A DNA stretch of 64,000 bases from Polaribacter haliotis (GTDB lineage Bacteria > Bacteroidota > Bacteroidia > Flavobacteriales > Flavobacteriaceae): contig NZ_CP061813.1 of NCBI RefSeq assembly GCF_014784055.1, forward strand, positions 1,622,001 through 1,686,000. The letters run 5' to 3'. Shown one piece after another: positions 1-64,000 of the stretch. Made by a program: the position numbers and the translations under genes. Under the pieces are notes generated by a model. It was given only the letters and a program-made list of their open reading frames with translations. It made no database searches and was not told where the DNA came from. Each line of letters opens with the position of its first letter. Within the stretch, counting starts at the first letter, position 1.

Positions 1-432
1 TTGTTTTACTCTTAATAATTTTTGCAAAATTAAATCTGTTAAACTCGAAACACGCATTTCACGCCAAGCTTCACCATAATCGTGGTTTTTATTCAACATT
101 AAATCTTTGGTAATTTTACTGTGTTTATCATATAAAACTGTTGCTTGTTCTGTATTTAAATCAGGATTTTCAACAACACCATTTTCTAACTGAATCAAAG
201 CCATTATCGAGTAATTTATAATTCCGATAAATTCAGATTTCTCTCCTTCATCTACTTTTCTTACCTCATTTTCTTGTAATTGACGAATTCTTTGAGCTTT
301 TATAAAAATTTGATCCGTTAAAGAAGGCAAACGTAAAATTCGCCAAGCAGAACCGTAATCGCTCATTTTTTTGATGAACAAACTTCTACATTCATCTATT
401 ACAGCATCGTATTGTTTTGAAGTATCTTGCAT
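1..432 (-). CDS. DUF1599 domain protein (3' end beyond window)
   Basis: Reading leftward from an ATG at 432, 144 codons stay open to the window edge, so the C-terminus is missing. The protein is an internal duplication: DYGSAWR (residues 25-31) and DYGEAWR (118-124) each precede a similar S-L-T-D segment. This matches DUF1599, a nucleotide-modification-associated family found in Flavobacteriia near folP and cdaA, as here. The biochemical role is not established. It diverges from the LOG gene across an 88-bp gap. Confidence 0.8.
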   Translation of the reverse strand, partial: MQDTSKQYDAVIDECRSLFIKKMSDYGSAWRILRLPSLTDQIFIKAQRIRQLQENEVRKVDEGEKSEFIGIINYSIMALIQLENGVVENPDLNTEQATVLYDKHSKITKDLMLNKNHDYGEAWREMRVSSLTDLILQKLLRVKQ

Positions 433-520
433 TTTCTCTTGTTAAAAAGTATTTGCTCAAAAATACTAAATCCTATATGCTTTTCATTTATTTTTACAAA
501 AGAATTTTAAAAACATAAAA

Positions 521-1102
521 TTGAATAAAGTTGTTGTTTTTTGTGGCTCAAGTTTGGGTTTTAATCCTATTTATAAAGAAAGTGCGATTGAACTGGGAAA
601 TTATTTTGCGGAAAATAATATCAGTTTAGTTTTTGGCGGTGGAAAAGTAGGAATGATGGGTGTTCTAGCAGACACCATTTTAGCTAAAAACGGTGAAGTT
701 ATTGGCGTAATTCCGAGCTTATTACACAAAGAAGAAGTAATTCATATTGGTGTAAAAAACATGACCGTTTGCAAAACCATGAGCGAACGCAAAGTAATTA
801 TGAGCAAATTAGTTGATGGTTATATTACACTTCCTGGAGGTTTTGGAACTTTAGATGAACTCTTCGAAGCACTAACTTTAAGTCAATTACAAATTGAACA
901 AAAACCAGTTGGATTGCTAAATGTAAATGGTTTTTTTGATGCCATTTTATTGCAATTAAATAAAATGGTTCAAGAAGGATATCTCAAACAAGCAAATAGA
1001 AATATGTTAATCGTTGGCACTTCTGTAACTGAATTAATGCAGAAAATGACCAATTACAAAGCACCGGAAATAGTACATATTATTAACAAAGTTGTAAAGT
1101 AA
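521..1102 (+). CDS. LOG-family nucleoside 5'-monophosphate phosphoribohydrolase (TIGR00730)
   Basis: This 193-aa protein has the Lysine decarboxylase-like/LOG fold signatures: FGGGKVGMMG (residues 38-47), MSERK (87-91) and PGGFGTLDE (105-113). Family members release the base from nucleoside 5'-monophosphates (cytokinin activation in plants); the physiological substrate in flavobacteria is uncertain. The start is TTG at 521, because no in-frame ATG precedes the first strand of the Rossmann fold. The stop overlaps the start of folP by one base (TAATG), which implies translational coupling. Confidence 0.85.
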   Translation: MNKVVVFCGSSLGFNPIYKESAIELGNYFAENNISLVFGGGKVGMMGVLADTILAKNGEVIGVIPSLLHKEEVIHIGVKNMTVCKTMSERKVIMSKLVDGYITLPGGFGTLDELFEALTLSQLQIEQKPVGLLNVNGFFDAILLQLNKMVQEGYLKQANRNMLIVGTSVTELMQKMTNYKAPEIVHIINKVVK

Positions 1103-1926
1103 TGACCATAAATTGCAAGGGAACTTTATTCGATTTATCATCACCAAAAGTGATGGGAATTTTAAATATTACGCCAGATTCCTTCTTTGATGGTGGCAAA
1201 TATAAAAATGAAGTAGAAATTCTAAATCAGACAGAAAAAATGCTTTTGGGAGGTGCGACTTTTATAGATGTTGGTGCCTATTCTTCTAGACCTGGAGCAA
1301 TTCATATTTCCGAAGAACAAGAATTACAAAGAATTATTCCTGTAATTAATTTATTGGTTAAGAATTTCCCTGAAATTGTTATTTCTGTAGATACTTTTAG
1401 AAGCAAAATTGCCAAAGAAACTGTAGAAAATGGTGTTGCAATTGTAAACGATATTTCTGGTGGAAAAATGGATGATAAAATGTTTGAAACCATAGCAAAA
1501 CTTCAGGTTCCATATATTTTAATGCACATGTTGGGTACTCCTCAAAACATGCAAAAAGATCCAATTTATAAAGATGTAACTCAAGAAATTATTTCTTTTT
1601 TTGCAGAACAAATTCATAAATTACACCAACTAAAACTAAATGATATTATTATAGATGTCGGTTTTGGTTTTGGGAAAACTGTTGCTCATAATTTTGAAAT
1701 TTTGAAGAATTTAGACCTTTTTAAAAGTTTAGATGCACCAATTTTAGCCGGAATTTCACGTAAATCAATGTTGTATAAAACATTAGATATTTCTGCACAA
1801 GAAGCTCTAAATGCCACCACTTCTGCAAATACAATTGCACTTTTAAATGGCGCAAATATTTTACGCGTTCACGATGTAAAAGAAGCTGTTGAAGCTGTAA
1901 AAATTGTAAATCAGGTTTCTTTTTAG
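1102..1926 (+). CDS. folP: Dihydropteroate synthase
   Basis: This 274-aa cytosolic enzyme condenses p-aminobenzoate with dihydropterin pyrophosphate in folate synthesis. Visible family motifs in order: ILNITPDSFFDGG (about residues 20-32), DVGAYSSRPGA (canonical D-x-G-x-x-S-T-R-P-G), SVDTFR, NDISGG, GFGFGKT and ISRKS. Length is normal. It overlaps the LOG gene by one base. Its TAG stop codon (1924-1926) is itself the first three bases of an intergenic structured repeat. Confidence 0.95.
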   Translation: MTINCKGTLFDLSSPKVMGILNITPDSFFDGGKYKNEVEILNQTEKMLLGGATFIDVGAYSSRPGAIHISEEQELQRIIPVINLLVKNFPEIVISVDTFRSKIAKETVENGVAIVNDISGGKMDDKMFETIAKLQVPYILMHMLGTPQNMQKDPIYKDVTQEIISFFAEQIHKLHQLKLNDIIIDVGFGFGKTVAHNFEILKNLDLFKSLDAPILAGISRKSMLYKTLDISAQEALNATTSANTIALLNGANILRVHDVKEAVEAVKIVNQVSF

Positions 1927-2009
1927 GAGCTATTACCAGCTTTCCACTATATCTTTTTGTTGAAAAAACAAAAAGGATGTCGTTTCAATCTGGGCTAAAC
2001 TTGCTTGCC
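1924..2009 (+). repeat. Stop-adjacent structured repeat, copy 1
   Basis: The element opens with TAGGAGCTATTACCAGC, continues to a perfect 9-bp hairpin (CTTTTTGTT at 1953-1961, AACAAAAAG at 1967-1975, 5-nt loop) and ends with CAATCTGGGCTAAACTTG. Its first three bases are the folP stop codon. Two further copies occur at 60462-60550 and, on the other strand, at 63866-63958, each directly after a gene on the same strand. Confidence 0.8.
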
Positions 2010-2016
2010 AACTTCC

Positions 2017-2162
2017 TTGTCATTCCTGCGAAAGCAGGAATCTATAATAGATAAATAAACCAGCTCTTAATAATTTGTCTAAGCAATTACTTCTTTTTAA
2101 AAGTTAATTTTTTGAGTACTTATAAATGTTAGTTTGGATTCCTGCCTTCGCAGGAATGACAA
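2017..2162. repeat. Inverted pair of REP-like palindromes
   Basis: A 26-bp arm at 2017-2042 starting TTGTCATTCCTGCG reappears inverted at 2136-2162 with one mismatch. Each arm is itself a palindrome (CCTGC...GCAGG). The 93 bp between them show no gene. This is the arrangement of a BIME or MITE. Together with the preceding repeat it fills most of the 369-bp gap between folP and exbD. Confidence 0.8.
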
Positions 2163-2295
2163 TACGAAAAATTTTATGGCACCAATTTTGTTAAATAAAT
2201 GTTAACGCCAAAAATCTACCTAATTAAACTTTAATAATCCTTCTCGAAATAGTTCGAAAGGAAATCTAAATTATTAACTTTTAAAAACAAACATT

Positions 2296-2901
2296 ATGAG
2301 TAGAAAACAATCTCCAGAAATTAATGCTGGCTCTATGGCAGACATCGCATTTTTATTATTAATCTTTTTCTTGGTTACCACAACTATGAATGTAGATGCA
2401 GGAATTTCAAGAAAAATTCCTCCGAAAGAAGAGATTCCATCGGATATTTTGGTAAACGAAAGAAACATTTTAGAAGTAAACATCAACAAAAACAACGATA
2501 TTTTTGCTGATGGAAAAACAATTCAAATGAATGAATTAAAACAAATTGCCATCGATTTTATAGACAATGGTGGTGGATTAGATATCAACAAAAAAAGTTG
2601 CGATTGGTGTGAAGGTTCGAAAATAAAAACATCTTCAGATCATCCAACAAAGGCAATTATTTCAATAAAAACAGACAGAACAACAAATTACGAAACTTAT
2701 ATTTCAACTTTAGATATTTTAAATTCTGCGTATTCACATTTAAGAAATAAATTATCGGTAAAACTGTATAATAGAAATTATAATAGTTTATTAGAAGATT
2801 TTAAGAAATCGAATAACAACGATAAAAATCTTCAAGATAAAATAAAACTGATTCGCGAAAAATATCCTTTATTATTATCTGATGCAGAAATAAATAATTG
2901 A
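2296..2901 (+). CDS. ExbD/TolR-family proton-channel subunit
   Basis: This 201-aa protein has a short cytoplasmic N-terminus, one membrane helix SMADIAFLLLIFFLVTTTM with the conserved proton-channel Asp at residue 16, and a periplasmic domain. ExbD works with ExbB/TolQ to drive TonB-type or Tol/gliding machinery by the proton motive force. No ExbB/TolQ partner gene lies in this window. The gene sits alone between a repeat-rich gap and cdaA. A Cys pair (DWCEG and its neighbour) in the periplasmic part is not typical of the short E. coli form. Confidence 0.85.
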   Translation: MSRKQSPEINAGSMADIAFLLLIFFLVTTTMNVDAGISRKIPPKEEIPSDILVNERNILEVNINKNNDIFADGKTIQMNELKQIAIDFIDNGGGLDINKKSCDWCEGSKIKTSSDHPTKAIISIKTDRTTNYETYISTLDILNSAYSHLRNKLSVKLYNRNYNSLLEDFKKSNNNDKNLQDKIKLIREKYPLLLSDAEINN

Positions 2902-2953
2902 TTCTCTTATCAATAAATTTATTAGTATTTTAGCCTAAAATCAGTCTGTTTTT

Positions 2954-3730
2954 ATGTTCGATTTTATTGAATTTTCTTTGTTAGATATTTTAGATATTCT
3001 GTTGGTAGCAACACTACTTTATTATATTTACAAACTTTTAAAAGGAACTGTTGCCATTAACATTGTTATTGGAATTGCATTTATTTTTCTAATTTGGAAA
3101 ATTACACAAGCCCTTAAAATGGAAATGTTAAGTGGCATTTTAGGCTATTTACTTTCTGGTGGAGTTATTGCGTTAATCATTGTTTTTCAACAAGAAATAC
3201 GAAAATTCTTATTAATGATTGGTACTACAAACTTTACCAATAAACGGAGTTTTCTAAAACAATTAAAGTTCTTACAAACAGAAATTAGTACCGAAATTGA
3301 TACAGATGTAATTTTAGAAGCCTGTAGAAAAATGTCTAAGACAAAAACAGGCGCTTTAATAGTAATTGAAAGAACAAACGCGTTAGATTTCTTAATTAAT
3401 ACTGGCGATAACATGAATGCTCAAATTAATGAAGCTCTTTTACAAAGTGTTTTTTACAAAAACAGCCCTTTACACGATGGAGCTTTAATTATTAGAGATA
3501 ATTATATTGTAGCAACCAGAGTTGTTTTACCAATTTCCGACAGCACAAAAATTCCTGCAAGATTTGGTTTAAGACACAGAGCCGCAATTGGCGTTTCAGA
3601 AAAAACAGATGCAGTTTGTGTTTTAGTTTCCGAAGAAACTGGTGAAATTTCTTACATTAAAGATGGCGAATTTGTACTTTATAAAGACTTTGAAGAATTA
3701 AATGATAAAATGAAAAAAGACTTTATGTAG
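2954..3730 (+). CDS. cdaA: Diadenylate cyclase CdaA (TIGR00159)
   Basis: This 258-aa membrane enzyme makes cyclic di-AMP from two ATP. It has three N-terminal membrane segments (about residues 12-28, 35-52 and 58-80) followed by a DisA_N cyclase domain with both hallmark motifs, DGA (175-177, in LHDGALIIRD) and RHR (207-209, in RHRAAIG). c-di-AMP controls turgor, K+ and wall homeostasis. In many Bacteroidetes the gene follows folP directly; here exbD and repeats intervene. Confidence 0.93.
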   Translation: MFDFIEFSLLDILDILLVATLLYYIYKLLKGTVAINIVIGIAFIFLIWKITQALKMEMLSGILGYLLSGGVIALIIVFQQEIRKFLLMIGTTNFTNKRSFLKQLKFLQTEISTEIDTDVILEACRKMSKTKTGALIVIERTNALDFLINTGDNMNAQINEALLQSVFYKNSPLHDGALIIRDNYIVATRVVLPISDSTKIPARFGLRHRAAIGVSEKTDAVCVLVSEETGEISYIKDGEFVLYKDFEELNDKMKKDFM

Positions 3731-3782
3731 TCATTTTAAAAATAAAGTTACTTTCTTAAAACTTTGAATACCCATTCTTATT

Positions 3783-4964
3783 ATGAAAAATATATTTTTC
3801 TTATTTATTCTAATTTCATCAACAATTTTTAGTCAAACAAATACGGAAATTCATGTTTTTGATATTGAAAAATCAGGTGATAAAATTGAATTAAAAAACG
3901 GAAAAAATATTTCGAATAATAAAGGATATGATAGTCAGCCTTATTTTTATGAAGATTCCAAAGTTATATTTGCTTCCACAAGAAATGGAAATACAGATAT
4001 CGCTTTGTACGATTTAAATAAAAATAATTCTGAACTAAACTATCTTTCTGCAACAGAAAATGGTGGAGAATATTCGCCACAAAAAATTCCAAATTCCAAT
4101 GATGTTTCTGCTGTAAGATTAGATAGTAATGGACTGCAACGTTTTTATAGTTACGATTTCAACTCAAAAAACCCAACAGAACTTATTCCTAATTTAAAAG
4201 TCGCCTATCCAACTTGGTTTAATGAAAATATTGTGATTGCAGTTTCAATTGTAAATGATTCTCTAGAGCTTTTTATCTCAGATATTAAAAAGAAAACAAA
4301 CCTTTCAGTTGCAAAAAACGTTGGGCGTTCTGTACATAAAATTCCGAATTCTAATTTAATAAGTTTTATAAGTAAAGAGAACAAAGAATATTGGTTGTTA
4401 AAATCTTTAAATCCCAAAACAAAAGAAATTAAAAGTATTTGCTCCGTTGGTAAAACTGAAGATGTTACTTGGTTGCCAGATGGAACTTTATTAATTTCTA
4501 TAGAGAAATCCATTTATAAATTCAATCCAAGGGAAGATAAAAATCCAAGTTTGTTTTTTAATTTTTCTGATGAAAACATCAATAATATTTCCAGAATGGC
4601 AGTAAACAATTCTGGAACTAAAATAGCAATTGTAGCAGAAGTTTCTCCAAGATATTTAGCACAAGAACAATTAGATGGTTACAATAATAGAGATATTGAA
4701 GCTTTTCTTAAACCCTATGCAAAAAACGTAAAAGTGTATAATTTCCCAAATGAACTTCGTTACGAAGGCATCGAAAAAATGCGAGAACGTTATACTGGCT
4801 TCTTTAAAAATACACCAGATTTACATTGTAAATTATTAAATAGAATTGTTTTCGAAAACAAAGTTATAGACCACGAATTGGTAACCGTAAATGGAAATCA
4901 ATTTAAAGCAGTTGCAGTTTACACTATAAAAAACGGTAAAATATCCTCAGTTACTTTTATGTAA
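3783..4964 (+). CDS. Exported WD40/PD40 beta-propeller protein with C-terminal SnoaL/NTF2-like domain
   Basis: The 393-aa product starts with a signal peptide (hydrophobic to about residue 16, then FSQ). Residues about 40-285 contain repeated propeller blades of the TolB/PD40 type (for example ASTRNGNTDIALYD). From about residue 290 to the end a second domain appears, with LDGYNNRDIEAFLKPY, GIEKMRERY and a closing strand, characteristic of SnoaL/NTF2-like folds. No catalytic role can be assigned. The joining of these two domains is unusual. Confidence 0.7.
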   Translation: MKNIFFLFILISSTIFSQTNTEIHVFDIEKSGDKIELKNGKNISNNKGYDSQPYFYEDSKVIFASTRNGNTDIALYDLNKNNSELNYLSATENGGEYSPQKIPNSNDVSAVRLDSNGLQRFYSYDFNSKNPTELIPNLKVAYPTWFNENIVIAVSIVNDSLELFISDIKKKTNLSVAKNVGRSVHKIPNSNLISFISKENKEYWLLKSLNPKTKEIKSICSVGKTEDVTWLPDGTLLISIEKSIYKFNPREDKNPSLFFNFSDENINNISRMAVNNSGTKIAIVAEVSPRYLAQEQLDGYNNRDIEAFLKPYAKNVKVYNFPNELRYEGIEKMRERYTGFFKNTPDLHCKLLNRIVFENKVIDHELVTVNGNQFKAVAVYTIKNGKISSVTFM

Positions 4965-5006
4965 AATATTAAAATAAAAAGCAAAAATTGTATCTACATC
5001 AAATAT

Positions 5007-5030
5007 TAATCGTAATATTGCAATAAACAA
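5007..5030. promoter_or_regulatory. Candidate ArsR operator
   Basis: A perfect 10-bp palindrome TATTGCAATA (5016-5025) lies in an AT-rich stretch 11 bp before the arsR start. ArsR/SmtB repressors bind short AT-rich dyads overlapping their own promoters, so this is the natural operator candidate. Assignment by position and symmetry only. Confidence 0.4.
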
Positions 5031-5036
5031 ATTAAT

Positions 5037-5363
5037 ATGGGTTTAACTAAATCAGAGATTTTTACAGAAGAACAAAATGAAATTGCTGCGATTGCAAAAG
5101 TTTTAGGACATCCTGCAAGAATTGCCATATTAGAATTTATAATAAAACTAAATACTTGTGTTTGTGGAGATTTAGTAAAAGATATTGGTTTGGCGCAACC
5201 AACTATTTCTCAACATTTAAAAGAATTAAAGAAAGTAGGAATTATAAAAGGCACAATTGAAGGAACTAGCGTTTGTTACTGCATTCATCAAGAAGATTGG
5301 AGTAAAATAAAAAATATTTTAAATAAATTTTTAAATCAAAATTTAAACGAAAACTGTTGTTAA
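5037..5363 (+). CDS. arsR: ArsR-family arsenic-responsive repressor
   Basis: A 108-aa winged-helix regulator. The metal-sensing helix carries CVCGDL (Cys41, Cys43), the counterpart of the ELCVCDL arsenite site. The recognition helix is around LAQPTISQHLKELKK (residues 52-66). Additional cysteines are at 80 and 82 (CYC) and a vicinal pair ends the protein (Cys107-Cys108). It is the first gene of a three-gene arsenic operon and presumably represses it until As(III) binds. Confidence 0.88.
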   Translation: MGLTKSEIFTEEQNEIAAIAKVLGHPARIAILEFIIKLNTCVCGDLVKDIGLAQPTISQHLKELKKVGIIKGTIEGTSVCYCIHQEDWSKIKNILNKFLNQNLNENCC

Positions 5364-5382
5364 TAAAAGAAACTCTATAAAA

Positions 5383-6000
5383 ATGGAAAAAATTAATCAA
5401 AAAATAACAACTACAATTTCTAATTTAGAAATTGATAAAATTACTAATGATAGGAAACTAGTATTAGAACCATTAGTTAACTTTATACAAGAAAAAGTCG
5501 CAACAAATAAAGATGTAAATATCAATTTTATTTGTACGCATAATTCAAGAAGAAGTCATTTAGCTCAAATATGGGCTCAAACAATGGCAGCATATTTTAA
5601 TATTAAAAATGTAAAATGTTATTCTGGAGGAACAGAAGCAACTGCAATGTTTTATAAAGTTGTGGAAACACTAAAAAACACTGGCTTTGAAATTAATAAA
5701 ATTTCTGAAACTGAAAATCCTATTTATGCAATAAAATTTAACGATAATTCGCAACCAATTATTGGTTTTTCTAAAAAATATGAAAATGAATTTAATCCTA
5801 AATCAGAGTTTGCGGCAATTATGACTTGTTCACAAGCAGATGTAGGTTGCCCATTTATTTTTGGTGCTGAAAAGAGAATTCCAATTACCTATGAAGATCC
5901 TAAATTGTTTGATGGTAAAGAAATTCAAGCAGAAAAATACCAAGAAAGAAGTTTACAAATAGCAACAGAAATGTTATATGTATTTTCAAATATTAATTAA
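5383..6000 (+). CDS. Thioredoxin-coupled arsenate reductase-like protein (LMW-PTP fold)
   Basis: The 205-aa protein carries the CX5R phosphatase loop CTHNSRR (Cys51-Arg57) and a redox pair in CSQADVGC (Cys149-x6-Cys156). This triple-cysteine layout is that of the pI258-type ArsC, which reduces As(V) to As(III) through a Cys-Cys relay regenerated by thioredoxin. An N-terminal helical extension of about 45 residues is longer than in pI258 ArsC. Databases often call this subfamily protein-tyrosine-phosphatase. It lies 19 bp after arsR. Confidence 0.82.
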   Translation: MEKINQKITTTISNLEIDKITNDRKLVLEPLVNFIQEKVATNKDVNINFICTHNSRRSHLAQIWAQTMAAYFNIKNVKCYSGGTEATAMFYKVVETLKNTGFEINKISETENPIYAIKFNDNSQPIIGFSKKYENEFNPKSEFAAIMTCSQADVGCPFIFGAEKRIPITYEDPKLFDGKEIQAEKYQERSLQIATEMLYVFSNIN

Positions 6001-6014
6001 TAAAAAGAAACATT

Positions 6015-6476
6015 ATGAAATTATCAGAAATAAAAAGTTATCTAAAAAATTTAGAAACCATTTCTTTTCAATTACCAAATGGAGAATTAGTTCCTAGTCA
6101 TTTTCACGTGACTGAAGTTGGAAAAGTAACAAAGAATTTTATTGATTGTGGTGGAAAAGTTAGAAACGAAGAAGTCATCAATTTTCAACTTTGGGAAGAA
6201 AACGATTACGACCACAGATTGCATCCAGAGAAATTAATAAACATTATAGAGTTGTCTGAAAAAATGTTTCAATTTAATGATGTAGAAATTGAAGTAGAGT
6301 ATCAAGGCAAAGAAACGATTGGAAAATATGGTTTAGATTTCGTTGGAAAAAACTTTATTTTAACTTCAAAAATTACTGCTTGTTTGGCTTTAGATGCTTG
6401 TGGAATAACGAAACCAAAAATTAAAATTTCTGAACTACAAAGCTCTTGTTGTGATCCAAAATCTGGTTGTTGTTAG
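6015..6476 (+). CDS. DUF6428 family protein, arsenic-operon associated
   Basis: A 153-aa soluble protein beginning MKLSEIKSYLKN and containing the family segments LVPSHFHVTEVG and FQLWEENDYDHRLHP. DUF6428 proteins are regular companions of arsR and arsenate reductase in Bacteroidetes; function unknown. The tail SSCCDPKSGCC (residues 143-153) has two vicinal cysteine pairs that could ligate As(III); this is inference. It starts 14 bp after the reductase gene. No ACR3 or ArsB efflux gene follows, although one is usual. Confidence 0.75.
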   Translation: MKLSEIKSYLKNLETISFQLPNGELVPSHFHVTEVGKVTKNFIDCGGKVRNEEVINFQLWEENDYDHRLHPEKLINIIELSEKMFQFNDVEIEVEYQGKETIGKYGLDFVGKNFILTSKITACLALDACGITKPKIKISELQSSCCDPKSGCC

Positions 6477-6598
6477 GTTCTTTTTAAGAAACTAAGAAAA
6501 TGGAATAAATTTTTGCATTTTAAAATAAAGATCTTAATTTAAAATTTGGGGTAAAAACATCTATATTCTAAAAAGTATATATAGGGGAATAATTGCAG

Positions 6599-6630
6599 TT
6601 TGTTTCTCTATCATAAAAAAGATAACTTTG
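6599..6630 (+). promoter_or_regulatory. Bacteroidetes-type promoter for the Crp/Fnr gene
   Basis: TTTG at 6599-6602 is followed after 20 bp by TAACTTTG (6623-6630). This fits the Bacteroidetes -33 TTTG / -7 TAnnTTTG consensus exactly. Transcription would begin near 6636, leaving a leader of about 20 nt before the TTG at 6658. Confidence 0.65.
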
Positions 6631-6657
6631 TAATATCTAATCTTAAAATTATTTAAA

Positions 6658-7176
6658 TTGATAGATGATGTATCTAAAAAAATAAAAAAAGTTTCTAAAG
6701 GAGAGATACTATTAAAACAAGGTGAAATTGCAAAGCATGGTTATTTTGTAAAAAAGGGTTGTCTTAAAAGCTATGCAATAGACAAAGCAGGTAAAGAACA
6801 TATTATGCAATTTGCTCCAGAATCTTGGTTAATATCAGATTTGGATAGTTTTACAAACCAAACACCATCTTTAGTTTTTATAGAAGTAATAGAAAACTCT
6901 GAAGTAGTGCTTTTTTCAAAATCAGATTTTAAAGCTTTAGAAGATTTGGATCATAAGACCGTTATTGAAATAGCCAATAAATTTAGAAACAATTTAATAG
7001 CTTCTAACAAGCGTATAATAGGTTTGTTAAGTGCAACTGCAGAAAAACGTTATTTAGATTTTACTGAAACTTACCCAACATTGGTACAAAGACTGCCTCT
7101 TAAATTAATAGCTTCTTACATTGGTGTAACACCAGAATATTTAAGTGAAATAAGAAGAAAAATAACAAAAAAATAA
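6658..7176 (+). CDS. Crp/Fnr-family transcriptional regulator
   Basis: The 172-aa protein has a cyclic-nucleotide-binding beta-roll at residues about 5-95 (KGEILLKQGEIAKHGYFVKKG) and a C-terminal winged helix ending with IASYIGVTPEYLSEIRRK. No N-terminal FNR cysteine cluster is present, so it is not an Fe-S oxygen sensor. The start is TTG at 6658; a stop lies upstream at 6631 and no in-frame ATG is available before the beta-roll. It is slightly shorter than the usual 190 aa. It precedes and probably controls the DoxX-VOC-ferredoxin genes. Confidence 0.85.
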   Translation: MIDDVSKKIKKVSKGEILLKQGEIAKHGYFVKKGCLKSYAIDKAGKEHIMQFAPESWLISDLDSFTNQTPSLVFIEVIENSEVVLFSKSDFKALEDLDHKTVIEIANKFRNNLIASNKRIIGLLSATAEKRYLDFTETYPTLVQRLPLKLIASYIGVTPEYLSEIRRKITKK

Positions 7177-7260
7177 AATACTATTTCTTAAGGTATCTTA
7201 TTTTTTATTAATAGACAATGCACCAATTTTGCATTAAAATAATTAATAAAAAATTAAGAA

Positions 7261-7680
7261 ATGACAAATCAAAAAAACAACAAAGCAATACACATTTTGC
7301 TTTGGATTGCTCAAGGATTATTAGCCCTTATGTTTATAATGGCAGGATTAACAAAAGCTACACAACCAATAGAAGCCTTAGCAGATTCTTTACCATGGGT
7401 AACCTCTACCTCTACAGGGTTAGTACGTTTTATTGGTATTAGCGAACTTTTAGGAGGTTTAGGTTTATTATTACCATCTATTTTTAGATTTAAACCATTT
7501 TTAACTGTTTGGGCCGCTTTAGGTTTAGCTGTTGTTATGGTTTTAGCTGTTATTTTTCATGCATCTAGAGGCGAATTCTCTGCTATTATAGTAAATATAA
7601 TAATTCTGGCTTTTGCTGTATTTATTGCTTGGGGAAGAACTAAAAAAGCACCAATTAAAACAAAAGTAACAGTAAAATAA
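7261..7680 (+). CDS. DoxX-family integral membrane protein
   Basis: A 139-aa protein with four predicted membrane helices (starting near residues 9, 52, 77 and 101) and the DoxX pattern LALMFIMAGLTK near the N-terminus and GISELLGGLGLLLP in helix two. DoxX proteins are linked to thiol/redox and quinone stress; Bacillus MhqP belongs here. It lies 84 bp after the Crp/Fnr gene and 55 bp before the VOC gene, consistent with an operon. Confidence 0.82.
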   Translation: MTNQKNNKAIHILLWIAQGLLALMFIMAGLTKATQPIEALADSLPWVTSTSTGLVRFIGISELLGGLGLLLPSIFRFKPFLTVWAALGLAVVMVLAVIFHASRGEFSAIIVNIIILAFAVFIAWGRTKKAPIKTKVTVK

Positions 7681-7735
7681 TCGGCATTAAAGTATTTTTT
7701 TTTACAACCCTAATTTCACACTTTTAACTAACACA

Positions 7736-8707
7736 ATGCACCGAAAATATTTTTTAAAAACTATTTTTGGTGCATCAATTTTAATTTCAATGGATAGGTT
7801 TTCTTCAATAAATAACTCCATTTCAGATACAAATAAAACGAATAACACTTCTATAAGGTTCGCCTCATTTGGAGCAATTCATTTAAATAATACAAGTTTA
7901 GAAAAATCTACTTTTTTCTGGACAAAAATAGCAGGAATGAAGTTGAGAAGTTCTTCTGAAAAAATTGCTGAATTTGGTACAGAAACAAAAACTCTTGTTG
8001 TAGTTTATGAAACTGCTAAATATCCTTTTAAAAAAGGGTATAGTGGACTTTATCATGTCGCAATTCATGCACCCAATAATAAAGCTTTTGCAAATATGAT
8101 AAACAGATTAATGGTGCAGAATTATCCTTTTTCTCCAGTAGACCACACCATGTCTAAATCTGTTTATTTAGATGATCCTGATGGGATAAATATAGAATTT
8201 ACACTAGAAACTCCAGAAAGATTTAAAAGAGTTGTAACGAATGGTGGTTTAAGAATTGAAGATGTAGATGGAAATGTAAAAAGTGCATCCGATTATTTAA
8301 ATATTAATGAGGTTTTAGAATATTTAGAAGATAATAATAGCGCTAAAATTATAGATGAAGACACTTATATTGGTCATTTACATTTGTATGCAAATAATGT
8401 TGAAAATTCAAATACATTTTATACGAAAATAGGTTTTATTCCATTTAATAACTTTCCCCAATTTATGTATTCAGATTTAGGATTTGGTGGCGCTTACCAA
8501 CATAGGATTGCTTTAAACTCTTGGCATGGAATAAATAGACCATTAGCTCCAAAAGAACAAGCTGGAATGAGATATTTTCATATTAATTTTAATTCAAAAG
8601 AGAAATTAGAGCAAGCTGTAAAAAATGTTTCTGAATACGAAAAAAAGGATGATGGGTATTTTGTATATGATACTACTGGAAATAGTATTTTTCTATCGAA
8701 TTCTTAA
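7736..8707 (+). CDS. Two-domain VOC protein, extradiol dioxygenase/glyoxalase-like (MhqO/CatE type)
   Basis: The 323-aa protein contains two vicinal-oxygen-chelate modules. Module one (about residues 43-155) has GAIHLNN, GLYHVAIHAP and DPDGINIEFTLE, giving a possible His-His-Glu metal site. Module two (about 220-323) has IGHLHLYANNVE and HRIALNSW but ends GNSIFLS, where the ligand Glu is absent. Two-module VOC proteins of this size include Bacillus CatE and MhqO, which act on catechols or hydroquinones. The N-terminal 30 residues look like a weak export signal (HRKYFLKTIFGASILIS). Substrate is not proven. Confidence 0.75.
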   Translation: MHRKYFLKTIFGASILISMDRFSSINNSISDTNKTNNTSIRFASFGAIHLNNTSLEKSTFFWTKIAGMKLRSSSEKIAEFGTETKTLVVVYETAKYPFKKGYSGLYHVAIHAPNNKAFANMINRLMVQNYPFSPVDHTMSKSVYLDDPDGINIEFTLETPERFKRVVTNGGLRIEDVDGNVKSASDYLNINEVLEYLEDNNSAKIIDEDTYIGHLHLYANNVENSNTFYTKIGFIPFNNFPQFMYSDLGFGGAYQHRIALNSWHGINRPLAPKEQAGMRYFHINFNSKEKLEQAVKNVSEYEKKDDGYFVYDTTGNSIFLSNS

Positions 8708-8724
8708 ATTTTAAAATTACTTTT

Positions 8725-9003
8725 ATGAAATCTAATTGCAAAGAAACAAATGTAAAATTAATGCCCATAATTAATCTTAGTAATTGTGGTGGTAAAGAAG
8801 ATTGTATACCTGCATGTCCTTACGATGTTTTAGAAATGAGAACCATAACACCAGAAGATCGTTTAACATTAAACTTTAAAGGAAAAATAAAAACATTTTT
8901 CAAACCAAAAAAAGCCTACGTAAGAGACGTAAGCTTATGTCTTGCATGTGGTTTGTGCGTTCAAGTATGTCCAGAACGTGCTATAAAATTAATTAGACTT
9001 TAA
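8725..9003 (+). CDS. Ferredoxin with two Fe-S cluster motifs
   Basis: A 92-aa ferredoxin. The C-terminal motif CLACGLCVQVCP (Cys72, 75, 78, 82) is a complete [4Fe-4S] binding set. The N-terminal motif NCGGKEDCIPACP has only three regular cysteines (21, 27, 31), spaced as C-x5-C-x3-C-P, so the first cluster could be [3Fe-4S] or use another ligand such as Cys5. It follows the VOC gene by 17 bp and likely supplies electrons to that module. It ends 4 bp from the convergent rluD stop. Confidence 0.8.
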   Translation: MKSNCKETNVKLMPIINLSNCGGKEDCIPACPYDVLEMRTITPEDRLTLNFKGKIKTFFKPKKAYVRDVSLCLACGLCVQVCPERAIKLIRL

Positions 9004-9007
9004 TAAA

Positions 9008-10048
9008 TTAATCTAATTCTATGTCTTTAGAATTTTCGGAATAGGTTCTCCATTTTTCTAAACAGTCTATCATATCTTGAGGAACATCAGAATTAAACTG
9101 CATAAATTCTCCCGTTTTTGGGTGTGTAAAACCTAAAGTTTTTGCATGCAGAGCTTGTCTTGGCAACACTTTAAAACAATTGTTTACAAATTGTTTGTAT
9201 TTTGTAAACGTAGTTCCTTTTAAAATTGCATCTCCTCCATAACGTTCGTCATTAAATAATGTATGCCCAATATGTTTAAAATGCGCTCTAATTTGGTGCG
9301 TTCTTCCTGTTTCCAATTTACATTGCACTAAGGTAACGTAAGTTAATCTCTCTAATACTTTAAAATGAGTAACTGCATGTTTTCCAAAATCGCCATTTGG
9401 AAAAACATCCATTTGCAAACGATTCTTTAAACTTCTACCAATATTCCCTTCAATTCTACCTTCATCTTCATCTATATTTCCCCAAACTAATGCATAATAT
9501 AAACGCTCTGTAGTTCTATCGAAAAATTGTTTCGATAAATGAGCCATTGCAAATTCCGTTTTTGCAACCACTAATAAACCACTGGTATCTTTATCAATTC
9601 TATGCACCAAACCTGGTCTTTCATTCGAATTTGTGGGTAAATTTTCTATATGATGAATCAATCCATTTACCAAAGTTCCAGAATAATTTCCATGACCTGG
9701 GTGTACCACCATTCCTGCAGATTTATTTACAACAATTACAGTATCATCCTCATAAATAATATCTAAAGGAATATCTTCTGCAACCAACAAATTTTCTGCT
9801 GGTGGATAAGCTAAAACAACTCGAACAACATCCTTTGGTTTTACTTTATGGTTCGATTTTACAGCAACATCATTCACTAAAACATTTCCAGCTTTTGCAG
9901 CTTGTTGTACTTTATTTCTTGTTGCATTCTCGATAAAGTTCATTAAAAACTTATCTACACGTAAAGGTTCTTGTCCTTCACTCGCAACAAAATTATAATG
10001 TTCGTATAATTCTTCCTTCTCTAAATCTTGACTCTGTTCTTCCTGCAA
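9008..10048 (-). CDS. rluD: RluA/RluD-family 23S rRNA pseudouridine synthase
   Basis: The 346-aa enzyme converts uridines of 23S rRNA to pseudouridine. An S4 RNA-binding domain spans about residues 28-82; the catalytic motif HRIDKDTSG (149-157) includes the nucleophilic Asp152. The C-terminal TGRTHQIRAH element is also present. The precise target uridines cannot be read; RluD is the best match by length and S4 domain. It lies downstream of the PASTA gene on the same strand, an order common in Flavobacteriia. Confidence 0.88.
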   Translation of the reverse strand: MQEEQSQDLEKEELYEHYNFVASEGQEPLRVDKFLMNFIENATRNKVQQAAKAGNVLVNDVAVKSNHKVKPKDVVRVVLAYPPAENLLVAEDIPLDIIYEDDTVIVVNKSAGMVVHPGHGNYSGTLVNGLIHHIENLPTNSNERPGLVHRIDKDTSGLLVVAKTEFAMAHLSKQFFDRTTERLYYALVWGNIDEDEGRIEGNIGRSLKNRLQMDVFPNGDFGKHAVTHFKVLERLTYVTLVQCKLETGRTHQIRAHFKHIGHTLFNDERYGGDAILKGTTFTKYKQFVNNCFKVLPRQALHAKTLGFTHPKTGEFMQFNSDVPQDMIDCLEKWRTYSENSKDIELD

Positions 10049-10061
10049 AATGATAAATTTC

Positions 10062-10160
10062 TTAAATGTTTATATCTTCAATCTCCCAACTTCAACCTTA
10101 CAACTTCCCACTCCCTAAATCCAACTCCCTACTTCCAACTCCCCCACTTCCAACTCTAAG
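10062..10160. repeat. Degenerate pyrimidine-rich tandem repeat
   Basis: About 95 bp between the rluD start and the PASTA stop consist of imperfect units such as ACTTCCAACTCCC, CAACTTCCCACTCCC and CTACTTCCAACTCCC. Purines are almost absent from this strand apart from A. On the transcribed (minus) strand it reads as G/A-rich units of the type GTTGGAAGT. No conserved open frame is seen in it. Confidence 0.75.
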
Positions 10161-10718
10161 CTACCTTCCATTTCCATCACCTAAAACCAATTCTACAATA
10201 GAATTTAGAGGCAATTTATCACCTTCATTTACTATTTTTCCATTATGTCGCAAACCACGAACTACATCTTTACCAATATCATTAACGTATGTAAACTTTG
10301 TACCAACGTTTAAACCCATTGCTCTTAACTGAGAAGAAGCTTGTCTTTTTGTACGTCCGTTTAAATCTGGAACAGTAATATCTCTATATTTAGACGGATT
10401 TAGCGTCAAATAAATCTTACGTTTTTCTTTTACAAAATCTCCAGCTTGTGGTGTTTGTTCAATTACAGATTTTTTTGGATAATCTGGATTGTAACTTGCG
10501 CTATCGATTATTTTAAAATCTAAGTTCATTTCCTTTAATTTCCTATCTACTTCTTCCAAAGACATTTTTTGCAAGTCTGGAACCTGTATTTTCTGATCGT
10601 GATTTGTAGTAACACCCAACCAAAATTTTAATATAAAAACAAATAGTAATAAACCAACTACAGCAATTACAATTTGAATGAAAAAAGATTTACTTTTTAT
10701 AAACTGAAAAACACTCAT
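10161..10718 (-). CDS. Membrane-anchored PASTA-domain protein
   Basis: This 185-aa protein has a short cytoplasmic N-terminus, one membrane helix (about residues 15-35, VIAVVGLLLFVFILKFWLGV) and two extracytoplasmic PASTA modules (about 43-110 and 112-183; VPDLQKMSLEEVDRKLKEM and VPDLNGRTKRQASSQLRAMG). PASTA domains bind muropeptides or beta-lactams in other phyla; here no kinase domain is attached. The divergent neighbour is ddl, a peptidoglycan precursor gene, supporting a wall-related role. Confidence 0.85.
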   Translation of the reverse strand: MSVFQFIKSKSFFIQIVIAVVGLLLFVFILKFWLGVTTNHDQKIQVPDLQKMSLEEVDRKLKEMNLDFKIIDSASYNPDYPKKSVIEQTPQAGDFVKEKRKIYLTLNPSKYRDITVPDLNGRTKRQASSQLRAMGLNVGTKFTYVNDIGKDVVRGLRHNGKIVNEGDKLPLNSIVELVLGDGNGR

Positions 10719-10760
10719 TTTTAAATATTTTTAATCGTACAAATATATAAAAAGTAAACG

Positions 10761-10792
10761 TTGCTGTTTCTATTTATATTTTGATAAATTTG
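10761..10792 (+). promoter_or_regulatory. Bacteroidetes-type promoter for ddl
   Basis: TTG at 10761-10763, 21 bp, then TAAATTTG at 10785-10792. This fits -33 TTG / -7 TAnnTTTG. The transcript would start near 10799, with a leader of only about 13 nt before the ATG at 10812. Confidence 0.6.
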
Positions 10793-10811
10793 TTTTATTA
10801 TTTTTACGTAA

Positions 10812-11789
10812 ATGAAGAAAAATATTGCCATTGTTATGGGTGGTTATTCATCCGAAGTTAACATTTCGCTAAAAAGCGGTAGCGTTGTTTATAAACATCT
10901 AAACAAAGAGAAATACAATACTTTTAGAGTTCACATTCTAAAAGAAAAATGGGTTGCTCTAGATAAAAATAATCAAGAATATATAATTGATAAAAACGAC
11001 TTTTCGTTTATTTTAAATGGAAAGAAAATTAATTTCGATTGTGTTTTTAACTCTATTCATGGGGCTCCAGGAGAAAATGGGCAATTATTAGCCTATTTTA
11101 ATTTACTGAATTTAAAACATACTTCTGCCCCATTTTATCAAATGGCATTAACGTTTAATAAACGAGATACTTTAAGTGTTGTAAAAGCGTATGGAATTAA
11201 AACTGCCACTTCTATTTTCTTAAATAAAGGCGATAAAATTGACGAGAATTCCATCATAGAAAAAGTTGGTTTGCCATGTTTTATAAAACCAAATAACGCA
11301 GGTTCCAGTTACGGAATTTCAAAAGTTTATGATAAAGAAGCAATTTTACCAGCAATTGAAAAAGCATATGCAGAAGATTCAGAAATTTTAATTGAATCTT
11401 TTTTAGACGGAAAAGAAGTTTCTGTTGGTGTAATTCAATACAAAGGAAAAACGAAAGTTTTACCAATTACAGAAATAGTTTCCGAAAACGATTTTTTCGA
11501 TTATGAAGCAAAATACGAAGGGAAATCTCAAGAAATTACGCCTGCAAGAATTTCTCCCGAAGAAAAAGAAAACGTAGAAAAAGTTGCTAAAAAAGTCTAT
11601 GAAATTTTAAATATGTCTGGTTTTTCGAGAGCAGAATATATTTTCGTGAATAACGAACCATATTTCTTAGAAATAAACACAGTGCCTGGATTAACCGAAG
11701 AAAGTATTTTACCTCAACAAGCACAAGTTGCAGGAATTTCTTTAGAAAAATTGTTTGATAACGCAATTCAGGAAGCATTAAATAAATAA
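10812..11789 (+). CDS. ddl: D-alanine--D-alanine ligase
   Basis: The 325-aa ATP-grasp enzyme makes D-Ala-D-Ala for peptidoglycan. Seen in order: N-terminal GGYSSEVNISLKSG, SIHGAPGENG, the ATP-grasp loop NNAGSSYGIS, ESFLDGKEVSVGV and the C-terminal metal/ligand strand EINTVPGLTEES. Length is normal. It is followed after 118 bp by coaD, a pairing found across Bacteroidetes. Confidence 0.95.
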   Translation: MKKNIAIVMGGYSSEVNISLKSGSVVYKHLNKEKYNTFRVHILKEKWVALDKNNQEYIIDKNDFSFILNGKKINFDCVFNSIHGAPGENGQLLAYFNLLNLKHTSAPFYQMALTFNKRDTLSVVKAYGIKTATSIFLNKGDKIDENSIIEKVGLPCFIKPNNAGSSYGISKVYDKEAILPAIEKAYAEDSEILIESFLDGKEVSVGVIQYKGKTKVLPITEIVSENDFFDYEAKYEGKSQEITPARISPEEKENVEKVAKKVYEILNMSGFSRAEYIFVNNEPYFLEINTVPGLTEESILPQQAQVAGISLEKLFDNAIQEALNK

Positions 11790-11907
11790 ACTGTCATAAA
11801 TACTCGTGAATTCGTGGCAATTTTATAAAATATAAAAAAGCAATTTAGAAAACAATTCTCATGTTTCTTGATTCAAAAAAAGTCAAAAACATCAAAATAT
11901 AAAAACA

Positions 11908-12363
11908 ATGAAAAGAGCAATTTTCCCAGGATCTTTTGATCCAATAACATTAGGCCATTTTGATATTATTGAAAGAGGAGTTACACTTTTCGACGAATTA
12001 ATTATTGCTATTGGTGTGAATGCAGATAAAAAATATATGTTTTCTTTAGAGGAACGCAAAAAATTTATCGAAGATTGTTTTGGACACAATCCAAAAATTA
12101 AAGTGGTTACTTATAAAGGATTAACTGTAGATTTCTGCCAGAAAAACAATGTAGATTTTATTTTAAGAGGACTTAGAAATCCGGCTGATTTTGAATTTGA
12201 AAAAGCAATTGCACACACAAATAGAGATTTAGCACCTATTGAAACCGTATTTTTATTAACAGCTGCAAGTACTTCATATATTTCATCTTCAATTGTTAGG
12301 GACGTAATTAGAAATAATGGAGATTATACAAAATTAGTTCCAAAACCTGTTCGTGTAAAATAA
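11908..12363 (+). CDS. coaD: Phosphopantetheine adenylyltransferase
   Basis: A 151-aa nucleotidyltransferase of coenzyme A synthesis that makes dephospho-CoA from 4'-phosphopantetheine and ATP. Motifs are GSFDPITLGHFDII (the T-x-G-H motif), ILRGLRNPADFEFE and the C-terminal ISSSIVRDV. Size is typical. It is followed after 6 bp by the M14 peptidase gene. The 118-bp gap upstream includes a short repeat-like sequence, TACTCGTGAATTCGTGGC. Confidence 0.95.
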   Translation: MKRAIFPGSFDPITLGHFDIIERGVTLFDELIIAIGVNADKKYMFSLEERKKFIEDCFGHNPKIKVVTYKGLTVDFCQKNNVDFILRGLRNPADFEFEKAIAHTNRDLAPIETVFLLTAASTSYISSSIVRDVIRNNGDYTKLVPKPVRVK

Positions 12364-12369
12364 TATATT

Positions 12370-14115
12370 ATGAAAAAACTGTTCCTTCTAACCCTTTTAA
12401 CGCTTATATTTTCTTGCAATAATTCATCTAAAAGTGAAGTTGATTTTACAACTCTTTTCGAAAAATCTGAAGGAAAAGAAACTCCAGAATACAAAGATGT
12501 AATTTCTTTTTATGAAAATTTAGCAGAGGAATATTCAGAAATTACTATTTTTTCATTCGGGCAAACAGATTCTGGAGAACCTTTACATTTGGTAATTTAC
12601 AATCAAGAAGGTATTTATAATGTTGAAGAAATTACAAATTCTAAGAAAAACCGCGTTTTAATAAATAACGGAATTCATCCTGGAGAATCAGACGGAATTG
12701 ATGCTTCTATGATGTTTTTACGTGACATTGTGCAGAATGATTCTTTAAAGAAAAAATATAAAAACTCTTTAATTGCTGTAATTCCAGTATATAATATTGG
12801 TGGAGCTTTAAATAGAAATTCGCACACAAGAGCTAACCAAAATGGACCATTAGAGTATGGTTTTCGAGGAAATGCAAGAAATTTCGATTTGAATAGAGAT
12901 TTTATTAAACAAGACACAAAAAATGCAGCTGCTTTTGCTGAAATTTTTCACACAGTAAATCCGGATATTTTCATAGACAATCATGTAAGTAATGGTGCAG
13001 ATTACCAATATGCAATTACACATTTATTTACGCAACACAATAAATTAGGTGGCAATTTAGGGGCTTTTTTAGAAAATGAAATGCGTCCTCAAATGGAAAA
13101 ATCACTACAAGAAAAAGACATTATAATTACGCCTTATGTAAATGTTTGGGGCAATACTCCAGAAGCTGGTTTTTCTCAATTTTTCGACTCTCCAAGATAT
13201 TCAACTGGTTATACAACTTTGTTTAACACCTTAGGTTTAATGGTGGAAACACACATGTTAAAACCGTATAAAATTAGAGTAGAACAAACGTATGAATTAA
13301 TGTTTTCTGCATTGGATTTTGGGGAAGTAAATTCAGAGAAAATTAAAGATTTACGCTCCAAAGCTGTTGAAGAAATTTTGGCTAAAAACACATATCCTAT
13401 TACCTATAAAGTAGATAGAGAAAACCCAACCACTTTACAATTTAAGGGTTATGAAGCAACTATGATTGATAGTAAAGTAACCAATGGAAAACGTCTTTTT
13501 TACGACACAAAAAAGCCGTTCACAAAAGAAACAAAATACTACAACAACTTTCTTGTAGATAAAGAAGTTACCATTCCAAAAGCATATATTTTACCTCAAG
13601 GTTGGCATCAAATAATAGATAGATTAGAAATAAATAATATTGAACTTACATATTTCGATAAAGACACCATAATTTCTGTGGAAGTAAACCATATTGCAGA
13701 TTATAAAACAAGAACTGCTGCTTACGAAGGGCATTATTTACATTACAACACAACAGTCGAAAAATCGACGAAAGAAATAAAATTTAGAAAAGGTGATATT
13801 TACATACCAACCAATCAAAATGGAGTTCGTTATTTACTAGAAACATTGGAAGCAGAAGCGACTGATTCCTTTTTTAACTGGAACTTTTTCGACACAGTTT
13901 TACAGAAGAAAGAAGGTTATTCTGCCTACGTTTTTGAAGATGTTGCAGAAAAAATATTGGCAGAAAATCCTGATATAAAAAATGAGTTTGAAGATAAAAT
14001 GAAAAATGATGATGCTTTCGCCAAAAATTCAAGAATACAGTTAGATTTTGTTTATAAAAACTCACCTTATTACGAGCCAGCACATTTAGTTTTACCCATT
14101 TTTAAAGTTTATTAA
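12370..14115 (+). CDS. M14-family zinc carboxypeptidase lipoprotein
   Basis: The 581-aa protein has a lipobox (TLIFSCNNS, Cys16) and so is expected in the envelope. The zinc motif H-x-x-E is in NNGIHPGESDG (His103, Glu106), and DNHVSNGADYQ near residue 200 would supply the third His. NARNFDLNRDF resembles the substrate Arg/Asn region. The C-terminal half is specific to a Bacteroidetes subfamily. Likely substrates are peptides; no precise specificity can be read. Operon-like spacing to coaD (6 bp) and to the lactonase (2 bp). Confidence 0.82.
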   Translation: MKKLFLLTLLTLIFSCNNSSKSEVDFTTLFEKSEGKETPEYKDVISFYENLAEEYSEITIFSFGQTDSGEPLHLVIYNQEGIYNVEEITNSKKNRVLINNGIHPGESDGIDASMMFLRDIVQNDSLKKKYKNSLIAVIPVYNIGGALNRNSHTRANQNGPLEYGFRGNARNFDLNRDFIKQDTKNAAAFAEIFHTVNPDIFIDNHVSNGADYQYAITHLFTQHNKLGGNLGAFLENEMRPQMEKSLQEKDIIITPYVNVWGNTPEAGFSQFFDSPRYSTGYTTLFNTLGLMVETHMLKPYKIRVEQTYELMFSALDFGEVNSEKIKDLRSKAVEEILAKNTYPITYKVDRENPTTLQFKGYEATMIDSKVTNGKRLFYDTKKPFTKETKYYNNFLVDKEVTIPKAYILPQGWHQIIDRLEINNIELTYFDKDTIISVEVNHIADYKTRTAAYEGHYLHYNTTVEKSTKEIKFRKGDIYIPTNQNGVRYLLETLEAEATDSFFNWNFFDTVLQKKEGYSAYVFEDVAEKILAENPDIKNEFEDKMKNDDAFAKNSRIQLDFVYKNSPYYEPAHLVLPIFKVY

Positions 14116-14117
14116 TT

Positions 14118-15236
14118 TTGAAAAAAACACTCCTTTTTCTTATCTTGATAATAATTTTTAGCTGTAAAACATCTAAAACAGAGTCAGACACAAAAAGCGA
14201 GACAGAAAATATGACTTTCTATATTGGAACCTACACAAAAAAGGATAGTAAAGGAATTTATAAATATGCACTTTCTTCTGAAGGAAAATTATCGGAAATT
14301 GGTTTGGTTGCAGAAATTGTAAATCCTTCTTTCTTAACAAAATCAAAAGACAACAAAACACTTTTTGCAGTAGAAGAAACAGACACAAATGGCACAGGGT
14401 TTATCAGTTCTTTTAAAATCGAAAAAGATAGTTTACAATTCATAAATAAAGTCGAAACTGGTGGTGCAAATCCTTGTTTTGTGGCAATTAATGATGATAA
14501 TTATATTGTTACTGCAAATTATTCTGGTGGAAATATTGGTTTGTTAAAAGCAGATAATTCAGGAAAACTAAATTCTTTGTTATTTGTACAACAACATACA
14601 GGAAAAGGAACTACAAAAAGGCAACAGAAACCACATGCACATTCTGCATGGTTTCATCCGAATAAAAAAGAAATAATTTCTGTAGATTTAGGAACGAACG
14701 AATTGTGGTTTTCTAAAATTAATAAATCTAAAAACGAACTAGTTTTCACCAATCAGAAAACTTTAAAAATGGCAGATGGAGCTGGCCCAAGACATTTAAC
14801 TTTTCATCCAAATAATAAATGGATCTATGTTTTAAATGAATTAGATAATACTGTTTCATTGGTAAAAGAGAAAGATAAAATCTACTTTATACAAAACACA
14901 GTTTCTACTCTACCAAAAGGTTTTACGGATTTTAGCAAAGCAGCAGATATTCATATTTCTAATGATGGTAAATTTGTGTACGCTTCCAATCGCGGACATA
15001 ATTCTATCGCAATTTTTCAGGTAAATTCAAATAATGGAAGCCTAAAAAATATTAGATATGAAGCTGTTTTAGGAGAGCATCCAAGAAATTTTTCTTTATC
15101 TCCAGACAATAAATTCTTACTAGTTGCCAATCAAGATACAGATAATATAATTTCTTTTAGAAGAGATATTACAACAGGAAAACTAACTTTTGTTGATGAA
15201 ATTCCAGCACCAACTCCTGTTTGTATTTTGTTTTAG
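14118..15236 (+). CDS. Lactonase-family beta-propeller lipoprotein (6-phosphogluconolactonase/YbhE-like)
   Basis: This 372-aa protein begins with TTG two bases after the M14 stop. It has a lipobox (IIFSCKTSK), followed by seven-blade propeller repeats typical of lactonase_2: FYIGTYTKKDSKGIY, GANPCFVAINDDNYI, KPHAHSAWFHPN, GAGPRHLTFHPNNKW and HPRNFSLSPDN. Cytosolic relatives hydrolyse 6-phosphogluconolactone; the lipid anchor indicates an extracytoplasmic lactone or sugar substrate instead. Function is inferred from fold only. Confidence 0.78.
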   Translation: MKKTLLFLILIIIFSCKTSKTESDTKSETENMTFYIGTYTKKDSKGIYKYALSSEGKLSEIGLVAEIVNPSFLTKSKDNKTLFAVEETDTNGTGFISSFKIEKDSLQFINKVETGGANPCFVAINDDNYIVTANYSGGNIGLLKADNSGKLNSLLFVQQHTGKGTTKRQQKPHAHSAWFHPNKKEIISVDLGTNELWFSKINKSKNELVFTNQKTLKMADGAGPRHLTFHPNNKWIYVLNELDNTVSLVKEKDKIYFIQNTVSTLPKGFTDFSKAADIHISNDGKFVYASNRGHNSIAIFQVNSNNGSLKNIRYEAVLGEHPRNFSLSPDNKFLLVANQDTDNIISFRRDITTGKLTFVDEIPAPTPVCILF

Positions 15237-15284
15237 ATTTTTTAATTTTGTTTCCGTAACTTGTAGTTTTTAAAACTTCTACAT

Positions 15285-15749
15285 GTGAATTTAAACTTAT
15301 CAATTAACGGAAAGTCTTATGCTGTTCAGGCACAAGAAGATATGCCATTACTTTGGGCAATTAGAGATATTATTGGCTTAACAGGTACAAAATTTGGCTG
15401 TGGCGTAAGTCAATGTGGTGCGTGTTCTGTTTTAATTGATGGAAATCTCACAAAATCTTGTGGAACACCAGTTTCTTCTGCAGTTGGAAAAGAAATTTTT
15501 ACAATTGAAGGAACTTCCGAAAACTTAGAACTTTTAAGACAAACTTGGAATGATGGAAATGTGCCACAATGTGGTTATTGCCAATCTGGACAATTAATTG
15601 CAGCGACTTCTTTGTTAGATAAAAATGAAAATCCTTCGGATGAAGATATTGATAAAGCTATGAGTTCGAACATTTGTAGATGTGGAACCTACTCACGAAT
15701 TAGAAAAGCAATCCACGAAGCAGTTGCACTTAAAAACGAGAAAATATGA
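15285..15749 (+). CDS. [2Fe-2S] subunit of a molybdenum hydroxylase (isoquinoline 1-oxidoreductase alpha-like)
   Basis: The 154-aa protein has a plant-type ferredoxin domain (GCGVSQCGACSVLIDG with a distal Cys near residue 64) and a helical domain with the second cluster set (CGYCQSGQL and CRCGTY). It passes electrons from the molybdopterin subunit. It starts at GTG 15285; an overlapping ATG at 15283 reads straight into TGA. It overlaps the large subunit gene by four bases. Confidence 0.88.
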   Translation: MNLNLSINGKSYAVQAQEDMPLLWAIRDIIGLTGTKFGCGVSQCGACSVLIDGNLTKSCGTPVSSAVGKEIFTIEGTSENLELLRQTWNDGNVPQCGYCQSGQLIAATSLLDKNENPSDEDIDKAMSSNICRCGTYSRIRKAIHEAVALKNEKI

Positions 15750-17962
15750 GCAAAATTCAGCAAATAAACAGACGAGATTTTGTAAAATTATTTGGTTTAA
15801 CTTCTGGTGGAATTATTTTAGGTTGTAACTCTTCTACTGTTGAAAAAAAGTTTAAACCCTCCATAAATAAAGATTTTTTTAAACCAAATTTATTCATTCA
15901 TTTAGAGAAAAATGGAAATGTAACCTTAATTGCTTCGCGTTCGGAAATGGGCCAAGGCATTAGAACTTCTTTGGCTTCTGCAATTGCAGATGAAATGGAA
16001 GCAGATTGGAAATATATTTCAGTAAAACAAGCAACTGGTCACGAAAAATACGGAAATCAGAATACAGATGGTTCCAGAAGTGTGCGCACAAAATTAGAAC
16101 CGATGCGTAAAATGGGAGCCACTGCAAAATTAATGCTCATTTCTGCTGCTGCAAAAAAATGGAATATCGCAGAAAGTACTTGTAAAGCTGAAAATCATTA
16201 TATAATTAACACCATTAATAACGAGAAAATTTTCTTTGGAGATTTGGTGGAAGAAGCATCAAAAATTGAAATTCCTACTGAAGAAACAGTACAACTTAAA
16301 AAAGTTGAAGATTTTAAATTTATTGGAAAAACTTTAAAAAGTGTCGATTTAAAAGATTTTACGCAGGGAACTGCAACTTACGGAATCGATGTTCGAATCC
16401 CTAATATGAAATTTGCAGCAATTTCAAGATGTCCTGTTACTTTTGGAACTGTAAAAAGTTTTAATAAAGCGAAGGCTGAAAAAGTTTCTGGTGTTGAAAA
16501 AATAATTCAATTAGATAGATTGGTTCCTCCACCTGGACAATTCTTTGGAATGTTGGGTGGAGTTGCTGTAATTGCAAATAATACGTGGTCTGCTTTTCAA
16601 GGAAAATTAGATTTAGATATTGAATGGAATCATGGTGAAAATGAAAATTTTAATACTGAAGAATTTACAAAAACACTAACAGAACGTGTTCAAAAAACAG
16701 GAAAATTAGTTCCTGGAAGCAGAGGAAATGTAAGTGCCGCTTTTAATGCTTCAGAACAAACTGTAGAAGCTACATATCATGTTCCTTTTTTAGTCCATTC
16801 TCCAATGGAAGTACCAAATGCGACTGCTTGGTTTCAAAAAGATAAAATTGAAGTTTGGGCGCCTGTACAAGATCCACAAACTGCTAGAAGCGAACTTGCT
16901 CACTTTTTTAATATTCCTGTTGAAAATATTACAGTAAATGTTACTTTTTTAGGTGGCGGATTTGGGCGAAAATCAAAATCGGATTTTGTAGTGGAAGCTG
17001 TTGCTTTATCCAAAGAAATAAATGCGCCAGTTCAAGTGGTTTGGACGCGTGAAGACGATATAAAACATAGTTTTTATCATGCCACAAGTGTGCAATATTT
17101 AAAAGGTGGTTTAGATAAAAACGGAAAAGTTACGGGTTGGCTACAAAGAGTTGGTTTCCCTTCTATTGTATCATCTTTTAAACCTTTGTCTGACTATGCA
17201 TCTGGTTTTGAACTTGGACAAGGTTTTACCAACAATCCTTATCCTTTAGAAAATTTTAGATTAGAAAACATAAAAGCCGAAGCAAATTTAAGAATTGGTT
17301 GGTTGCGTTCTGTGGTTCATATTCATAGTGGTTTTGGAATTAATTCTTTTGTAGATGAATTGGCTTTTGCTGCCAAAAAAGATTCTGTTCAGTTTCATTT
17401 AAATTTGTTAGGAGAAGATAGAGTTATTAAAGGGAAATCGAATTATCCTTTTAATTCTAAACGTTTAAAAGATGTTTTAAACAAGACTGCAAAAATGGCA
17501 AATTGGGGAAAAGAATTGCCAGAAAACCATGGTTTGGGAGTTGCAATACATTATAGTTTTTACAGTTATGTAGCAACTATTGTAGAAGTTTCTGTAAAAA
17601 GCGAAAAAGTAAAAGTAGAAAATGTGTGGACAACCATAGATTGTGGTTTGGCTTTAAATAAAGACAATATTAAAAACCAATTAGAAGGCGCAACCATTTT
17701 TGGGATGTCCATTGCTTTGTATGGAAAAATTTCCACAAAAGATGGCGCAGTTGAGCAAAATAATTTCTTCGATTATCAAATGACAAGAATGAAAGATGCT
17801 CCAAAAATTCACATAGAAATAATGGACAAAATGCACGAACCTCCAACTGGAGTTGGCGAACCTGGAGTGCCAGTTATGGCACCAGCAATTTGTAATGCCA
17901 TTTTTAATGCGACAGGAAAGCGTGTTAGAAGTTTGCCTTTGGTGGATTTGGGGATGGTTTAA
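15746..17962 (+). CDS. Molybdopterin-binding subunit, xanthine dehydrogenase/IorB family
   Basis: A 738-aa exported oxidoreductase subunit. The N-terminus is a Tat signal with RRDFVKLFG and an apparent lipobox LGCNSS. The body shows SEMGQGIRTS, FLGGGFGRKSKSDF and, near the C-terminus, PTGVGEPGVPVMAPAICNA with the expected catalytic Glu in GVGEPG. No FAD subunit is encoded, as in isoquinoline or aldehyde oxidoreductases that use external acceptors. No XdhC or MocA maturation factor lies nearby. Substrate unknown; probably a periplasmic aldehyde or N-heterocycle. Confidence 0.85.
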   Translation: MSKIQQINRRDFVKLFGLTSGGIILGCNSSTVEKKFKPSINKDFFKPNLFIHLEKNGNVTLIASRSEMGQGIRTSLASAIADEMEADWKYISVKQATGHEKYGNQNTDGSRSVRTKLEPMRKMGATAKLMLISAAAKKWNIAESTCKAENHYIINTINNEKIFFGDLVEEASKIEIPTEETVQLKKVEDFKFIGKTLKSVDLKDFTQGTATYGIDVRIPNMKFAAISRCPVTFGTVKSFNKAKAEKVSGVEKIIQLDRLVPPPGQFFGMLGGVAVIANNTWSAFQGKLDLDIEWNHGENENFNTEEFTKTLTERVQKTGKLVPGSRGNVSAAFNASEQTVEATYHVPFLVHSPMEVPNATAWFQKDKIEVWAPVQDPQTARSELAHFFNIPVENITVNVTFLGGGFGRKSKSDFVVEAVALSKEINAPVQVVWTREDDIKHSFYHATSVQYLKGGLDKNGKVTGWLQRVGFPSIVSSFKPLSDYASGFELGQGFTNNPYPLENFRLENIKAEANLRIGWLRSVVHIHSGFGINSFVDELAFAAKKDSVQFHLNLLGEDRVIKGKSNYPFNSKRLKDVLNKTAKMANWGKELPENHGLGVAIHYSFYSYVATIVEVSVKSEKVKVENVWTTIDCGLALNKDNIKNQLEGATIFGMSIALYGKISTKDGAVEQNNFFDYQMTRMKDAPKIHIEIMDKMHEPPTGVGEPGVPVMAPAICNAIFNATGKRVRSLPLVDLGMV

Positions 17963-18053
17963 AACTAAAAAAAGAAGCTAATTATTAAAAAATGTTCTTT
18001 ATTTTAGACGACTGTTTAAAATAATAAAAATCAATAAAATTTCTAAAATTAAA

Positions 18054-19271
18054 ATGAGTGAACACAAGTTTACGTTTATAGATTTATTTGCAGGTTGTGG
18101 TGGTTTAAGCGAAGGTTTTTATAAGGAAGATTTTAAAAGTTTAACTCATGTAGAAATTGATTCTCATGCATGTAAAACTTTAAGGACTAGAATGGAACAT
18201 TATGGTTATTCAGATAACGAAATTTCGGTTATAGAAGAAGACATCAAGTCTGAAAATATTGTAGAATTAATTGAAAATGAAATAAGGAACAATGAAGTTG
18301 ATGTATTAATTGGAGGACCACCTTGTCAAAGTTTTTCTTCTTTAGGAAGAGCAAAAGACCAAAATGGAATGAGTGATGATCCTAGAAACTATTTATTTGA
18401 AAGTTATGAAAAAGTTCTAAATCATTTTAAGCCAAAATTATTTGTATTTGAAAACGTAACAGGACTTCTGACCGCTAAATTAGGTAAAGGAAAAACAATT
18501 GACCTAATTTTAAAAAGATTAGGAAAAAATTATAAGTTAATAAAAGATCCTAGCCAAATGGTACTTAACTCTTCTGAATATGGTGTTCCACAGATTAGAA
18601 AAAGAATTATACTTATTGGCGTAAGAAATGATATTAAAGTTCATCCAAAAGAAATATATGATAATATTATAAAGACTCATTATACTACAGATACTGTAGA
18701 AAAAGATAAAAAAAACAAAGAGAAATTTGTTACTGTTAAAGAGGCAATAGGAGATTTACCAGCAATTAAACCTGGAGAAGGTAGTAAGAAAACAGGACAC
18801 TTTATAAAAAAATGGAACCCTTTTTTAGAAAAAATAAGAAACAAAAAGAGTAATTATATTGATGATCACATTTCTAGGAAGCATAATAAAAAAGATCGTT
18901 TACGCTATATTGAAATGAGTAAAAACAAATGGACTTTTAAAGAATTATTAGAAAAAAAGCCCTCATTGAATCATGCTAAAGCTCGTGTTTTTAATAATAG
19001 TTACGTAGTCCAATTTTGGGATAAACCTTCTAGAACTATTATTGCTCATTTATATAAAGATGGAAACCAATTTATTCATCCTGACCATAAACAAGAAAGA
19101 ACAATAACACCGAGAGAAGCTGCTAGATTACAATCATTCCCTGATAATTTTATTTTTGAGGGTTCACGAACACAACAATACAAACAAATTGGAAATGCTG
19201 TGCCTCCTTTAATGGCGGAAGCAATAGCAAAAAGTATCAAACTTACATTAGGCAAAATTAAGGATGTTTAA
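18054..19271 (+). CDS. DNA (cytosine-5) methyltransferase 1 of a LlaJI-type R-M system
   Basis: A 405-aa C5 methyltransferase with all major motifs: I IDLFAGCGGLSEGF (residues 9-22), IV GGPPCQSFS with catalytic Cys91, VI FENVTGL, VIII PQIRKRIILIGV, IX around SRTIIAHL and X QIGNAVPPLMAEAI. The variable target-recognition region lies between VIII and IX (about residues 230-310). It opens a four-gene operon and overlaps the second methyltransferase by 8 bp. Two methyltransferases suggest an asymmetric site with one enzyme per strand; the sequence recognised cannot be read. Confidence 0.93.
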   Translation: MSEHKFTFIDLFAGCGGLSEGFYKEDFKSLTHVEIDSHACKTLRTRMEHYGYSDNEISVIEEDIKSENIVELIENEIRNNEVDVLIGGPPCQSFSSLGRAKDQNGMSDDPRNYLFESYEKVLNHFKPKLFVFENVTGLLTAKLGKGKTIDLILKRLGKNYKLIKDPSQMVLNSSEYGVPQIRKRIILIGVRNDIKVHPKEIYDNIIKTHYTTDTVEKDKKNKEKFVTVKEAIGDLPAIKPGEGSKKTGHFIKKWNPFLEKIRNKKSNYIDDHISRKHNKKDRLRYIEMSKNKWTFKELLEKKPSLNHAKARVFNNSYVVQFWDKPSRTIIAHLYKDGNQFIHPDHKQERTITPREAARLQSFPDNFIFEGSRTQQYKQIGNAVPPLMAEAIAKSIKLTLGKIKDV

Positions 19272-20787
19272 AAATATTAATGAAATTAAAACTTTAAAAG
19301 AAAAGAAGTTTTTTGTAGAAAAAATAAATTTACATTATAAAATTCTTCTTGCTTTTTCACAAAAAAATAATTTGAAATTTGATGTGCAATCAATTAAAAA
19401 CATAGATCTTAATACAATAAAGAGAATTATACAACTTAATGTAATCACAAATAAAGAAGATTTAACTAAACTTAATAAAGTTTTAAAAACTGAAGATTTT
19501 AATAATTTTATTTCTTCTGTAAATTTCAGTTTAATTAATAAAAAGGAAATTGGCAATATACTTGATAATTTAGATCCTATTAAAAGAAATAAGAAACAAA
19601 ACTTAAAGAAGAATGAGGAAAAACCCAAATTAGTTGATTTCTTTTGTGGTGCAGGTGGTTTAAGTTTAGGCTTTATCCAAGAAGGTTTTCATATCGATTT
19701 AGCCAATGACTATGAGGATGTTTGTATACAAACTTATCGATATAATCATCCTGAAGTACCAGAAAACAGAATTATTCTTGGTGACATTAGAAATGTAGTT
19801 AATGATATAGATGAATTAGTAACTTCAGATATTGATGGTGTTGTTGGTGGACCACCTTGTCAAGGTTTTAGCTCTGCAAATCAGCAACGAATGATTGATG
19901 ATCCTAGAAATGAACTATACAAATATTTTATAAAAGCTGTTGAAAAAATTACACCAAAATTTGTTATAATGGAAAATGTACGAGGAATGCTTCCTTATGC
20001 AGAACAAGTTGCTGAAGATTATAATAATATTGTTTCCATAAAAAATAAAAAAAAATATACTTATTCTATTGCTTATAAAGTTTTAGTGTCAGATGATTTT
20101 GGTGTTGCGCAGAAAAGACATCGATTAATTTTCATTGCTTTAAGGAATGATATAGTTGGTAAAAATAATATTACACCTAAAGAAATATTTGAACAAATTG
20201 AGGTTTCTAATTCTAAAAATAAAAGGCATATATTAAAAGATGCATTAGATTATATAAAACCTTTAGAAGCTCCTAGGGTAAAAAATATGACAGAAGTTGA
20301 TGATGAAGTAACTGGTAAAAAGATTGATTTTAATTTATTTAAAGGCACAGAAAATAGTTATTTGAATTCGATTAATAACAAAAGAAAAATCGATTTTGTT
20401 TTTAATCACAAAGCAAGATTTACAAATGATGTAAATTTAGAAATTTATAAAAGATTAGATCAAGGAAATGATGGAACTAATTCTAAAATTGCGGATATTA
20501 TGCCCTATAAGCATAGAAATCATGTATTTAAAGATAAATATTATAAGTTAGTAGCTAATAAGCCTAGTAGAACGATAACTGCTCATTTAAAGATGGATTG
20601 TCATTCTCATATACATCCATTCCAAACTAGAAGTATTACACCTAGAGAAGCAGCAAGGATACAATCATTTCCTGATGATTATGTTTTTTTAGGAGCTTAT
20701 CTTAAGACATATATGCAAATAGGAAATGCAGTTCCACCAATGATGGCAAGAGGTGTTGCAAGAATTATTAAAAATTATATTTTATAA
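19264..20787 (+). CDS. DNA (cytosine-5) methyltransferase 2 of a LlaJI-type R-M system
   Basis: A 507-aa C5 methyltransferase. Residues 1-120 are a Lys/Asn/Ile-rich extension without a recognised motif. The catalytic part follows: I VDFFCGAGGLSLGF (from 124), IV GGPPCQGFSS with catalytic Cys199, VI MENVRGML, VIII AQKRHRLIFIAL, IX PSRTITAHL and X QIGNAVPPMMARGV. It differs clearly from the first enzyme in the target-recognition part. It starts inside the end of the first gene and lies 5 bp before the McrB-like gene. Confidence 0.93.
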   Translation: MFKNINEIKTLKEKKFFVEKINLHYKILLAFSQKNNLKFDVQSIKNIDLNTIKRIIQLNVITNKEDLTKLNKVLKTEDFNNFISSVNFSLINKKEIGNILDNLDPIKRNKKQNLKKNEEKPKLVDFFCGAGGLSLGFIQEGFHIDLANDYEDVCIQTYRYNHPEVPENRIILGDIRNVVNDIDELVTSDIDGVVGGPPCQGFSSANQQRMIDDPRNELYKYFIKAVEKITPKFVIMENVRGMLPYAEQVAEDYNNIVSIKNKKKYTYSIAYKVLVSDDFGVAQKRHRLIFIALRNDIVGKNNITPKEIFEQIEVSNSKNKRHILKDALDYIKPLEAPRVKNMTEVDDEVTGKKIDFNLFKGTENSYLNSINNKRKIDFVFNHKARFTNDVNLEIYKRLDQGNDGTNSKIADIMPYKHRNHVFKDKYYKLVANKPSRTITAHLKMDCHSHIHPFQTRSITPREAARIQSFPDDYVFLGAYLKTYMQIGNAVPPMMARGVARIIKNYIL

Positions 20788-20792
20788 GAGTT

Positions 20793-22253
20793 ATGAAAAT
20801 AGAAAATTTTAAAAAGGAATTATTTGACTCAAATTTGGGAACTGCTGGTATGCATGATCGTTATATTACCATACCAAAAAAAGCAAAACCAGAATTGTTT
20901 TTTGGAAAACCTCCAAGAGCAATTACTCTTAAAGATAAATGTTTTGGTGTTGAATATAAATTACCTTTTAAACATGAATCTAATGGAGAATATAGATTAA
21001 CACAACTTGGTGTCTTTTTTGATAAACATAATGCTAAAGTAGGTGACGAAATTTTTGTTGAAAACAGCGATTCTGGTGATTTTAGCATTTCTTTAATTAG
21101 GAATTCCAATTCATCAAGATTTATGGACTTCGTTTGTGACTGTATAAATCATAATTTGAATTTTACTTCAGAACTAATTACAAGATACGTTTCATCATTA
21201 ACAACAAAACCATTTGTTTTATTAAGTGGCTTGTCTGGTTCTGGTAAAACAAAACTAGCACAAAGTTTTGCGCAATGGATTAGCGATAGTACCGAGCAAT
21301 ATTGTATTGTTCCTGTTGGTGCAGATTGGACAAATAGAGAGCCATTATTAGGTTATGTAAATGCACTTGAACCTGAAAAATATATTTTACCAGAAAACAA
21401 AGCTTTAGAATTATTAATAAAAGCAAATAAAGATGAAAACAAACCTTATTTTTTAATTTTAGACGAAATGAACTTGAGTCATGTAGAACGATATTTTGCA
21501 GACTTTTTAAGTGTTATGGAATCTAAAGATAAATTCAAATTACATAGTTCTAATAAGCCATTAGATGGTGGAAATGGCCTAAAAGTAAAAAGAGAATATG
21601 GTTGGCCAAAAAACCTATTTGTTGTAGGAACTGTAAATATAGACGAAACTACGTACATGTTTAGTCCTAAAGTTTTAGATAGAGCCAACGTTATTGAGTT
21701 TAGAATTGGTGAGAATGAAATGAAAGATTATCTCTCTGAACCAAGAACTGTTACAGATTTAAACAGAGAAGGAAAAGGAATGGGAGAAAGTTTTGTGTCT
21801 ATTGCCAAAGAAGAATCAAAAGCAAATCCGCAAGAGTTAAAAGATGCCTTGGAAGCTTTCTTTAAAGCTTTAAAAGTAGTTGGCGCAGAATTTGGTTATA
21901 GAACTGCTTCCGAAATTCAAACTTTATTTAGTAAAATAGACACCATAAATCCAGAATATATTTCTAAAATAAACGATAAAATAGATTTTGCTATTATGCA
22001 AAAGCTATTACCAAAATTACATGGAAGTAGAAGTAAGTTGGTACCAATTCTAAAAACGTTAGCGAGTTTGTGTTACGAAGTTGAATCTGACAAAAAACTA
22101 ACTGAAAAAGAAATAGAAAAAAATATAGACACTATTTTTGAAAGAAAGGGAAAAGAAAAAAAAGTAATAAAATACCCGATTTCTTTAGAGAAAATAGAAC
22201 GTATGTATAATAATGTAATTACTAATGGTTTTACAAGTTATGCAGAAGCGTAA
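20793..22253 (+). CDS. McrB-like AAA+ GTPase with B3-like DNA-binding N-terminus (LlaJI R1 type)
   Basis: The 486-aa motor subunit has two parts. Residues 1-105 resemble a B3/EcoRII-like DNA-binding barrel (DRYITIPKKAKPELFFG; YRLTQLGVFFDKHNAKVGDEI), the specificity domain known for LlaJI R1. Residues 140-400 are an McrB AAA+ domain: Walker A GLSGSGKT (146-153), Walker B LILDEMN (221-227), sensor VNIDET (281-286) and VLDRA. McrB-class motors hydrolyse GTP and translocate or loop DNA for a partner nuclease, encoded 6 bp downstream. Confidence 0.85.
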   Translation: MKIENFKKELFDSNLGTAGMHDRYITIPKKAKPELFFGKPPRAITLKDKCFGVEYKLPFKHESNGEYRLTQLGVFFDKHNAKVGDEIFVENSDSGDFSISLIRNSNSSRFMDFVCDCINHNLNFTSELITRYVSSLTTKPFVLLSGLSGSGKTKLAQSFAQWISDSTEQYCIVPVGADWTNREPLLGYVNALEPEKYILPENKALELLIKANKDENKPYFLILDEMNLSHVERYFADFLSVMESKDKFKLHSSNKPLDGGNGLKVKREYGWPKNLFVVGTVNIDETTYMFSPKVLDRANVIEFRIGENEMKDYLSEPRTVTDLNREGKGMGESFVSIAKEESKANPQELKDALEAFFKALKVVGAEFGYRTASEIQTLFSKIDTINPEYISKINDKIDFAIMQKLLPKLHGSRSKLVPILKTLASLCYEVESDKKLTEKEIEKNIDTIFERKGKEKKVIKYPISLEKIERMYNNVITNGFTSYAEA

Positions 22254-22259
22254 TCTAAT

Positions 22260-24614
22260 ATGAAAGATTCACTTCCTTTTAAGAGAATAGAATTTAAGCA
22301 GGGATTGTTTCTTACAATTACCCCAATAGGAGATCATGCTAAAATTTACGAAATTGATGCATCAGAAGCAGAAGAGTTTGGTGAGGCAGCAGTTCAAATT
22401 TTAGAATCTAAAAGGTATGATTTTGAGTTTTCGGATAAAGGTTTCGAAATAATTTGTAGAGGTGATATTGTAAAATCATTAAAACATAAAAACCCAAGTA
22501 GAGGTATTATTGCACCTGGCAATTATGTTGGAACTTTAGAGTTAATTATTAAAAGTGAAGAAGAAAATATAAAGTGTTATTTAGAGATTTTAGCAACAAA
22601 ATTTGATGCTGATGATGATTTCGACATTAGTTATCGAAAGAATTATCGCTCTATGATTGAAGATATTACAGAGAAATGTACAGAACTGTTAATGCAGTCT
22701 AATTCTCCTGTAAACCAATATTTTGAGCCAGATTTTACAAAAGATAACAAAACGATTTATCAGAAATTTAGTTTTGTAAAATCAGTTATAGATAGTAATG
22801 AATTCGAAGAATCTTTATTGCGAATTTTTTCTGCTCCAAAAACAAATTGGGTTTCAAAAGAAGAAAAAGTAGATATTAGAAGTTTAAAAAGAGTTACTAA
22901 TAGTAATTTAAAAGAAATTTTAAGAGGAACAAATAGAATTCCACTTCCCAAAAGTCATCGTTTATCAATTCATACTAAATTAGAAAGTTTACCCGCTAAA
23001 ATTAATAGCTATAAACAAGAATCTTCTTTAGACAATCCAGAGAACAGATTTATTAAACATGCTTTACAAGAATACTTACAATTCTGTAAAAACTGTAGCA
23101 GCGTTTTCGAAAATGATTCTAAAGACGAAAAAGAAGCAAATTTTTTAGCAAATAAAATTGAAGGATATTTAAATCATTCTTTTTTTAAAGAAATATCGAG
23201 ACCAACAACTTTAAAACTAAACTCGCCAACTTTACAAAGAAAAAGTGGTTACAGACAAATATTAAAATCTTGGTTAATGTTCGATTTAGCTTCTAAATTA
23301 ACTTGGACAGGTGGACAAGAAGATGTTTATGAAGCAGGGAAAAGAGACATTGCTACGTTGTATGAATATTGGTTATTTTTTGTTCTGTACGATTTATTTA
23401 GAAAGCAATTTAACTTAACAGAACTTTCTCACAAAGGCGAACCTTACACTGATTTATTCGAAAAAACTAAAAACGGATTAAACTTAATTATAAAGTCAGG
23501 AAGACATACTGCATTAAAAGGAGATACCGTAATTAAAAATAGAGGGTTAAGTTTTAAGTTTTCATTCAATAGAACTTTTTCTGGTTATAAAGATAGTTTT
23601 CCCAAAGCAGGAAGTTGGACAACTTCCATGAGACCAGATTATACTTTATCTATTTGGCCAAAAGAACTGAAAGAAGCCAAAGCAGAAGTAGAAGAACAAA
23701 TTGTTCATATTCATTTTGATGCAAAGTATAAAGTGAATCATTTTAAAGTTAAAACGAATAGTAAGAAAAAGAAGCTAGCTGAAGAAGAAGAGTTTGAAGA
23801 ACTAAACAAAATAAAAAAGCAAGAACGAGCAGGTGTTTTTAAAAATGCTGATTTGTTAAAAATGCATGCTTATAAAGATGCTATTAGAAGAACAGGAGGC
23901 GCTTATATATTATATCCTGGAAATACGAATAAAAAATTTAAAGGTTTTCATGAACTTATTCCCGGTTTAGGTGCTTTTTCAGTAAATCCGAAAAACGTAA
24001 AAGAAGACAAAGCTAACTTATTAGTATTTATAGAAAAAGTAATAGATAATTTGGTTAATAGAGCTTCTCAAAGAGAAAACATTGCTTCTAAAACTTATGA
24101 AATAACTAAAGGAGGAAAAACAGAATCTCTAAATGAAACAATGCCAGAATATATTAATGAGAAAAAATTAATTCCTGATGAAACTTATGTTTTAGTGGGT
24201 TACTATAATCCTCCCAAAAATGGTTTTTCTCAAATAGAATGGATTGAAAAAGAAAAACTATATAACTTTAGAATTGAAAATAAGCAAAGTGGTATTAAGT
24301 TAGGTTTTAAAGAGTCATCTGCAAAATATTTGCTTCTCCACACAAAAGGTGAGAATTCTTCAAATAATTTATGGGAAATAGTTAGTGATGGTCCACAAAT
24401 CCATTCTCGTAAAACTATGATTAAAAATGGATATAAAAATCCTAGTCAAGACTATTATTTAGTGTTAAAAATTAAAAAAGTGGACATTACTTTATTTGGA
24501 AATAAAAAATGGAAGTTTAAAAGTTTAGAAAATTTTAGGGACAATCGTCAATCACCTTATCCTTTTACAACTACTCTGACTGAATTAATGCAACCTAAAA
24601 TAAGTAAAGAATAA
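22260..24614 (+). CDS. DUF2357 / PD-(D/E)XK restriction nuclease subunit (LlaJI R2 / McrC-like)
   Basis: The 784-aa protein has a DUF2357 N-terminal and central region and a nuclease core with RPDYTLSIW (Asp460) and HFDAKYK (Asp487-Ala-Lys489), a PD-(D/E)xK metal site. After about residue 630 comes a further domain (KLIPDETYVLVGYY, YLLLHTKG, IWEIV-like LWEIVSDGP, NPSQDYYLVLKI) that looks PUA/EVE-like; this reading is tentative. It is the partner of the McrB-like motor. A strong terminator follows immediately, ending the island. Confidence 0.82.
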   Translation: MKDSLPFKRIEFKQGLFLTITPIGDHAKIYEIDASEAEEFGEAAVQILESKRYDFEFSDKGFEIICRGDIVKSLKHKNPSRGIIAPGNYVGTLELIIKSEEENIKCYLEILATKFDADDDFDISYRKNYRSMIEDITEKCTELLMQSNSPVNQYFEPDFTKDNKTIYQKFSFVKSVIDSNEFEESLLRIFSAPKTNWVSKEEKVDIRSLKRVTNSNLKEILRGTNRIPLPKSHRLSIHTKLESLPAKINSYKQESSLDNPENRFIKHALQEYLQFCKNCSSVFENDSKDEKEANFLANKIEGYLNHSFFKEISRPTTLKLNSPTLQRKSGYRQILKSWLMFDLASKLTWTGGQEDVYEAGKRDIATLYEYWLFFVLYDLFRKQFNLTELSHKGEPYTDLFEKTKNGLNLIIKSGRHTALKGDTVIKNRGLSFKFSFNRTFSGYKDSFPKAGSWTTSMRPDYTLSIWPKELKEAKAEVEEQIVHIHFDAKYKVNHFKVKTNSKKKKLAEEEEFEELNKIKKQERAGVFKNADLLKMHAYKDAIRRTGGAYILYPGNTNKKFKGFHELIPGLGAFSVNPKNVKEDKANLLVFIEKVIDNLVNRASQRENIASKTYEITKGGKTESLNETMPEYINEKKLIPDETYVLVGYYNPPKNGFSQIEWIEKEKLYNFRIENKQSGIKLGFKESSAKYLLLHTKGENSSNNLWEIVSDGPQIHSRKTMIKNGYKNPSQDYYLVLKIKKVDITLFGNKKWKFKSLENFRDNRQSPYPFTTTLTELMQPKISKE

Positions 24615-24618
24615 AAAC

Positions 24619-24652
24619 AAAAAACTCAACTTTAAAAGTTGAGTTTTTTAAT
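24619..24652. terminator. Bidirectional intrinsic terminator between the R-M operon and the SulP gene
   Basis: AAAACTCAACTTT and AAGTTGAGTTTTTT form a long stem with a 3-4 nt loop, with A-run and T-run on either side. It lies between convergent genes and can serve both. Confidence 0.85.
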
Positions 24653-24669
24653 ATCATAATATTTTATTC

Positions 24670-26562
24670 CTAAAATTTATAATCTCCCAAAGGTTTAGGA
24701 AATTTCTCTGGATTTGCTGCTAAATGATAACGAGGATCATCTATATCTTCTATAATAATATCCGTAAAAATAGGAGAGGCTTTGTAAAGAAGTACTTTAC
24801 AGTCTTCACTTAAATGTTTTAAGGTTACTTTTTTTCCTGCAGCTTGGTATTTTTCTACCAAACCAAAAATGGCTTCAATCGCAGAATGATCTGAAACACG
24901 CGCTTCCACAAAGTCAATTTCTACAGTATCTGGATCGTTTTTAATATCGAATTTTGCATTAAAATCGGTAATACTTCCAAAGAATAATGGTCCCCAAATT
25001 TCATAAATTTTTGTTCCATCTTCTTTAAAACGTTTTCTTGCTCTAATTTTCTTTGCACTCGTCCACGCAAAAGATAAAGCAGAAATAATAACCCCCACAA
25101 AAACTGCAATTGCCAAATCAAAGAAAACGGTTACTGCAGAAACGATAATTAATACAAAAGCATCTGAAACTGGTATTTTCTTTAAGATTCTAAAACTCGA
25201 CCATGCAAAAGTTTCAATAACCATCATAAACATAACTCCTACAAGTGCTGCAATTGGTACTTGTTCTATATATTTATCTGCAAATAAAATAAAAGTTAAG
25301 AGCGTTAAAGCCATCATAACACCAGATAAACGTCCACGTCCACCAGCGTTAATGTTAATTACTGTTTGCCCAATCATTCCACAACCACCAGTTCCTCCAA
25401 AAAGCCCACTAAAAATATTTCCAGCTCCCTGTGCAACACATTCTCTATTTCCATTTCCACGAGATTCTGTTAATTCGTCCACCAAATTCATAGTCATTAA
25501 GGTTTCAATTAAACCTACAGATGCTGCTAAAAACGCATAAGGAGCAATAAATTTTAAAGTATCTAAATTAAAAGGAAGGCTGCTCCAAAGTTCTAAAATG
25601 TTTAATTTACTTGAAATTTCATCAATTCCATTTAAACCAGCTCCTCCTCCATCTCTAATAAAATCACCTACATTTATAGAACTTAATCCACTAAAAATAG
25701 AAATTAAGGTTACAATTAAAATAGCGGTTAATGCAGCTGGTACTTTTGTTGTTAATTTAGGCAATCCCCAAACAATAAGCATGGTTAATAAAACCAAACC
25801 AATCATTATATACAAGGTTTTGCCTTGCATGGTTGTTTTTACGACTCCTTTATCTTTTACGGAATAAAAGCCTTCATCAGTGGCATTAAAAACAACTTTT
25901 TTGGTTTTTGCGTCAAAAACCTGTCCTTCAGAAAGAAAAAACACCTCTTCACCTGTGCTACTATTTTTTATGGAACTACCATCAATATTAAACAAAACAG
26001 TATTAGAAGTTATGTCTTTTACTTTATTATCAGATACATTATAAACCAATTCTTTAGACTCTGTTTTACGCATGTTTTCTCCAAAAAAATCTTTCTTATT
26101 TTCTTTAAACATACCCAATTGCGCCATAAAAATAACAATGGCCAACCCGTTTACGAATCCCATCATTACTGGATGTGGAATTAAACGTACAAATTTCCCT
26201 AGTTTAAAAACACCTGCAAAAACTTGTATTACTCCCATTAAAACTACGGCTGCTAATAAATAAAAGTAGCCCATGTTTTCTACAGGAGTATCAAAAAGTA
26301 ACCCTTTTGCATGCCCTTCTTGAATCATTGTTACAAAAATTACAGCAACAGCGCCTGCTGCTCCAGAAATTAAACCTGGTCTTCCACCAAAAAGTGCAGA
26401 GATAATGCCAACTACGAATGCACCAAATAAAGCTACAATTGGGCTAATTTGTGCAACGAAAGCAAATGCTACAACTTCTGGAATCATTGCAAGAGATACA
26501 GTAATACCTGCTAAAACATCGTCTTTAGCATTCGGAGTTATTTTTTTAATAAATTCAGTCAT
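24670..26562 (-). CDS. SulP-family anion transporter with STAS domain and large inserted loop
   Basis: A 630-aa inner-membrane carrier. About 12-14 helices form the SulP core (GITVSLAMIPEVVAFAFV near the N-terminus; GGTGGCGMIGQTVININAG in the middle). A cytoplasmic STAS domain covers about residues 515-600 (TVEIDFVEARVSDHSAIEAI). An unusual soluble insert of about 95 residues (154-248) lies between helices five and six, predicted outside the cytoplasm. SulP members move sulfate or Na+-coupled bicarbonate (BicA type); which one applies here is not known. Confidence 0.88.
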   Translation of the reverse strand: MTEFIKKITPNAKDDVLAGITVSLAMIPEVVAFAFVAQISPIVALFGAFVVGIISALFGGRPGLISGAAGAVAVIFVTMIQEGHAKGLLFDTPVENMGYFYLLAAVVLMGVIQVFAGVFKLGKFVRLIPHPVMMGFVNGLAIVIFMAQLGMFKENKKDFFGENMRKTESKELVYNVSDNKVKDITSNTVLFNIDGSSIKNSSTGEEVFFLSEGQVFDAKTKKVVFNATDEGFYSVKDKGVVKTTMQGKTLYIMIGLVLLTMLIVWGLPKLTTKVPAALTAILIVTLISIFSGLSSINVGDFIRDGGGAGLNGIDEISSKLNILELWSSLPFNLDTLKFIAPYAFLAASVGLIETLMTMNLVDELTESRGNGNRECVAQGAGNIFSGLFGGTGGCGMIGQTVININAGGRGRLSGVMMALTLLTFILFADKYIEQVPIAALVGVMFMMVIETFAWSSFRILKKIPVSDAFVLIIVSAVTVFFDLAIAVFVGVIISALSFAWTSAKKIRARKRFKEDGTKIYEIWGPLFFGSITDFNAKFDIKNDPDTVEIDFVEARVSDHSAIEAIFGLVEKYQAAGKKVTLKHLSEDCKVLLYKASPIFTDIIIEDIDDPRYHLAANPEKFPKPLGDYKF

Positions 26563-26615
26563 AATATTTTGGCGCCTATTTTGAAGTCGGCAAAGATAGT
26601 CGTTTTTTTAGAAAA

Positions 26616-27212
26616 CTACTGTCCTTTATAAGTATCGTACACCAATTCTATGTTTTTGTAGGTATTTTTAAAAGCTTCCAGAATTTCATCATCATTTTTA
26701 AAAACTACTTTTGTAATACCTTCCTCTAGTTGAGGCACTAATTCTTTACTATAATTGGAAGACATTAAGAACCAAAAGGTTTCTTTTAATTTTATTCCTT
26801 CTTGAAAATAAACGTGATAAGTTTTTAATAAAGGTTTAATAATTTTTAAATCGAAAATACCACACTCCTCTTCTACCTCTCTTACAGCAGCCTCTTCTAT
26901 TTGTTCGCCTTTTTCTATTCTGCCTTTTGGCAAATCCCAAATGCCATTTCTATATATAAAAAGTACTTCTTTTTTATCATTAAGCACCAAACCACCTGCA
27001 GCAGAAACTATCTTAAAACTGTTTAAAAATTCTTGCCATCCTTTTTCTAAATCTGGCGTATATAAATTTACCCCTTTAATGTTTCTATTTCTTAATTTAT
27101 GCACTATTTCAAATGAAACAGTATTCTTAAGAATATGAATGGGAAAATTATTTTCTTTTTTTTGAGAAGATGTAATAATTATTGGTTTATCATTTACAAA
27201 AACTTTATACAT
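26616..27212 (-). CDS. NUDIX hydrolase
   Basis: A 198-aa NUDIX enzyme with a complete box GRIEKGEQIEEAAVREVEEE-CG (G-x5-E-x7-R-E-x-x-E-E-x-G) in the C-terminal half and an N-terminal extension of about 65 residues. I place the start at ATG 27212 (MYKVFVNDKP); a longer frame from TTG 27233 would run across the pyrE start. Substrate unknown; probably a nucleoside diphosphate derivative. It diverges from pyrE with only 7 bp between the two start codons. Confidence 0.85.
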   Translation of the reverse strand: MYKVFVNDKPIIITSSQKKENNFPIHILKNTVSFEIVHKLRNRNIKGVNLYTPDLEKGWQEFLNSFKIVSAAGGLVLNDKKEVLFIYRNGIWDLPKGRIEKGEQIEEAAVREVEEECGIFDLKIIKPLLKTYHVYFQEGIKLKETFWFLMSSNYSKELVPQLEEGITKVVFKNDDEILEAFKNTYKNIELVYDTYKGQ

Positions 27213-27215
27213 TTG
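27182..27215 (+). promoter_or_regulatory. Promoter for pyrE inside the NUDIX 5' coding region
   Basis: A perfect TAnnTTTG box (TACATTTG, 27208-27215) with TTG at 27182-27184 (23-bp spacer). Transcription would begin about 5 nt beyond the box, at or next to the pyrE ATG (27220), giving a nearly leaderless mRNA. The box overlaps the NUDIX start codon. Confidence 0.6.
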
Positions 27216-27219
27216 CGCT

Positions 27220-27861
27220 ATGATTTTAAACAAAGATACTGCAAAAAAAACAGCCGAACTTTTATTACAAGTTAAGGCAATAAAATTGAGCCCAAAAGAA
27301 CCTTTTAATTGGGCTTCTGGGTGGAAATCTCCAATTTATTGCGACAATAGAGTAACGCTTTCATATCCTCCAGTTCGTATTTTCTTAAAAGAAGAAATCG
27401 CCAAAATTGTTGAACTAGAATATGGTAAACCAGATGTTATTGCTGGTGTTGCCACTGGCGCAATTGCTATAGGAATGTTGGTCGCTCAAGAGTTAGGAGT
27501 TCCATTTATTTATGTGAGGCCAGAACCTAAAAAGCATGGTCGTAAAAACCAAATTGAAGGCCATTTAGAAAGTGGACAAAACGTAGTTGTTATAGAAGAC
27601 TTAATTAGCACAGGAACCAGTAGTTTAAATGCGGTTGCTGCTTTAAAAGAAGCTGGCGCTGTTGTAAAAGGAATGGTTGCTATTTTCTCTTACGGTTTCG
27701 AAGTCGCTACTAAAAACTTTAAAGAAAAAAATGTACATTTAACAACTTTAAGTAATTATGATAACTTATTAGAACAAGCTCTAGATAGTAGTTATATTTC
27801 TGATAAAGAATTAATTACATTGCATGAATGGAGAAGAAACCCAAGTGAGTGGAACCAATAA
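27220..27861 (+). CDS. pyrE: Orotate phosphoribosyltransferase
   Basis: The 213-aa enzyme converts orotate and PRPP to OMP in pyrimidine synthesis. Evidence: FNWASGWKSPIYCDNR, GVATGAIAIGMLVAQ, the flexible-loop YVRPEPKKHGRKNQIEG, and the PRPP motif VVVIEDLISTGTSS. Length is typical. It is followed after 12 bp by an SRPBCC gene. Confidence 0.94.
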   Translation: MILNKDTAKKTAELLLQVKAIKLSPKEPFNWASGWKSPIYCDNRVTLSYPPVRIFLKEEIAKIVELEYGKPDVIAGVATGAIAIGMLVAQELGVPFIYVRPEPKKHGRKNQIEGHLESGQNVVVIEDLISTGTSSLNAVAALKEAGAVVKGMVAIFSYGFEVATKNFKEKNVHLTTLSNYDNLLEQALDSSYISDKELITLHEWRRNPSEWNQ

Positions 27862-27873
27862 AATAGATAAATA

Positions 27874-28263
27874 ATGAATATTGAAGGTAATAATGTAGTT
27901 GTAAATAAATCTCAAAAAGAAATGTTTGAGTTTTTAACAGATTTAAAAAACTTTGAGCAGTTAATGCCAGAATCTATTCAGAAATTTGAAGTAGATGGAG
28001 ATTCTTTTATATTTCAATTAAAAGGTATGCCAGAAATTAGGTTGGTTATTAAAGATACAACAGAATACTCTAACATAACTTTAGGTGCTGCAAGTAGCAA
28101 ATTAGATTTCGAGTTAGTTACAGACATCGAAGAAATTGATGCAGATACCTGTGAAGTAAAATTAGATTTTAACGGTAAATTTAATATGATGATGGCTATG
28201 ATGGTTAAAAAACCATTAACAAGCTTTATAGGCACATTATCTGATAATTTAGAAAAGCTTTAA
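27874..28263 (+). CDS. SRPBCC/START-like small protein
   Basis: A 129-aa protein whose pattern (VVVNKSQKEMFEFLTDLKNFEQLMPESI at the start, alternating strands, a final long helix) is that of the START/SRPBCC helix-grip fold with a ligand cavity. Such proteins recur next to pyrE in Flavobacteriia; function is unknown. The stop codon shares TTAA with the convergent birA stop. Confidence 0.75.
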   Translation: MNIEGNNVVVNKSQKEMFEFLTDLKNFEQLMPESIQKFEVDGDSFIFQLKGMPEIRLVIKDTTEYSNITLGAASSKLDFELVTDIEEIDADTCEVKLDFNGKFNMMMAMMVKKPLTSFIGTLSDNLEKL

Positions 28264-28991
28264 GCGAACGACACTTCTTTAATTCCGAATTCTCTAATAG
28301 TTTCGTCTTCCAATTCAATTTGAAGCAAACCCTCTTTAGAAATTCCAGAAATAAAACCCATAAATAAAACACCTTTACTATCTTTAAACATAGTTGGGGT
28401 GTTTTTTTTGTACAGCACTTTTAAATAATCTGCTTCGAGCTTTTCGAATTCTTTGTTTTCTAATTGATTAATTCTTTTTTTTAATTTAGAAACTATTGTT
28501 TTTAACAAAACGTCTAAATCGTAGTTTTTTTGAGTTAATAATTTTAGAGAACTTACTTTATTTATTGCCTCAGAAAAATTTATTTGATTTACATTTAAAC
28601 CAATTCCTACTACAGAATGTCTAATTTTATCTTTTTGAATGCTATTTTCAACTAAAATTCCACATATTTTTTTGTTTCCTGACAGAATGTCGTTAGGCCA
28701 TTTTATGGAAATATGTAGTTTTGTTTCTTTAATTATGGCTTCGTAAACAGCTAAAGAAATTGCAAAAAGCAAGTTTTTTTTATGCTTAATTTTAAAATTT
28801 TTAAAAGAAATATAAACACTAAAAGTAAGGTTTTTAAAGGGCTCAGACAACCAAAGACTATCTTGCTGACCTCTCCCTTTAATTTGACTTTCTGCAACAA
28901 CAACCGTAAAGTTTTCGACCACAGAATCTATAACCATTTCCTTTAAAAAAGAATTGGTAGAATCAATGGCATTAAGTTTGATTATTTTCAA
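28260..28991 (-). CDS. birA: Biotin--[acetyl-CoA-carboxylase] ligase
   Basis: A 243-aa monofunctional BirA without the N-terminal repressor helix-turn-helix. It activates biotin with ATP and attaches it to biotin carboxyl carrier protein. KWPNDIL and CGILVEN are clear. The biotinyl-AMP loop reads GRGQQDSLW, lacking the second glycine and arginine of the usual GRGRxGR, so the loop is divergent. It is transcribed away from rsfS. Confidence 0.88.
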   Translation of the reverse strand: MKIIKLNAIDSTNSFLKEMVIDSVVENFTVVVAESQIKGRGQQDSLWLSEPFKNLTFSVYISFKNFKIKHKKNLLFAISLAVYEAIIKETKLHISIKWPNDILSGNKKICGILVENSIQKDKIRHSVVGIGLNVNQINFSEAINKVSSLKLLTQKNYDLDVLLKTIVSKLKKRINQLENKEFEKLEADYLKVLYKKNTPTMFKDSKGVLFMGFISGISKEGLLQIELEDETIREFGIKEVSFA

Positions 28992-29048
28992 GTGTTAAAT
29001 AATGTGTAAACTAGTTCAATATTACACAAAATACTCGCAAAAAAATAA

Positions 29049-29056
29049 TAACTTTG
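29049..29056 (+). promoter_or_regulatory. -7 box of the rsfS promoter
   Basis: TAACTTTG matches TAnnTTTG exactly, 21 bp before the rsfS ATG. A clear -33 TTG at the expected spacing is not visible, which lowers confidence. Confidence 0.45.
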
Positions 29057-29077
29057 CGATAAATTAGAAAAAAATTA

Positions 29078-29446
29078 ATGGCTAAAAAACATGTAAGCAC
29101 AGACGATTTAATCGCTGTAATAATTCAAGGAATTGAAGACGTTAAAGGAGAAAATATTCAATTACTAGACTTACGAGAAATAGAAAATACTGTATGCGAT
29201 TATTTTATAATCTGTTCAGGAAATTCTAACACACAAGTAAATGCAATTTCTGGTTCGGTACAAAAAGTAGTTAGCAAACAACTTAAAGATAAGCCTTGGC
29301 ATATAGAAGGGCAAGGAAATTCTGAGTGGGTTTTAATGGATTATGTAAATGTTGTTGTACACGTTTTTCAAAAACATGTACGTGAATTTTACGACATAGA
29401 AAGTCTTTGGGGTGATGCTAAAATTACCGAGATTAAACCTGCCTAA
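29078..29446 (+). CDS. rsfS: Ribosome silencing factor
   Basis: A 122-aa RsfS/YbeB/Iojap protein that binds uL14 and blocks subunit joining in stationary phase. Family features: VCDYFIICSGNSNTQVNAIS, KPWHIEGQGNSEWVLMDY and the C-terminal FYDIESLWGDA. It is the first gene of a run with ftsH, a LUD protein, cdsA and psd, a conserved flavobacterial order. Confidence 0.93.
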   Translation: MAKKHVSTDDLIAVIIQGIEDVKGENIQLLDLREIENTVCDYFIICSGNSNTQVNAISGSVQKVVSKQLKDKPWHIEGQGNSEWVLMDYVNVVVHVFQKHVREFYDIESLWGDAKITEIKPA

Positions 29447-29478
29447 ACAATATTCAAAAAAAATATTATAGATTAAAG

Positions 29479-31467
29479 ATGAAAGAATCTAATAAAGATA
29501 ACGATACTAACAACAATACACCGAAATTCAAATTTAACATGTATTGGATTTATGGTGGAATTTTTCTACTATTAATTGGTTTTCAGTTTTTTAGTAGTGG
29601 AGATTTAGCTACAAAAAGTATTTCTAAAAACGAATTTAACGAAGTTTTAAAAGAAAACGAGATCTCTAAAATTGTTGTTGTAAATAAAAATATAGCACAT
29701 ATCTATATTAAAGAAGAGGCTTTAAAGAAAGAGAAATATCAAAAATTGGTAAATTCTGCATTTTATAGAGATGGAACTTCTTTATATGAATACAATTTTG
29801 GTGATTTACAGAATTTCGAAAATCATTTAGAAGAAATTAAAAATGAAAAAGGTTTAGATTATGATTTAAAAAACGAAAGTAGAACAAGTATGTTCGATAC
29901 GCTTATCGGCTTTTTACCATTTATTATCCTTATTGCTGTTTGGTTATTTTTCATGAGAAGAATGTCTGGTGGTGGAGCAGGGTCTGGTGGTGGTGGACAA
30001 ATTTTTAACATCGGAAAATCGAAAGCAAAATTATTTGATAAAGATACCAAAGTTAAAACAACTTTCGAAAACGTTGCTGGTTTAGAAGGTGCAAAAGAAG
30101 AAGTGCAAGAAATTGTAGACTTCTTAAAAAACCCAGAAAAATATACTTCTTTAGGAGGTAAGATTCCAAAAGGAGCTTTATTAGTAGGACCTCCTGGAAC
30201 AGGAAAAACCTTATTAGCAAAAGCAGTTGCTGGTGAAGCTGGAGTTCCATTTTTCTCTTTATCAGGATCTGACTTTGTAGAAATGTTTGTAGGTGTTGGT
30301 GCTTCTAGAGTAAGAGATTTATTTAAACAAGCAGCTCAAAAATCGCCTTCAATTATTTTTATTGATGAAATTGATGCAATTGGACGTGCTCGTGGAAAAA
30401 ATAGTATGACTGGTGGTAATGACGAACGTGAAAACACGTTGAATCAATTATTAACGGAAATGGATGGTTTTGGAACCGATACAAATGTTATTGTAATTGC
30501 AGCTACAAACAGAGCAGATGTTTTAGACAGCGCTTTAATGCGTGCAGGACGTTTTGATAGACAAATTTATGTAGATCTTCCGAATATAAATGAACGTAAA
30601 GAAATTTTTGAAGTACATATTAAGCCTTTAAAATTGGCTGATGATGTAAATGTAGAATTTTTAGCACAGCAAACTCCAGGATTTTCTGGAGCAGATATTG
30701 CAAACATGTGTAACGAATCTGCTTTAATTGCTGCGAGACATGGAAAGAAGGCAATACATCATCAAGATTTTTTAGATGCTGTAGATAGAATTGTTGGTGG
30801 TTTAGAAAAGAAAAATAAAGTTATTACTCCAAAAGAGAAAAAAGTAATTGCATATCACGAAGCTGGTCATGCAACTGTAAGTTGGATGTTAGAACACGCT
30901 GCTCCATTAGTAAAAGTTACCATTGTTCCAAGAGGACAATCTTTAGGTGCTGCATGGTATTTACCTGCAGAAAGAATGATTGTTCAAACAGAACAAATGT
31001 TAGACGAAATGTGTGCTACTTTAGGTGGTAGAGCTGCTGAAAAAATTATATTTAACAAAATTTCTACAGGTGCTTTAAGTGATTTGGAAAAAGTAACCAA
31101 ACAAGCAAGAGCGATGGTTACAGTATATGGTTTAAATGATGAAGTGGGTAATATTACTTATTATGATTCTTCTGGAAACGATTCATTTGTAAAACCTTAC
31201 AGTGACGATACTGCTAAGAAGATTGATTCAGAAATATCTAAAATGATTGAAGCTCAATATGTAAGAGCAATTGAATTATTATCTGAAAATAAAGAAAAAT
31301 TAACGACATTAGCAGAATTACTTTTAGAAAAAGAAGTTATTTTTAAAGACGATTTATTAAAAATCTTCGGAAAAAGACCTTTTGAAGCAATAGACGCAGA
31401 AGTTAAAATTGAAGAAAAAGTTAAAGTAGAAGTAACTATTCCCCCAGTAGATAAAACTGAAGAATAA
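29479..31467 (+). CDS. ftsH: ATP-dependent zinc metalloprotease FtsH
   Basis: The 662-aa membrane protease degrades unassembled membrane proteins and regulators. Two membrane segments (about residues 20-38 and 137-157) flank an extracytoplasmic domain. The AAA module has Walker A GPPGTGKT (237-244), Walker [10 protein letters not shown] and SRH arginines; the protease motif HEAGH is at 460-464. A Gly/Ser-rich linker follows the second helix. Normal size and position. Confidence 0.95.
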
Positions 31468-31488
31468 TTAAAACTCTTTAATTTAAGA

Positions 31489-32073
31489 ATGAATTTTTTA
31501 AAAAAATTATTAAACTTTCCTATCAAAGAAGATAAAGAGATTCAAAAACAAGAAGTCGATTTATCTTTAGACGATCTTTTTGTTCATAATTTTATAGAAA
31601 AAGGTGGTAAATTTCTTTACTGCCTTAAAAAAGAAGAGGTTTCTGAAAGTTTAGAAAAAATTTTATCAGAAAATAATTGGAACAAACTATTACTTTTAAA
31701 TAGTAATGTTGTCTCTCTGATTAAAAATAAAAAAGTAAAAACGGTTTCAAAATTCGATAAAAGCACACCAGTCTTTACAACTTGCGAGCATTTAATTGCA
31801 GATAATGGAGATATTCTTTTTTCTTCTAATCAGTTAAAAAGCACAAAATTACCTGAATTATCAGAAAATTTTATTGTTTATGCGACAACAAGTCAGTTAG
31901 TTAAAGATACTGGCCAAGGATTAACTGGTATTAAAACAAATTCTAAAGACTCATTACCAACAAACATATCTTCTATAAAAAATTATAATATCAATAATAA
32001 TGATGATAATTTTTTAAACTATGGTAACAGTAACTCAAAAAACTTATATTTGCTCCTATTAGAAGATTTATAA
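31489..32073 (+). CDS. LUD-domain protein (LutC/YkgG-like)
   Basis: The 194-aa protein has the lactate-utilisation (LUD) fold pattern, seen as VFTTCEHLIADNGDILFSS and the C-terminal GSNSKNLYLLLLEDL-type closing strand. LutC-type proteins take part in L-lactate oxidation, but this lineage always sits between ftsH and cdsA in Flavobacteriia, without LutA or LutB, so its role may differ. It starts 21 bp after ftsH and ends one base before cdsA. Confidence 0.75.
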   Translation: MNFLKKLLNFPIKEDKEIQKQEVDLSLDDLFVHNFIEKGGKFLYCLKKEEVSESLEKILSENNWNKLLLLNSNVVSLIKNKKVKTVSKFDKSTPVFTTCEHLIADNGDILFSSNQLKSTKLPELSENFIVYATTSQLVKDTGQGLTGIKTNSKDSLPTNISSIKNYNINNNDDNFLNYGNSNSKNLYLLLLEDL

Positions 32074-32074
32074 T

Positions 32075-32869
32075 ATGCGCAACCTTTTAAGAAGGAGTTT
32101 TTCTGGAATTATTTACGTTTTAATATTTGTAGCTGCAATTCTTTTTTCAAAGGAATCTTATATTACACTTATCTCTATATTTGGTGTTTTGTGTATCTGG
32201 GAATTTTCTAAAATGATTCAAAATAAAAATATAGTTCCTTATTTTTTCTTTGGAATTACACTATTTTTAATGTTAAAGAGACCCTTTAGCTATGCTATTA
32301 CAGGAATTTTAATAATTAACCTATTATCTTCTGTCTATTTAATTTATCAACTATTTGCAAAAAAAGAAATTACTTTTTCAAATGAAAGATCTAAGCTAGG
32401 CCTTACCATTAGATACCCTATTTTTTCTATTTGTTTTTTAGTTTTACTTCCATTTTATAACGAGAATTATTCCCCTTATTTAATGATTTCGATACTCGTT
32501 CTTATTTGGGTAAATGATAGTTTTGCTTTTTTAGTAGGAAAAAATGTAGGTCGTAGAAAACTATTTGTATCAGTTTCTCCTAAAAAAACACAAGAAGGTT
32601 TTTTGGGAGGTCTTATATTCTCTATAATAACAGCATACGTAATTAGCAGAATTAATACTGAATTCACATTTTTAAATTGGCTAATTATAGCAGTAATTGT
32701 ATCTATTATTGGAACAATTGGCGATTTAGTAGAATCGAAATTAAAAAGACAAGCAAATATAAAAGACAGTGGAAATATTATGCCAGGTCATGGAGGAATT
32801 TTAGACAGGCTAGATAGTTTGCTGTTTGCTGCTCCGTTTGTATATTTGTACATTAACTATATAATTTAA
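32075..32869 (+). CDS. cdsA: Phosphatidate cytidylyltransferase
   Basis: A 264-aa polytopic membrane enzyme making CDP-diacylglycerol from phosphatidate and CTP. The C-terminal CDS signature is complete: SKLKRQANIKDSGNIMPG followed by HGGILDRLDS. About seven hydrophobic segments precede it. It starts one base after the LUD gene and 5 bp before psd, so the two phospholipid genes form a pathway block. Confidence 0.93.
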   Translation: MRNLLRRSFSGIIYVLIFVAAILFSKESYITLISIFGVLCIWEFSKMIQNKNIVPYFFFGITLFLMLKRPFSYAITGILIINLLSSVYLIYQLFAKKEITFSNERSKLGLTIRYPIFSICFLVLLPFYNENYSPYLMISILVLIWVNDSFAFLVGKNVGRRKLFVSVSPKKTQEGFLGGLIFSIITAYVISRINTEFTFLNWLIIAVIVSIIGTIGDLVESKLKRQANIKDSGNIMPGHGGILDRLDSLLFAAPFVYLYINYII

Positions 32870-32874
32870 CTTAA

Positions 32875-33531
32875 ATGATTCGTTTTCATAAAGAAGGTTA
32901 CAAAATAATTGTTATTGCTTTTATTTTAGCCATTGCCGGTATTTTATTGGCAGAAAAATTACTAGAAACAAATTGGATTATAAAATCCATTCAGGTTTTT
33001 ATTGTGTTCTTTTTAGTGGTAATACTTCAATTTTTTAGAAACCCAAAAAGATTAACAAATTTAGACGAAACTACGATTGTAGCTCCTGTAGATGGTAAAG
33101 TTGTGGTTATAGAAGAAGTAGAAGAACCAGAGTATTTTAAAGATAAAAGATTACAAGTTTCTATTTTTATGTCTCCAATTAATGTGCATGTTACAAGGTA
33201 TGCTATGAGTGGGGTTGTAAAATATAGTAAATATCATCCTGGTAAATATTTGGTTGCATGGCATCCAAAAGCATCTACAGAAAACGAAAGAACTACAATT
33301 GTTTTGGAAAATGCTTCTTTTGGAGAAATTTTATACAGACAAATTGCAGGTGCATTAGCAAAAAGAATTGTAAACTATGCTAAAGAAGGTGAAGAAATTA
33401 TACAAGGTACAGATGCAGGTTTTATAAAATTTGGCTCTAGAGTAGATTTATTTTTACCATTAGGAACAAAGTTAAATGTAAAACTTGGTGATAAAGTAAA
33501 AGGAGGAACACAAGTGATTGCACAAAAATAA
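32875..33531 (+). CDS. psd: Phosphatidylserine decarboxylase
   Basis: A 218-aa short-form (PSD-A type) enzyme that makes phosphatidylethanolamine. Two N-terminal membrane segments are followed by VAPVDGKVVVIEE, MSPINVHVTRYAMSG and the self-cleavage site FGSRVDLFLP, where the Gly-Ser bond is cut to form the pyruvoyl group. The stop abuts the acyl-CoA-binding protein start with no gap. Confidence 0.93.
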   Translation: MIRFHKEGYKIIVIAFILAIAGILLAEKLLETNWIIKSIQVFIVFFLVVILQFFRNPKRLTNLDETTIVAPVDGKVVVIEEVEEPEYFKDKRLQVSIFMSPINVHVTRYAMSGVVKYSKYHPGKYLVAWHPKASTENERTTIVLENASFGEILYRQIAGALAKRIVNYAKEGEEIIQGTDAGFIKFGSRVDLFLPLGTKLNVKLGDKVKGGTQVIAQK

Positions 33532-33798
33532 ATGAATACCAAATTAGACATAGAATTTTCGGAAGCATTTGAAAAAATGTCTCGATTGAAGGAAGCACTA
33601 GCTCCTGATATAATGCTAAAATTTTATGCCTATTACAAACAAGCTAATTATGGAAGTACATTTACTTTTAATAATGAACTTGATGTTAGAAATGCTTTTA
33701 AAGCAAATGCTTGGATGCAGTTAAAAGACATGTCTCCAGACGAAGCAAAACAAGAATATATAAATTTAGCTAAATCAATACTTAATCAAAAAAAATAG
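33532..33798 (+). CDS. Acyl-CoA-binding protein
   Basis: An 88-aa four-helix ACBP. Conserved features are FYAYYKQANYG, a KANAW version of the KAKWDAW helix, and LKDMSPDEAKQEYI. It binds long-chain acyl-CoA in the cytosol. The location directly after psd suggests a link to phospholipid synthesis. ACBP is mainly eukaryotic but does occur in marine Bacteroidetes. Confidence 0.88.
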   Translation: MNTKLDIEFSEAFEKMSRLKEALAPDIMLKFYAYYKQANYGSTFTFNNELDVRNAFKANAWMQLKDMSPDEAKQEYINLAKSILNQKK

Positions 33799-33802
33799 CC
33801 CT

Positions 33803-34429
33803 ATGAAAAACACAACTTATATAATTTTATTATTTGTACTTTCTTTAAATTTTACTGCTTGTAAATCAGAAAAGAAAAACAATAACGCAGAAGAAACAAC
33901 AACTTCAAAAAAAAGTACAGCAGCGTATTCTTTAGAAGAAGCTACAAACGAAGTTAATTTTACAGCTTATAAAACTTCAGAAAAAGTACCAGTTGGTGGG
34001 CAATTTAAAACTGTTAATATTACTTCTGGTGGCGAAGGAAATACTATAAAAGATGCTATAAATAATACAGAATTTTCAATTCCTGTAAGTAGCATTTTTA
34101 CAAAAGATTCTAGTAGAGACTATAAAATTAAAAAGTTCTTTTTTGGTGTTATGGATCAAACAAAACTATTATCTGGTAAATTAATGATCGAAAATGATTC
34201 GATTGGATATGCAAACATTAAAATGAACGGAGTTACTGAAAAAGTGCCATTTACTTATACAATTACAAACAAGACATTTGCAATGAAAGCAAATATGGAT
34301 GTTACCAATTGGAATGCTACAAAAGCACTTGCTTCTTTAAATAAAATTTGCGAAGCTTTGCATACTGGTTCAGACGGAATTTCTAAAACTTGGAGTGATG
34401 TTGCATTAAATATTACATCAAAATTTTAA
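33803..34429 (+). CDS. YceI-like domain lipoprotein
   Basis: A 208-aa protein with lipobox LNFTACKSE (Cys around residue 20), a Lys/Asn/Thr-rich linker and a YceI-type beta-barrel. EVNFTAYKTSEKVPVGGQF, IPVSSIFTKDSSRDYKI and GVTEKVPFTYTIT are the recognisable strands. YceI folds bind polyisoprenoid or amide lipids. It is the last gene of the run and is followed by a strong terminator. Confidence 0.8.
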   Translation: MKNTTYIILLFVLSLNFTACKSEKKNNNAEETTTSKKSTAAYSLEEATNEVNFTAYKTSEKVPVGGQFKTVNITSGGEGNTIKDAINNTEFSIPVSSIFTKDSSRDYKIKKFFFGVMDQTKLLSGKLMIENDSIGYANIKMNGVTEKVPFTYTITNKTFAMKANMDVTNWNATKALASLNKICEALHTGSDGISKTWSDVALNITSKF

Positions 34430-34466
34430 ACTTTTTATTTTTTTATTAAAAAAAAAAACTATATTT

Positions 34467-34499
34467 GGCTGTTGACAATTTTGTTAATAGCCTTTTTTT
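34467..34499 (+). terminator. Intrinsic terminator after the YceI gene
   Basis: GGCTGTTGAC (34467-34476) pairs with GTTAATAGCC (34483-34492), including two G-U pairs, around a 6-nt loop, followed by seven T. Confidence 0.8.
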
Positions 34500-34530
34500 G
34501 GCTTTAATAATTCGTCAATAAAACTTTTTA

Positions 34531-34539
34531 ACCCCTAAT
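34531..34539 (+). promoter_or_regulatory. ACCCCTAAT leader motif, copies near the T9SS cargo start
   Basis: ACCCCTAAT ends 2 bp before the ATG at 34542, where a ribosome-binding site would lie. A second copy at 34557-34565 lies inside the first codons of the gene. Further copies precede the next two genes (38285, 38492, 38510). No copies were noticed elsewhere in the window. Confidence 0.55.
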
Positions 34540-34541
34540 TA

Positions 34542-37500
34542 ATGACTAAAAAAATTACCCCTAATTTTTTAAGACATGTCTTTGTCTTAATAATTTTTTC
34601 GAAATCATTTGTATTCTTTTCGCAAAACAATGTTAATCTTAATGTAAACTGGCCTAGTTATTCTGGTGAGAATAAGATGGAAATTCTTAATTCTTCAAAT
34701 ACAGTTGTTTTATCCATAGATCATAATTATGGAAATGGATCAGACTCCACTTTCTTAAATCAAACCTCTAGCTCAGTTAACCTTCCAAAAGGCGATTATA
34801 TAATAAGAGTTTACGATACTTATGGAGATAGTTGGAATGGAACTGGTGCTTATGGAAAAGTATTTGTAAACGGAACTGAAATATTTAATTTTAATGGAAT
34901 TTTCCCAAATGTTACAAATCCAAGAACAACCAACTTAGAATATGATTTTTCGATAACAATTGGTTTAGACGACGCTTCTTTTAATTATTCTAAAAGTAGT
35001 TATTGTGGCGCAGATTCAAATCCAACACCAACAATTACTGGAGAAACAGGTGGAACATTTTCTTCAACTGCTGGCCTAAGTTTAAATAGTAGCACAGGAC
35101 AAATAAATATTAGCAGCTCTACAATTGGAAATTATGTGGTTACTTATACAACTACAAATCCAGACCAAAATACTGCAACTCGAAACATAACTATTACTAG
35201 TTCTGATGTTGCAACTTTTTCTTACCCTACTTCTAAAGTTAATAAAAACGATGTAGATTTATTGCCTGCCAAAACAGGACAAAGTGGAACTTACAGTTCA
35301 ACTTCTGGTTTAGATTTAAATACTACTACAGGAGTTATAGATGTTTCAGATTCGACTGTAGGAACGTATACAGTTACTTACACAACTAATGGTAGTTGTC
35401 CAATAACAATAACAGATTCTGTAACAATTATAAACGATGCTTTTCCAGGAGTTTCACAATATCAAAATAGTAGTAAAAAATACATAGAATATATTCCTGG
35501 AACAATGCCAGTAATTATTTCTGCACCTCATGGAGGAAGATTAGAACCAAGTGAACTTAGCACAAGAAGCTGTGGAACAAACGAAATGGACGATAATACA
35601 GACGTTTTAATTAAAGAAATTCAGAAAAAATGTTTCGACCAATTTGGAATGTATCCTTACATAATTATAAACAATTTACATCGTAAAAAATTAGATCCAA
35701 ATAGAAATGAAAGTGTAGCAACTTGTAATAACTCCACAACAAAAACGTATTATGATGCTTTTCATAATTTTATAGATCAAGCTAGTGCAGATATTAATGC
35801 TAAATTCGGTAAAGGTCTATATATAGATTTACATGGACAAAGTCATTCTATTCCAAGAATTGAAGCTGGTTATAATTTACCAAGTAGTTCTTTTGATGAA
35901 GATTTAAACAATACTGCTACAAATACTACAGAATTAGCAAGAGTAACTATAAAAAATCTAATTGAAAATAATATTAGCAACTCTTCTTTTGAAGATTTAA
36001 TTAGAGGAGTAAATAGTTTTGGAGGAATTATGCAAATTACTGGTGGACAAAGATATGCAGATTTAGGTCACGCTGGTTGTTCGAGAACAGAAGGTTATAG
36101 AATTGTACCAAGTAATGTTGGTGATGGTAATCAAGGAAATTGTGACGATACAAATCCTGGCTCTAATTCTTATTTTGCAGGAGATTTTTATAATAATATT
36201 AGACATGGTTCTGGAAATACGTCTACAAATAATACTGTTGTACAAGGTGGAGGAACTGTAAAAGGTGGTGGAGGAACCATTGATGGTATTATGACAGAAG
36301 TAAATAGAAGAGTTCGAGATTTGGGAAATGTTTATTCTTCTATCTATGGTGTTTCTGATGGAAGGAGTGCAACAATCCCATATTTTTCTAGAGATTATGC
36401 AAAAGTAATCGAAAAATTTATAGACATTCATTACAACGACTTTTCTAAATTTACTTTTACTGAAAGTTCTTATTCCATAAATGGTTTAGACCCAACTCCA
36501 ACAATAAACGGAATTACTGGAGGAAGTTTTTCAAGCACATCTGGTTTGGTTATAAATAATTCTACTGGAAAAATAGATGTTTCTGCATCTACACAAGGTA
36601 CTTATGTAGTTACTTATCAAGCTCCAAATATTGGAAGTCATTATAAAAAAGAAACTACAATTACCGTAAACAATGCTCCTGTTACCAACGAATTTACAGC
36701 CAATTCTGGTAATTGGTCTTTACCAACAAACTGGAGTTTAAATAGAGAACCAATTGCATCAGATAATGTGTTAATTCCAATAGGAAAAACCGCTTTCTTA
36801 GATAAAAATCAAGAAACGATTGGTAATTTAATTGTTGAAGGAACATTTATAATTAATAGCAATAGATCTTTAACTATAAATGGAAATAGTAATAATACTG
36901 GAACTTTTACCATAAACTCTGGTGGTTCTATCATAACAAACGGAACATCTACTGGAAACTTAACTTATAAAAGACATTTAGATGGTAATAAATGGTATTT
37001 AATTGGTGCTCCAGTTTCGCAACAATCAATTGCTAACTTTGTTTTGAATCACTCTAATTTAGCAAGAGGAACTGGTACTGGAGTCAACCAGAATATTGCA
37101 TTGGCCACTTTCGACAACACAAAAACTTCTAAAAAATGGAATTACTATAAAGATGGAGCTGTTGATGGTGTTGATGGAGATGACACTACAGATATGATGA
37201 CATCTGGAAAAGGATATACAACCCGACTAACATCTGCTGGAGATCTTTCTTTTACAGGAACTTTAAATACTGGAAATGTAAATTCTTCGGTTATAAACTC
37301 TGCTTCCAATTCTTTTAATTTAATTTCGAATCCTTATGCTTCTTATGTAAATATTGGAAATTTGCTACCTAATAATAGTGGTGTAGGAAAACCTCTAAAA
37401 ACGCAAACTGTTTGGGTTTGGGATCAAACCGAAAATGCTGGTGCAGGAGATTATATTCCTAAAGTATCTGCTCAAAATTTTAAAATTGCTCCAGGTCAAG

Positions 37501-38285
37501 GATTTTTTATTGAGGTGGAAAATACAAATGATGTTGTTTTTACAACTTCGATGTTAAGTCATCAAAATACAGATACATTCTCTAAGACTAATAATGATAG
37601 ACCAGAAATAAAATTATTAGTTACAGATGGAACAAGTGAAAAATATACCGAAATCTATTACATAAAAGGAACTACAACTGGTTTTGACGATGGTTATGAT
37701 GGAGAAATATTTGGAGGAATAGCAAATAGTTTCCAAATCTATTCCAATTTAGTTACAAATAATATTGGCCAAAAATTAGGAATACAATCGTTACCAAATG
37801 GAAATTATGAAGATATGGTTATTCCTATAGGTTTAAACGCCTCTATTGGAGACAAAGTTACATTTACACCACAAAGTCTTAACATTCCAGAGAGTATCTA
37901 CGTTTTCCTAGAAGACAAAGAAAATAATACAACCATTAAGTTTGATGCCTCTACCACTTCATATACAACAACGCTTACAGCTAAATCTATAGGAGTTGGG
38001 AATTTTTATTTACATACGAGATCAAATGCATTATCAACAGAAACAACAATTTTAGACAAAGTAAATATCTTTAAAAAAGACAATCGAACAATTTCTATAA
38101 ATGGTTTAGTAGATTCTAAAATCTCATTTATATTATATTCTATAGAAGGTAAAAAAATAATGTCTGAGGTATTTTCTTCAAACGGAAACTCAGAAATAAC
38201 AATTCCTACATTATCCTCAGGAATTTATTTAATAAAATTAAAAAATGCATCCAAAGAAATTTACAAGAAAATTATTTTAGAATAA
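34542..38285 (+). CDS. Large T9SS-secreted protein with N-formylglutamate amidohydrolase-like domain
   Basis: The 1247-aa product has a signal peptide (to about residue 28), an N-terminal beta domain with VYDTYGDSWNG, two Ig/PKD-like repeats (about 145-300; GGTFSSTAGLSLNSSTG and SGTYSSTSGLDLNTTTG), a catalytic-like domain (about 320-630) with SAPHGG, NLHRKKLDPNRNE and IDLHGQSHS typical of N-formylglutamate amidohydrolases, a third Ig-like repeat, a long beta-rich region and a type-A type IX sorting domain at the end (about 1170-1247; FILYSIEGKKI ... SGIYLIKL). It is expected outside or on the cell surface. Substrate unknown. Confidence 0.82.
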   Translation: MTKKITPNFLRHVFVLIIFSKSFVFFSQNNVNLNVNWPSYSGENKMEILNSSNTVVLSIDHNYGNGSDSTFLNQTSSSVNLPKGDYIIRVYDTYGDSWNGTGAYGKVFVNGTEIFNFNGIFPNVTNPRTTNLEYDFSITIGLDDASFNYSKSSYCGADSNPTPTITGETGGTFSSTAGLSLNSSTGQINISSSTIGNYVVTYTTTNPDQNTATRNITITSSDVATFSYPTSKVNKNDVDLLPAKTGQSGTYSSTSGLDLNTTTGVIDVSDSTVGTYTVTYTTNGSCPITITDSVTIINDAFPGVSQYQNSSKKYIEYIPGTMPVIISAPHGGRLEPSELSTRSCGTNEMDDNTDVLIKEIQKKCFDQFGMYPYIIINNLHRKKLDPNRNESVATCNNSTTKTYYDAFHNFIDQASADINAKFGKGLYIDLHGQSHSIPRIEAGYNLPSSSFDEDLNNTATNTTELARVTIKNLIENNISNSSFEDLIRGVNSFGGIMQITGGQRYADLGHAGCSRTEGYRIVPSNVGDGNQGNCDDTNPGSNSYFAGDFYNNIRHGSGNTSTNNTVVQGGGTVKGGGGTIDGIMTEVNRRVRDLGNVYSSIYGVSDGRSATIPYFSRDYAKVIEKFIDIHYNDFSKFTFTESSYSINGLDPTPTINGITGGSFSSTSGLVINNSTGKIDVSASTQGTYVVTYQAPNIGSHYKKETTITVNNAPVTNEFTANSGNWSLPTNWSLNREPIASDNVLIPIGKTAFLDKNQETIGNLIVEGTFIINSNRSLTINGNSNNTGTFTINSGGSIITNGTSTGNLTYKRHLDGNKWYLIGAPVSQQSIANFVLNHSNLARGTGTGVNQNIALATFDNTKTSKKWNYYKDGAVDGVDGDDTTDMMTSGKGYTTRLTSAGDLSFTGTLNTGNVNSSVINSASNSFNLISNPYASYVNIGNLLPNNSGVGKPLKTQTVWVWDQTENAGAGDYIPKVSAQNFKIAPGQGFFIEVENTNDVVFTTSMLSHQNTDTFSKTNNDRPEIKLLVTDGTSEKYTEIYYIKGTTTGFDDGYDGEIFGGIANSFQIYSNLVTNNIGQKLGIQSLPNGNYEDMVIPIGLNASIGDKVTFTPQSLNIPESIYVFLEDKENNTTIKFDASTTSYTTTLTAKSIGVGNFYLHTRSNALSTETTILDKVNIFKKDNRTISINGLVDSKISFILYSIEGKKIMSEVFSSNGNSEITIPTLSSGIYLIKLKNASKEIYKKIILE

Positions 38286-38293
38286 CCCCTAAT
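38285..38293 (+). promoter_or_regulatory. ACCCCTAAT leader motif before the 54-aa peptide gene
   Basis: The nonamer starts on the last base of the preceding stop codon and ends 8 bp before the ATG at 38302. Confidence 0.5.
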
Positions 38294-38301
38294 AACAAAA
38301 T

Positions 38302-38466
38302 ATGAAATCTATAAATAAAACTGACAATATCAATAGAAAACAAGCTCTTAAAAAAATTGGAAATTATGGTAAGTATGCAGCATTAACAGCATTAGGTACT
38401 TATTTAATTTTAAACCCCCAAAAAGCACAAGCATCTTCGCCAGAAGCGCCAGGAGTTGGTTTTTAA
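38302..38466 (+). CDS. Small exported peptide, 54 aa
   Basis: A short frame from ATG 38302 to TAA 38466. The product has a basic stretch NRKQALKKIGNYGKYA, a hydrophobic segment (AALTALGTYLILNPQ), an Ala-rich possible cleavage site KAQASS and a short Pro/Gly tail SPEAPGVGF. The layout resembles a signal peptide with almost no mature part, similar to small Tat-like peptides beside surface-protein genes in Bacteroidetes. The upstream ACCCCTAAT motif and operon position support expression. Function unknown. Confidence 0.6.
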   Translation: MKSINKTDNINRKQALKKIGNYGKYAALTALGTYLILNPQKAQASSPEAPGVGF

Positions 38467-38491
38467 TTTCCATTGTAATACGAAAATAAGT

Positions 38492-38518
38492 ACCCCTAAT
38501 ATATTTTTAACCCCTAAT
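38492..38518 (+). promoter_or_regulatory. Double ACCCCTAAT leader motif
   Basis: Two copies (38492-38500 and 38510-38518), 18 bp apart start to start, precede the gene at 38527; the second ends 8 bp before its ATG. Confidence 0.5.
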
Positions 38519-38526
38519 TAAACACA

Positions 38527-39003
38527 ATGAAAACAATTAAAAAACAAGTAACAATTGCATGTATTATTCTATTTAGTATTTCTATAAACGCACAAGATAG
38601 CTTAATGCTTCTTGGGTCTTTTTCAGCGAATATTAAATTAACAACTAACGAAGTAGAATATCAACAAAGACCAATAATACATAACCAAACTTTTACATAC
38701 AACTTTAAAGGTGGAGAAGTTTTGGTTGAGTTTAAAGACAACCAACATATAGAATATTATAATAATAAAAAGCATTCTATAAAATCCACTATTGTTTGGA
38801 TTAGCAAAAATGAATGTATTATTACTTTAAAGGAAATTAACCTACCTAACTTCCCTTTTAAAAAAGGAAACAGTTTAAAAATGGTTATTACAGAAGTAAG
38901 AGGAAATAATGTTTATTACAAATCTACGCTCGGTGGAAGAACTTGGAAAGGAAAAATGAAAGAAGTTGAAACTACAAATAATGACTATTTCGCATCAAAT
39001 TAA
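38527..39003 (+). CDS. Small secreted protein of unknown function
   Basis: The 158-aa product has a clear signal peptide ending INAQ (about residue 22). The mature part is beta-rich with TFTYNFKGGEVLVEF, IVWISKNECIITLKEI and YYKSTLGGRTWKGKM, somewhat like a lipocalin-type barrel. No family recognised. It shares the leader motif of the two upstream genes and is followed by a terminator, so it probably completes the secretion locus. Confidence 0.6.
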   Translation: MKTIKKQVTIACIILFSISINAQDSLMLLGSFSANIKLTTNEVEYQQRPIIHNQTFTYNFKGGEVLVEFKDNQHIEYYNNKKHSIKSTIVWISKNECIITLKEINLPNFPFKKGNSLKMVITEVRGNNVYYKSTLGGRTWKGKMKEVETTNNDYFASN

Positions 39004-39060
39004 ATTCTGACAATTTTAAAGTTAAAAAATCCCCAGATGCTTTAAAATAAAAGAATATTA

Positions 39061-39088
39061 AAAGACGAACATTTTGTTCGTCTTTTTT
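39061..39088. terminator. Bidirectional intrinsic terminator
   Basis: AAAGACGAACA (39061-39071) and TGTTCGTCTTT (39075-39085) form an 11-bp perfect stem with a 3-nt loop, with A and T runs outside. It lies between convergent genes. Confidence 0.88.
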
Positions 39089-39091
39089 ACT

Positions 39092-39967
39092 TTATAAAGT
39101 ATCTAAAGCTTTTTTAAGCGTGCCAAATATAAAAACAAAATCTTCCTTAATTATTTTTTTTGATGATAATCTACTTCCTTCTAGAAGAATTACAGCCAAT
39201 TCTCCAAAAATTAATTTTAATAAAAAACCAGGAACTGCGATTGGTAAATAAGGTCTACTTATAGCTTTTGCTAAAGTTTTAGAAAAACTTTTACTTGTAT
39301 GAAATTCTGGAGCAACAGCGTTAAAAACCCCAACAAATTCTTCTTCAACAGCTTTTACATATAAATTACATAAATCGTATATATGAATCCAAGGCATATA
39401 TTGCTTTCCTGAACCTAGTGGAGTAATAATTGGCGTTTTCATCTTTTCTAAAGCACCTCCATTTTCTGACAGTACAACTCCAGTTCTTAAAATTGTAACT
39501 GAAATATTTATTTTTTTAAATTGATTAGCAGCATCTTCCCATTTTTGGCATACTTCACCTAAAAAATCATCTCCAACAGCATCTGTTTCTTCAAAAATTT
39601 TAGTGGTAGTTTTGGCTCCATAATAATTGCTTCCAGATGCAGAGATAAAACCTTTTAAAGGAATTTCTAATTCTTTAACCTTCTTAAAAACTAGGTTTGC
39701 TGTATCTACTCTACTATCTATAATTATTTTTTTTCTTTCGTCTGTCCAACGTTTATCAGCAATTCCTGCTCCAGCTAAGTGAATTATATAATCAATATTT
39801 TCTAACGCTTTCTCATCAATATAATTCTTAGAAATATCCCATTTGAACTCATTTCTATTTTCTGGACTTCGACTTAAAATTCGAACAGTATGTTTTTTCT
39901 CCTTTAGTAATTTTGTAAGGTTCGAACCGACTAAACCAGTACCTCCTGTAATTAAAATATTTGCCAT
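39092..39967 (-). CDS. TIGR01777-family NAD(P)-binding oxidoreductase/epimerase
   Basis: A 291-aa short-chain epimerase-like protein of the YfcH/SulA-homologue family. It has the Rossmann motif ITGGTGLVGSNL (residues 5-16), a central SASGSNYYG with the Tyr of the active site, and a C-terminal DUF1731-type segment (LEGSRLSSKKI). Cell role is not established. It stands alone between convergent and divergent neighbours. Confidence 0.85.
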   Translation of the reverse strand: MANILITGGTGLVGSNLTKLLKEKKHTVRILSRSPENRNEFKWDISKNYIDEKALENIDYIIHLAGAGIADKRWTDERKKIIIDSRVDTANLVFKKVKELEIPLKGFISASGSNYYGAKTTTKIFEETDAVGDDFLGEVCQKWEDAANQFKKINISVTILRTGVVLSENGGALEKMKTPIITPLGSGKQYMPWIHIYDLCNLYVKAVEEEFVGVFNAVAPEFHTSKSFSKTLAKAISRPYLPIAVPGFLLKLIFGELAVILLEGSRLSSKKIIKEDFVFIFGTLKKALDTL

Positions 39968-40088
39968 AAGTAAATATAGCTAAAATTTTGTTTAATGTTT
40001 CTTGTTTTTAATAAAACAAATCTATCGATTCATTTAATAAACTAATGTTAATCATTTTTTATACATTTAATAAAGCCGTATTTTTATA

Positions 40089-41216
40089 GTGATGAAAAAT
40101 AAAGAAAACAGAAAAGGATTTGTCTTTAAAACATACGAAGCAGAGAACCAATCTCCGTTTGAAATGCTTTTTGAAATTTTTAAAGAACTCATAACACATA
40201 CTTCTGGCGATTTTGATGAAGCCATAGATTGGTTGCGTTCTTTGGATAAAGAATATAAATTAACAGACGAAAATTATACCATTGACGATTTTATTGAAGA
40301 CTTAAAAAAGAAAGGCTACATAAAAGAAGAAATTAATGGTGATGGAACAGGAGGAACAAAAATTACTCCGAAAACTGAACGTGCGATTAGACAACAAGCC
40401 TTAAACCATATTTTTGGAAAAATAAAAAGAAGTGGTGCAGGAAATCATAAAAGTAAGTCTCCAGGAATTGGAGATGAACATACTGGCGATTTTAGAAATT
40501 ATCAATTTGGTGATGCTTTAGATAAAGTATCCATCACAGAAAGTATTAGAAATGCTCAAATAAATAACGGAATAGACAACTTTCACCTAACAGAAAACGA
40601 TTTGGTGGTTGAAGAAACGCTTCACAAAAGCCAAATGAGTACTGTGTTAATGATTGATATTAGTCATTCAATGATTCTTTATGGAGAAGATAGAATAACG
40701 CCTGCCAAAAAAGTAGCGATGGCTTTGGCAGAATTAATTACAACTCGTTATCCAAAAGACACGTTAGATATTATTGTTTTTGGAAACGATGCTTGGTCTA
40801 TAAAAATTAAAGATTTACCTTATTTACAAGTTGGACCTTATCACACAAATACTGTTGCTGGTTTAAATTTAGCGATGGATTTATTGCGAAGAAAACGAAA
40901 TACCAACAAACAAATTTTTATGATTACAGATGGAAAACCAAGTTGTTTACGTTTGCCTGATGGACAATATTATAAAAACAGTAATGGTTTGGATACGCAT
41001 ATTGTAAACAAATGTTATGCAATGGCACAACAAGCCAGAAAATTACACATTCCAATTACCACTTTTATGATTGCTCAAGACCCATATTTAATGCAATTTG
41101 TAAGAGCATTTACGCAAGCTAATCAAGGGAAAGCATTTTATACAGGCTTAAAAGGTTTGGGAGAAATGATTTTTGAAGATTATGAAACGAATCGAAAAAA
41201 GAGAATTAAAGGATAA
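40089..41216 (+). CDS. VWA-domain protein partner of the AAA ATPase
   Basis: The 375-aa soluble protein has a helical N-terminal region (about 1-180) and a von Willebrand A domain with the metal-ion-dependent adhesion motif DISHS (190-194), plus a conserved ITDGKPS. Together with the downstream AAA protein it forms a MoxR/ChlI-ChlD-like pair thought to act as a chaperone or in metal insertion. The first base of the downstream REP pair follows its stop by 5 bp. Confidence 0.82.
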   Translation: MMKNKENRKGFVFKTYEAENQSPFEMLFEIFKELITHTSGDFDEAIDWLRSLDKEYKLTDENYTIDDFIEDLKKKGYIKEEINGDGTGGTKITPKTERAIRQQALNHIFGKIKRSGAGNHKSKSPGIGDEHTGDFRNYQFGDALDKVSITESIRNAQINNGIDNFHLTENDLVVEETLHKSQMSTVLMIDISHSMILYGEDRITPAKKVAMALAELITTRYPKDTLDIIVFGNDAWSIKIKDLPYLQVGPYHTNTVAGLNLAMDLLRRKRNTNKQIFMITDGKPSCLRLPDGQYYKNSNGLDTHIVNKCYAMAQQARKLHIPITTFMIAQDPYLMQFVRAFTQANQGKAFYTGLKGLGEMIFEDYETNRKKRIKG

Positions 41217-41221
41217 TAAAT

Positions 41222-41350
41222 AGCCCATCTAAATCTTCCCAAAGGGAAGACTTTTAGCAAGTTTGAGGGAAAAAAGAAAATTATAAATAACACACACACA
41301 GATAAACACAACAGTATTTCCTTTCCTTCGGAAAGGATTAAGGATAGGCT
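41222..41350. repeat. Inverted REP pair between the VWA and AAA genes
   Basis: The left REP (41222-41250) reads AGCCCATCTAAATCTTCCC then AAAGGGAAGA; the right REP (41319-41350) is an inverted relative (TCCTTTCCTTCGGAAAGGA then TTAAGGATAGGCT). The palindromes have 7-bp stems. The 68 bp between include an AC-dinucleotide run (41290-41300). The same head-to-head arrangement occurs at 63121-63250. The element ends one base before the ATG region of the AAA gene. Confidence 0.75.
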
Positions 41351-41351
41351 T

Positions 41352-42818
41352 ATGAATTTAGAAAATATAAAAACATTAGGAGAATTAAAAAAATTAGGAT
41401 ATAAATCAAAATCCATTAAAGACGAATTACGAGAAAACCTCATTAGTAAAATAATGAATAAAGAAACTGTCTTTAAAGGAGTTCATGGTTATGAAAATAC
41501 CGTAATTCCTGAATTAGAACGTGCAATATTAAGCAAACATAATATTAATTTATTAGGTTTAAGAGGACAAGCTAAAACACGTTTGGCAAGATTGATGGTC
41601 GATTTATTGGATGAATTTATTCCTGTTGTGGAAGGTTCAGAAATTAATGACGATCCACTGAATCCCATTTCGAGATTTGCGATTGAAACTATTAAAGAAA
41701 AAGGAGATGAAACGCCTATTTTTTGGTTACACAGAAACGAACGTTTTGCAGAAAAATTAGCAACACCAGATGTTACTGTTGCAGATATTATTGGTGATGT
41801 AGATCCTATAAAAGCGGCAAACTTAAAATTAAGTTATGCTGATGATCGAGTGATACATTATGGAATGATTCCAAGAGCAAACAGATGTATTTTTGTAATT
41901 AATGAATTACCAGATTTACAAGCTAGAATTCAAGTGGCACTTTTTAATATTTTACAAGAAGGCGATATTCAAATTAGAGGTTTTAAATTACGTTTGCCAT
42001 TAGATATGCAATTTGTATTTACAGCAAATCCTGAAGATTACACCAATAGAGGAAGCATTGTAACTCCACTAAAAGATAGAATTGGTTCGCAGATTTTAAC
42101 TCATTATCCTGAAAACATAGAAGTAGCAAAAGTAATTACACAGCAAGAAGCGAATAAAGCAAGTTCACAAAAAGAATTTATAGAAGTGCCTGAATTGGCA
42201 AAAGACTTATTAGAACAAATTGTTTTTGAAGCAAGAGAAAGCGAATATATAGATGCTAAAAGTGGCGTAAGTGCACGTTTGAGTATTTCTGCTTTTGAAA
42301 ACCTTTTAAGTACTGCAGAAAGACGCGCACTAATTTCTGGTGATGAACAAACGATGATTCGTTTAAGCGATTTCGATGGAATTATTCCTGCAATTACTGG
42401 TAAAGTGGAATTGGTTTATGAGGGAGAACAAGAAGGAGCACATGTTGTTGCAGAAAAATTAATTCGAAATGCAATTAAAACATTATTTCCTGCTTATTTT
42501 CCTGAAATTAAAAAATTAGAAAAACAAGATGCAGAAACACCTTATGATAACATTGTTTCTTGGTTTTTTAATGCTGAAGAAGATTTTGAATTGTTAGATG
42601 AATATACAGAACAACAATATAAAAATGAGTTAGATAAAATAAAACCTTTAGAAGATTTTATAAAAGAACAGCAACCAAATATGAATGAGGCTGACACTTA
42701 TTTTATGAAAGAATTTGTCCTTTGGGCTTTGGTTGAATTTAAAAAATTAAGCAAACACAGATTTACAGAAGGTACACAGTTTAAAGATCCTTATGGAAGT
42801 TTTATAAGTGGATTATAG
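41352..42818 (+). CDS. MoxR/magnesium-chelatase-like AAA ATPase
   Basis: The 488-aa protein has Walker A-like GLRGQAKT (residues 69-76), in which the glycine before the lysine is alanine, Walker B FVINELPDLQ, and sensor FTANPEDYTNRG. A C-terminal helical region of about 150 residues follows. It belongs to the ChlI/MoxR branch that works with the VWA protein upstream. Target unknown. The start ATG lies directly after the REP pair and has no visible ribosome-binding site. Confidence 0.82.
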   Translation: MNLENIKTLGELKKLGYKSKSIKDELRENLISKIMNKETVFKGVHGYENTVIPELERAILSKHNINLLGLRGQAKTRLARLMVDLLDEFIPVVEGSEINDDPLNPISRFAIETIKEKGDETPIFWLHRNERFAEKLATPDVTVADIIGDVDPIKAANLKLSYADDRVIHYGMIPRANRCIFVINELPDLQARIQVALFNILQEGDIQIRGFKLRLPLDMQFVFTANPEDYTNRGSIVTPLKDRIGSQILTHYPENIEVAKVITQQEANKASSQKEFIEVPELAKDLLEQIVFEARESEYIDAKSGVSARLSISAFENLLSTAERRALISGDEQTMIRLSDFDGIIPAITGKVELVYEGEQEGAHVVAEKLIRNAIKTLFPAYFPEIKKLEKQDAETPYDNIVSWFFNAEEDFELLDEYTEQQYKNELDKIKPLEDFIKEQQPNMNEADTYFMKEFVLWALVEFKKLSKHRFTEGTQFKDPYGSFISGL

Positions 42819-42823
42819 AAATT

Positions 42824-42853
42824 AAAAAGAAGCGAGAAATCGCTTCTTTTTTG
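42824..42853. terminator. Bidirectional intrinsic terminator
   Basis: AAAAAGAAGCGA (42824-42835), loop GAAA, TCGCTTCTTTTT (42840-42851): a 12-bp perfect stem between convergent genes. Confidence 0.9.
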
Positions 42854-42855
42854 TT

Positions 42856-43344
42856 TTATTCTAACTTAAACATTTTAATAGGTTCATGATTACCACGTTT
42901 TAAATTTTCACACATAATTAAAGATTTGTCAATTTTTTGTTGGCTGGTTTTATAACGAATAACTCCATAAATAATACTTCGTTTTTTTCCTGCTGTAAAA
43001 CTTTCAAAAATTTCATAAGCATCACAATCACTCATTAGAACTGCCTCTAATTCTTCTGGCATTTCAACTCCGTATTTAGAAGTATCTTCAAAAAGTTGTA
43101 TTTCAAATTCATCACCTAAGGACAAACCCAATTCTTTTTGTTTTTGTTTAGAAATCATCATTTTGTAATCTCCAGAAATTTTGTCTTTTTTTATGGCAGC
43201 GTAAAAATCGAGCTTTATATTATTGAAAATGAGTTCCACTTTTACACGACTCATTTTTTTATCAGCAAATGGTTTATAAACCAAATTCGGAATAAATATA
43301 TTGTGAGGATTTGTGTGAGTAAGTTTTAATTTTTCGGTTTTCAT
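42856..43344 (-). CDS. DUF1905 / YdeI-OmdA-like protein
   Basis: A 162-aa protein: an N-terminal DUF1905-type barrel (FYAAIKKDKISGDYKMMISK ... LGLSLGDEFEIQLFED) and a C-terminal OmdA-like helical part (MPEELEAVLMSDCDAYE, FTAGKKRSIIYGVIRYK). I set the start at ATG 43344, 2 nt after the stop of the next gene; a longer frame to 43383 runs inside that gene. YdeI/OmdA proteins are linked to bacteriocin or peptide resistance. Coupled with the following YdeI gene. Confidence 0.78.
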   Translation of the reverse strand: MKTEKLKLTHTNPHNIFIPNLVYKPFADKKMSRVKVELIFNNIKLDFYAAIKKDKISGDYKMMISKQKQKELGLSLGDEFEIQLFEDTSKYGVEMPEELEAVLMSDCDAYEIFESFTAGKKRSIIYGVIRYKTSQQKIDKSLIMCENLKRGNHEPIKMFKLE

Positions 43345-43346
43345 AA

Positions 43347-43928
43347 TTACCAATTTCCTCTCGATTTCATGTTTTTTTCGCAAAGAGAAATAATTTCAGC
43401 AATTCTTTTTTCTCTTGTTGCTGGTCTTTTAGCTTGGTTTACCCAATACAAATAACTCTTTCTGTAACTTGGCGCAAAATTATTATAGTTTGTAAAAGCG
43501 ATTTTGTTTTTATTGAATTCAATTTGTAAATCATCAGGAATAATCCCTTTTTCAACATCATCTAAAGCAGTCCAAGAACCATTTTTCTTTCCTAATTTTA
43601 TAATTTCTAATCCGTTTTTGTGCATTAAATTAGCTTTCGATAATTCTTTAATGTATTTTTTATTTAAAGCACTCCAAACACTTTTAGGATTTCGCTTGCA
43701 GAAATATTGCCTGCGTTTTCCATTTCCTAAACTTTTTACGGTAGAATCTATCCAACCAAAACACAAAGCTACTTTTACAGCTTCTTCCCACCTCATAGAC
43801 TCTTCATTATTTTCTACTTTATAAAAAATGAGATAAATACCATCTGAAGATTCATGATTTTCGGACAACCAATTGCGCCATTCAATATCATTTTTAAAAT
43901 AAAATTCTGGTTTAGTTGTTGTAGGCAT
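43347..43928 (-). CDS. YdeI/OmpD-associated (OmdA) family protein
   Basis: A 193-aa cytosolic protein with the family motifs WLSENHESSDGIYLIFYK, MRWEEAVKVALCFGWIDS, FCKRNPKSVWSALNK and APSYRKSYLYWVNQAKR-PATREKRI. The family is connected with protection from colicins or antimicrobial peptides, though the mechanism is unclear. It overlaps the end of the upstream M23 gene by 17 bp and is 2 nt from the DUF1905 gene, suggesting a small operon. Confidence 0.85.
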   Translation of the reverse strand: MPTTTKPEFYFKNDIEWRNWLSENHESSDGIYLIFYKVENNEESMRWEEAVKVALCFGWIDSTVKSLGNGKRRQYFCKRNPKSVWSALNKKYIKELSKANLMHKNGLEIIKLGKKNGSWTALDDVEKGIIPDDLQIEFNKNKIAFTNYNNFAPSYRKSYLYWVNQAKRPATREKRIAEIISLCEKNMKSRGNW

Positions 43929-44706
43929 ATCTTCCTTTTTTGTATCTTTTTGTGGGAATTGAATCTAAAATATAAGGAAATGAAACTAGTCCATTTTTGG
44001 TCGGTTTATAAACTACAAAATGTAAATGAGGTTCAGTAGACATTCCTGTATTTCCAGAATAACCAATGACTTGGCCTTTTTTTATAGTATCACCAACCTT
44101 AACTAATACACCATCTTTCTTTAAATGAGCATATTGTGCAAAAGTTCCATCATTATGAAACACAAAAATTATATTTGCTTCTTTTAAATATTTCTTGCTA
44201 CTTCCACCTTTATTAGAATCGCTTTTCGTTTTTACAACAACTCCACCTCTAATGGCGCAAATTTCTTGTCCAACATTCATTTTAAAGTCTATTGCATATT
44301 TCGATCCAGCACCTTTATGAGTAAAATTAGTATTTTGTGCTTGCAAAACTTTGTAACGTTTTCCTTTTAAAAATGGCAATCCATAATTATATAAAGTGTC
44401 ATATTCTTGAGCAGATGAAGCTCCATAATTTAAAGTGAATTTATAATTTTTGTAAATAGCATTCGTATCAATCTTAGACTTATGAAATTTTAAAACAGTT
44501 AAAGTATTTGGTTTGTTAAAATCAAATATGGTATCTTTTTTATTTATTTTATCTTCAATTTTTAAAAATGAAGTTGAAATTACATTGTTTTTCGCAATTA
44601 CAAAAATGGAATCATTTTGATGTTCAAAAGAAATATAACTCGGTTTTTTAATGTTTTCTGAACAAGAAACAAAGAGTAAAAGAATGATAAAAATTCTTAG
44701 AACCAT
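43912..44706 (-). CDS. M23-family (LytM) peptidase lipoprotein
   Basis: A 264-aa envelope lipoprotein (LLFVSCSEN, Cys near residue 15). The LytM domain occupies about residues 130-250 with the zinc ligands in HKGAGSKYAIDF (H-x(n)-D) and PHLHFVV (HxH), and QYAHLKKDGVLVKVGDTIK between. It would cleave peptide bonds in peptidoglycan or proteins. It follows the M28 gene by 4 bp and overlaps the YdeI gene. Confidence 0.87.
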   Translation of the reverse strand: MVLRIFIILLLFVSCSENIKKPSYISFEHQNDSIFVIAKNNVISTSFLKIEDKINKKDTIFDFNKPNTLTVLKFHKSKIDTNAIYKNYKFTLNYGASSAQEYDTLYNYGLPFLKGKRYKVLQAQNTNFTHKGAGSKYAIDFKMNVGQEICAIRGGVVVKTKSDSNKGGSSKKYLKEANIIFVFHNDGTFAQYAHLKKDGVLVKVGDTIKKGQVIGYSGNTGMSTEPHLHFVVYKPTKNGLVSFPYILDSIPTKRYKKGRYAYNN

Positions 44707-44710
44707 AAAC

Positions 44711-46036
44711 TTATCTCATAATTTTATTCGGAAAAACAACTACACTTTCATGTCCATTTTCGCCAACTGTAGCCACTCCAAAAAAGAAATTGTCAATTAC
44801 AATTCCTTCTAAAGTAAATTCTGTAGACTCTACATATCTGCTATGATCCCAAGTTGGGCTTGTTGTATCTCGCCAATAAATTTTATAGCCTTTTGCGCCT
44901 TCTACTTTATTCCATTTTAATCTTGCAGAAGCTTCTACAATTCCGCCAATTTCTACAGTTGTTGGACTTGGAGGAGCCCAAGCCAAACTTGCCAAATTAA
45001 TTGCATTAACAGCTGTTAACTTTTTAGCATAACCAAAATTTACATGTTCGAAAGTATCACCATATTTAATTCCGTTTTCGGTTCTAATATCCTGGTGTTG
45101 TTGTGTATAATTTTCATGCGCTTCCATAATTCTAATTCCTGCAAAACCTAAATCGTTAAAAGGTCTGTGGTGTCCTCCTCTACCAAATCTGTCCAATCTA
45201 TAAATCATCATTGGGTTCATTTCTGGCATATACGTTTTTACATTCTGGTGAATATATCTTGCCAATTGTCTCGAAATTCCATCCACTTCTCCTCCATAAA
45301 AACGTCTTGCTCTTCTTTGTCTTTCTGTTTCGTTTGCTGGAACTGGTTCAGAAAAAATTCTAAAACTTCTATTGTCAAATACACCATCAACTCCTGTAAT
45401 ATTTCCAATCATATCGTTATTTAAAACACCAATAATATCCCACCCTTTTTCTTTCGCATATTTTGCCAAACCTGCACCTCCAAAAAGACCTTGTTCTTCT
45501 CCAGATAAACCAACGTAAATAATACTGTTTTCGAATTTATATTTTGATAAAACTCTTGCTGCTTCAATAGTTCCTGCCATTCCTGAAGCATTGTCATTTG
45601 CTCCTGGAGCATCTTTTGTAAAGTTAGAACCATCGCTATTTCTAGAATCGATATCTCCACTCATAATTACAAATCTATTTGGGTATTTTGTTCCTTTTTG
45701 GATAGCAACCACATTTACAACCCAAGCATCATGTGGTACTCTCCTACTCATTTTTTTTGTTACTAAATCTTTCTGATAAAACGTGTTTATACAGTTGTTA
45801 CAATCGTTAGAAATTTTATCGAATTCCTTTTTTATCCAACGTCTTGCAGCTCCAATTCCACGTGTATTAGAAATAGTATCTGAAAACGTATTTCTTGTAC
45901 CAAATTCAGTTAATGTTTTTACATCTGCTTTAATTCTATCTTTAGAAACGCTGTTTATAATGTCATAAATTTTAGCATCAGTTTGTGCAAATGTTATTGA
46001 TGTGAAGAGCACAAATAAAAAGGTTATTGTTTTCAT
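44711..46036 (-). CDS. Exported M28-family aminopeptidase with C-terminal Fn3-like domain
   Basis: The 441-aa protein has a signal peptide ending ITFAQ. M28 zinc ligands appear in SGDIDSRNSD, PGANDNASGMAG, SGEEQGLFGG (catalytic Glu pair), NNDMIGN and MEAHENYTQQHQD. A fibronectin III-like domain closes the protein (ASARLKWNKVEGAKGYKIYW). It trims N-terminal residues from peptides outside the cytoplasm. First gene of the M28-M23-YdeI-DUF1905 series on this strand. Confidence 0.88.
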   Translation of the reverse strand: MKTITFLFVLFTSITFAQTDAKIYDIINSVSKDRIKADVKTLTEFGTRNTFSDTISNTRGIGAARRWIKKEFDKISNDCNNCINTFYQKDLVTKKMSRRVPHDAWVVNVVAIQKGTKYPNRFVIMSGDIDSRNSDGSNFTKDAPGANDNASGMAGTIEAARVLSKYKFENSIIYVGLSGEEQGLFGGAGLAKYAKEKGWDIIGVLNNDMIGNITGVDGVFDNRSFRIFSEPVPANETERQRRARRFYGGEVDGISRQLARYIHQNVKTYMPEMNPMMIYRLDRFGRGGHHRPFNDLGFAGIRIMEAHENYTQQHQDIRTENGIKYGDTFEHVNFGYAKKLTAVNAINLASLAWAPPSPTTVEIGGIVEASARLKWNKVEGAKGYKIYWRDTTSPTWDHSRYVESTEFTLEGIVIDNFFFGVATVGENGHESVVVFPNKIMR

Positions 46037-46173
46037 CTTTAATTTTTTTTTATTATTTAAAGCACCAAAAAAGAATGGTAATAACTAAAGTTTTAATAGC
46101 ATCTATCTTGTTACTGCTAGTTTCTTAAATTCGTTTAAATATTTTTTTTAAAGATAGTAACTTTATGAAACAC

Positions 46174-46203
46174 AAAAAAACCACTTCTATAAATAAAAGT
46201 GGT
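46174..46203 (-). terminator. Intrinsic terminator after the DUF6249 gene
   Basis: On the minus strand ACCACTT (46203-46197) pairs with AAGTGGT (46186-46180) and is followed by a run of seven T. Confidence 0.75.
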
Positions 46204-46225
46204 ATAAAATTTATGTAATTAAATC

Positions 46226-46612
46226 TTACTCTTTGTCTAAGTTTTTGGTAATGTTAAACCCTATTAATAAAGAGGCTCCAGCACATAAAAAGATAGATGC
46301 AGCATATAAAGTCTCTGAACTAATATAATTTTGTGGTCTATTTTGCCAATCTCCACTGTAACCAAAATTATAGCTTAATAAACTTCCTAATAAGATTCCA
46401 ACTCCAATTCCCATTGCCAATAAGCCTAAATTTAATATTAATATTTTCCAAAAAGGAGCAGCTTTTCTAGCTTGATGTCCTTTCATAAAAATAGAAGCAT
46501 CTGCTCCTTTTTCTATTAATGCCATTCTTTCTTTGTTTCGTGTTGAAAAATATAAATAAAATACGCCAAAGAATACCGCGAATAAAAAGATAAATACTAT
46601 TTCTGGTCCCAT
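46226..46612 (-). CDS. DUF6249-like small membrane protein
   Basis: A 128-aa protein with three hydrophobic segments (about residues 4-22, 53-76 and 100-120) and the conserved stretch NKERMALIEKGADASIF near the first helix. This matches a Bacteroidetes family annotated DUF6249, often encoded opposite an ECF sigma gene as here. Function unknown; association suggests envelope stress. Confidence 0.72.
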   Translation of the reverse strand: MGPEIVFIFLFAVFFGVFYLYFSTRNKERMALIEKGADASIFMKGHQARKAAPFWKILILNLGLLAMGIGVGILLGSLLSYNFGYSGDWQNRPQNYISSETLYAASIFLCAGASLLIGFNITKNLDKE

Positions 46613-46759
46613 AATTTAATGTTTTAAGTGTTAAAATGATTAATTTTATTGTGTTTGTAGCTTTGACGATTACTTTTGAGATAAGGTTACAAAAAATTAA
46701 AATTATTTTTTTTCAACAAAAGTGTAACCTATTTATTAGATGCGCAGTCAAAGTATAAA

Positions 46760-47341
46760 ATGACTAACAACGACCAACTAATTATAAATAAAATTCTAAA
46801 GGGAAATACAAACGCCTTTTCAGAATTGATAGACACCTATAAAGATTTGGTGTTTTCGTTGGCAATAAAAATGACTAAAAATAGAGAAGAAGCAGAAGAG
46901 ATAAGTCAAGATACATTTATAAAAGCGTTTAAAAATTTAGGAAAATTTAAAGGAGATTCTAAATTTTCTACTTGGTTGTACAGAATTACTTACCATACTT
47001 GCTTAGATGCTCTTAAGAAAAATAAAAACCATTCAAACTCGTTTGAATTAAATGAAATTACTTTAAACCATATAGAATCTACAGACAATGCTTTACAGAC
47101 TTTAGAAAGAAAAGAACGCGCAAAAATAATGGACATTTGTTTATTACAATTACCTGAAGACGAGCGCTCTATTTTATGGCTATTTTATTATAAAGAATTA
47201 AGTTTGAAAGAAATAATTGAAGTAACTTCGTTATCGGAAGCAAATATAAAAGTGAAATTACATAGGGGTAGAAAGAAATTATTAACGATTGTTAAAAAAA
47301 CTTTTGAGCCTGAAACTATAGCACATTATGGGAGAAAATAA
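46760..47341 (+). CDS. ECF RNA polymerase sigma factor
   Basis: A 193-aa sigma-70 family protein of ECF type. Region 2 spans about residues 20-90 (FSELIDTYKDLVFSLAIK, EEISQDTFIKAFKNL, FSTWLYRITYHTCLD) and region 4 about 125-180 (LPEDERSILWLFYYKELSLKE, IKVKLHRGRKKL). It overlaps the downstream membrane protein by 14 bp, as is usual for a sigma/anti-sigma couple. Confidence 0.9.
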   Translation: MTNNDQLIINKILKGNTNAFSELIDTYKDLVFSLAIKMTKNREEAEEISQDTFIKAFKNLGKFKGDSKFSTWLYRITYHTCLDALKKNKNHSNSFELNEITLNHIESTDNALQTLERKERAKIMDICLLQLPEDERSILWLFYYKELSLKEIIEVTSLSEANIKVKLHRGRKKLLTIVKKTFEPETIAHYGRK

Positions 47342-47738
47342 ACACATAGAAGAATTAGATGCTTTTGCAAAAAAATATGTAAAAGAAATCGAATTTGAAA
47401 AAGCACCAGCAGATTTTACATCTTCTATAATGAATACAATTAACGAAGAAAAAAGAAGTGCTGTCTTCAAAACTTCCGCATTAATTTCTAAAAAAGGTTG
47501 GTTTTTAATCGCTGCTTCAGTATTTGCAGTTTTATTTTTATCTTTTACTAATTCTAAAGAAAATGCAATAACTTATCCTGAAATAGATTTCTCTTTTTTA
47601 GAAAAATTTCAAAGTTTGAATGTATTTGAAGGAATTACAATTTCTAATACCGTTTTTTACTCTGTATTTTTCTTCGGATTTATGTTGTTATTTCAACTTG
47701 TATTCTTAAAAAAATATTTTGAAAAAAGGTTGAATTAA
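47328..47738 (+). CDS. Probable membrane anti-sigma partner
   Basis: A 136-aa protein with a cytosolic N-terminus (HIEELDAFAKKYVKEIEFEKAP) and two hydrophobic segments (about residues 62-78 and 106-126). Overlap with the sigma gene and the membrane topology fit an anti-sigma factor; no zinc motif (HxxxCxxC) is present. Its stop codon shares TTAA with the convergent DUF2914 gene. Confidence 0.65.
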   Translation: MGENKHIEELDAFAKKYVKEIEFEKAPADFTSSIMNTINEEKRSAVFKTSALISKKGWFLIAASVFAVLFLSFTNSKENAITYPEIDFSFLEKFQSLNVFEGITISNTVFYSVFFFGFMLLFQLVFLKKYFEKRLN

Positions 47739-48850
47739 AAAATTCTTGTTACAATGTGAGGTTTTGACTTTGTATCATTAACATTTATATTGAAATCGAC
47801 CACTCCTAAAACTAAATTTTCTTCGGTTACAACTTCAACTTTCCATTCTCCATCAATTACATTATTTTTATAACTATAACCTCTGTAACCACTATCTCTT
47901 CCTCCAACAATTTCGAAACCAATTTTATCTAAAGTTTTCCATTCTTTAGTTTCTAGATTATACCATTTCCACACATGGTAAATTTTCTTTTTTAAATCTG
48001 TTGGTGCAAAAACGGATGTAAAAACATAAACTGGTTTATTCGATTTTCTATTAAAATCTATTTTATGATCTCGCCAAAAAACATACCAATCGTCTACTTC
48101 ATAAGTCACAATATATTTGTCGTTTTTCTTAGTAATATTGTGTGCAATTAAACCCTTATCCAAGGCTAAAGGAACAGGAGGAATCAATCTAAAATAATAA
48201 AAAGCATTAATTAATAGATAAATTCCTAAAATCATTCCAAACATTTTCCATTTTACAATTTCTGTTCTTGTGGATGCACTACTTCTGTAAACCAAAACAA
48301 TTAAAAATAACGTAGAAGCAACACTTAATGCTCCTGAAATCATAAAAATAGTTGTGTTCATTTCTTTTAAAATCACAGGAACAAAAAAGCTTAAAAACGT
48401 AAAATTAACAAAGAAATAAGCACAGAACTGAAGATATTTATTTGAAATTCTTTTCTTAAAAAGTTCGTTTGCGATTAAAAGAAATATCAAAATTAAAAAG
48501 AAAGAAGCTGTTTTAGAAATTGAAACACTTCTCGAAAAATAAATTACATATGCACTAGACAATCCACCTAAAAAAAACTGGATTGCCAATGGTAAATATT
48601 TACCATATCGTTTTATAAATTTATTTTTCCATTTCTCATTATCTACCAAATTATAAAAATAGATACTTAAAGTAAGTAATGTCATATATGTACATAAAAT
48701 AACGATGTCATACAATCTATCAATTCTTCCTAAAGTAAGGGAATCCCAAGTAAAACCAGCAACAAAAAATAAAAGAGGAGCATACTTTTTGTGTTTAATT
48801 AAGAAAACACCAAATTTACTTTCTCTGTATTTTAATAAATTATTTTTCAT
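47735..48850 (-). CDS. DUF2914 domain membrane protein
   Basis: A protein of 371 aa from ATG 48850 (MKNNLLKYRESKFG). About seven membrane segments occupy residues 15-225, then a DUF2914 domain follows with IYHVWKWYNLETKEWKTL and the final strand DGEWKVEVVTEENLVLGVV. The upstream in-frame ATG at 48898 would add 16 residues with no obvious value. Function unknown. Confidence 0.78.
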   Translation of the reverse strand: MKNNLLKYRESKFGVFLIKHKKYAPLLFFVAGFTWDSLTLGRIDRLYDIVILCTYMTLLTLSIYFYNLVDNEKWKNKFIKRYGKYLPLAIQFFLGGLSSAYVIYFSRSVSISKTASFFLILIFLLIANELFKKRISNKYLQFCAYFFVNFTFLSFFVPVILKEMNTTIFMISGALSVASTLFLIVLVYRSSASTRTEIVKWKMFGMILGIYLLINAFYYFRLIPPVPLALDKGLIAHNITKKNDKYIVTYEVDDWYVFWRDHKIDFNRKSNKPVYVFTSVFAPTDLKKKIYHVWKWYNLETKEWKTLDKIGFEIVGGRDSGYRGYSYKNNVIDGEWKVEVVTEENLVLGVVDFNINVNDTKSKPHIVTRIF

Positions 48851-49000
48851 TAATTGGTTTTTGTATTGAGGATAAGAAATATACATAAATTTTATCAATA
48901 CAATAATAAATATAAAATCAATTTTTATTGAAGAAATAGAGGTTTCCTTTGTATTTTTAAGGTTGAATTTAAGAACACATATCTTTTCAATTTTATAGAA

Positions 49001-49759
49001 ATGAAAATAATTATATCTCCAGCAAAATCATTAGATTTCGAAAGTAAAGTACCTACAAGTTTACATACACAGCCTCGTTTTTTAGAATATTCAGAAAAAC
49101 TAAACAAAAAACTAAAAACACTTTCAAAAAAGAAACTAGCAGATTTAATGTCAATTTCTAATGATTTAGCTTCTTTAAATTACGAAAGAAACCAAGAGTG
49201 GGAAACGCCTTTTACAGAGAAAAATGCAAAACAAGCCATTTATGCTTTTACTGGAGCCGTTTTTCAAGGAATTGATGTAAATTCTATTGATGAAAAAAAA
49301 TTACCTCTATTGCAAGAACGTTTGCGTATTTTATCTGGATTATATGGTTTATTAAAACCTTTGGATTTAATTCAACCTTACAGATTAGAAATGGGGACAA
49401 AACTTAAAGTTGGTAGAAAAGAAAACTTGTATAAATTTTGGGATGATACTTTGGCAAACTCTTTAAACGAAGAATTAGAAGAAGGCGAATTATTAATCAA
49501 TTTAGCAAGTACAGAATACTTTAAAGCTTTGCCTAAAAAAGTTTTAAAAGTACCAATGATTACACCAGTTTTTAAAGATTTTAAAAACGGACAATACAAA
49601 ACTATAATGACGTATGCTAAACAAGCACGTGGATATATGGTTAGATATATTATAGAAAATAATGTAAAAACTTTAGAAGAATTAAAAGGTTTTAATGTTG
49701 AAAAATATGGTTTTTCGGAAGAAATGTCATCAGAATTTGAATTGGTTTTTACGAGGTAG
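49001..49759 (+). CDS. yaaA: Peroxide stress protein YaaA
   Basis: A 252-aa protein of the YaaA/DUF328 family. Landmarks: MKIIISPAKSLDFES at the start, FTGAVFQGID, LRILSGLYGLLKPLDLIQPYRLEMG and AKQARGYMVRYIIEN. In E. coli YaaA lowers free iron and damage during H2O2 stress. It stands alone, with a repeat-containing gap before the convergent sdaA. Confidence 0.93.
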   Translation: MKIIISPAKSLDFESKVPTSLHTQPRFLEYSEKLNKKLKTLSKKKLADLMSISNDLASLNYERNQEWETPFTEKNAKQAIYAFTGAVFQGIDVNSIDEKKLPLLQERLRILSGLYGLLKPLDLIQPYRLEMGTKLKVGRKENLYKFWDDTLANSLNEELEEGELLINLASTEYFKALPKKVLKVPMITPVFKDFKNGQYKTIMTYAKQARGYMVRYIIENNVKTLEELKGFNVEKYGFSEEMSSEFELVFTR

Positions 49760-49760
49760 A

Positions 49761-49910
49761 TTAGTTGGCAGTCGCAGTTTATAGTGGCAGTTGCTCACTT
49801 TTAAAATACTGACTACTCACTAAAATTTATAGTTGATTATTTAAATACAGATTGCTTTGCACTTCGCAATAAAGCACAAACTAAAAACTGCCACTGAAAA
49901 CTGCCTACTG
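49761..49910. repeat. CAGT-rich inverted repeat between convergent genes
   Basis: AGTGGCAGTT (49783-49792) is matched by AACTGCCACT (49886-49895). Additional CAGT units surround both arms, and GCTTTGC...AAAGC (49854-49875) forms a smaller hairpin inside. AGTTGGCAGTC (49763-49773) reappears at 61916. The element lies between the stops of yaaA and sdaA and may act as a bidirectional terminator. Confidence 0.65.
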
Positions 49911-49912
49911 AA

Positions 49913-51337
49913 TTAACAATCCACCATTCTAACAGTAACTGCTAAACCACCTTCAGAAGTTTCTTTGTAATTTTTATTCATGTCTTTTGCAGTTTCCCAC
50001 ATCGTATCAATTACTTTATCTAAAGGAACTTTTACATCTTTTGGGTCCGTTTCTAAAGCCATTTCTGCTGCATTAATTGCTTTAATTGCGCCCATTGCAT
50101 TTCTTTCGATACAAGGTATTTGAACCAAACCACCAATAGGATCGCAAGTTAAACCTAAATGATGTTCCATTGCAATTTCTGCTGCAACCAAACATTGTGC
50201 AGGAGAACCACCTAATAATTCTGTTAAAGCAGCTGCTGCCATTGCAGAAGAAACTCCTATTTCTGCCTGACAACCTCCCATTGCTGCAGAAATTGTGGCA
50301 TTTTTCTTGAAAATACTGCCAATTTCACCAGCTGTTAATAAGAATTTTTTAACGTGTTCGAAATCTGCATCATGATTTTCAATTACCAAATAATACATTA
50401 AAACTGCAGGAATTACACCTGCACTTCCGTTTGTTGGTGCAGTTACCACTCTTCCTAAAGAAGCATTTACTTCGTTTACAGAAAGCGCAAAACAACTCAC
50501 CCATTTAAGAATTTCTCGAAATTTTACTTCTGTACTCCTAATAGAAGTAATCCATTCTTTTGGGTTTGTATAAGAAGTATCTTTTATAAGTTTAACATGT
50601 GTGTCAAAAGCACGTCTTTTCACATTTAAACCTCCAGGAAGTTTTCCTTCTGTATGACAACCAATGTACATACATTCTAACATGGTTTCCCAAATTCTGT
50701 TTAACTCGAAATCAATTTCTTTTGCGTCTCTTAACTCTAATTCGTTTCTTAAAACAATATCAGAAATTAATAAATTATTTTTTTCGCAATATTCTTCTAA
50801 TTGAATTGCTCTATTTACAGGAAAAGGAAAATTCTTTTTATTGATTTCTATTTCTTCTTCTAAGTTATCATTTTCTTGAACGATAAATCCTCCACCAATA
50901 GAAAAATAGGTTTGGGTAGAGATTTCTTCACCTTTAGAAAAACCTCTAAACGTCATACCATTGGAATGAAAAGGTAAAAAATCTCGATTAAAACGAATTG
51001 AATTTTCAGGAAAAGTAACGCATTTCCCTCCTTTAAAAAGAATTTCTTTTTGTGTATTTATTCTATCAACAATTATAAAAACATCTTCAATAGGCACATA
51101 TTCTGGATCTGCTTCACTTAAACCTAAAAGAATAGCTAAATCTGTAGCATGGCCTTTTCCTGTTAAAGATAAAGAGCCATATAAATCGACTTTAATTTCA
51201 TCAATTAAATCGAACTTTTTGTTTTCTTTAATTTTTTGAACCCAAGCTTCTGCAGCTCGCCAAGGACCTAATGTATGTGAGCTTGATGGACCTACACCAA
51301 TCTTCAACATATCAAAAACACTTATAAATTGCGACAT
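49913..51337 (-). CDS. sdaA: L-serine ammonia-lyase, single-chain iron-sulfur type
   Basis: A 474-aa fused L-serine dehydratase converting serine to pyruvate and ammonia. Evidence: SVFDMLKIGVGPSSSHTLGP at the start, NGSAGVIPAVLMYY, and cysteines in GGCQAEIGVSSA and LTCDPIGGLVQIPC, which bind the catalytic [4Fe-4S] cluster. Normal length for the single-chain form. It follows DUF2853 after a terminator, so it probably has its own promoter. Confidence 0.93.
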   Translation of the reverse strand: MSQFISVFDMLKIGVGPSSSHTLGPWRAAEAWVQKIKENKKFDLIDEIKVDLYGSLSLTGKGHATDLAILLGLSEADPEYVPIEDVFIIVDRINTQKEILFKGGKCVTFPENSIRFNRDFLPFHSNGMTFRGFSKGEEISTQTYFSIGGGFIVQENDNLEEEIEINKKNFPFPVNRAIQLEEYCEKNNLLISDIVLRNELELRDAKEIDFELNRIWETMLECMYIGCHTEGKLPGGLNVKRRAFDTHVKLIKDTSYTNPKEWITSIRSTEVKFREILKWVSCFALSVNEVNASLGRVVTAPTNGSAGVIPAVLMYYLVIENHDADFEHVKKFLLTAGEIGSIFKKNATISAAMGGCQAEIGVSSAMAAAALTELLGGSPAQCLVAAEIAMEHHLGLTCDPIGGLVQIPCIERNAMGAIKAINAAEMALETDPKDVKVPLDKVIDTMWETAKDMNKNYKETSEGGLAVTVRMVDC

Positions 51338-51370
51338 TCGTAAAAATGATTAAAATATTTACTGTAAATG

Positions 51371-51403
51371 TAAAAAATCCAACTCAATGAGCTGGATTTT
51401 TTT
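51371..51403. terminator. Intrinsic terminator between DUF2853 and sdaA
   Basis: AAAAAATCCAACTCA pairs with TGAGCTGGATTTTTT with one mismatch. It has T runs on either strand; on the minus strand it ends the DUF2853 transcript before sdaA. Confidence 0.8.
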
Positions 51404-51426
51404 ATATAATTTAAAAGAATTTCTTT

Positions 51427-51768
51427 TTACATTCCGTAAACCGACTCTTTATCGAATTTTTTAACTAACATATAATACACTACTGCTCTGTATTTTTTTC
51501 TTTCAGATTTTCCAATTCTTTCCATCACTTCTTCAATTCCTGCATCTAATTCTTTACTATCTGCCAAACCTAATTTCTTAATTAAAAAATTATTTTTTAC
51601 AGTAGCTAATTCTTTTGCATCAGAACCAGAAACAGTTTCTGCATCTGCTTTGTAGATTGATGGTCCAAGACCTTTTGTAACAGCAGCTAATAAATCGTCA
51701 TTAGAACGAAAGTTTCTATCGTCCATAAACTTCTTGTACAATGCTACTTTTTCGTCGAATTTACTCAT
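51427..51768 (-). CDS. DUF2853 family protein
   Basis: A 113-aa all-helical small cytosolic protein with the family opening KFDEKVALYKKFMDD and closing RKKYRAVVYYMLVKKF. A structure of this family is known but not its function. It diverges from dnaK across 253 bp. Confidence 0.85.
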   Translation of the reverse strand: MSKFDEKVALYKKFMDDRNFRSNDDLLAAVTKGLGPSIYKADAETVSGSDAKELATVKNNFLIKKLGLADSKELDAGIEEVMERIGKSERKKYRAVVYYMLVKKFDKESVYGM

Positions 51769-51952
51769 GATTTTTTGTGGTTTAATTGTTTGTATTAAAT
51801 TTTAATTCTAAAAGAACATTCCAAATATATGAAAATAATTCGCTATTTCAAATATTCTTCTATTCAATGATTTAGACAACATATTGTGTCATTATGTCAC
51901 ATATTATTTGAATATTATTTTCAAAAACTGACATTTTCCAAAGAAAAAACGG

Positions 51953-51970
51953 TTGGCACACAGTTTGCCT
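51953..51970 (+). promoter_or_regulatory. Sigma-54-like -24/-12 promoter for dnaK
   Basis: TTGGCACACAGTTTGCC has GG at 51955-51956 and GC at 51967-51968, the exact 10-bp interval of sigma-54 promoters (TGGCAC-N5-TTGC). Transcription would start near 51980, about 42 nt before the dnaK ATG. No TAnnTTTG box is visible in the same region. Confidence 0.6.
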
Positions 51971-52021
51971 AACACTAATTGTAAAATTGAAAAACGAATT
52001 TAAAATTATAAAATAAGTATT

Positions 52022-53926
52022 ATGAGTAAAATAATTGGAATCGATTTAGGTACAACAAACTCTTGTGTTTCTGTAATGGAAGGAAATGAGCCAGTTGTAA
52101 TACCTAATTCAGAAGGAAAAAGAACGACACCATCTATTGTTGCCTTTGTTGAAGGAGGAGAACGTAAGATTGGTGACCCTGCAAAAAGACAAGCAGTAAC
52201 AAACCCAACAAAAACAGTTTATTCTATTAAACGTTTTATGGGTAATAAATTCTCTGAATCTTCTAAAGAAGTAAAAAGAGTACCTTACAAAGTAGTTAAG
52301 GGAGATAATGACACACCAAGAGTAGATATTGATGGTCGTTTATATACGCCACAAGAAATTTCTGCAATGGTGTTACAGAAAATGAAAAAAACAGCAGAAG
52401 ATTATTTAGGTGCTGATGTTTCTGAAGCAGTAATTACAGTTCCTGCATATTTTAACGATGCACAAAGACAAGCTACTAAAGAAGCTGGTGAAATTGCTGG
52501 TTTAAAAGTTAGAAGAATTATAAACGAGCCTACTGCTGCTGCATTAGCTTATGGATTAGATAAATCTAACGACGATAAGAAAATTGTTGTTTTTGATTTT
52601 GGTGGAGGAACACATGATGTTTCTATATTAGAATTAGGAGATGGTGTTTTTGAAGTATTAGCTACTGATGGAGATACACATTTAGGTGGAGATGATGTTG
52701 ATGAAAAAATTATCAACTGGTTAGCTGAAGAATTTAAAGCGGATGAAAACATGGACTTAAGAGAAGATCCAATGTCTTTACAACGTTTAAAAGAAGCTGC
52801 AGAAAAAGCGAAAATCGAATTATCGAGCACAACTTCTTCTGAAATTAACTTACCATATATTACTGCTACTGCAAGTGGCCCAAAACACTTGGTAAGAACT
52901 TTATCTCGTTCTAAATTCGAGCAATTAATAGACGATTTAGTAAAGAGAACAATAGAGCCTTGTCAAACTGCATTAAAAAATGCAGATTTAACAATCTCTG
53001 ATATTGATGAAGTAGTTTTAGTTGGTGGTTCTACAAGAATACCTGCTGTACAAGAAGCTGTTGAAAAATTCTTTGGAAAAGCACCTAGTAAAGGTGTAAA
53101 CCCTGATGAAGTTGTTGCTTTAGGAGCTGCTATACAAGGTGGTGTTTTATCTGGAGATGTAAAAGATGTATTGTTATTAGACGTAACACCTTTATCTTTA
53201 GGAATTGAAACAATGGGTAATGTTTTCACAAAATTAATTGATGCAAACACTACTATTCCTACTAAAAAATCGCAAGTATTCTCTACAGCTGTAGACAACC
53301 AGCCTTCTGTTGAAATTCACGTTTTACAAGGTGAAAGAGCAATGGCTGCAGATAATAATACAATTGGTCGTTTCCATTTAGATGGTTTACCTCCAGCACA
53401 AAGAGGAATTCCTCAAATTGAAGTAACTTTCGATATTGATGCAAATGGTATTATTAAAGTTTCTGCTTTAGATAAAGGAACAAACAAATCTCATGAAATT
53501 AGAATTGAGGCTTCTTCTGGATTATCTGAAGAAGAAATCGAGAAAATGAGAAAAGATGCTGAAGCAAATGCAGATGCTGATAAAGCTGCTAAAGAAACTG
53601 CAGAAAAAATCAATGAAGCAGATTCTATGATTTTTCAAACAGAAAAGCAATTAAAAGAATTTGGAGACAAATTATCTGATGATAAAAAAGCCCCAATTGA
53701 AGCTGCTTTAGTTGAATTAAAAGCTGCACACGAATCTAAAGATTTAGCACAAATTGATACTGCATTAGCAACTATTAACGAAGCTTGGAAAGTTGCATCT
53801 GAAGAGATGTATGCTGCACAAGGTAGTGCTGAAGGAGCAAATCCTGGAGCAGAACAGCAAGGTGCACCAGAAGCAGATGCTCAAGGAGACAATGTTGAAG
53901 ATGTAGATTTCGAAGAAGTAAAGTAA
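52022..53926 (+). CDS. dnaK: Chaperone DnaK (Hsp70)
   Basis: The 634-aa Hsp70 has the ATPase domain ([17 protein letters not shown] at the start, [26 protein letters not shown]), the linker [18 protein letters not shown] and the substrate-binding domain with a helical lid and an Ala/Gly/Gln-rich tail ending DVDFEEVK. The family usually has GGGTFDVS; here Phe is His (GGGTHDVS). No dnaJ or grpE gene adjoins. Confidence 0.97.
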
Positions 53927-53952
53927 GCAGAGAGCCAAAATTTCATTAGAAA

Positions 53953-54001
53953 TTTTGTGTGAATCGATTATACCTGTGAAAACAGGTATCCACACACAAA
54001 A
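53953..54001. repeat. Nested hairpin after dnaK
   Basis: An inner stem ATACCTGT/ACAGGTAT with GAAA loop (53970-53989) is enclosed by TTTTGTGTG (53953-53961) and CACACAAAA (53993-54001). It precedes the dnaK terminator and would be part of its 3' UTR. Confidence 0.65.
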
Positions 54002-54027
54002 AGAAATTTAATTTTCTATAAATATTT

Positions 54028-54059
54028 AAAACGCAATCATTAATTTGGTTGCGTTTTTT
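54028..54059 (+). terminator. Intrinsic terminator of dnaK
   Basis: AAAACGCAA (54028-54036) pairs with TTGCGTTTT (54049-54057), ending in a T run. Confidence 0.8.
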
Positions 54060-54077
54060 AATTCAATCTATTTTCTT

Positions 54078-54602
54078 TTGAAAACCTACAACAAAACCAA
54101 TTTCTTTAAACATACTTTTTGTGAATTTCAACAAGTTGATGACTTTCAATTTCCAGAAAACACAAACTATAAAAGTAAATCTGAAAGTATGTATTTTTAT
54201 ACTGATGAAGGTGTGTATAGAAAATCGAATCATTGGGGAAGAGTTGCCAATTGTAGATGGAAATTAATTGTTGCTGATAATTACAAAAATCAAAATATTG
54301 TAATTGGTTTTGCAAAATGGAGTGACTTCTACCCTATCAATTCAAAAGAAAAAATATTTCTTATTGATGTAAATTTTGAAAATAAAACAGCGAAACTTCA
54401 GCATAAAAATAACGACACTACTAATCATTTGTTTTCATTTTCTGAAGTACAACAAAGAATAAAACAAATAACGCATTTATTTAAAGATGATAAATGGGCA
54501 AAGTATTTCGATTTAGAAATTGAAGAATTACGTTTTAAAGTTATTACTGAATTTATCAATTCAAATAAAACACTACAAGAGATTAAAAGAATGCAGAAAT
54601 AA
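54078..54602 (+). CDS. Hypothetical protein, 174 aa
   Basis: A soluble protein with no recognised family. Visible landmarks are MYFYTDEGVYRKSNHWGRVANC and WRWKL-like CRWKLIVADNY, VIGFAKWSDFYPIN and a helical C-terminus. The frame opens at TTG 54045, but that codon is inside the dnaK terminator stem; TTG 54078 is the next possible start. The lack of an ATG makes the start uncertain. Confidence 0.6.
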   Translation: MKTYNKTNFFKHTFCEFQQVDDFQFPENTNYKSKSESMYFYTDEGVYRKSNHWGRVANCRWKLIVADNYKNQNIVIGFAKWSDFYPINSKEKIFLIDVNFENKTAKLQHKNNDTTNHLFSFSEVQQRIKQITHLFKDDKWAKYFDLEIEELRFKVITEFINSNKTLQEIKRMQK

Positions 54603-54614
54603 ATTCATTTTCAG

Positions 54615-54622
54615 TAAATTTG
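54615..54622 (+). promoter_or_regulatory. -7 box of the NDH-2 promoter
   Basis: TAAATTTG fits TAnnTTTG and lies 33 bp before the ATG at 54656. A -33 TTG is not evident. Confidence 0.45.
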
Positions 54623-54655
54623 CATCTCTAAAATCTAACAATCCAAAAATCTGAT

Positions 54656-55957
54656 ATGAACATTCCACAAACTAGTTTTCCAAGAGTTGTAATTATTGGT
54701 GGAGGATTTGCAGGTTTAGCTGCTGCAAAAGGATTAGAAAAACAAGAATTGCAAGTTGTTTTAATTGATAAGCATAATTATCACACATTTCAACCTTTAC
54801 TATATCAAGTTGCTACAGGAGGTTTAGAGCCAGATTCCATCGCTTTTCCATTAAGAAAACGTTTTAACGATGTAGATAATTTCTATTTTAGATTGGCAGA
54901 AGTTGTACAAATAAATCCTGAAAAAAATCTGGTTGAAACTTCAATTGGAGACTTAGAATATGACGAATTAATAATTGCAACTGGTTCTACAACCAACTTT
55001 TTTGGAAATACCAATATTCAGAAATATGCAATGGAAATGAAATCTGTTCCACAATCTTTGAATATTAGAAGTCTAATTTTAGAGAATTTTGAAGAGGCTT
55101 TATTAACATCAAACTTTGAAGAAAGAAACGCGTTAATGAACTTTGTTATTGTTGGTGGTGGACCAACAGGAGTGGAATTAGCAGGTGCTTTAGCAGAAAT
55201 GAAAAAGGGAATTCTACCAAAAGATTATCCTGATTTAGACATCAGACAAATGCAAATAAACCTGATACAAAGTTCTGGAGAAATTCTAAAAGGAATGAGT
55301 GCTAAAGCATCCGAAAAAGCAGAGGATTTTCTAATTGATTTGGGTGTAAATGTTTGGAAAAATTTACGTGTTTTAGATTACGATGGAAAAACGGTTACCA
55401 CAAATGGAGTAGATCATTTTAAAGCGGAAACTGTTATTTGGGCTGCAGGTGTTAAAGGACAAACCATTGAAGGTTTAAACGCAGAATGTGTTATAGAAAG
55501 AGCTGCAAGAATTAAAGTTGATGAATATAACAAAGTTTTAAATTACGATAATGTTTACGCAGTTGGAGATGTTGCTTGCATGTCTTCAGAAAAAACACCT
55601 TATGGACATCCAATGATGGCACAACCTGCTATTCAACAAGGAAAATTAGTTGCGAAAAATATTTTAGGGAAATTATTCAACAAAAAACAAAAACCTTTTG
55701 TTTATAACGACAAGGGTTCCATGGCTACAATTGGACGAAATAAAGCAGTGGTAGATTTACCAAAATGGAAATTTCAAGGAATTTTTGCTTGGTTTGTTTG
55801 GATGTTTGTACATCTTTTTTCTTTAATTGGTTTTAGAAATAAAGCCATTGTATTTCTAAATTGGGTATATAATTACATTCGTTTCGATAGAGAAACACGT
55901 TTAATAATTCGTCCTTATAAAAAGAAAAACAAGTATTCTTTTAGAGAGCAATTATGA
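54656..55957 (+). CDS. ndh: Type II NADH dehydrogenase (NDH-2)
   Basis: A 433-aa FAD enzyme transferring electrons from NADH to quinone without proton pumping. FAD-binding IIGGGFAGLAAAKGLEKQ is at residues 13-30; the NADH-binding GGGPTGVELAGALAEMK starts near residue 166; quinone-site AQPAIQQGK is present. The hydrophobic C-terminal part (FAWFVWMFVHLFSLIG) anchors it to the membrane. It overlaps the following zinc-ribbon gene by 4 bp (ATGA). Confidence 0.9.
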   Translation: MNIPQTSFPRVVIIGGGFAGLAAAKGLEKQELQVVLIDKHNYHTFQPLLYQVATGGLEPDSIAFPLRKRFNDVDNFYFRLAEVVQINPEKNLVETSIGDLEYDELIIATGSTTNFFGNTNIQKYAMEMKSVPQSLNIRSLILENFEEALLTSNFEERNALMNFVIVGGGPTGVELAGALAEMKKGILPKDYPDLDIRQMQINLIQSSGEILKGMSAKASEKAEDFLIDLGVNVWKNLRVLDYDGKTVTTNGVDHFKAETVIWAAGVKGQTIEGLNAECVIERAARIKVDEYNKVLNYDNVYAVGDVACMSSEKTPYGHPMMAQPAIQQGKLVAKNILGKLFNKKQKPFVYNDKGSMATIGRNKAVVDLPKWKFQGIFAWFVWMFVHLFSLIGFRNKAIVFLNWVYNYIRFDRETRLIIRPYKKKNKYSFREQL

Positions 55958-56262
55958 GTGGAAAAAGAATCATAAAATGCCCAAATTGTGGAACCTTCAA
56001 TACAAATAAAGAGTATTGTACGAATTGTAATACGTTAATTTCTCATCAGAAAAAACAAGAAATTAAAGCGGAAGCTGGCAAACAAAAAAGAATAGAAGAA
56101 GCTATTTACGAAAAAGAAAATCCGAATTTAGCTGAACGTTTAAAAGCACATCCTAACTTTTTATATAGAATTGCAGGTTGGATTTTATACTCTGCAATTA
56201 TGGTGGTTAGTGCAATTGGCGCAGGTTTGGCTTGGTTTATAGCAATGGTTGCAGCTGGTTAG
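55954..56262 (+). CDS. Zinc-ribbon small membrane protein
   Basis: A 102-aa protein starting with a zinc ribbon CPNCGTFNTNKEYCTNC (Cys-x2-Cys-x9-Cys-x2-Cys), a charged helical middle part and one or two C-terminal membrane segments (AGWILYSAIMVVSAIGAGLAW). Function unknown. Start overlaps the NDH-2 stop, so expression is coupled to it. Confidence 0.75.
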   Translation: MSGKRIIKCPNCGTFNTNKEYCTNCNTLISHQKKQEIKAEAGKQKRIEEAIYEKENPNLAERLKAHPNFLYRIAGWILYSAIMVVSAIGAGLAWFIAMVAAG

Positions 56263-56263
56263 C

Positions 56264-56617
56264 ATGAAAAATATACTCTTTAAATATGTTCTTTTCTCCT
56301 TCCTTTTAGGAAGTTTTATTTATTTTTCTTCTTTATTCAATGTTCAATTACCTCAATTTGTTCGTTTTTACGTGAATGATTTTCTAATCATTCCAATCGT
56401 TTTATTTCTTTGTTTACAGGTTTTAAAACAGACTAAAAACAATCCGAATTATAAAATTCCTTTTTTAATAATTTTATATCTCTGTTTTTTATATAGCCTT
56501 CTTTTCGAATTCGTTTTCCCAAATTATTTAGCAAGATATACCAAAGACTATATAGATATTCTTTTATACTTTGCAGGCGGAATTGTATTCTACCAACTTC
56601 AAAAGATTGATACATGA
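56264..56617 (+). CDS. Small four-helix membrane protein
   Basis: A 117-aa hydrophobic protein from ATG 56264 (MKNILFKYVLFSFLLG), with about four membrane segments. Similar flavobacterial proteins are labelled 'magnesium citrate secondary transporter', a name I cannot support from the sequence because it is far shorter than CitMHS carriers. It starts one base after the previous stop and overlaps the AraC gene by 4 bp. Confidence 0.6.
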   Translation: MKNILFKYVLFSFLLGSFIYFSSLFNVQLPQFVRFYVNDFLIIPIVLFLCLQVLKQTKNNPNYKIPFLIILYLCFLYSLLFEFVFPNYLARYTKDYIDILLYFAGGIVFYQLQKIDT

Positions 56618-57531
56618 AAACTTCAAAAATAGCTAAAGAAAATATTGCTCGATTAAATGTTGCAATTCAATTTATTGAAGAAAATTTAGACACCAAACTT
56701 ACTTTAACTATTATTGCTGAAAAAGCTCATTTTTCTCCTTTTCATTTTCATCGTTTATTTTCTTTAGTAGTAGAAGAAACTCCAAATAATTTTATCATTA
56801 GAAAAAGAATTGAAAGTGCAGCTTCTTCTCTATTACATCAAAAAGAGAAAACAATTACAGAAGTTGCAGAGGCAGTTGGCTTTGGTAATTTGTCTTCATT
56901 CTCGAAAGCTTTTAAAAAGTTTTATGGCATCTCTCCAAATCAATTTAAAGAAGAAAGTCCGGATAAATTTAGCAAGATTTGCAAAACAGAAAGCAAAAAC
57001 GGACAAGTAAAAATTACTTTCGAACAATATATTTGCAATATTAATAACGCTTTAAATTGGTTACAAATGAATGCAAAAACAGAAATTAAAAAAATTCCAA
57101 GATTAGATTTAGCATATATTTCTCACAAAGGAAAAATGGAAGCAATTGGCAGTGTTTACAATAAATTAGTAAAATGGGCAACTCAAAAAGGATTGATTAA
57201 TGAAGAGACAAGAATGTTAACAATTTATCACGACAGTCCTAAAATTACGAATCCAAATAACTTAAGAATGAGTGCTTGCATCATTTTAAATGATCCTATA
57301 GAACTTGATGGAGAAGTGAGTTTAAAAATTTTATCACCAACTAAATGTATTGTTTCTCGTTTCGAAATTACTCCTTTTCAATTCCAACAAGCTTGGGAAT
57401 CTTCTTTTGCTTGGATGATAGAAAAAGGGTACAAAAAATCGGAAACTGCTCCTTTCGAAATTTATTACAATAATGCTGCTGAACATCCAGAAAATAAGTT
57501 TATTGTAGATTTATGCATTCCTATTATATAA
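56614..57531 (+). CDS. AraC-family regulator with GyrI-like effector domain
   Basis: A 305-aa regulator of the Rob/SoxS-like class. Two helix-turn-helix motifs lie at residues about 10-110 (LTIIAEKAHFSPFHFHRLFS; VAEAVGFGNLSSFSKAFKKFYG). Residues 150-305 form a GyrI-like ligand-binding domain (LDLAYISHKGKMEAIG; PFEIYYNNAAEHPENKFIVDL). It probably senses a small toxic molecule. The next gene encodes a free GyrI-like protein. Confidence 0.87.
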   Translation: MKTSKIAKENIARLNVAIQFIEENLDTKLTLTIIAEKAHFSPFHFHRLFSLVVEETPNNFIIRKRIESAASSLLHQKEKTITEVAEAVGFGNLSSFSKAFKKFYGISPNQFKEESPDKFSKICKTESKNGQVKITFEQYICNINNALNWLQMNAKTEIKKIPRLDLAYISHKGKMEAIGSVYNKLVKWATQKGLINEETRMLTIYHDSPKITNPNNLRMSACIILNDPIELDGEVSLKILSPTKCIVSRFEITPFQFQQAWESSFAWMIEKGYKKSETAPFEIYYNNAAEHPENKFIVDLCIPII

Positions 57532-57547
57532 AATTTTATTTTTTTAA

Positions 57548-58180
57548 ATGATGAAACACGAATGGAGAAAAAAGGAAAAAGATGTATATGTTCCTAAAGC
57601 AAAGCCAGAAATAATTAAAGTTCCTGAGTATAGCTTTTTCACGATTTCCGGAAAAGGAAACCCAAATAATCCTCATTTTGCAGATTATATAGCTCCTTTA
57701 TATGCGCTTTCTTATGCAATAAAAATGGGTTTAAAAAAGAATCCTGTTTTAGAAGATTATTACGATTACACTGTATATCCTTTGGAAGGTGTTTGGGATA
57801 TTTCTGATGAAGCAAAGAAAAACTTCAACCCAAATTTACCCATAAATAAAGACGAATTAGTTTTCACTTTAATGATTCGTCAACCAAATTTTGTAACAGA
57901 AAAATATGCTTTGGAAGTAATTGAAAAAGTAAAAATTAAAAAACCAGATTTATTAATTGAAAAAGTAAAGTTCGAAAAAATAGAAGAAGGTTCTTGTATA
58001 CAAATGTTACACATTGGCTCTTATGACAATGAAGCTACCACTTTTAAAATTATGGAAGAATTTGCTAAAAAAGAAGGTTTAGAAAGAGAATCTAAACTTC
58101 ATAGAGAGATTTATCTATCTGATTTTAGGAAAGTTGCAACAGAAAAATTAAAAACAGTTTTACGTTTTAAAACAAAATAA
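57548..58180 (+). CDS. GyrI-like small-molecule-binding protein
   Basis: A 210-aa protein with the GyrI-like fold (VPEYSFFTISGKGNPNNPHF near the start; CIQMLHIGSYDNEATTF, LHREIYLSDFRKV near the end). Such free domains may bind or hydrolyse cyclic or electrophilic compounds. It begins 16 bp after the AraC/GyrI regulator, implying one response module. Either of two adjacent ATG codons (57548, 57551) may be used. Confidence 0.82.
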   Translation: MMKHEWRKKEKDVYVPKAKPEIIKVPEYSFFTISGKGNPNNPHFADYIAPLYALSYAIKMGLKKNPVLEDYYDYTVYPLEGVWDISDEAKKNFNPNLPINKDELVFTLMIRQPNFVTEKYALEVIEKVKIKKPDLLIEKVKFEKIEEGSCIQMLHIGSYDNEATTFKIMEEFAKKEGLERESKLHREIYLSDFRKVATEKLKTVLRFKTK

Positions 58181-58186
58181 TCTTAC

Positions 58187-58220
58187 TACAATTCATCACA
58201 AAAAAATTACAACTCGGTAT
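58187..58220 (+). promoter_or_regulatory. 21-bp-phased direct repeat upstream of the TonB receptor gene
   Basis: TACAATTCAT starts at 58187 and TACAACTCGGTAT at 58208, exactly 21 bp apart. The same pair, same spacing, precedes the DUF2141 gene at 60732/60753. A CATCTTTG box resembling a -7 element lies about 30 bp downstream (58251). Spacing of two helical turns fits LytTR-type activators. Confidence 0.6.
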
Positions 58221-58279
58221 TTGTTTTTATTTTTCAGCAACAAACTATTTCATCTTTGTACCATAAAAAAACTAAAACG

Positions 58280-60457
58280 ATGAAACGTATTCTATTTTTA
58301 TTAATTACACTTTGCCAATTTTCTTTAATTGCACAAACCACAGTTTCAGGAAAAGTTACAGATTCTAAAAACAATCCTATTTTAGGAGCAAACGTTTATT
58401 TAGATGGCACTTACGATGGAACCTCAACAAACGAAAAAGGGGAATTTAGTTTCAAAACAGAAGAATCAGGAAATCAAACGTTGGTAATTTCCTTTGTTTC
58501 TTTTGAAACTTATACAAAAACGGCAAATGTAAAAACCTTAAATAATTTAAAAATAAAATTGCGAGATGATGTAAATTCTTTAGATGCAGTAGTAATAAAT
58601 GCAGGAACTTTTGAAGCTGGAGAAAAAGGCAAAGTAACCGTTTTAAAACCTATGGATATTGTAACCACAGCAAGTGCTTTGGGCGATTTTGTAGGCGCTT
58701 TACAAACATTACCAGGAACTGCTGCTGTTGGCGAAGATGGACGATTATTTGTAAGAGGTGGAGAAGCAGAAGAAACGCAAATTTTTATTGATGGCGCAAG
58801 AGTTTTTACGCCATTTACACCAACTACAAACAACATTCCTACAAGAGGAAGATATTCTCCATTTTTATTCCAAGGAATTACGTTTTCTACAGGTGGTTAT
58901 TCTGCTGAATATGGACAAGCATTATCTAGTGTTTTATCACTAACAACTATAGACGAACCAGATCAAGAAAAAACAGACATCTCTTTAATGACTGTTGGTT
59001 TGGGAGTTGGAAACACACAAAAATGGGACAAAAGTTCTTTTAGCATTAATACTTCTTACATCAATTTAGCTCCTTACAATGCCATTTTTAAAGATAGAAA
59101 TACGTGGAATAAACCTTTTCAATCTGCAAATGGAGAAATGGTTTTTAGACAAAAATTCAAAGACGATTCTATGCTAAAACTATACAGTGCATATAGTTAT
59201 TCAGATTTTGATGTGATACAAGATGACATTAATTTTGATGACGGTTTGCGTTTCGGATTGCAAAATAGAAACTTATATTTTAATGCATCTTACAAAAATA
59301 AATTTGGCAACAATTGGAAATATGAAACCGCTTTAAGTTACACAAACGACAATACGAATGTTAATTTTATGGAGGATAAAATAAATAGTAACGACAATTC
59401 GTACCACTTTAAAGCCAAATTAAAAAAACGTTTTTCAAGTAGATTTCGTTTAAATTTTGGAGCAGAATATTTTATAACCAATTACGACGAAAGTTATACT
59501 CCAAATAACAGCAATAAATTCGATTATGGTTTCGATAATAATATTTTTGCTTCTTTTATAGAAACCGATATTTTCTTCTCGAAAAACTTGGCTGCAAAAA
59601 TTGGAGTAAGAGCAGAAAATTCTGAATTGTTAAACGAATTTACAATCTCCCCAAGAACTTCAATTTCTTATAAATCAGGTAAAAATTCGCAGTTTTCTTT
59701 GGCTTATGGTCAGTTTTACCAAAATCCGAATAACGAATATTTAAAATTCAGTCAAAATTTAAAAGCACAAAACACATCGCATTTAATTGCCAATTATCAA
59801 TCTGTAAAACAAGGTCAAATATTTAGAATCGAAGCTTATTATAAAGACTATAATAGTTTGGTAAAATTCGATAATAATTCAACAAATTTTAATGATAATC
59901 AGCCTAATTTTAATTCAACTTTTAACAATAATGGAACTGGATTTGCCAAAGGAATAGATGTTTTTTGGAGACAAAATGGCAAAATAAAAAATACCGATTA
60001 TTGGGTTTCCTACTCCTATTTAGATACTGAAAGAGACTACAGAAATTACCCAAATACTGCAAGACCAAATTTTGCATCGAAACATAACTTATCTGTTGTT
60101 GCCAAACATTTTATTACAGATTGGAAAAGTCAGGTTGGTTTGAGTTATCAATTTGCCTCTGGCAGAATTTACACAAACCCGAACAAAGCTGGTTTCTTAA
60201 ATAGTCAGACTAAAAACTTCAACAATTTAAGTTTTAATTGGGCGTATTTATTAGATCAACAAAAAATATTATATTTCTCTGTAAACAACGTTTTAGGCAC
60301 AAAAAATATTTTTGGTTATAACTATAAAAACACCCCAAACATGAATGGAAATTTCGAAAGACAAGCAAGAATTCCCAATGCAGATAGTTTCTTTTTCGTA
60401 GGTTTCTTCTGGACAATTAGCGACGATAAAACCTCAAATCAATTAGATAACTTATAA
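58280..60457 (+). CDS. TonB-dependent outer-membrane receptor
   Basis: A 725-aa receptor from ATG 58280 (an in-frame TTG at 58256 lies in the promoter). Signal peptide MKRILFLLITLCQF... ends SLIAQ. A carboxypeptidase-like regulatory domain follows (TVSGKVTDSKNNPILGANVY), then the plug (GEDGRLFVRGGEAEETQIF) and a beta-barrel ending FFWTISDD with aromatic residues near the C-terminus. Ligand unknown. No SusD partner is present. Regulated with the DUF2141 gene by the shared direct repeats. Confidence 0.87.
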   Translation: MKRILFLLITLCQFSLIAQTTVSGKVTDSKNNPILGANVYLDGTYDGTSTNEKGEFSFKTEESGNQTLVISFVSFETYTKTANVKTLNNLKIKLRDDVNSLDAVVINAGTFEAGEKGKVTVLKPMDIVTTASALGDFVGALQTLPGTAAVGEDGRLFVRGGEAEETQIFIDGARVFTPFTPTTNNIPTRGRYSPFLFQGITFSTGGYSAEYGQALSSVLSLTTIDEPDQEKTDISLMTVGLGVGNTQKWDKSSFSINTSYINLAPYNAIFKDRNTWNKPFQSANGEMVFRQKFKDDSMLKLYSAYSYSDFDVIQDDINFDDGLRFGLQNRNLYFNASYKNKFGNNWKYETALSYTNDNTNVNFMEDKINSNDNSYHFKAKLKKRFSSRFRLNFGAEYFITNYDESYTPNNSNKFDYGFDNNIFASFIETDIFFSKNLAAKIGVRAENSELLNEFTISPRTSISYKSGKNSQFSLAYGQFYQNPNNEYLKFSQNLKAQNTSHLIANYQSVKQGQIFRIEAYYKDYNSLVKFDNNSTNFNDNQPNFNSTFNNNGTGFAKGIDVFWRQNGKIKNTDYWVSYSYLDTERDYRNYPNTARPNFASKHNLSVVAKHFITDWKSQVGLSYQFASGRIYTNPNKAGFLNSQTKNFNNLSFNWAYLLDQQKILYFSVNNVLGTKNIFGYNYKNTPNMNGNFERQARIPNADSFFFVGFFWTISDDKTSNQLDNL

Positions 60458-60461
60458 TTAT

Positions 60462-60550
60462 TAGGAGCTATTTCCAGCTTTCCATTTTATCTTTTTGTTG
60501 AAAAAACAAAAAGGATGTCATTTCAATCTGGGCTAGACTTGTTTGCAAAC
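60462..60550 (+). repeat. Stop-adjacent structured repeat, copy 2
   Basis: TAGGAGCTATTTCCAGC starts 4 nt after the TonB receptor stop. It has the same 9-bp hairpin stem as copy 1 (CTTTTTGTT/AACAAAAAG) and the closing block CAATCTGGGCTAGACTTG. It is the first part of the 373-bp gap before the DUF2141 gene; the rest of this gap holds the next repeat and the direct-repeat promoter. Confidence 0.8.
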
Positions 60551-60639
60551 TAATTGCCATAATCAAAAAAAGACTGTCCTTTAAAATATTACTGAAATTA
60601 AAAGTTATTTTAATTGAAAGTAGCTTGCGAAGCAAATAA

Positions 60640-60697
60640 GTAGAATTGAGAAATCTTAAACATAAATTTAAGATTTCTCCATAAAGTCGAAATGACA
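60640..60697. repeat. Hairpin repeat with TCGAAATGACA end
   Basis: GAGAAATCTTAAA (60648-60660) and TTTAAGATTTCTC (60667-60679) form a 13-bp perfect stem, followed by TCGAAATGACA (60687-60697). The same terminal 11-mer bounds an element at 61961-62041, so this appears to be a relative lacking its left end. Confidence 0.7.
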
Positions 60698-60731
60698 TTT
60701 AAAAGAAAGAACCTTGAAACTTAATAAAATC

Positions 60732-60765
60732 ACAATTCAGTATTAAAAAATTACAATTCGGTATG
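60732..60765 (+). promoter_or_regulatory. 21-bp-phased direct repeat upstream of the DUF2141 gene
   Basis: ACAATTCAGTAT (from 60732) and ACAATTCGGTAT (from 60753) are 21 bp apart and differ by one base. They match the pair before the TonB receptor gene. They are 66 bp before the ATG at 60831. Confidence 0.65.
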
Positions 60766-60830
60766 TTTCTTGTTTTAAAGTTTAAAAAACATACGATATT
60801 TACATCATCAAACAAAAACAACAAACAATT

Positions 60831-61250
60831 ATGAAAAAATTACTTTTAATAATAGCAATCATTTTCGGAGGAATTTTCACAACAAATGCACAAGAAAAAA
60901 CTTACGATTTAACTATAAATATTTCTGGTTTAGATTCTAACAAAGGAAAAATTTTAATTGCATTGTATAACGAAGAAGGTCAGTTTTTAAAAAAACGTTT
61001 TAAAGACGGAATAACAAAAATTACCGATAAAAAAGCGACTTATACTATAACAGGAATTCCTAAAGGAGAATATGCTGTTTCCTTTTTTCATGATGAAAAT
61101 GACAACAATAAAATGGACACAAATTTCTTGGGAATACCTAAAGAAGACTATGGTTGTTCTAACAATGCTAGAGGATTTATGGGCGCTCCAAAATACAAAG
61201 ACGCTAAATTTCAATTGTCAGAAAATAAAACAATCCAAATAAAAATATAA
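60831..61250 (+). CDS. DUF2141 domain exported protein
   Basis: A 139-aa protein with signal peptide ending TNAQ. The mature part is an Ig-like fold diagnostic of DUF2141: SGLDSNKGKILIALYN, FHDENDNNKMDTNFLGIPKE, YGCSNNARGFMGAP. Function unknown; frequently found with TonB-dependent receptors. It is 23 bp before the TPR-like gene and shares its promoter motif with the receptor gene upstream. Confidence 0.85.
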   Translation: MKKLLLIIAIIFGGIFTTNAQEKTYDLTINISGLDSNKGKILIALYNEEGQFLKKRFKDGITKITDKKATYTITGIPKGEYAVSFFHDENDNNKMDTNFLGIPKEDYGCSNNARGFMGAPKYKDAKFQLSENKTIQIKI

Positions 61251-61273
61251 GTCAACAACTAAAACTTTATAAC

Positions 61274-61897
61274 ATGAAAAAATCAATCTTAATTATCGCG
61301 TTATTATTTGCAGGAATTATCTCTGCACAGTCAAAATATCAAACAGGAATGAAAAAAGCTTTTTCTCATTGGGAAAAAGGAGAAATGGTAAAAGCTTCTC
61401 AACTATTTGAAAGAATTTCGAAAGCAGAACCTACTAAATGGAAACCTGCATACTATGCTGCAACAGTAGAAATTTTAGGAAGTTTTGGTTTAAAAGACGA
61501 AGCTACTTTAAATACCAAATTGAAAAAAGCACAAGAATTTTTAGATGTTGCAAAATCTAATTCAGAAAATAATCCTGAAATTTTAATCACGCAAGCTTTA
61601 TTAAATACTGGCTATATTGCTTTTGACGGACAAAAATACGGAATGACATTATCTGGAAAAAATGCTCAATTATATGCAAAAGCATTAGCAATTGCACCAA
61701 GCAATCCAAGAGTAATTATGGGAAATGCAGAATGGAATATGGGTGCAGCTCGTTTTTTCGGAAAATCTACAAAACCTTATTGTGACGAAATTAAAAGAGC
61801 CATCAAATTAGGAAAAGAAGAAAAAATCGAAGAAGAGTTTTACCCAAAATTTATGGAATCGAGAGCTTTGGAAGTGCTAAAGCAGTGTGGAAAATAA
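61274..61897 (+). CDS. Exported TPR-like helical protein
   Basis: A 207-aa protein with signal peptide ending ISAQS. The rest is helical with tetratricopeptide-like periodicity (ASQLFERISKAEPTKWKPAYYAA; AKALAIAPSNPRVIMGNAEW) and two Cys near the end. No specific family recognised. It is probably cotranscribed with DUF2141 and completes the putative receptor system. Confidence 0.7.
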   Translation: MKKSILIIALLFAGIISAQSKYQTGMKKAFSHWEKGEMVKASQLFERISKAEPTKWKPAYYAATVEILGSFGLKDEATLNTKLKKAQEFLDVAKSNSENNPEILITQALLNTGYIAFDGQKYGMTLSGKNAQLYAKALAIAPSNPRVIMGNAEWNMGAARFFGKSTKPYCDEIKRAIKLGKEEKIEEEFYPKFMESRALEVLKQCGK

Positions 61898-61903
61898 AAT
61901 TAG

Positions 61904-61948
61904 TTTGCAGTCTTCAGTTGGCAGTCAAGTATCTGACTGAAGACTGCC
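61904..61948. repeat. CAGT-rich hairpin between convergent genes
   Basis: GCAGTCTTCAGT (61907-61918) and ACTGAAGACTGC (61936-61947) form a perfect 12-bp stem with a 17-nt loop containing AGTTGGCAGTC-derived sequence, shared with 49763. Likely bidirectional terminator or repeat. Confidence 0.7.
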
Positions 61949-61960
61949 TACTTTAACAAT

Positions 61961-62041
61961 TGTCATTTCGAACGAAACACAGTAAAGTTTAGAAATCTCT
62001 TTATTAAAACTAAAAGATTACTCCACAAGGTCGAAATGACA
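61961..62041. repeat. 81-bp MITE-like element with 11-bp terminal inverted repeats
   Basis: TGTCATTTCGA (61961-61971) and TCGAAATGACA (62031-62041) are exact inverted repeats bounding 81 bp. Inner sequence (AGAAATCTCTT ... AAAAGATTACTCC) is partly palindromic. The right end lies one base before the ACMSD stop. Confidence 0.75.
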
Positions 62042-62042
62042 T

Positions 62043-63176
62043 TTATACTTTTAAAATCTTATTAACCAAATCTTGTTTCGCTTTTTCATCATCACCAAAC
62101 AACCATTGTAAAACGTTATCTTCCCAGATTTGCCCTTTTTCAACTTCAGTAATAATATTTCTTTCAATTGCTAAATCTAAAATTTTTCCAGGATAAGAAG
62201 ATTGTGCATCACTTTCCATTTCTCCTAAAGGATAAGGATCATCCAAGCCCATTAAAACCTGACTTGTTCCTTGTCTTTTAAACATCAAATGCAAAGAATC
62301 TGTATCGTGAACTAACGTATCAAAAAAGATGTTTTTATGTCCGATTGCTTTTCTTGGATGCGTTTTTCCTTCAAATAAATCGGGTCTTCCATCAAAACCT
62401 TGAATTCTTCTTCCCAAGTTCATTTGTGCTAATTGACCTCCATGTGCAAAACAAGTTCTAATATTTTTGAAACGCTCTTGCATTCCGTTTAACGTATAAA
62501 AATGATATGCATCTCCACATTGTGCCAACATCCAAATTAAGTGAAAACGCCAATTGGTATTTTCCAATTTTATCATTTTATCTCCATCATAAGGATGAAT
62601 TTCAATCGCTAATTTGTATTTATCTGCCAATTCGAAAATTCGATCGTTTTCTTCATCAAAAACGCATCTCCATTGTCCAATTGAATCCATAAAATGCGTT
62701 GGCAAACACAAAACTTTTAAACCCAATTCTTCTACACAACGTTTCATTTCGTCTAACGCTCCATAAATAAAACCTGGATGCACTACAAAACCACAGGTAA
62801 ATTTATCTGGATGATCTCGCTGAACTTTTGCATTAAAATCATTCTGAAAACGCAACGCTTTTTTCATTTCTTCCAAACGCAAACCATTTCCATATAATTG
62901 AGAAAGATTTAAAACAACTGCGTGATCTAACTTGTTTTTCTCCATCCAAAGTAACTTCTCGTCCAAGAAAAAACTGGAATCTGTTACAGGTCTTTTCCAA
63001 CCTTTTTGTAACATATGCTTACGCTCATCATCTACCCAAAAAATTTCTTTATCCTTCATAAATTGAGGAATTTGCTCTGGGTAAGGCAATAAATGTGAAT
63101 GTCCGTTTATTCGTAGTTTGCGAAGCCCCCTTTCCCCCAAAGGGAGAACATTTTTACTTTCTAATGGATTTGACAT
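62043..63176 (-). CDS. Amidohydrolase, 2-amino-3-carboxymuconate-6-semialdehyde decarboxylase (ACMSD)
   Basis: A 377-aa zinc enzyme of kynurenine catabolism. HSH (26-28) gives the first metal ligands; IEIHPYDG and FAHGG supply further His residues, and GLDDPYPLG the catalytic Asp. I place the start at ATG 63176; a longer frame reaching 63395 would run deep into the dioxygenase gene. Residues about 8-19 (KNVLPLGERGLR) come from a REP element, so the native start may once have been nearer KLRING. It follows 3-hydroxyanthranilate dioxygenase in the pathway and in the operon. Confidence 0.85.
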   Translation of the reverse strand: MSNPLESKNVLPLGERGLRKLRINGHSHLLPYPEQIPQFMKDKEIFWVDDERKHMLQKGWKRPVTDSSFFLDEKLLWMEKNKLDHAVVLNLSQLYGNGLRLEEMKKALRFQNDFNAKVQRDHPDKFTCGFVVHPGFIYGALDEMKRCVEELGLKVLCLPTHFMDSIGQWRCVFDEENDRIFELADKYKLAIEIHPYDGDKMIKLENTNWRFHLIWMLAQCGDAYHFYTLNGMQERFKNIRTCFAHGGQLAQMNLGRRIQGFDGRPDLFEGKTHPRKAIGHKNIFFDTLVHDTDSLHLMFKRQGTSQVLMGLDDPYPLGEMESDAQSSYPGKILDLAIERNIITEVEKGQIWEDNVLQWLFGDDEKAKQDLVNKILKV

Positions 63177-63250
63177 TACTTTTTTAATTTTAAATTTGGT
63201 CAATGCTTTCAGTTTTGAGTTCCTTCCCTTTGGGAAGGTTAGGATGGGCT
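63121..63250. repeat. Inverted REP pair spanning the ACMSD start and the dioxygenase stop
   Basis: The left REP (63121-63150, GAAGCCCCCTTTCCCCC then AAAGGGAG) and right REP (63222-63250, CCTTCCC-TTT-GGGAAGG then TTAGGATGGGCT) have the same outward-facing layout as the pair at 41222-41350. Unlike ordinary intergenic copies, the left one is translated in the ACMSD N-terminus and the right one encodes the last residues of the dioxygenase. Confidence 0.75.
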
Positions 63251-63757
63251 CTTCATTACTGTTCCACAATTGTCGCAAGTACATTTTTGTTTGTCGGAAT
63301 AATATTTGTCGAAAATAACTGGCATGTCTGTTTCTATATTGTCTAATGCAAATTCTTCTCTGTATAATGGATTTCCACAATTTTCGCAATACCATTCTAA
63401 AGCATCTAACATTCCTTCTGATCGTGGATATTCAATTACCAAACCAACTGTATTTTCTTTTCTTTGTGGCGAATGTGGCACTTTTCCTGGCAGTAAATAA
63501 ATATCTCCTTCGTTAATTTCTACATCAATCATTTCTCCTTTATCGTCTATGATTTTTAAAATCATATCTCCTTCTATTTGATAGAAAAATTCTGGAGTTT
63601 CGTTATAATGATAATCTTTTCTATTATTTGGTCCACCAACAACCATAACAATATATTCGCCATTATCCCAAACTTGCTTGTTACCAACTGGCGGTTTTAA
63701 TAAATGACGATGTTCATCAATCCACTTTTTAAAATTTAAAGGTTGTACTAAATTCAT
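63239..63757 (-). CDS. 3-hydroxyanthranilate 3,4-dioxygenase
   Basis: A 172-aa cupin that opens 3-hydroxyanthranilate to 2-amino-3-carboxymuconate semialdehyde. Fe(II) ligands are His50, Glu56 (HYNETPE) and His95 (PHSPQ). A rubredoxin-like metal site at the end uses CENC (124-127) and CDNC (161-164). The last residues (KSPS) are encoded by the REP tail. It belongs with ACMSD and the SDR gene in a tryptophan/kynurenine degradation operon. Confidence 0.93.
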   Translation of the reverse strand: MNLVQPLNFKKWIDEHRHLLKPPVGNKQVWDNGEYIVMVVGGPNNRKDYHYNETPEFFYQIEGDMILKIIDDKGEMIDVEINEGDIYLLPGKVPHSPQRKENTVGLVIEYPRSEGMLDALEWYCENCGNPLYREEFALDNIETDMPVIFDKYYSDKQKCTCDNCGTVMKSPS

Positions 63758-63865
63758 TTTATTGATTTTTAGATTATTGGATGTTTTGATTGTTTGACTT
63801 TAAAATTACTGATTTTTAATGTCTTTTTAAAATCTCTTTTTGTTTGCCTTTAATTACTAAATTCT

Positions 63866-63958
63866 GCAAACAAGTTTAGCCCTGATTGAACGGTTTGTTT
63901 GAGCTCTTTTTTCTTTTTCAGAAAAAAAGCGAGTAGTGAAAGCAGGAAATAGCTCCTA
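63866..63958 (-). repeat. Stop-adjacent structured repeat, copy 3
   Basis: On the minus strand TTTAGGAGCTATTTCCTGC begins 6 nt after the SDR stop and ends with CAATCAGGGCTAAACTTG. The hairpin between is different in sequence (CTTTTTTTCT/AGAAAAAAG with one bulge) but keeps its stem. It fills about half of the 207-bp gap between the SDR and dioxygenase genes. Confidence 0.8.
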
Positions 63959-63964
63959 AAAAAA

Positions 63965-64000
63965 CTACAAAGATTTTGTTCTTCCACCATCTACAGGAAC
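63965..64000 (-). CDS. C-terminal end of an SDR-family oxidoreductase (gene continues right)
   Basis: Only the last 11 codons and TAG are inside the window; the peptide reads VPVDGGRTKSL. The VDGG ending is typical of short-chain dehydrogenases. An SDR gene beside 3-hydroxyanthranilate dioxygenase and ACMSD is common in flavobacterial kynurenine operons. Confidence 0.65.
   Translation of the reverse strand, partial: VPVDGGRTKSL

Follow-up and report, generated by a model that had tools for sequence, protein, structure and literature searches.

What is the repeat that stands three times in the 64,000-nt stretch of the Polaribacter haliotis genome analyzed here (hereafter the window; NZ_CP061813.1, positions 1,622,001 to 1,686,000), each time close behind the stop codon of an unrelated gene and on that gene's strand? 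The initial annotation had read it as a transcribed element of the 3′ untranslated region (3′-UTR), possibly a terminator, a stabilizer or a regulator of mRNA end processing. We examined its identity, structure, placement, distribution and history.

Three copies of Flavo-1 in the window

Copy 1 (positions 1915–2024, plus strand; A-type core, CCAG/CTGG outer helix) lies behind the dihydropteroate synthase gene folP (1102–1926, plus strand; Pfam Pterin_bind, 3e-71), and the stop codon of folP, TAG at 1924–1926, is the TAG of the element itself. Copy 2 (60453–60562, plus strand; A-type core, CCAG/CTGG) follows an open reading frame for a TonB-dependent receptor (58256–60457, plus strand; Pfam TonB_dep_Rec_b-barrel and Plug), with the TAA stop at 60455–60457 and the first block of the repeat at 60462. 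Copy 3 (63967–63850, minus strand; C-type core, CCTG/CAGG) follows the gene of an SDR-family oxidoreductase (Pfam adh_short), of which only the 3′ end (63965–64000, minus strand; TAG at 63967–63965) is within the window and which continues beyond it (268 aa at L142:6966-7772); its first block begins at 63958. The coordinates, strands and shared blocks reported for the three copies, their distance of 0 to 6 nt from the stop and the assignment of the three genes thus all held on inspection. The extents given here are those matched by R1, a covariance model that we built with all three window copies among its training rows; they take in a 5′ T-run and a 3′ tail, ACTTGTTTGC, so that the conserved element is longer than first described.

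Copies 1 and 2 match Rfam family RF01705, Flavo-1, on the minus strand (68.7 bits, E 6e-13, 1929–2000, and 70.8 bits, E 2e-13, 60467–60538, respectively). Copy 3 scores 40.6 bits, below the 42-bit cut-off, and reaches 128.7 bits with R1, which was trained partly on it. The resemblance to RF01705 is, judged by these scores, far above chance, and the three repeats are identified by sequence similarity as real copies of Flavo-1, copy 3 being joined to the family via R1.

Flavo-1 was described by Weinberg et al. in 2010 as a probable RNA, not cis-regulatory, in the part of that work devoted to it (PMC2864571). A 2021 transcriptome study of Flavobacterium psychrophilum (PMC9723704) states, in its passages on the family, that several 5′ transcribed regions coincide with Flavo-1, that matches occur both in sense and in antisense, many of them outside transcribed regions, and that there is no clue to function. 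Our literature search found no paper on Flavo-1 placement. The initial annotation was right that similar sequences have no assigned function; the family nonetheless has a name. What is already known, then, is that name; what is new is to see its placement, its subfamilies and the in-place exchange of cores together, as set out below.

Other features were seen in the window. Directly behind Flavo-1 copy 1 lies an inverted pair of another palindromic repeat, of the TTGTCATTCCTGCGAAAGCAGGAATC type (2017–2049 and 2130–2162). Two further repeats occur as pairs, 60654–60701/61998–62045 and 41214–41249/63223–63258; one of the two ends in GTCGAAATGACATTTA and one has CTTCCCAAAGGGAAG, and pieces similar to them adjoin Flavo-1 sites in relatives. 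A likely restriction or defense operon at 18054–24614 comprises two tandem C5-cytosine methyltransferases, an AAA-domain protein (PADLOC PDC-M26A) and a DUF2357-PDDEXK_7 nuclease.

A conserved, covarying hairpin

The element measures about 110–120 bp, and up to about 200 bp where the apical loop is long. It starts with T(T/A)GRAGC, and its parts follow each other in the order T-run, GRAGC, helix AGC/GCT, one-sided 5-nt bulge (TATTT), helix CCWG/CW′GG, internal loop, short variable helix, core and apical hairpin. The latter is T/A-rich, and its loop tolerates long inserts. The core comes in two types: form A reads GGAGCTATTTCCWGCTTTCCACTATATC..GGATGTCGTTTCAATCWGGGCTAAAC, and form C has CACTACTCGC..GAGCTCAAACAAACCGTTC within the same arms. 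Core and plan recur in a sister family, B, whose outer helix is GCGTT/AACGC (GGGCGTT..AACGC). The apical loop can hold other hairpin-type repeats (GTCATTGCGAAG..CAATGAC; ATGCTGAATTTATTTCAGCAT..), as at L203, L195, L199, L231 and L232; such repeats seem to insert preferentially at the hairpin tip.

The predicted pairing was assessed in a plain MAFFT alignment of 30 A and C copies from the P. haliotis genome. The 14 proposed pairs are 99.5% standard, and the covariation score, 0.208 versus 0.066 in shuffled alignments, was reached by none of 500 shuffles and exceeded every slid control; the numbers of varying pairs and of pair types in these copies were not above those of the shuffles. One covarying pair uses all four Watson-Crick forms (CG 12, AU 9, GC 7, UA 2; 30/30 copies), and a second is UA in 17 copies and AU in 13. 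In the wider sample of 126 copies used for placement (see below), the outer variable pair W-W′ is complementary in 125, and the outer pair, the variable helix and the core type assort freely.

Because the covarying pairs are nearly all Watson-Crick, with almost no wobble, they do not tell which strand folds, and a strand call on wobble pairs, which hold almost no information, was dropped. So was a call on folding energy, as two sets of copies contradict each other: A-type cores fold slightly better in sense (−13.9 versus −13.2 kcal/mol on the other strand; n = 36, p = 0.03), whereas over all short A and C copies it is the other strand that is more stable (−16.6 versus −14.7 kcal/mol). The former value speaks for an RNA on the gene strand; the latter, and the lack of wobble in the two covarying pairs of the 30 copies, speak against one.

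Flavo-1 mostly faces gene ends, probably both inside and outside transcripts

Placement was analyzed for 126 of 131 distinct A and C copies, namely those with at least 900 nt on both sides, using open-reading-frame calls rather than annotation and a simple script as terminator finder. Of these copies, 109 follow a gene on their own strand, and 74 lie within 25 nt of a sense stop codon. Measured from the stop to the outermost helix (AGC), the spacing is exactly 10 nt in 34 copies; in another 10 it is exactly 1 nt, the gene there ending with the TAG of the element. A same-strand stop is found −5 to 20 nt from AGC in 69 copies, and 20 copies have an opposite-strand stop at an equally short distance from their tail end. 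Between co-directional neighbors, 63 copies are sense and 12 antisense, which would give p of about 2e-9 if the copies were independent, which they are not, as the sample pools orthologous copies from mainly four genomes. For all forms together (A, B and C), the nearest upstream ORF of at least 70 aa is on the same strand in 46 of the 59 matches from the P. haliotis genome. Family B is less strict (27/41 behind a same-strand gene; co-directional neighbors 19 to 11).

The initial annotation had stated that the repeat always begins at a stop codon on the sense strand and had called for distance and strand to be tabulated. The tabulated bias is far from random, and the rule stands as a strong tendency; it is not universal, and "always" fails for the 17 of 126 copies that lie behind a gene on the other strand, 12 of them antisense to both neighbors and five between divergent genes.

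Terminator-like sites divide the copies further. None of the 74 stop-adjacent copies is preceded by a terminator-like hairpin (4.2 in shuffles), and 21 of them have a terminator-like site within 250 nt downstream (7.3 in shuffles), arguing that some copies lie within the transcript. Conversely, of the 35 sense copies lying further than 25 nt from a stop, 22 have a terminator-like hairpin ahead of them (shuffles predict 2.0), the T-run of which begins 9–31 nt before AGC; the 42 nt preceding these distant copies fold with a mean z of −3.2. Such copies would be outside the 3′-UTR of that gene except by read-through. A terminator-like site precedes only two of the 17 other-strand copies (1.6 in shuffles). 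The outer pair is intact regardless of position, in 73/74 stop-adjacent copies, 35/35 further sense copies and 17/17 copies behind other-strand genes. The element therefore tends toward the end of a reading frame or just past the end of a transcript, with its T-run facing the gene, and its structure is independent of its being in the mRNA of the upstream gene.

These data bear on the proposal that Flavo-1 is a transcribed 3′-UTR RNA on the gene strand, i.e., a stabilizer, a processing signal or a Rho-dependent or otherwise unusual terminator. The strand bias, the preferred 10-nt spacing, the position of terminator-like sites around stop-adjacent copies, the covarying structure and the conservation of same-type orthologues (see below) all agree with it. 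A pure 3′-UTR function leaves the copies behind terminators and behind other-strand genes uncovered: with 22 of 35 distant sense copies in the former position, 17 in the latter and pairing equally intact, the hairpin is not kept only as the 3′-UTR of the upstream gene. The occurrence of F. psychrophilum matches in both orientations and often outside transcripts, as reported in the passages cited above, and the range of copy numbers within the genus also count against the proposal, which we consider possible, if rather unlikely.

Copy number varies widely among relatives

The 3.80-Mb P. haliotis genome, a single contig, holds at least 59 Flavo-1 matches on both strands, 42 of them over the Rfam cut-off, among the best 150 of 1137 first-look candidates. 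Judged by folP, the named species nearest to it is Polaribacter aestuariivivens, with 92% identity at the protein level. Counts for other genomes are lower bounds, taken from the best 36 candidates per genome for relatives and the best 15 for the phylum. On this basis, matches were found in 66 of 117 relatives, ranging within the genus from 0 to at least 36 per genome, with none among the best 36 candidates of each of five 99%-complete genomes of the genus (G002, G003, G024, G034 and G048). Across the phylum sample, 44 of 296 genomes and 22 of 139 genera had matches among the best 15 candidates; in one genus of the same family, all 17 listed genomes had at least 15. Phages and plasmids yielded no Flavo-1 match and viral contigs no exact pattern match, and carriage by phages or plasmids was rejected as an explanation.

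Sites are shared between species and cores are exchanged in place

The three window sites were followed in relatives. Of 22 named folP loci, 18 have no copy behind the gene; intact sense copies occur at two, and the remaining two carry a degenerate copy and a copy in the opposite orientation, respectively. For the TonB receptor, 20 stretches were fetched and 19 relatives have the gene: 12 carry a sense element right behind the stop and one a remnant, six have no element in the stretch examined, and the occupants differ in type between relatives. The SDR site, compared in 17 relatives, holds only A or C elements in sense in six, only B elements in antisense in four, B and A in tandem in two, and neither in five. 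In the tandem cases (L201 and L210), an antisense B-type copy is directly followed by a sense A-type copy, which is degenerate in L201; an ancestral B and A pair with losses is the simplest reading of this site. Different types at one site are also seen across species. Empty sites occur in relatives with flanks too diverged to fix the junctions, and among the compared sites we found no fresh empty site with closely similar flanks.

Comparison of the P. haliotis genome with that of a near relative (G001) paired 25 sites, of which 13 hold the same element and 12 differ in core, outer pair or loop. The G001 stretches were mostly chosen for holding copies, so that the pairs give no count of gains and losses, and seven of the 25, with upstream flanks less than 93% identical, may include non-orthologues. 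In the 13 same-type pairs, 14 of 1067 positions (1.3%) differ within the element, versus 64 of 577 (11%) over the 50 nt that follow. More than 90% element identity with few gaps was the criterion for these pairs, and the copies also had to match the search motif, which biases the contrast in favor of the element; the differences are still far below that limit. This low divergence fits a selected RNA function equally well.

Restricting the comparison to the 18 shared sites with upstream flanks at least 93% identical (93–99%) left six with different occupants. Four show an A core against a C core (folP, L005, L058 and L049), one differs in outer pair and loop (L142) and one in the apical loop only (L045). 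The clearest case is L049, where both flanks are 98–99% identical and the middle alone differs, C core versus A core; the C core string is identical to that of another copy, L048, 0.6 Mb away. At most of the other differing sites the downstream flank has changed as well, so that whole-copy replacement is possible there. Thus, Flavo-1 sites are common to several species and often unoccupied in others, and core replacement takes place in situ, in nested units that keep both sides of each helix matched.

A REP-like repeat as the best explanation

These observations fit a repeat whose copies are inherited at their sites, are often lost, and are renewed when cores pass from one copy to another. Our preferred explanation, to which we give about an even chance, is that Flavo-1 is a REP-like hairpin repeat of Flavobacteriia, non-autonomous and located at gene ends, with copies that exchange their cores. 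The hairpin would be kept as folded single-stranded DNA, and breaks near its tip would be repaired from other copies; exchange tracts would then start in the middle of the element and end in the conserved arms, and no resident Y1 transposase would be needed today. The conserved arms, at only about 25 bp, are short for ordinary homologous recombination, which counts against repair-based exchange. Copies near a stop may act as a 3′ hairpin on terminating ribosomes or on mRNA decay, by analogy with the REPs of Escherichia coli. The latter stall ribosomes when located within 15 nt of a stop, according to an article citing earlier work (PMC12306157), and by the same token stop-adjacent Flavo-1 copies may well affect the upstream mRNA, whether or not copies elsewhere do. 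Gene conversion gives no explanation of the strand bias, which needs selection or targeted insertion. Several causes could make the T-run face gene ends: a 3′ hairpin may be selected for, the element may enter at targeted positions, or useless DNA separating it from the gene may have been lost; all three are possible.

A bolder proposal is that Flavo-1 is selfish or domesticated hairpin DNA that marks gene ends, placed or kept one-way behind stops and terminators, with its core exchanged in place by a putative machinery. We hold this to be doubtful. If true, such DNA would be a mobile or concerted-evolution element separate from the RAYT/REP system, MITEs and integrons, and structurally equivalent yet different hairpins would succeed one another at one site.

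A stand-alone regulatory RNA, transcribed from the strand modelled by Rfam and antisense to the upstream gene, is improbable in our judgment. Rfam and the original description, in its part on Flavo-1 (PMC2864571), place the probable RNA on that strand, and it is the strand that folds more stably over all short copies. Rfam's choice of strand came apparently from the alignment and not from expression. Many similar copies per genome, with none found in some relatives, are also difficult to reconcile with such an RNA, and the gene-end rule would be left unexplained.

Less probable again is a true REP or REPIN moved by a resident RAYT or IS200/605 (Y1) transposase. Its attraction lies in the dispersed extragenic hairpins and in the TAGGAGC start of Flavo-1, which resembles the start, GTAGGAGC, of the REPs of Pseudomonas and Xanthomonas as given in the portion of the REP literature used here. 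Some copy-rich genomes do encode Y1 proteins (eight in G013, seven in G062, six in G025, four each in G035 and G037). The P. haliotis genome has no Y1_Tnp protein, nor have nine others with at least 19 matches (G001, G004, G008, G028, G042, G043, G045, G052 and G059), whereas several are encoded in some genomes with 0–3 matches listed (G002, G034 and G055). At 20 Y1 loci, mostly of RAYT size (186–221 aa), Flavo-1 lies within about 2.5 kb at four and on both sides at none. On the grounds of this absence and of the lack of two-sided flanking, RAYT/Y1 was rejected as the mobilizer.

Inspection by eye of three fully listed genomes (G000, the P. haliotis genome, G001 and G028) found no MITE-type autonomous relative, which would carry a transposase gene between the same ends. 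Paired left and right halves are spaced 55–140 nt, and the few unpaired halves do not neighbor each other at kilobase distance; an autonomous parent with an internal gene was rejected for lack of distant left and right halves. We also discarded the idea that the inverted pair at G000 1608961/1610018 encloses a recombinase gene, since the gene there encodes a 243-aa protein that is not a recombinase and that we take to be DJ-1/PfpI-like.

That Flavo-1 copies are attC-like recombination sites of an integron system, as their position and orientation and the presence elsewhere in this genome of an attC-like array with its own tyrosine recombinase might suggest, is highly improbable, since the integron integrase model TIGR02249 was over cut-off in none of 78 genus genomes, the copies are dispersed over the genome rather than arrayed, the outer dyad of family B, GTT..AAC, is the reverse of the attC AAC..GTT, and the array's own sites are a different sequence of ~140 bp. 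An integron integrase was therefore rejected as the mover, there being none over cut-off and different sites in the array beside the weaker match. Neither RAYT transposases nor integron integrases explain Flavo-1.

The array, outside the window at L271:7812-17326 (about 2003811–2013325 of G000:C1), is integron-like in its own right. A gene that is presumably polynucleotide phosphorylase-like precedes a 389-aa tyrosine recombinase (Pfam Phage_integrase), after which come seven hairpin repeats of ~140–150 bp, several with attC-like ends (TAACAC..CGTTAGGC), among ORFs, including one for an HNH protein and one for a GNAT protein. Many of the 78 genus genomes have a listed recombinase with the same kind of split, under-cut-off TIGR02249 match, and ~120- to 150-nt self-repeats are present in several of those recombinase stretches.

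Through its placement bias, its three interchangeable subfamilies and core swapping between genomes whose flanks are 97% identical, a family that has been an orphan in Rfam since 2010 now raises testable questions: which strand and which molecule folds, whether the element acts on the upstream mRNA, what exchanges the cores and why copy number varies within a genus. Flavo-1 is a caution, too: an Rfam family that covaries can turn out to be a repeat, with a structure maintained outside its seeming transcripts.

Comparison with known systems

Relative to the RF01705 entry, copies 1 and 2 are above the gathering score, and copy 3 and many C- and B-type copies are near it; the Rfam model covers 76 nt and represents the opposite strand. 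The text on Flavo-1 in the original description (PMC2864571) mentions neither the gene-end rule nor the T-run and tail, the A, C and B subfamilies or in-place core exchange.

With intrinsic terminators, Flavo-1 shares a hairpin and a T-run at gene ends. It lacks their layout because its T-run precedes the hairpin, which is followed by GGGCTAAACTTG, and many copies stand behind a separate terminator-like site.

The attC sites of integrons are hairpins right behind the stop codon, on the gene strand and with a variable tip, features that Flavo-1 has in common with them. Flavo-1 differs in having no array, no integron integrase over cut-off and a reversed dyad order, and its copies were found without the RYYYAAC..GTTRRRY end boxes.

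The nearest likeness is to the REP, BIME and REPIN sequences of enterobacteria and pseudomonads, which are extragenic, dispersed, hairpin-forming and often close behind stop codons; with at least 59 matches in its own genome, Flavo-1 is likewise a dispersed extragenic palindrome in many copies. REPs are 20–40 bp long, mostly with a GTAG or CGTC tag (PMC3733652), and are accompanied by RAYTs. Flavo-1 has neither that size nor the tag and no association with a RAYT (Y1_Tnp) was found; unlike REPs, it is about 115 bp long, is built of several stacked helices and lies mostly on one strand.
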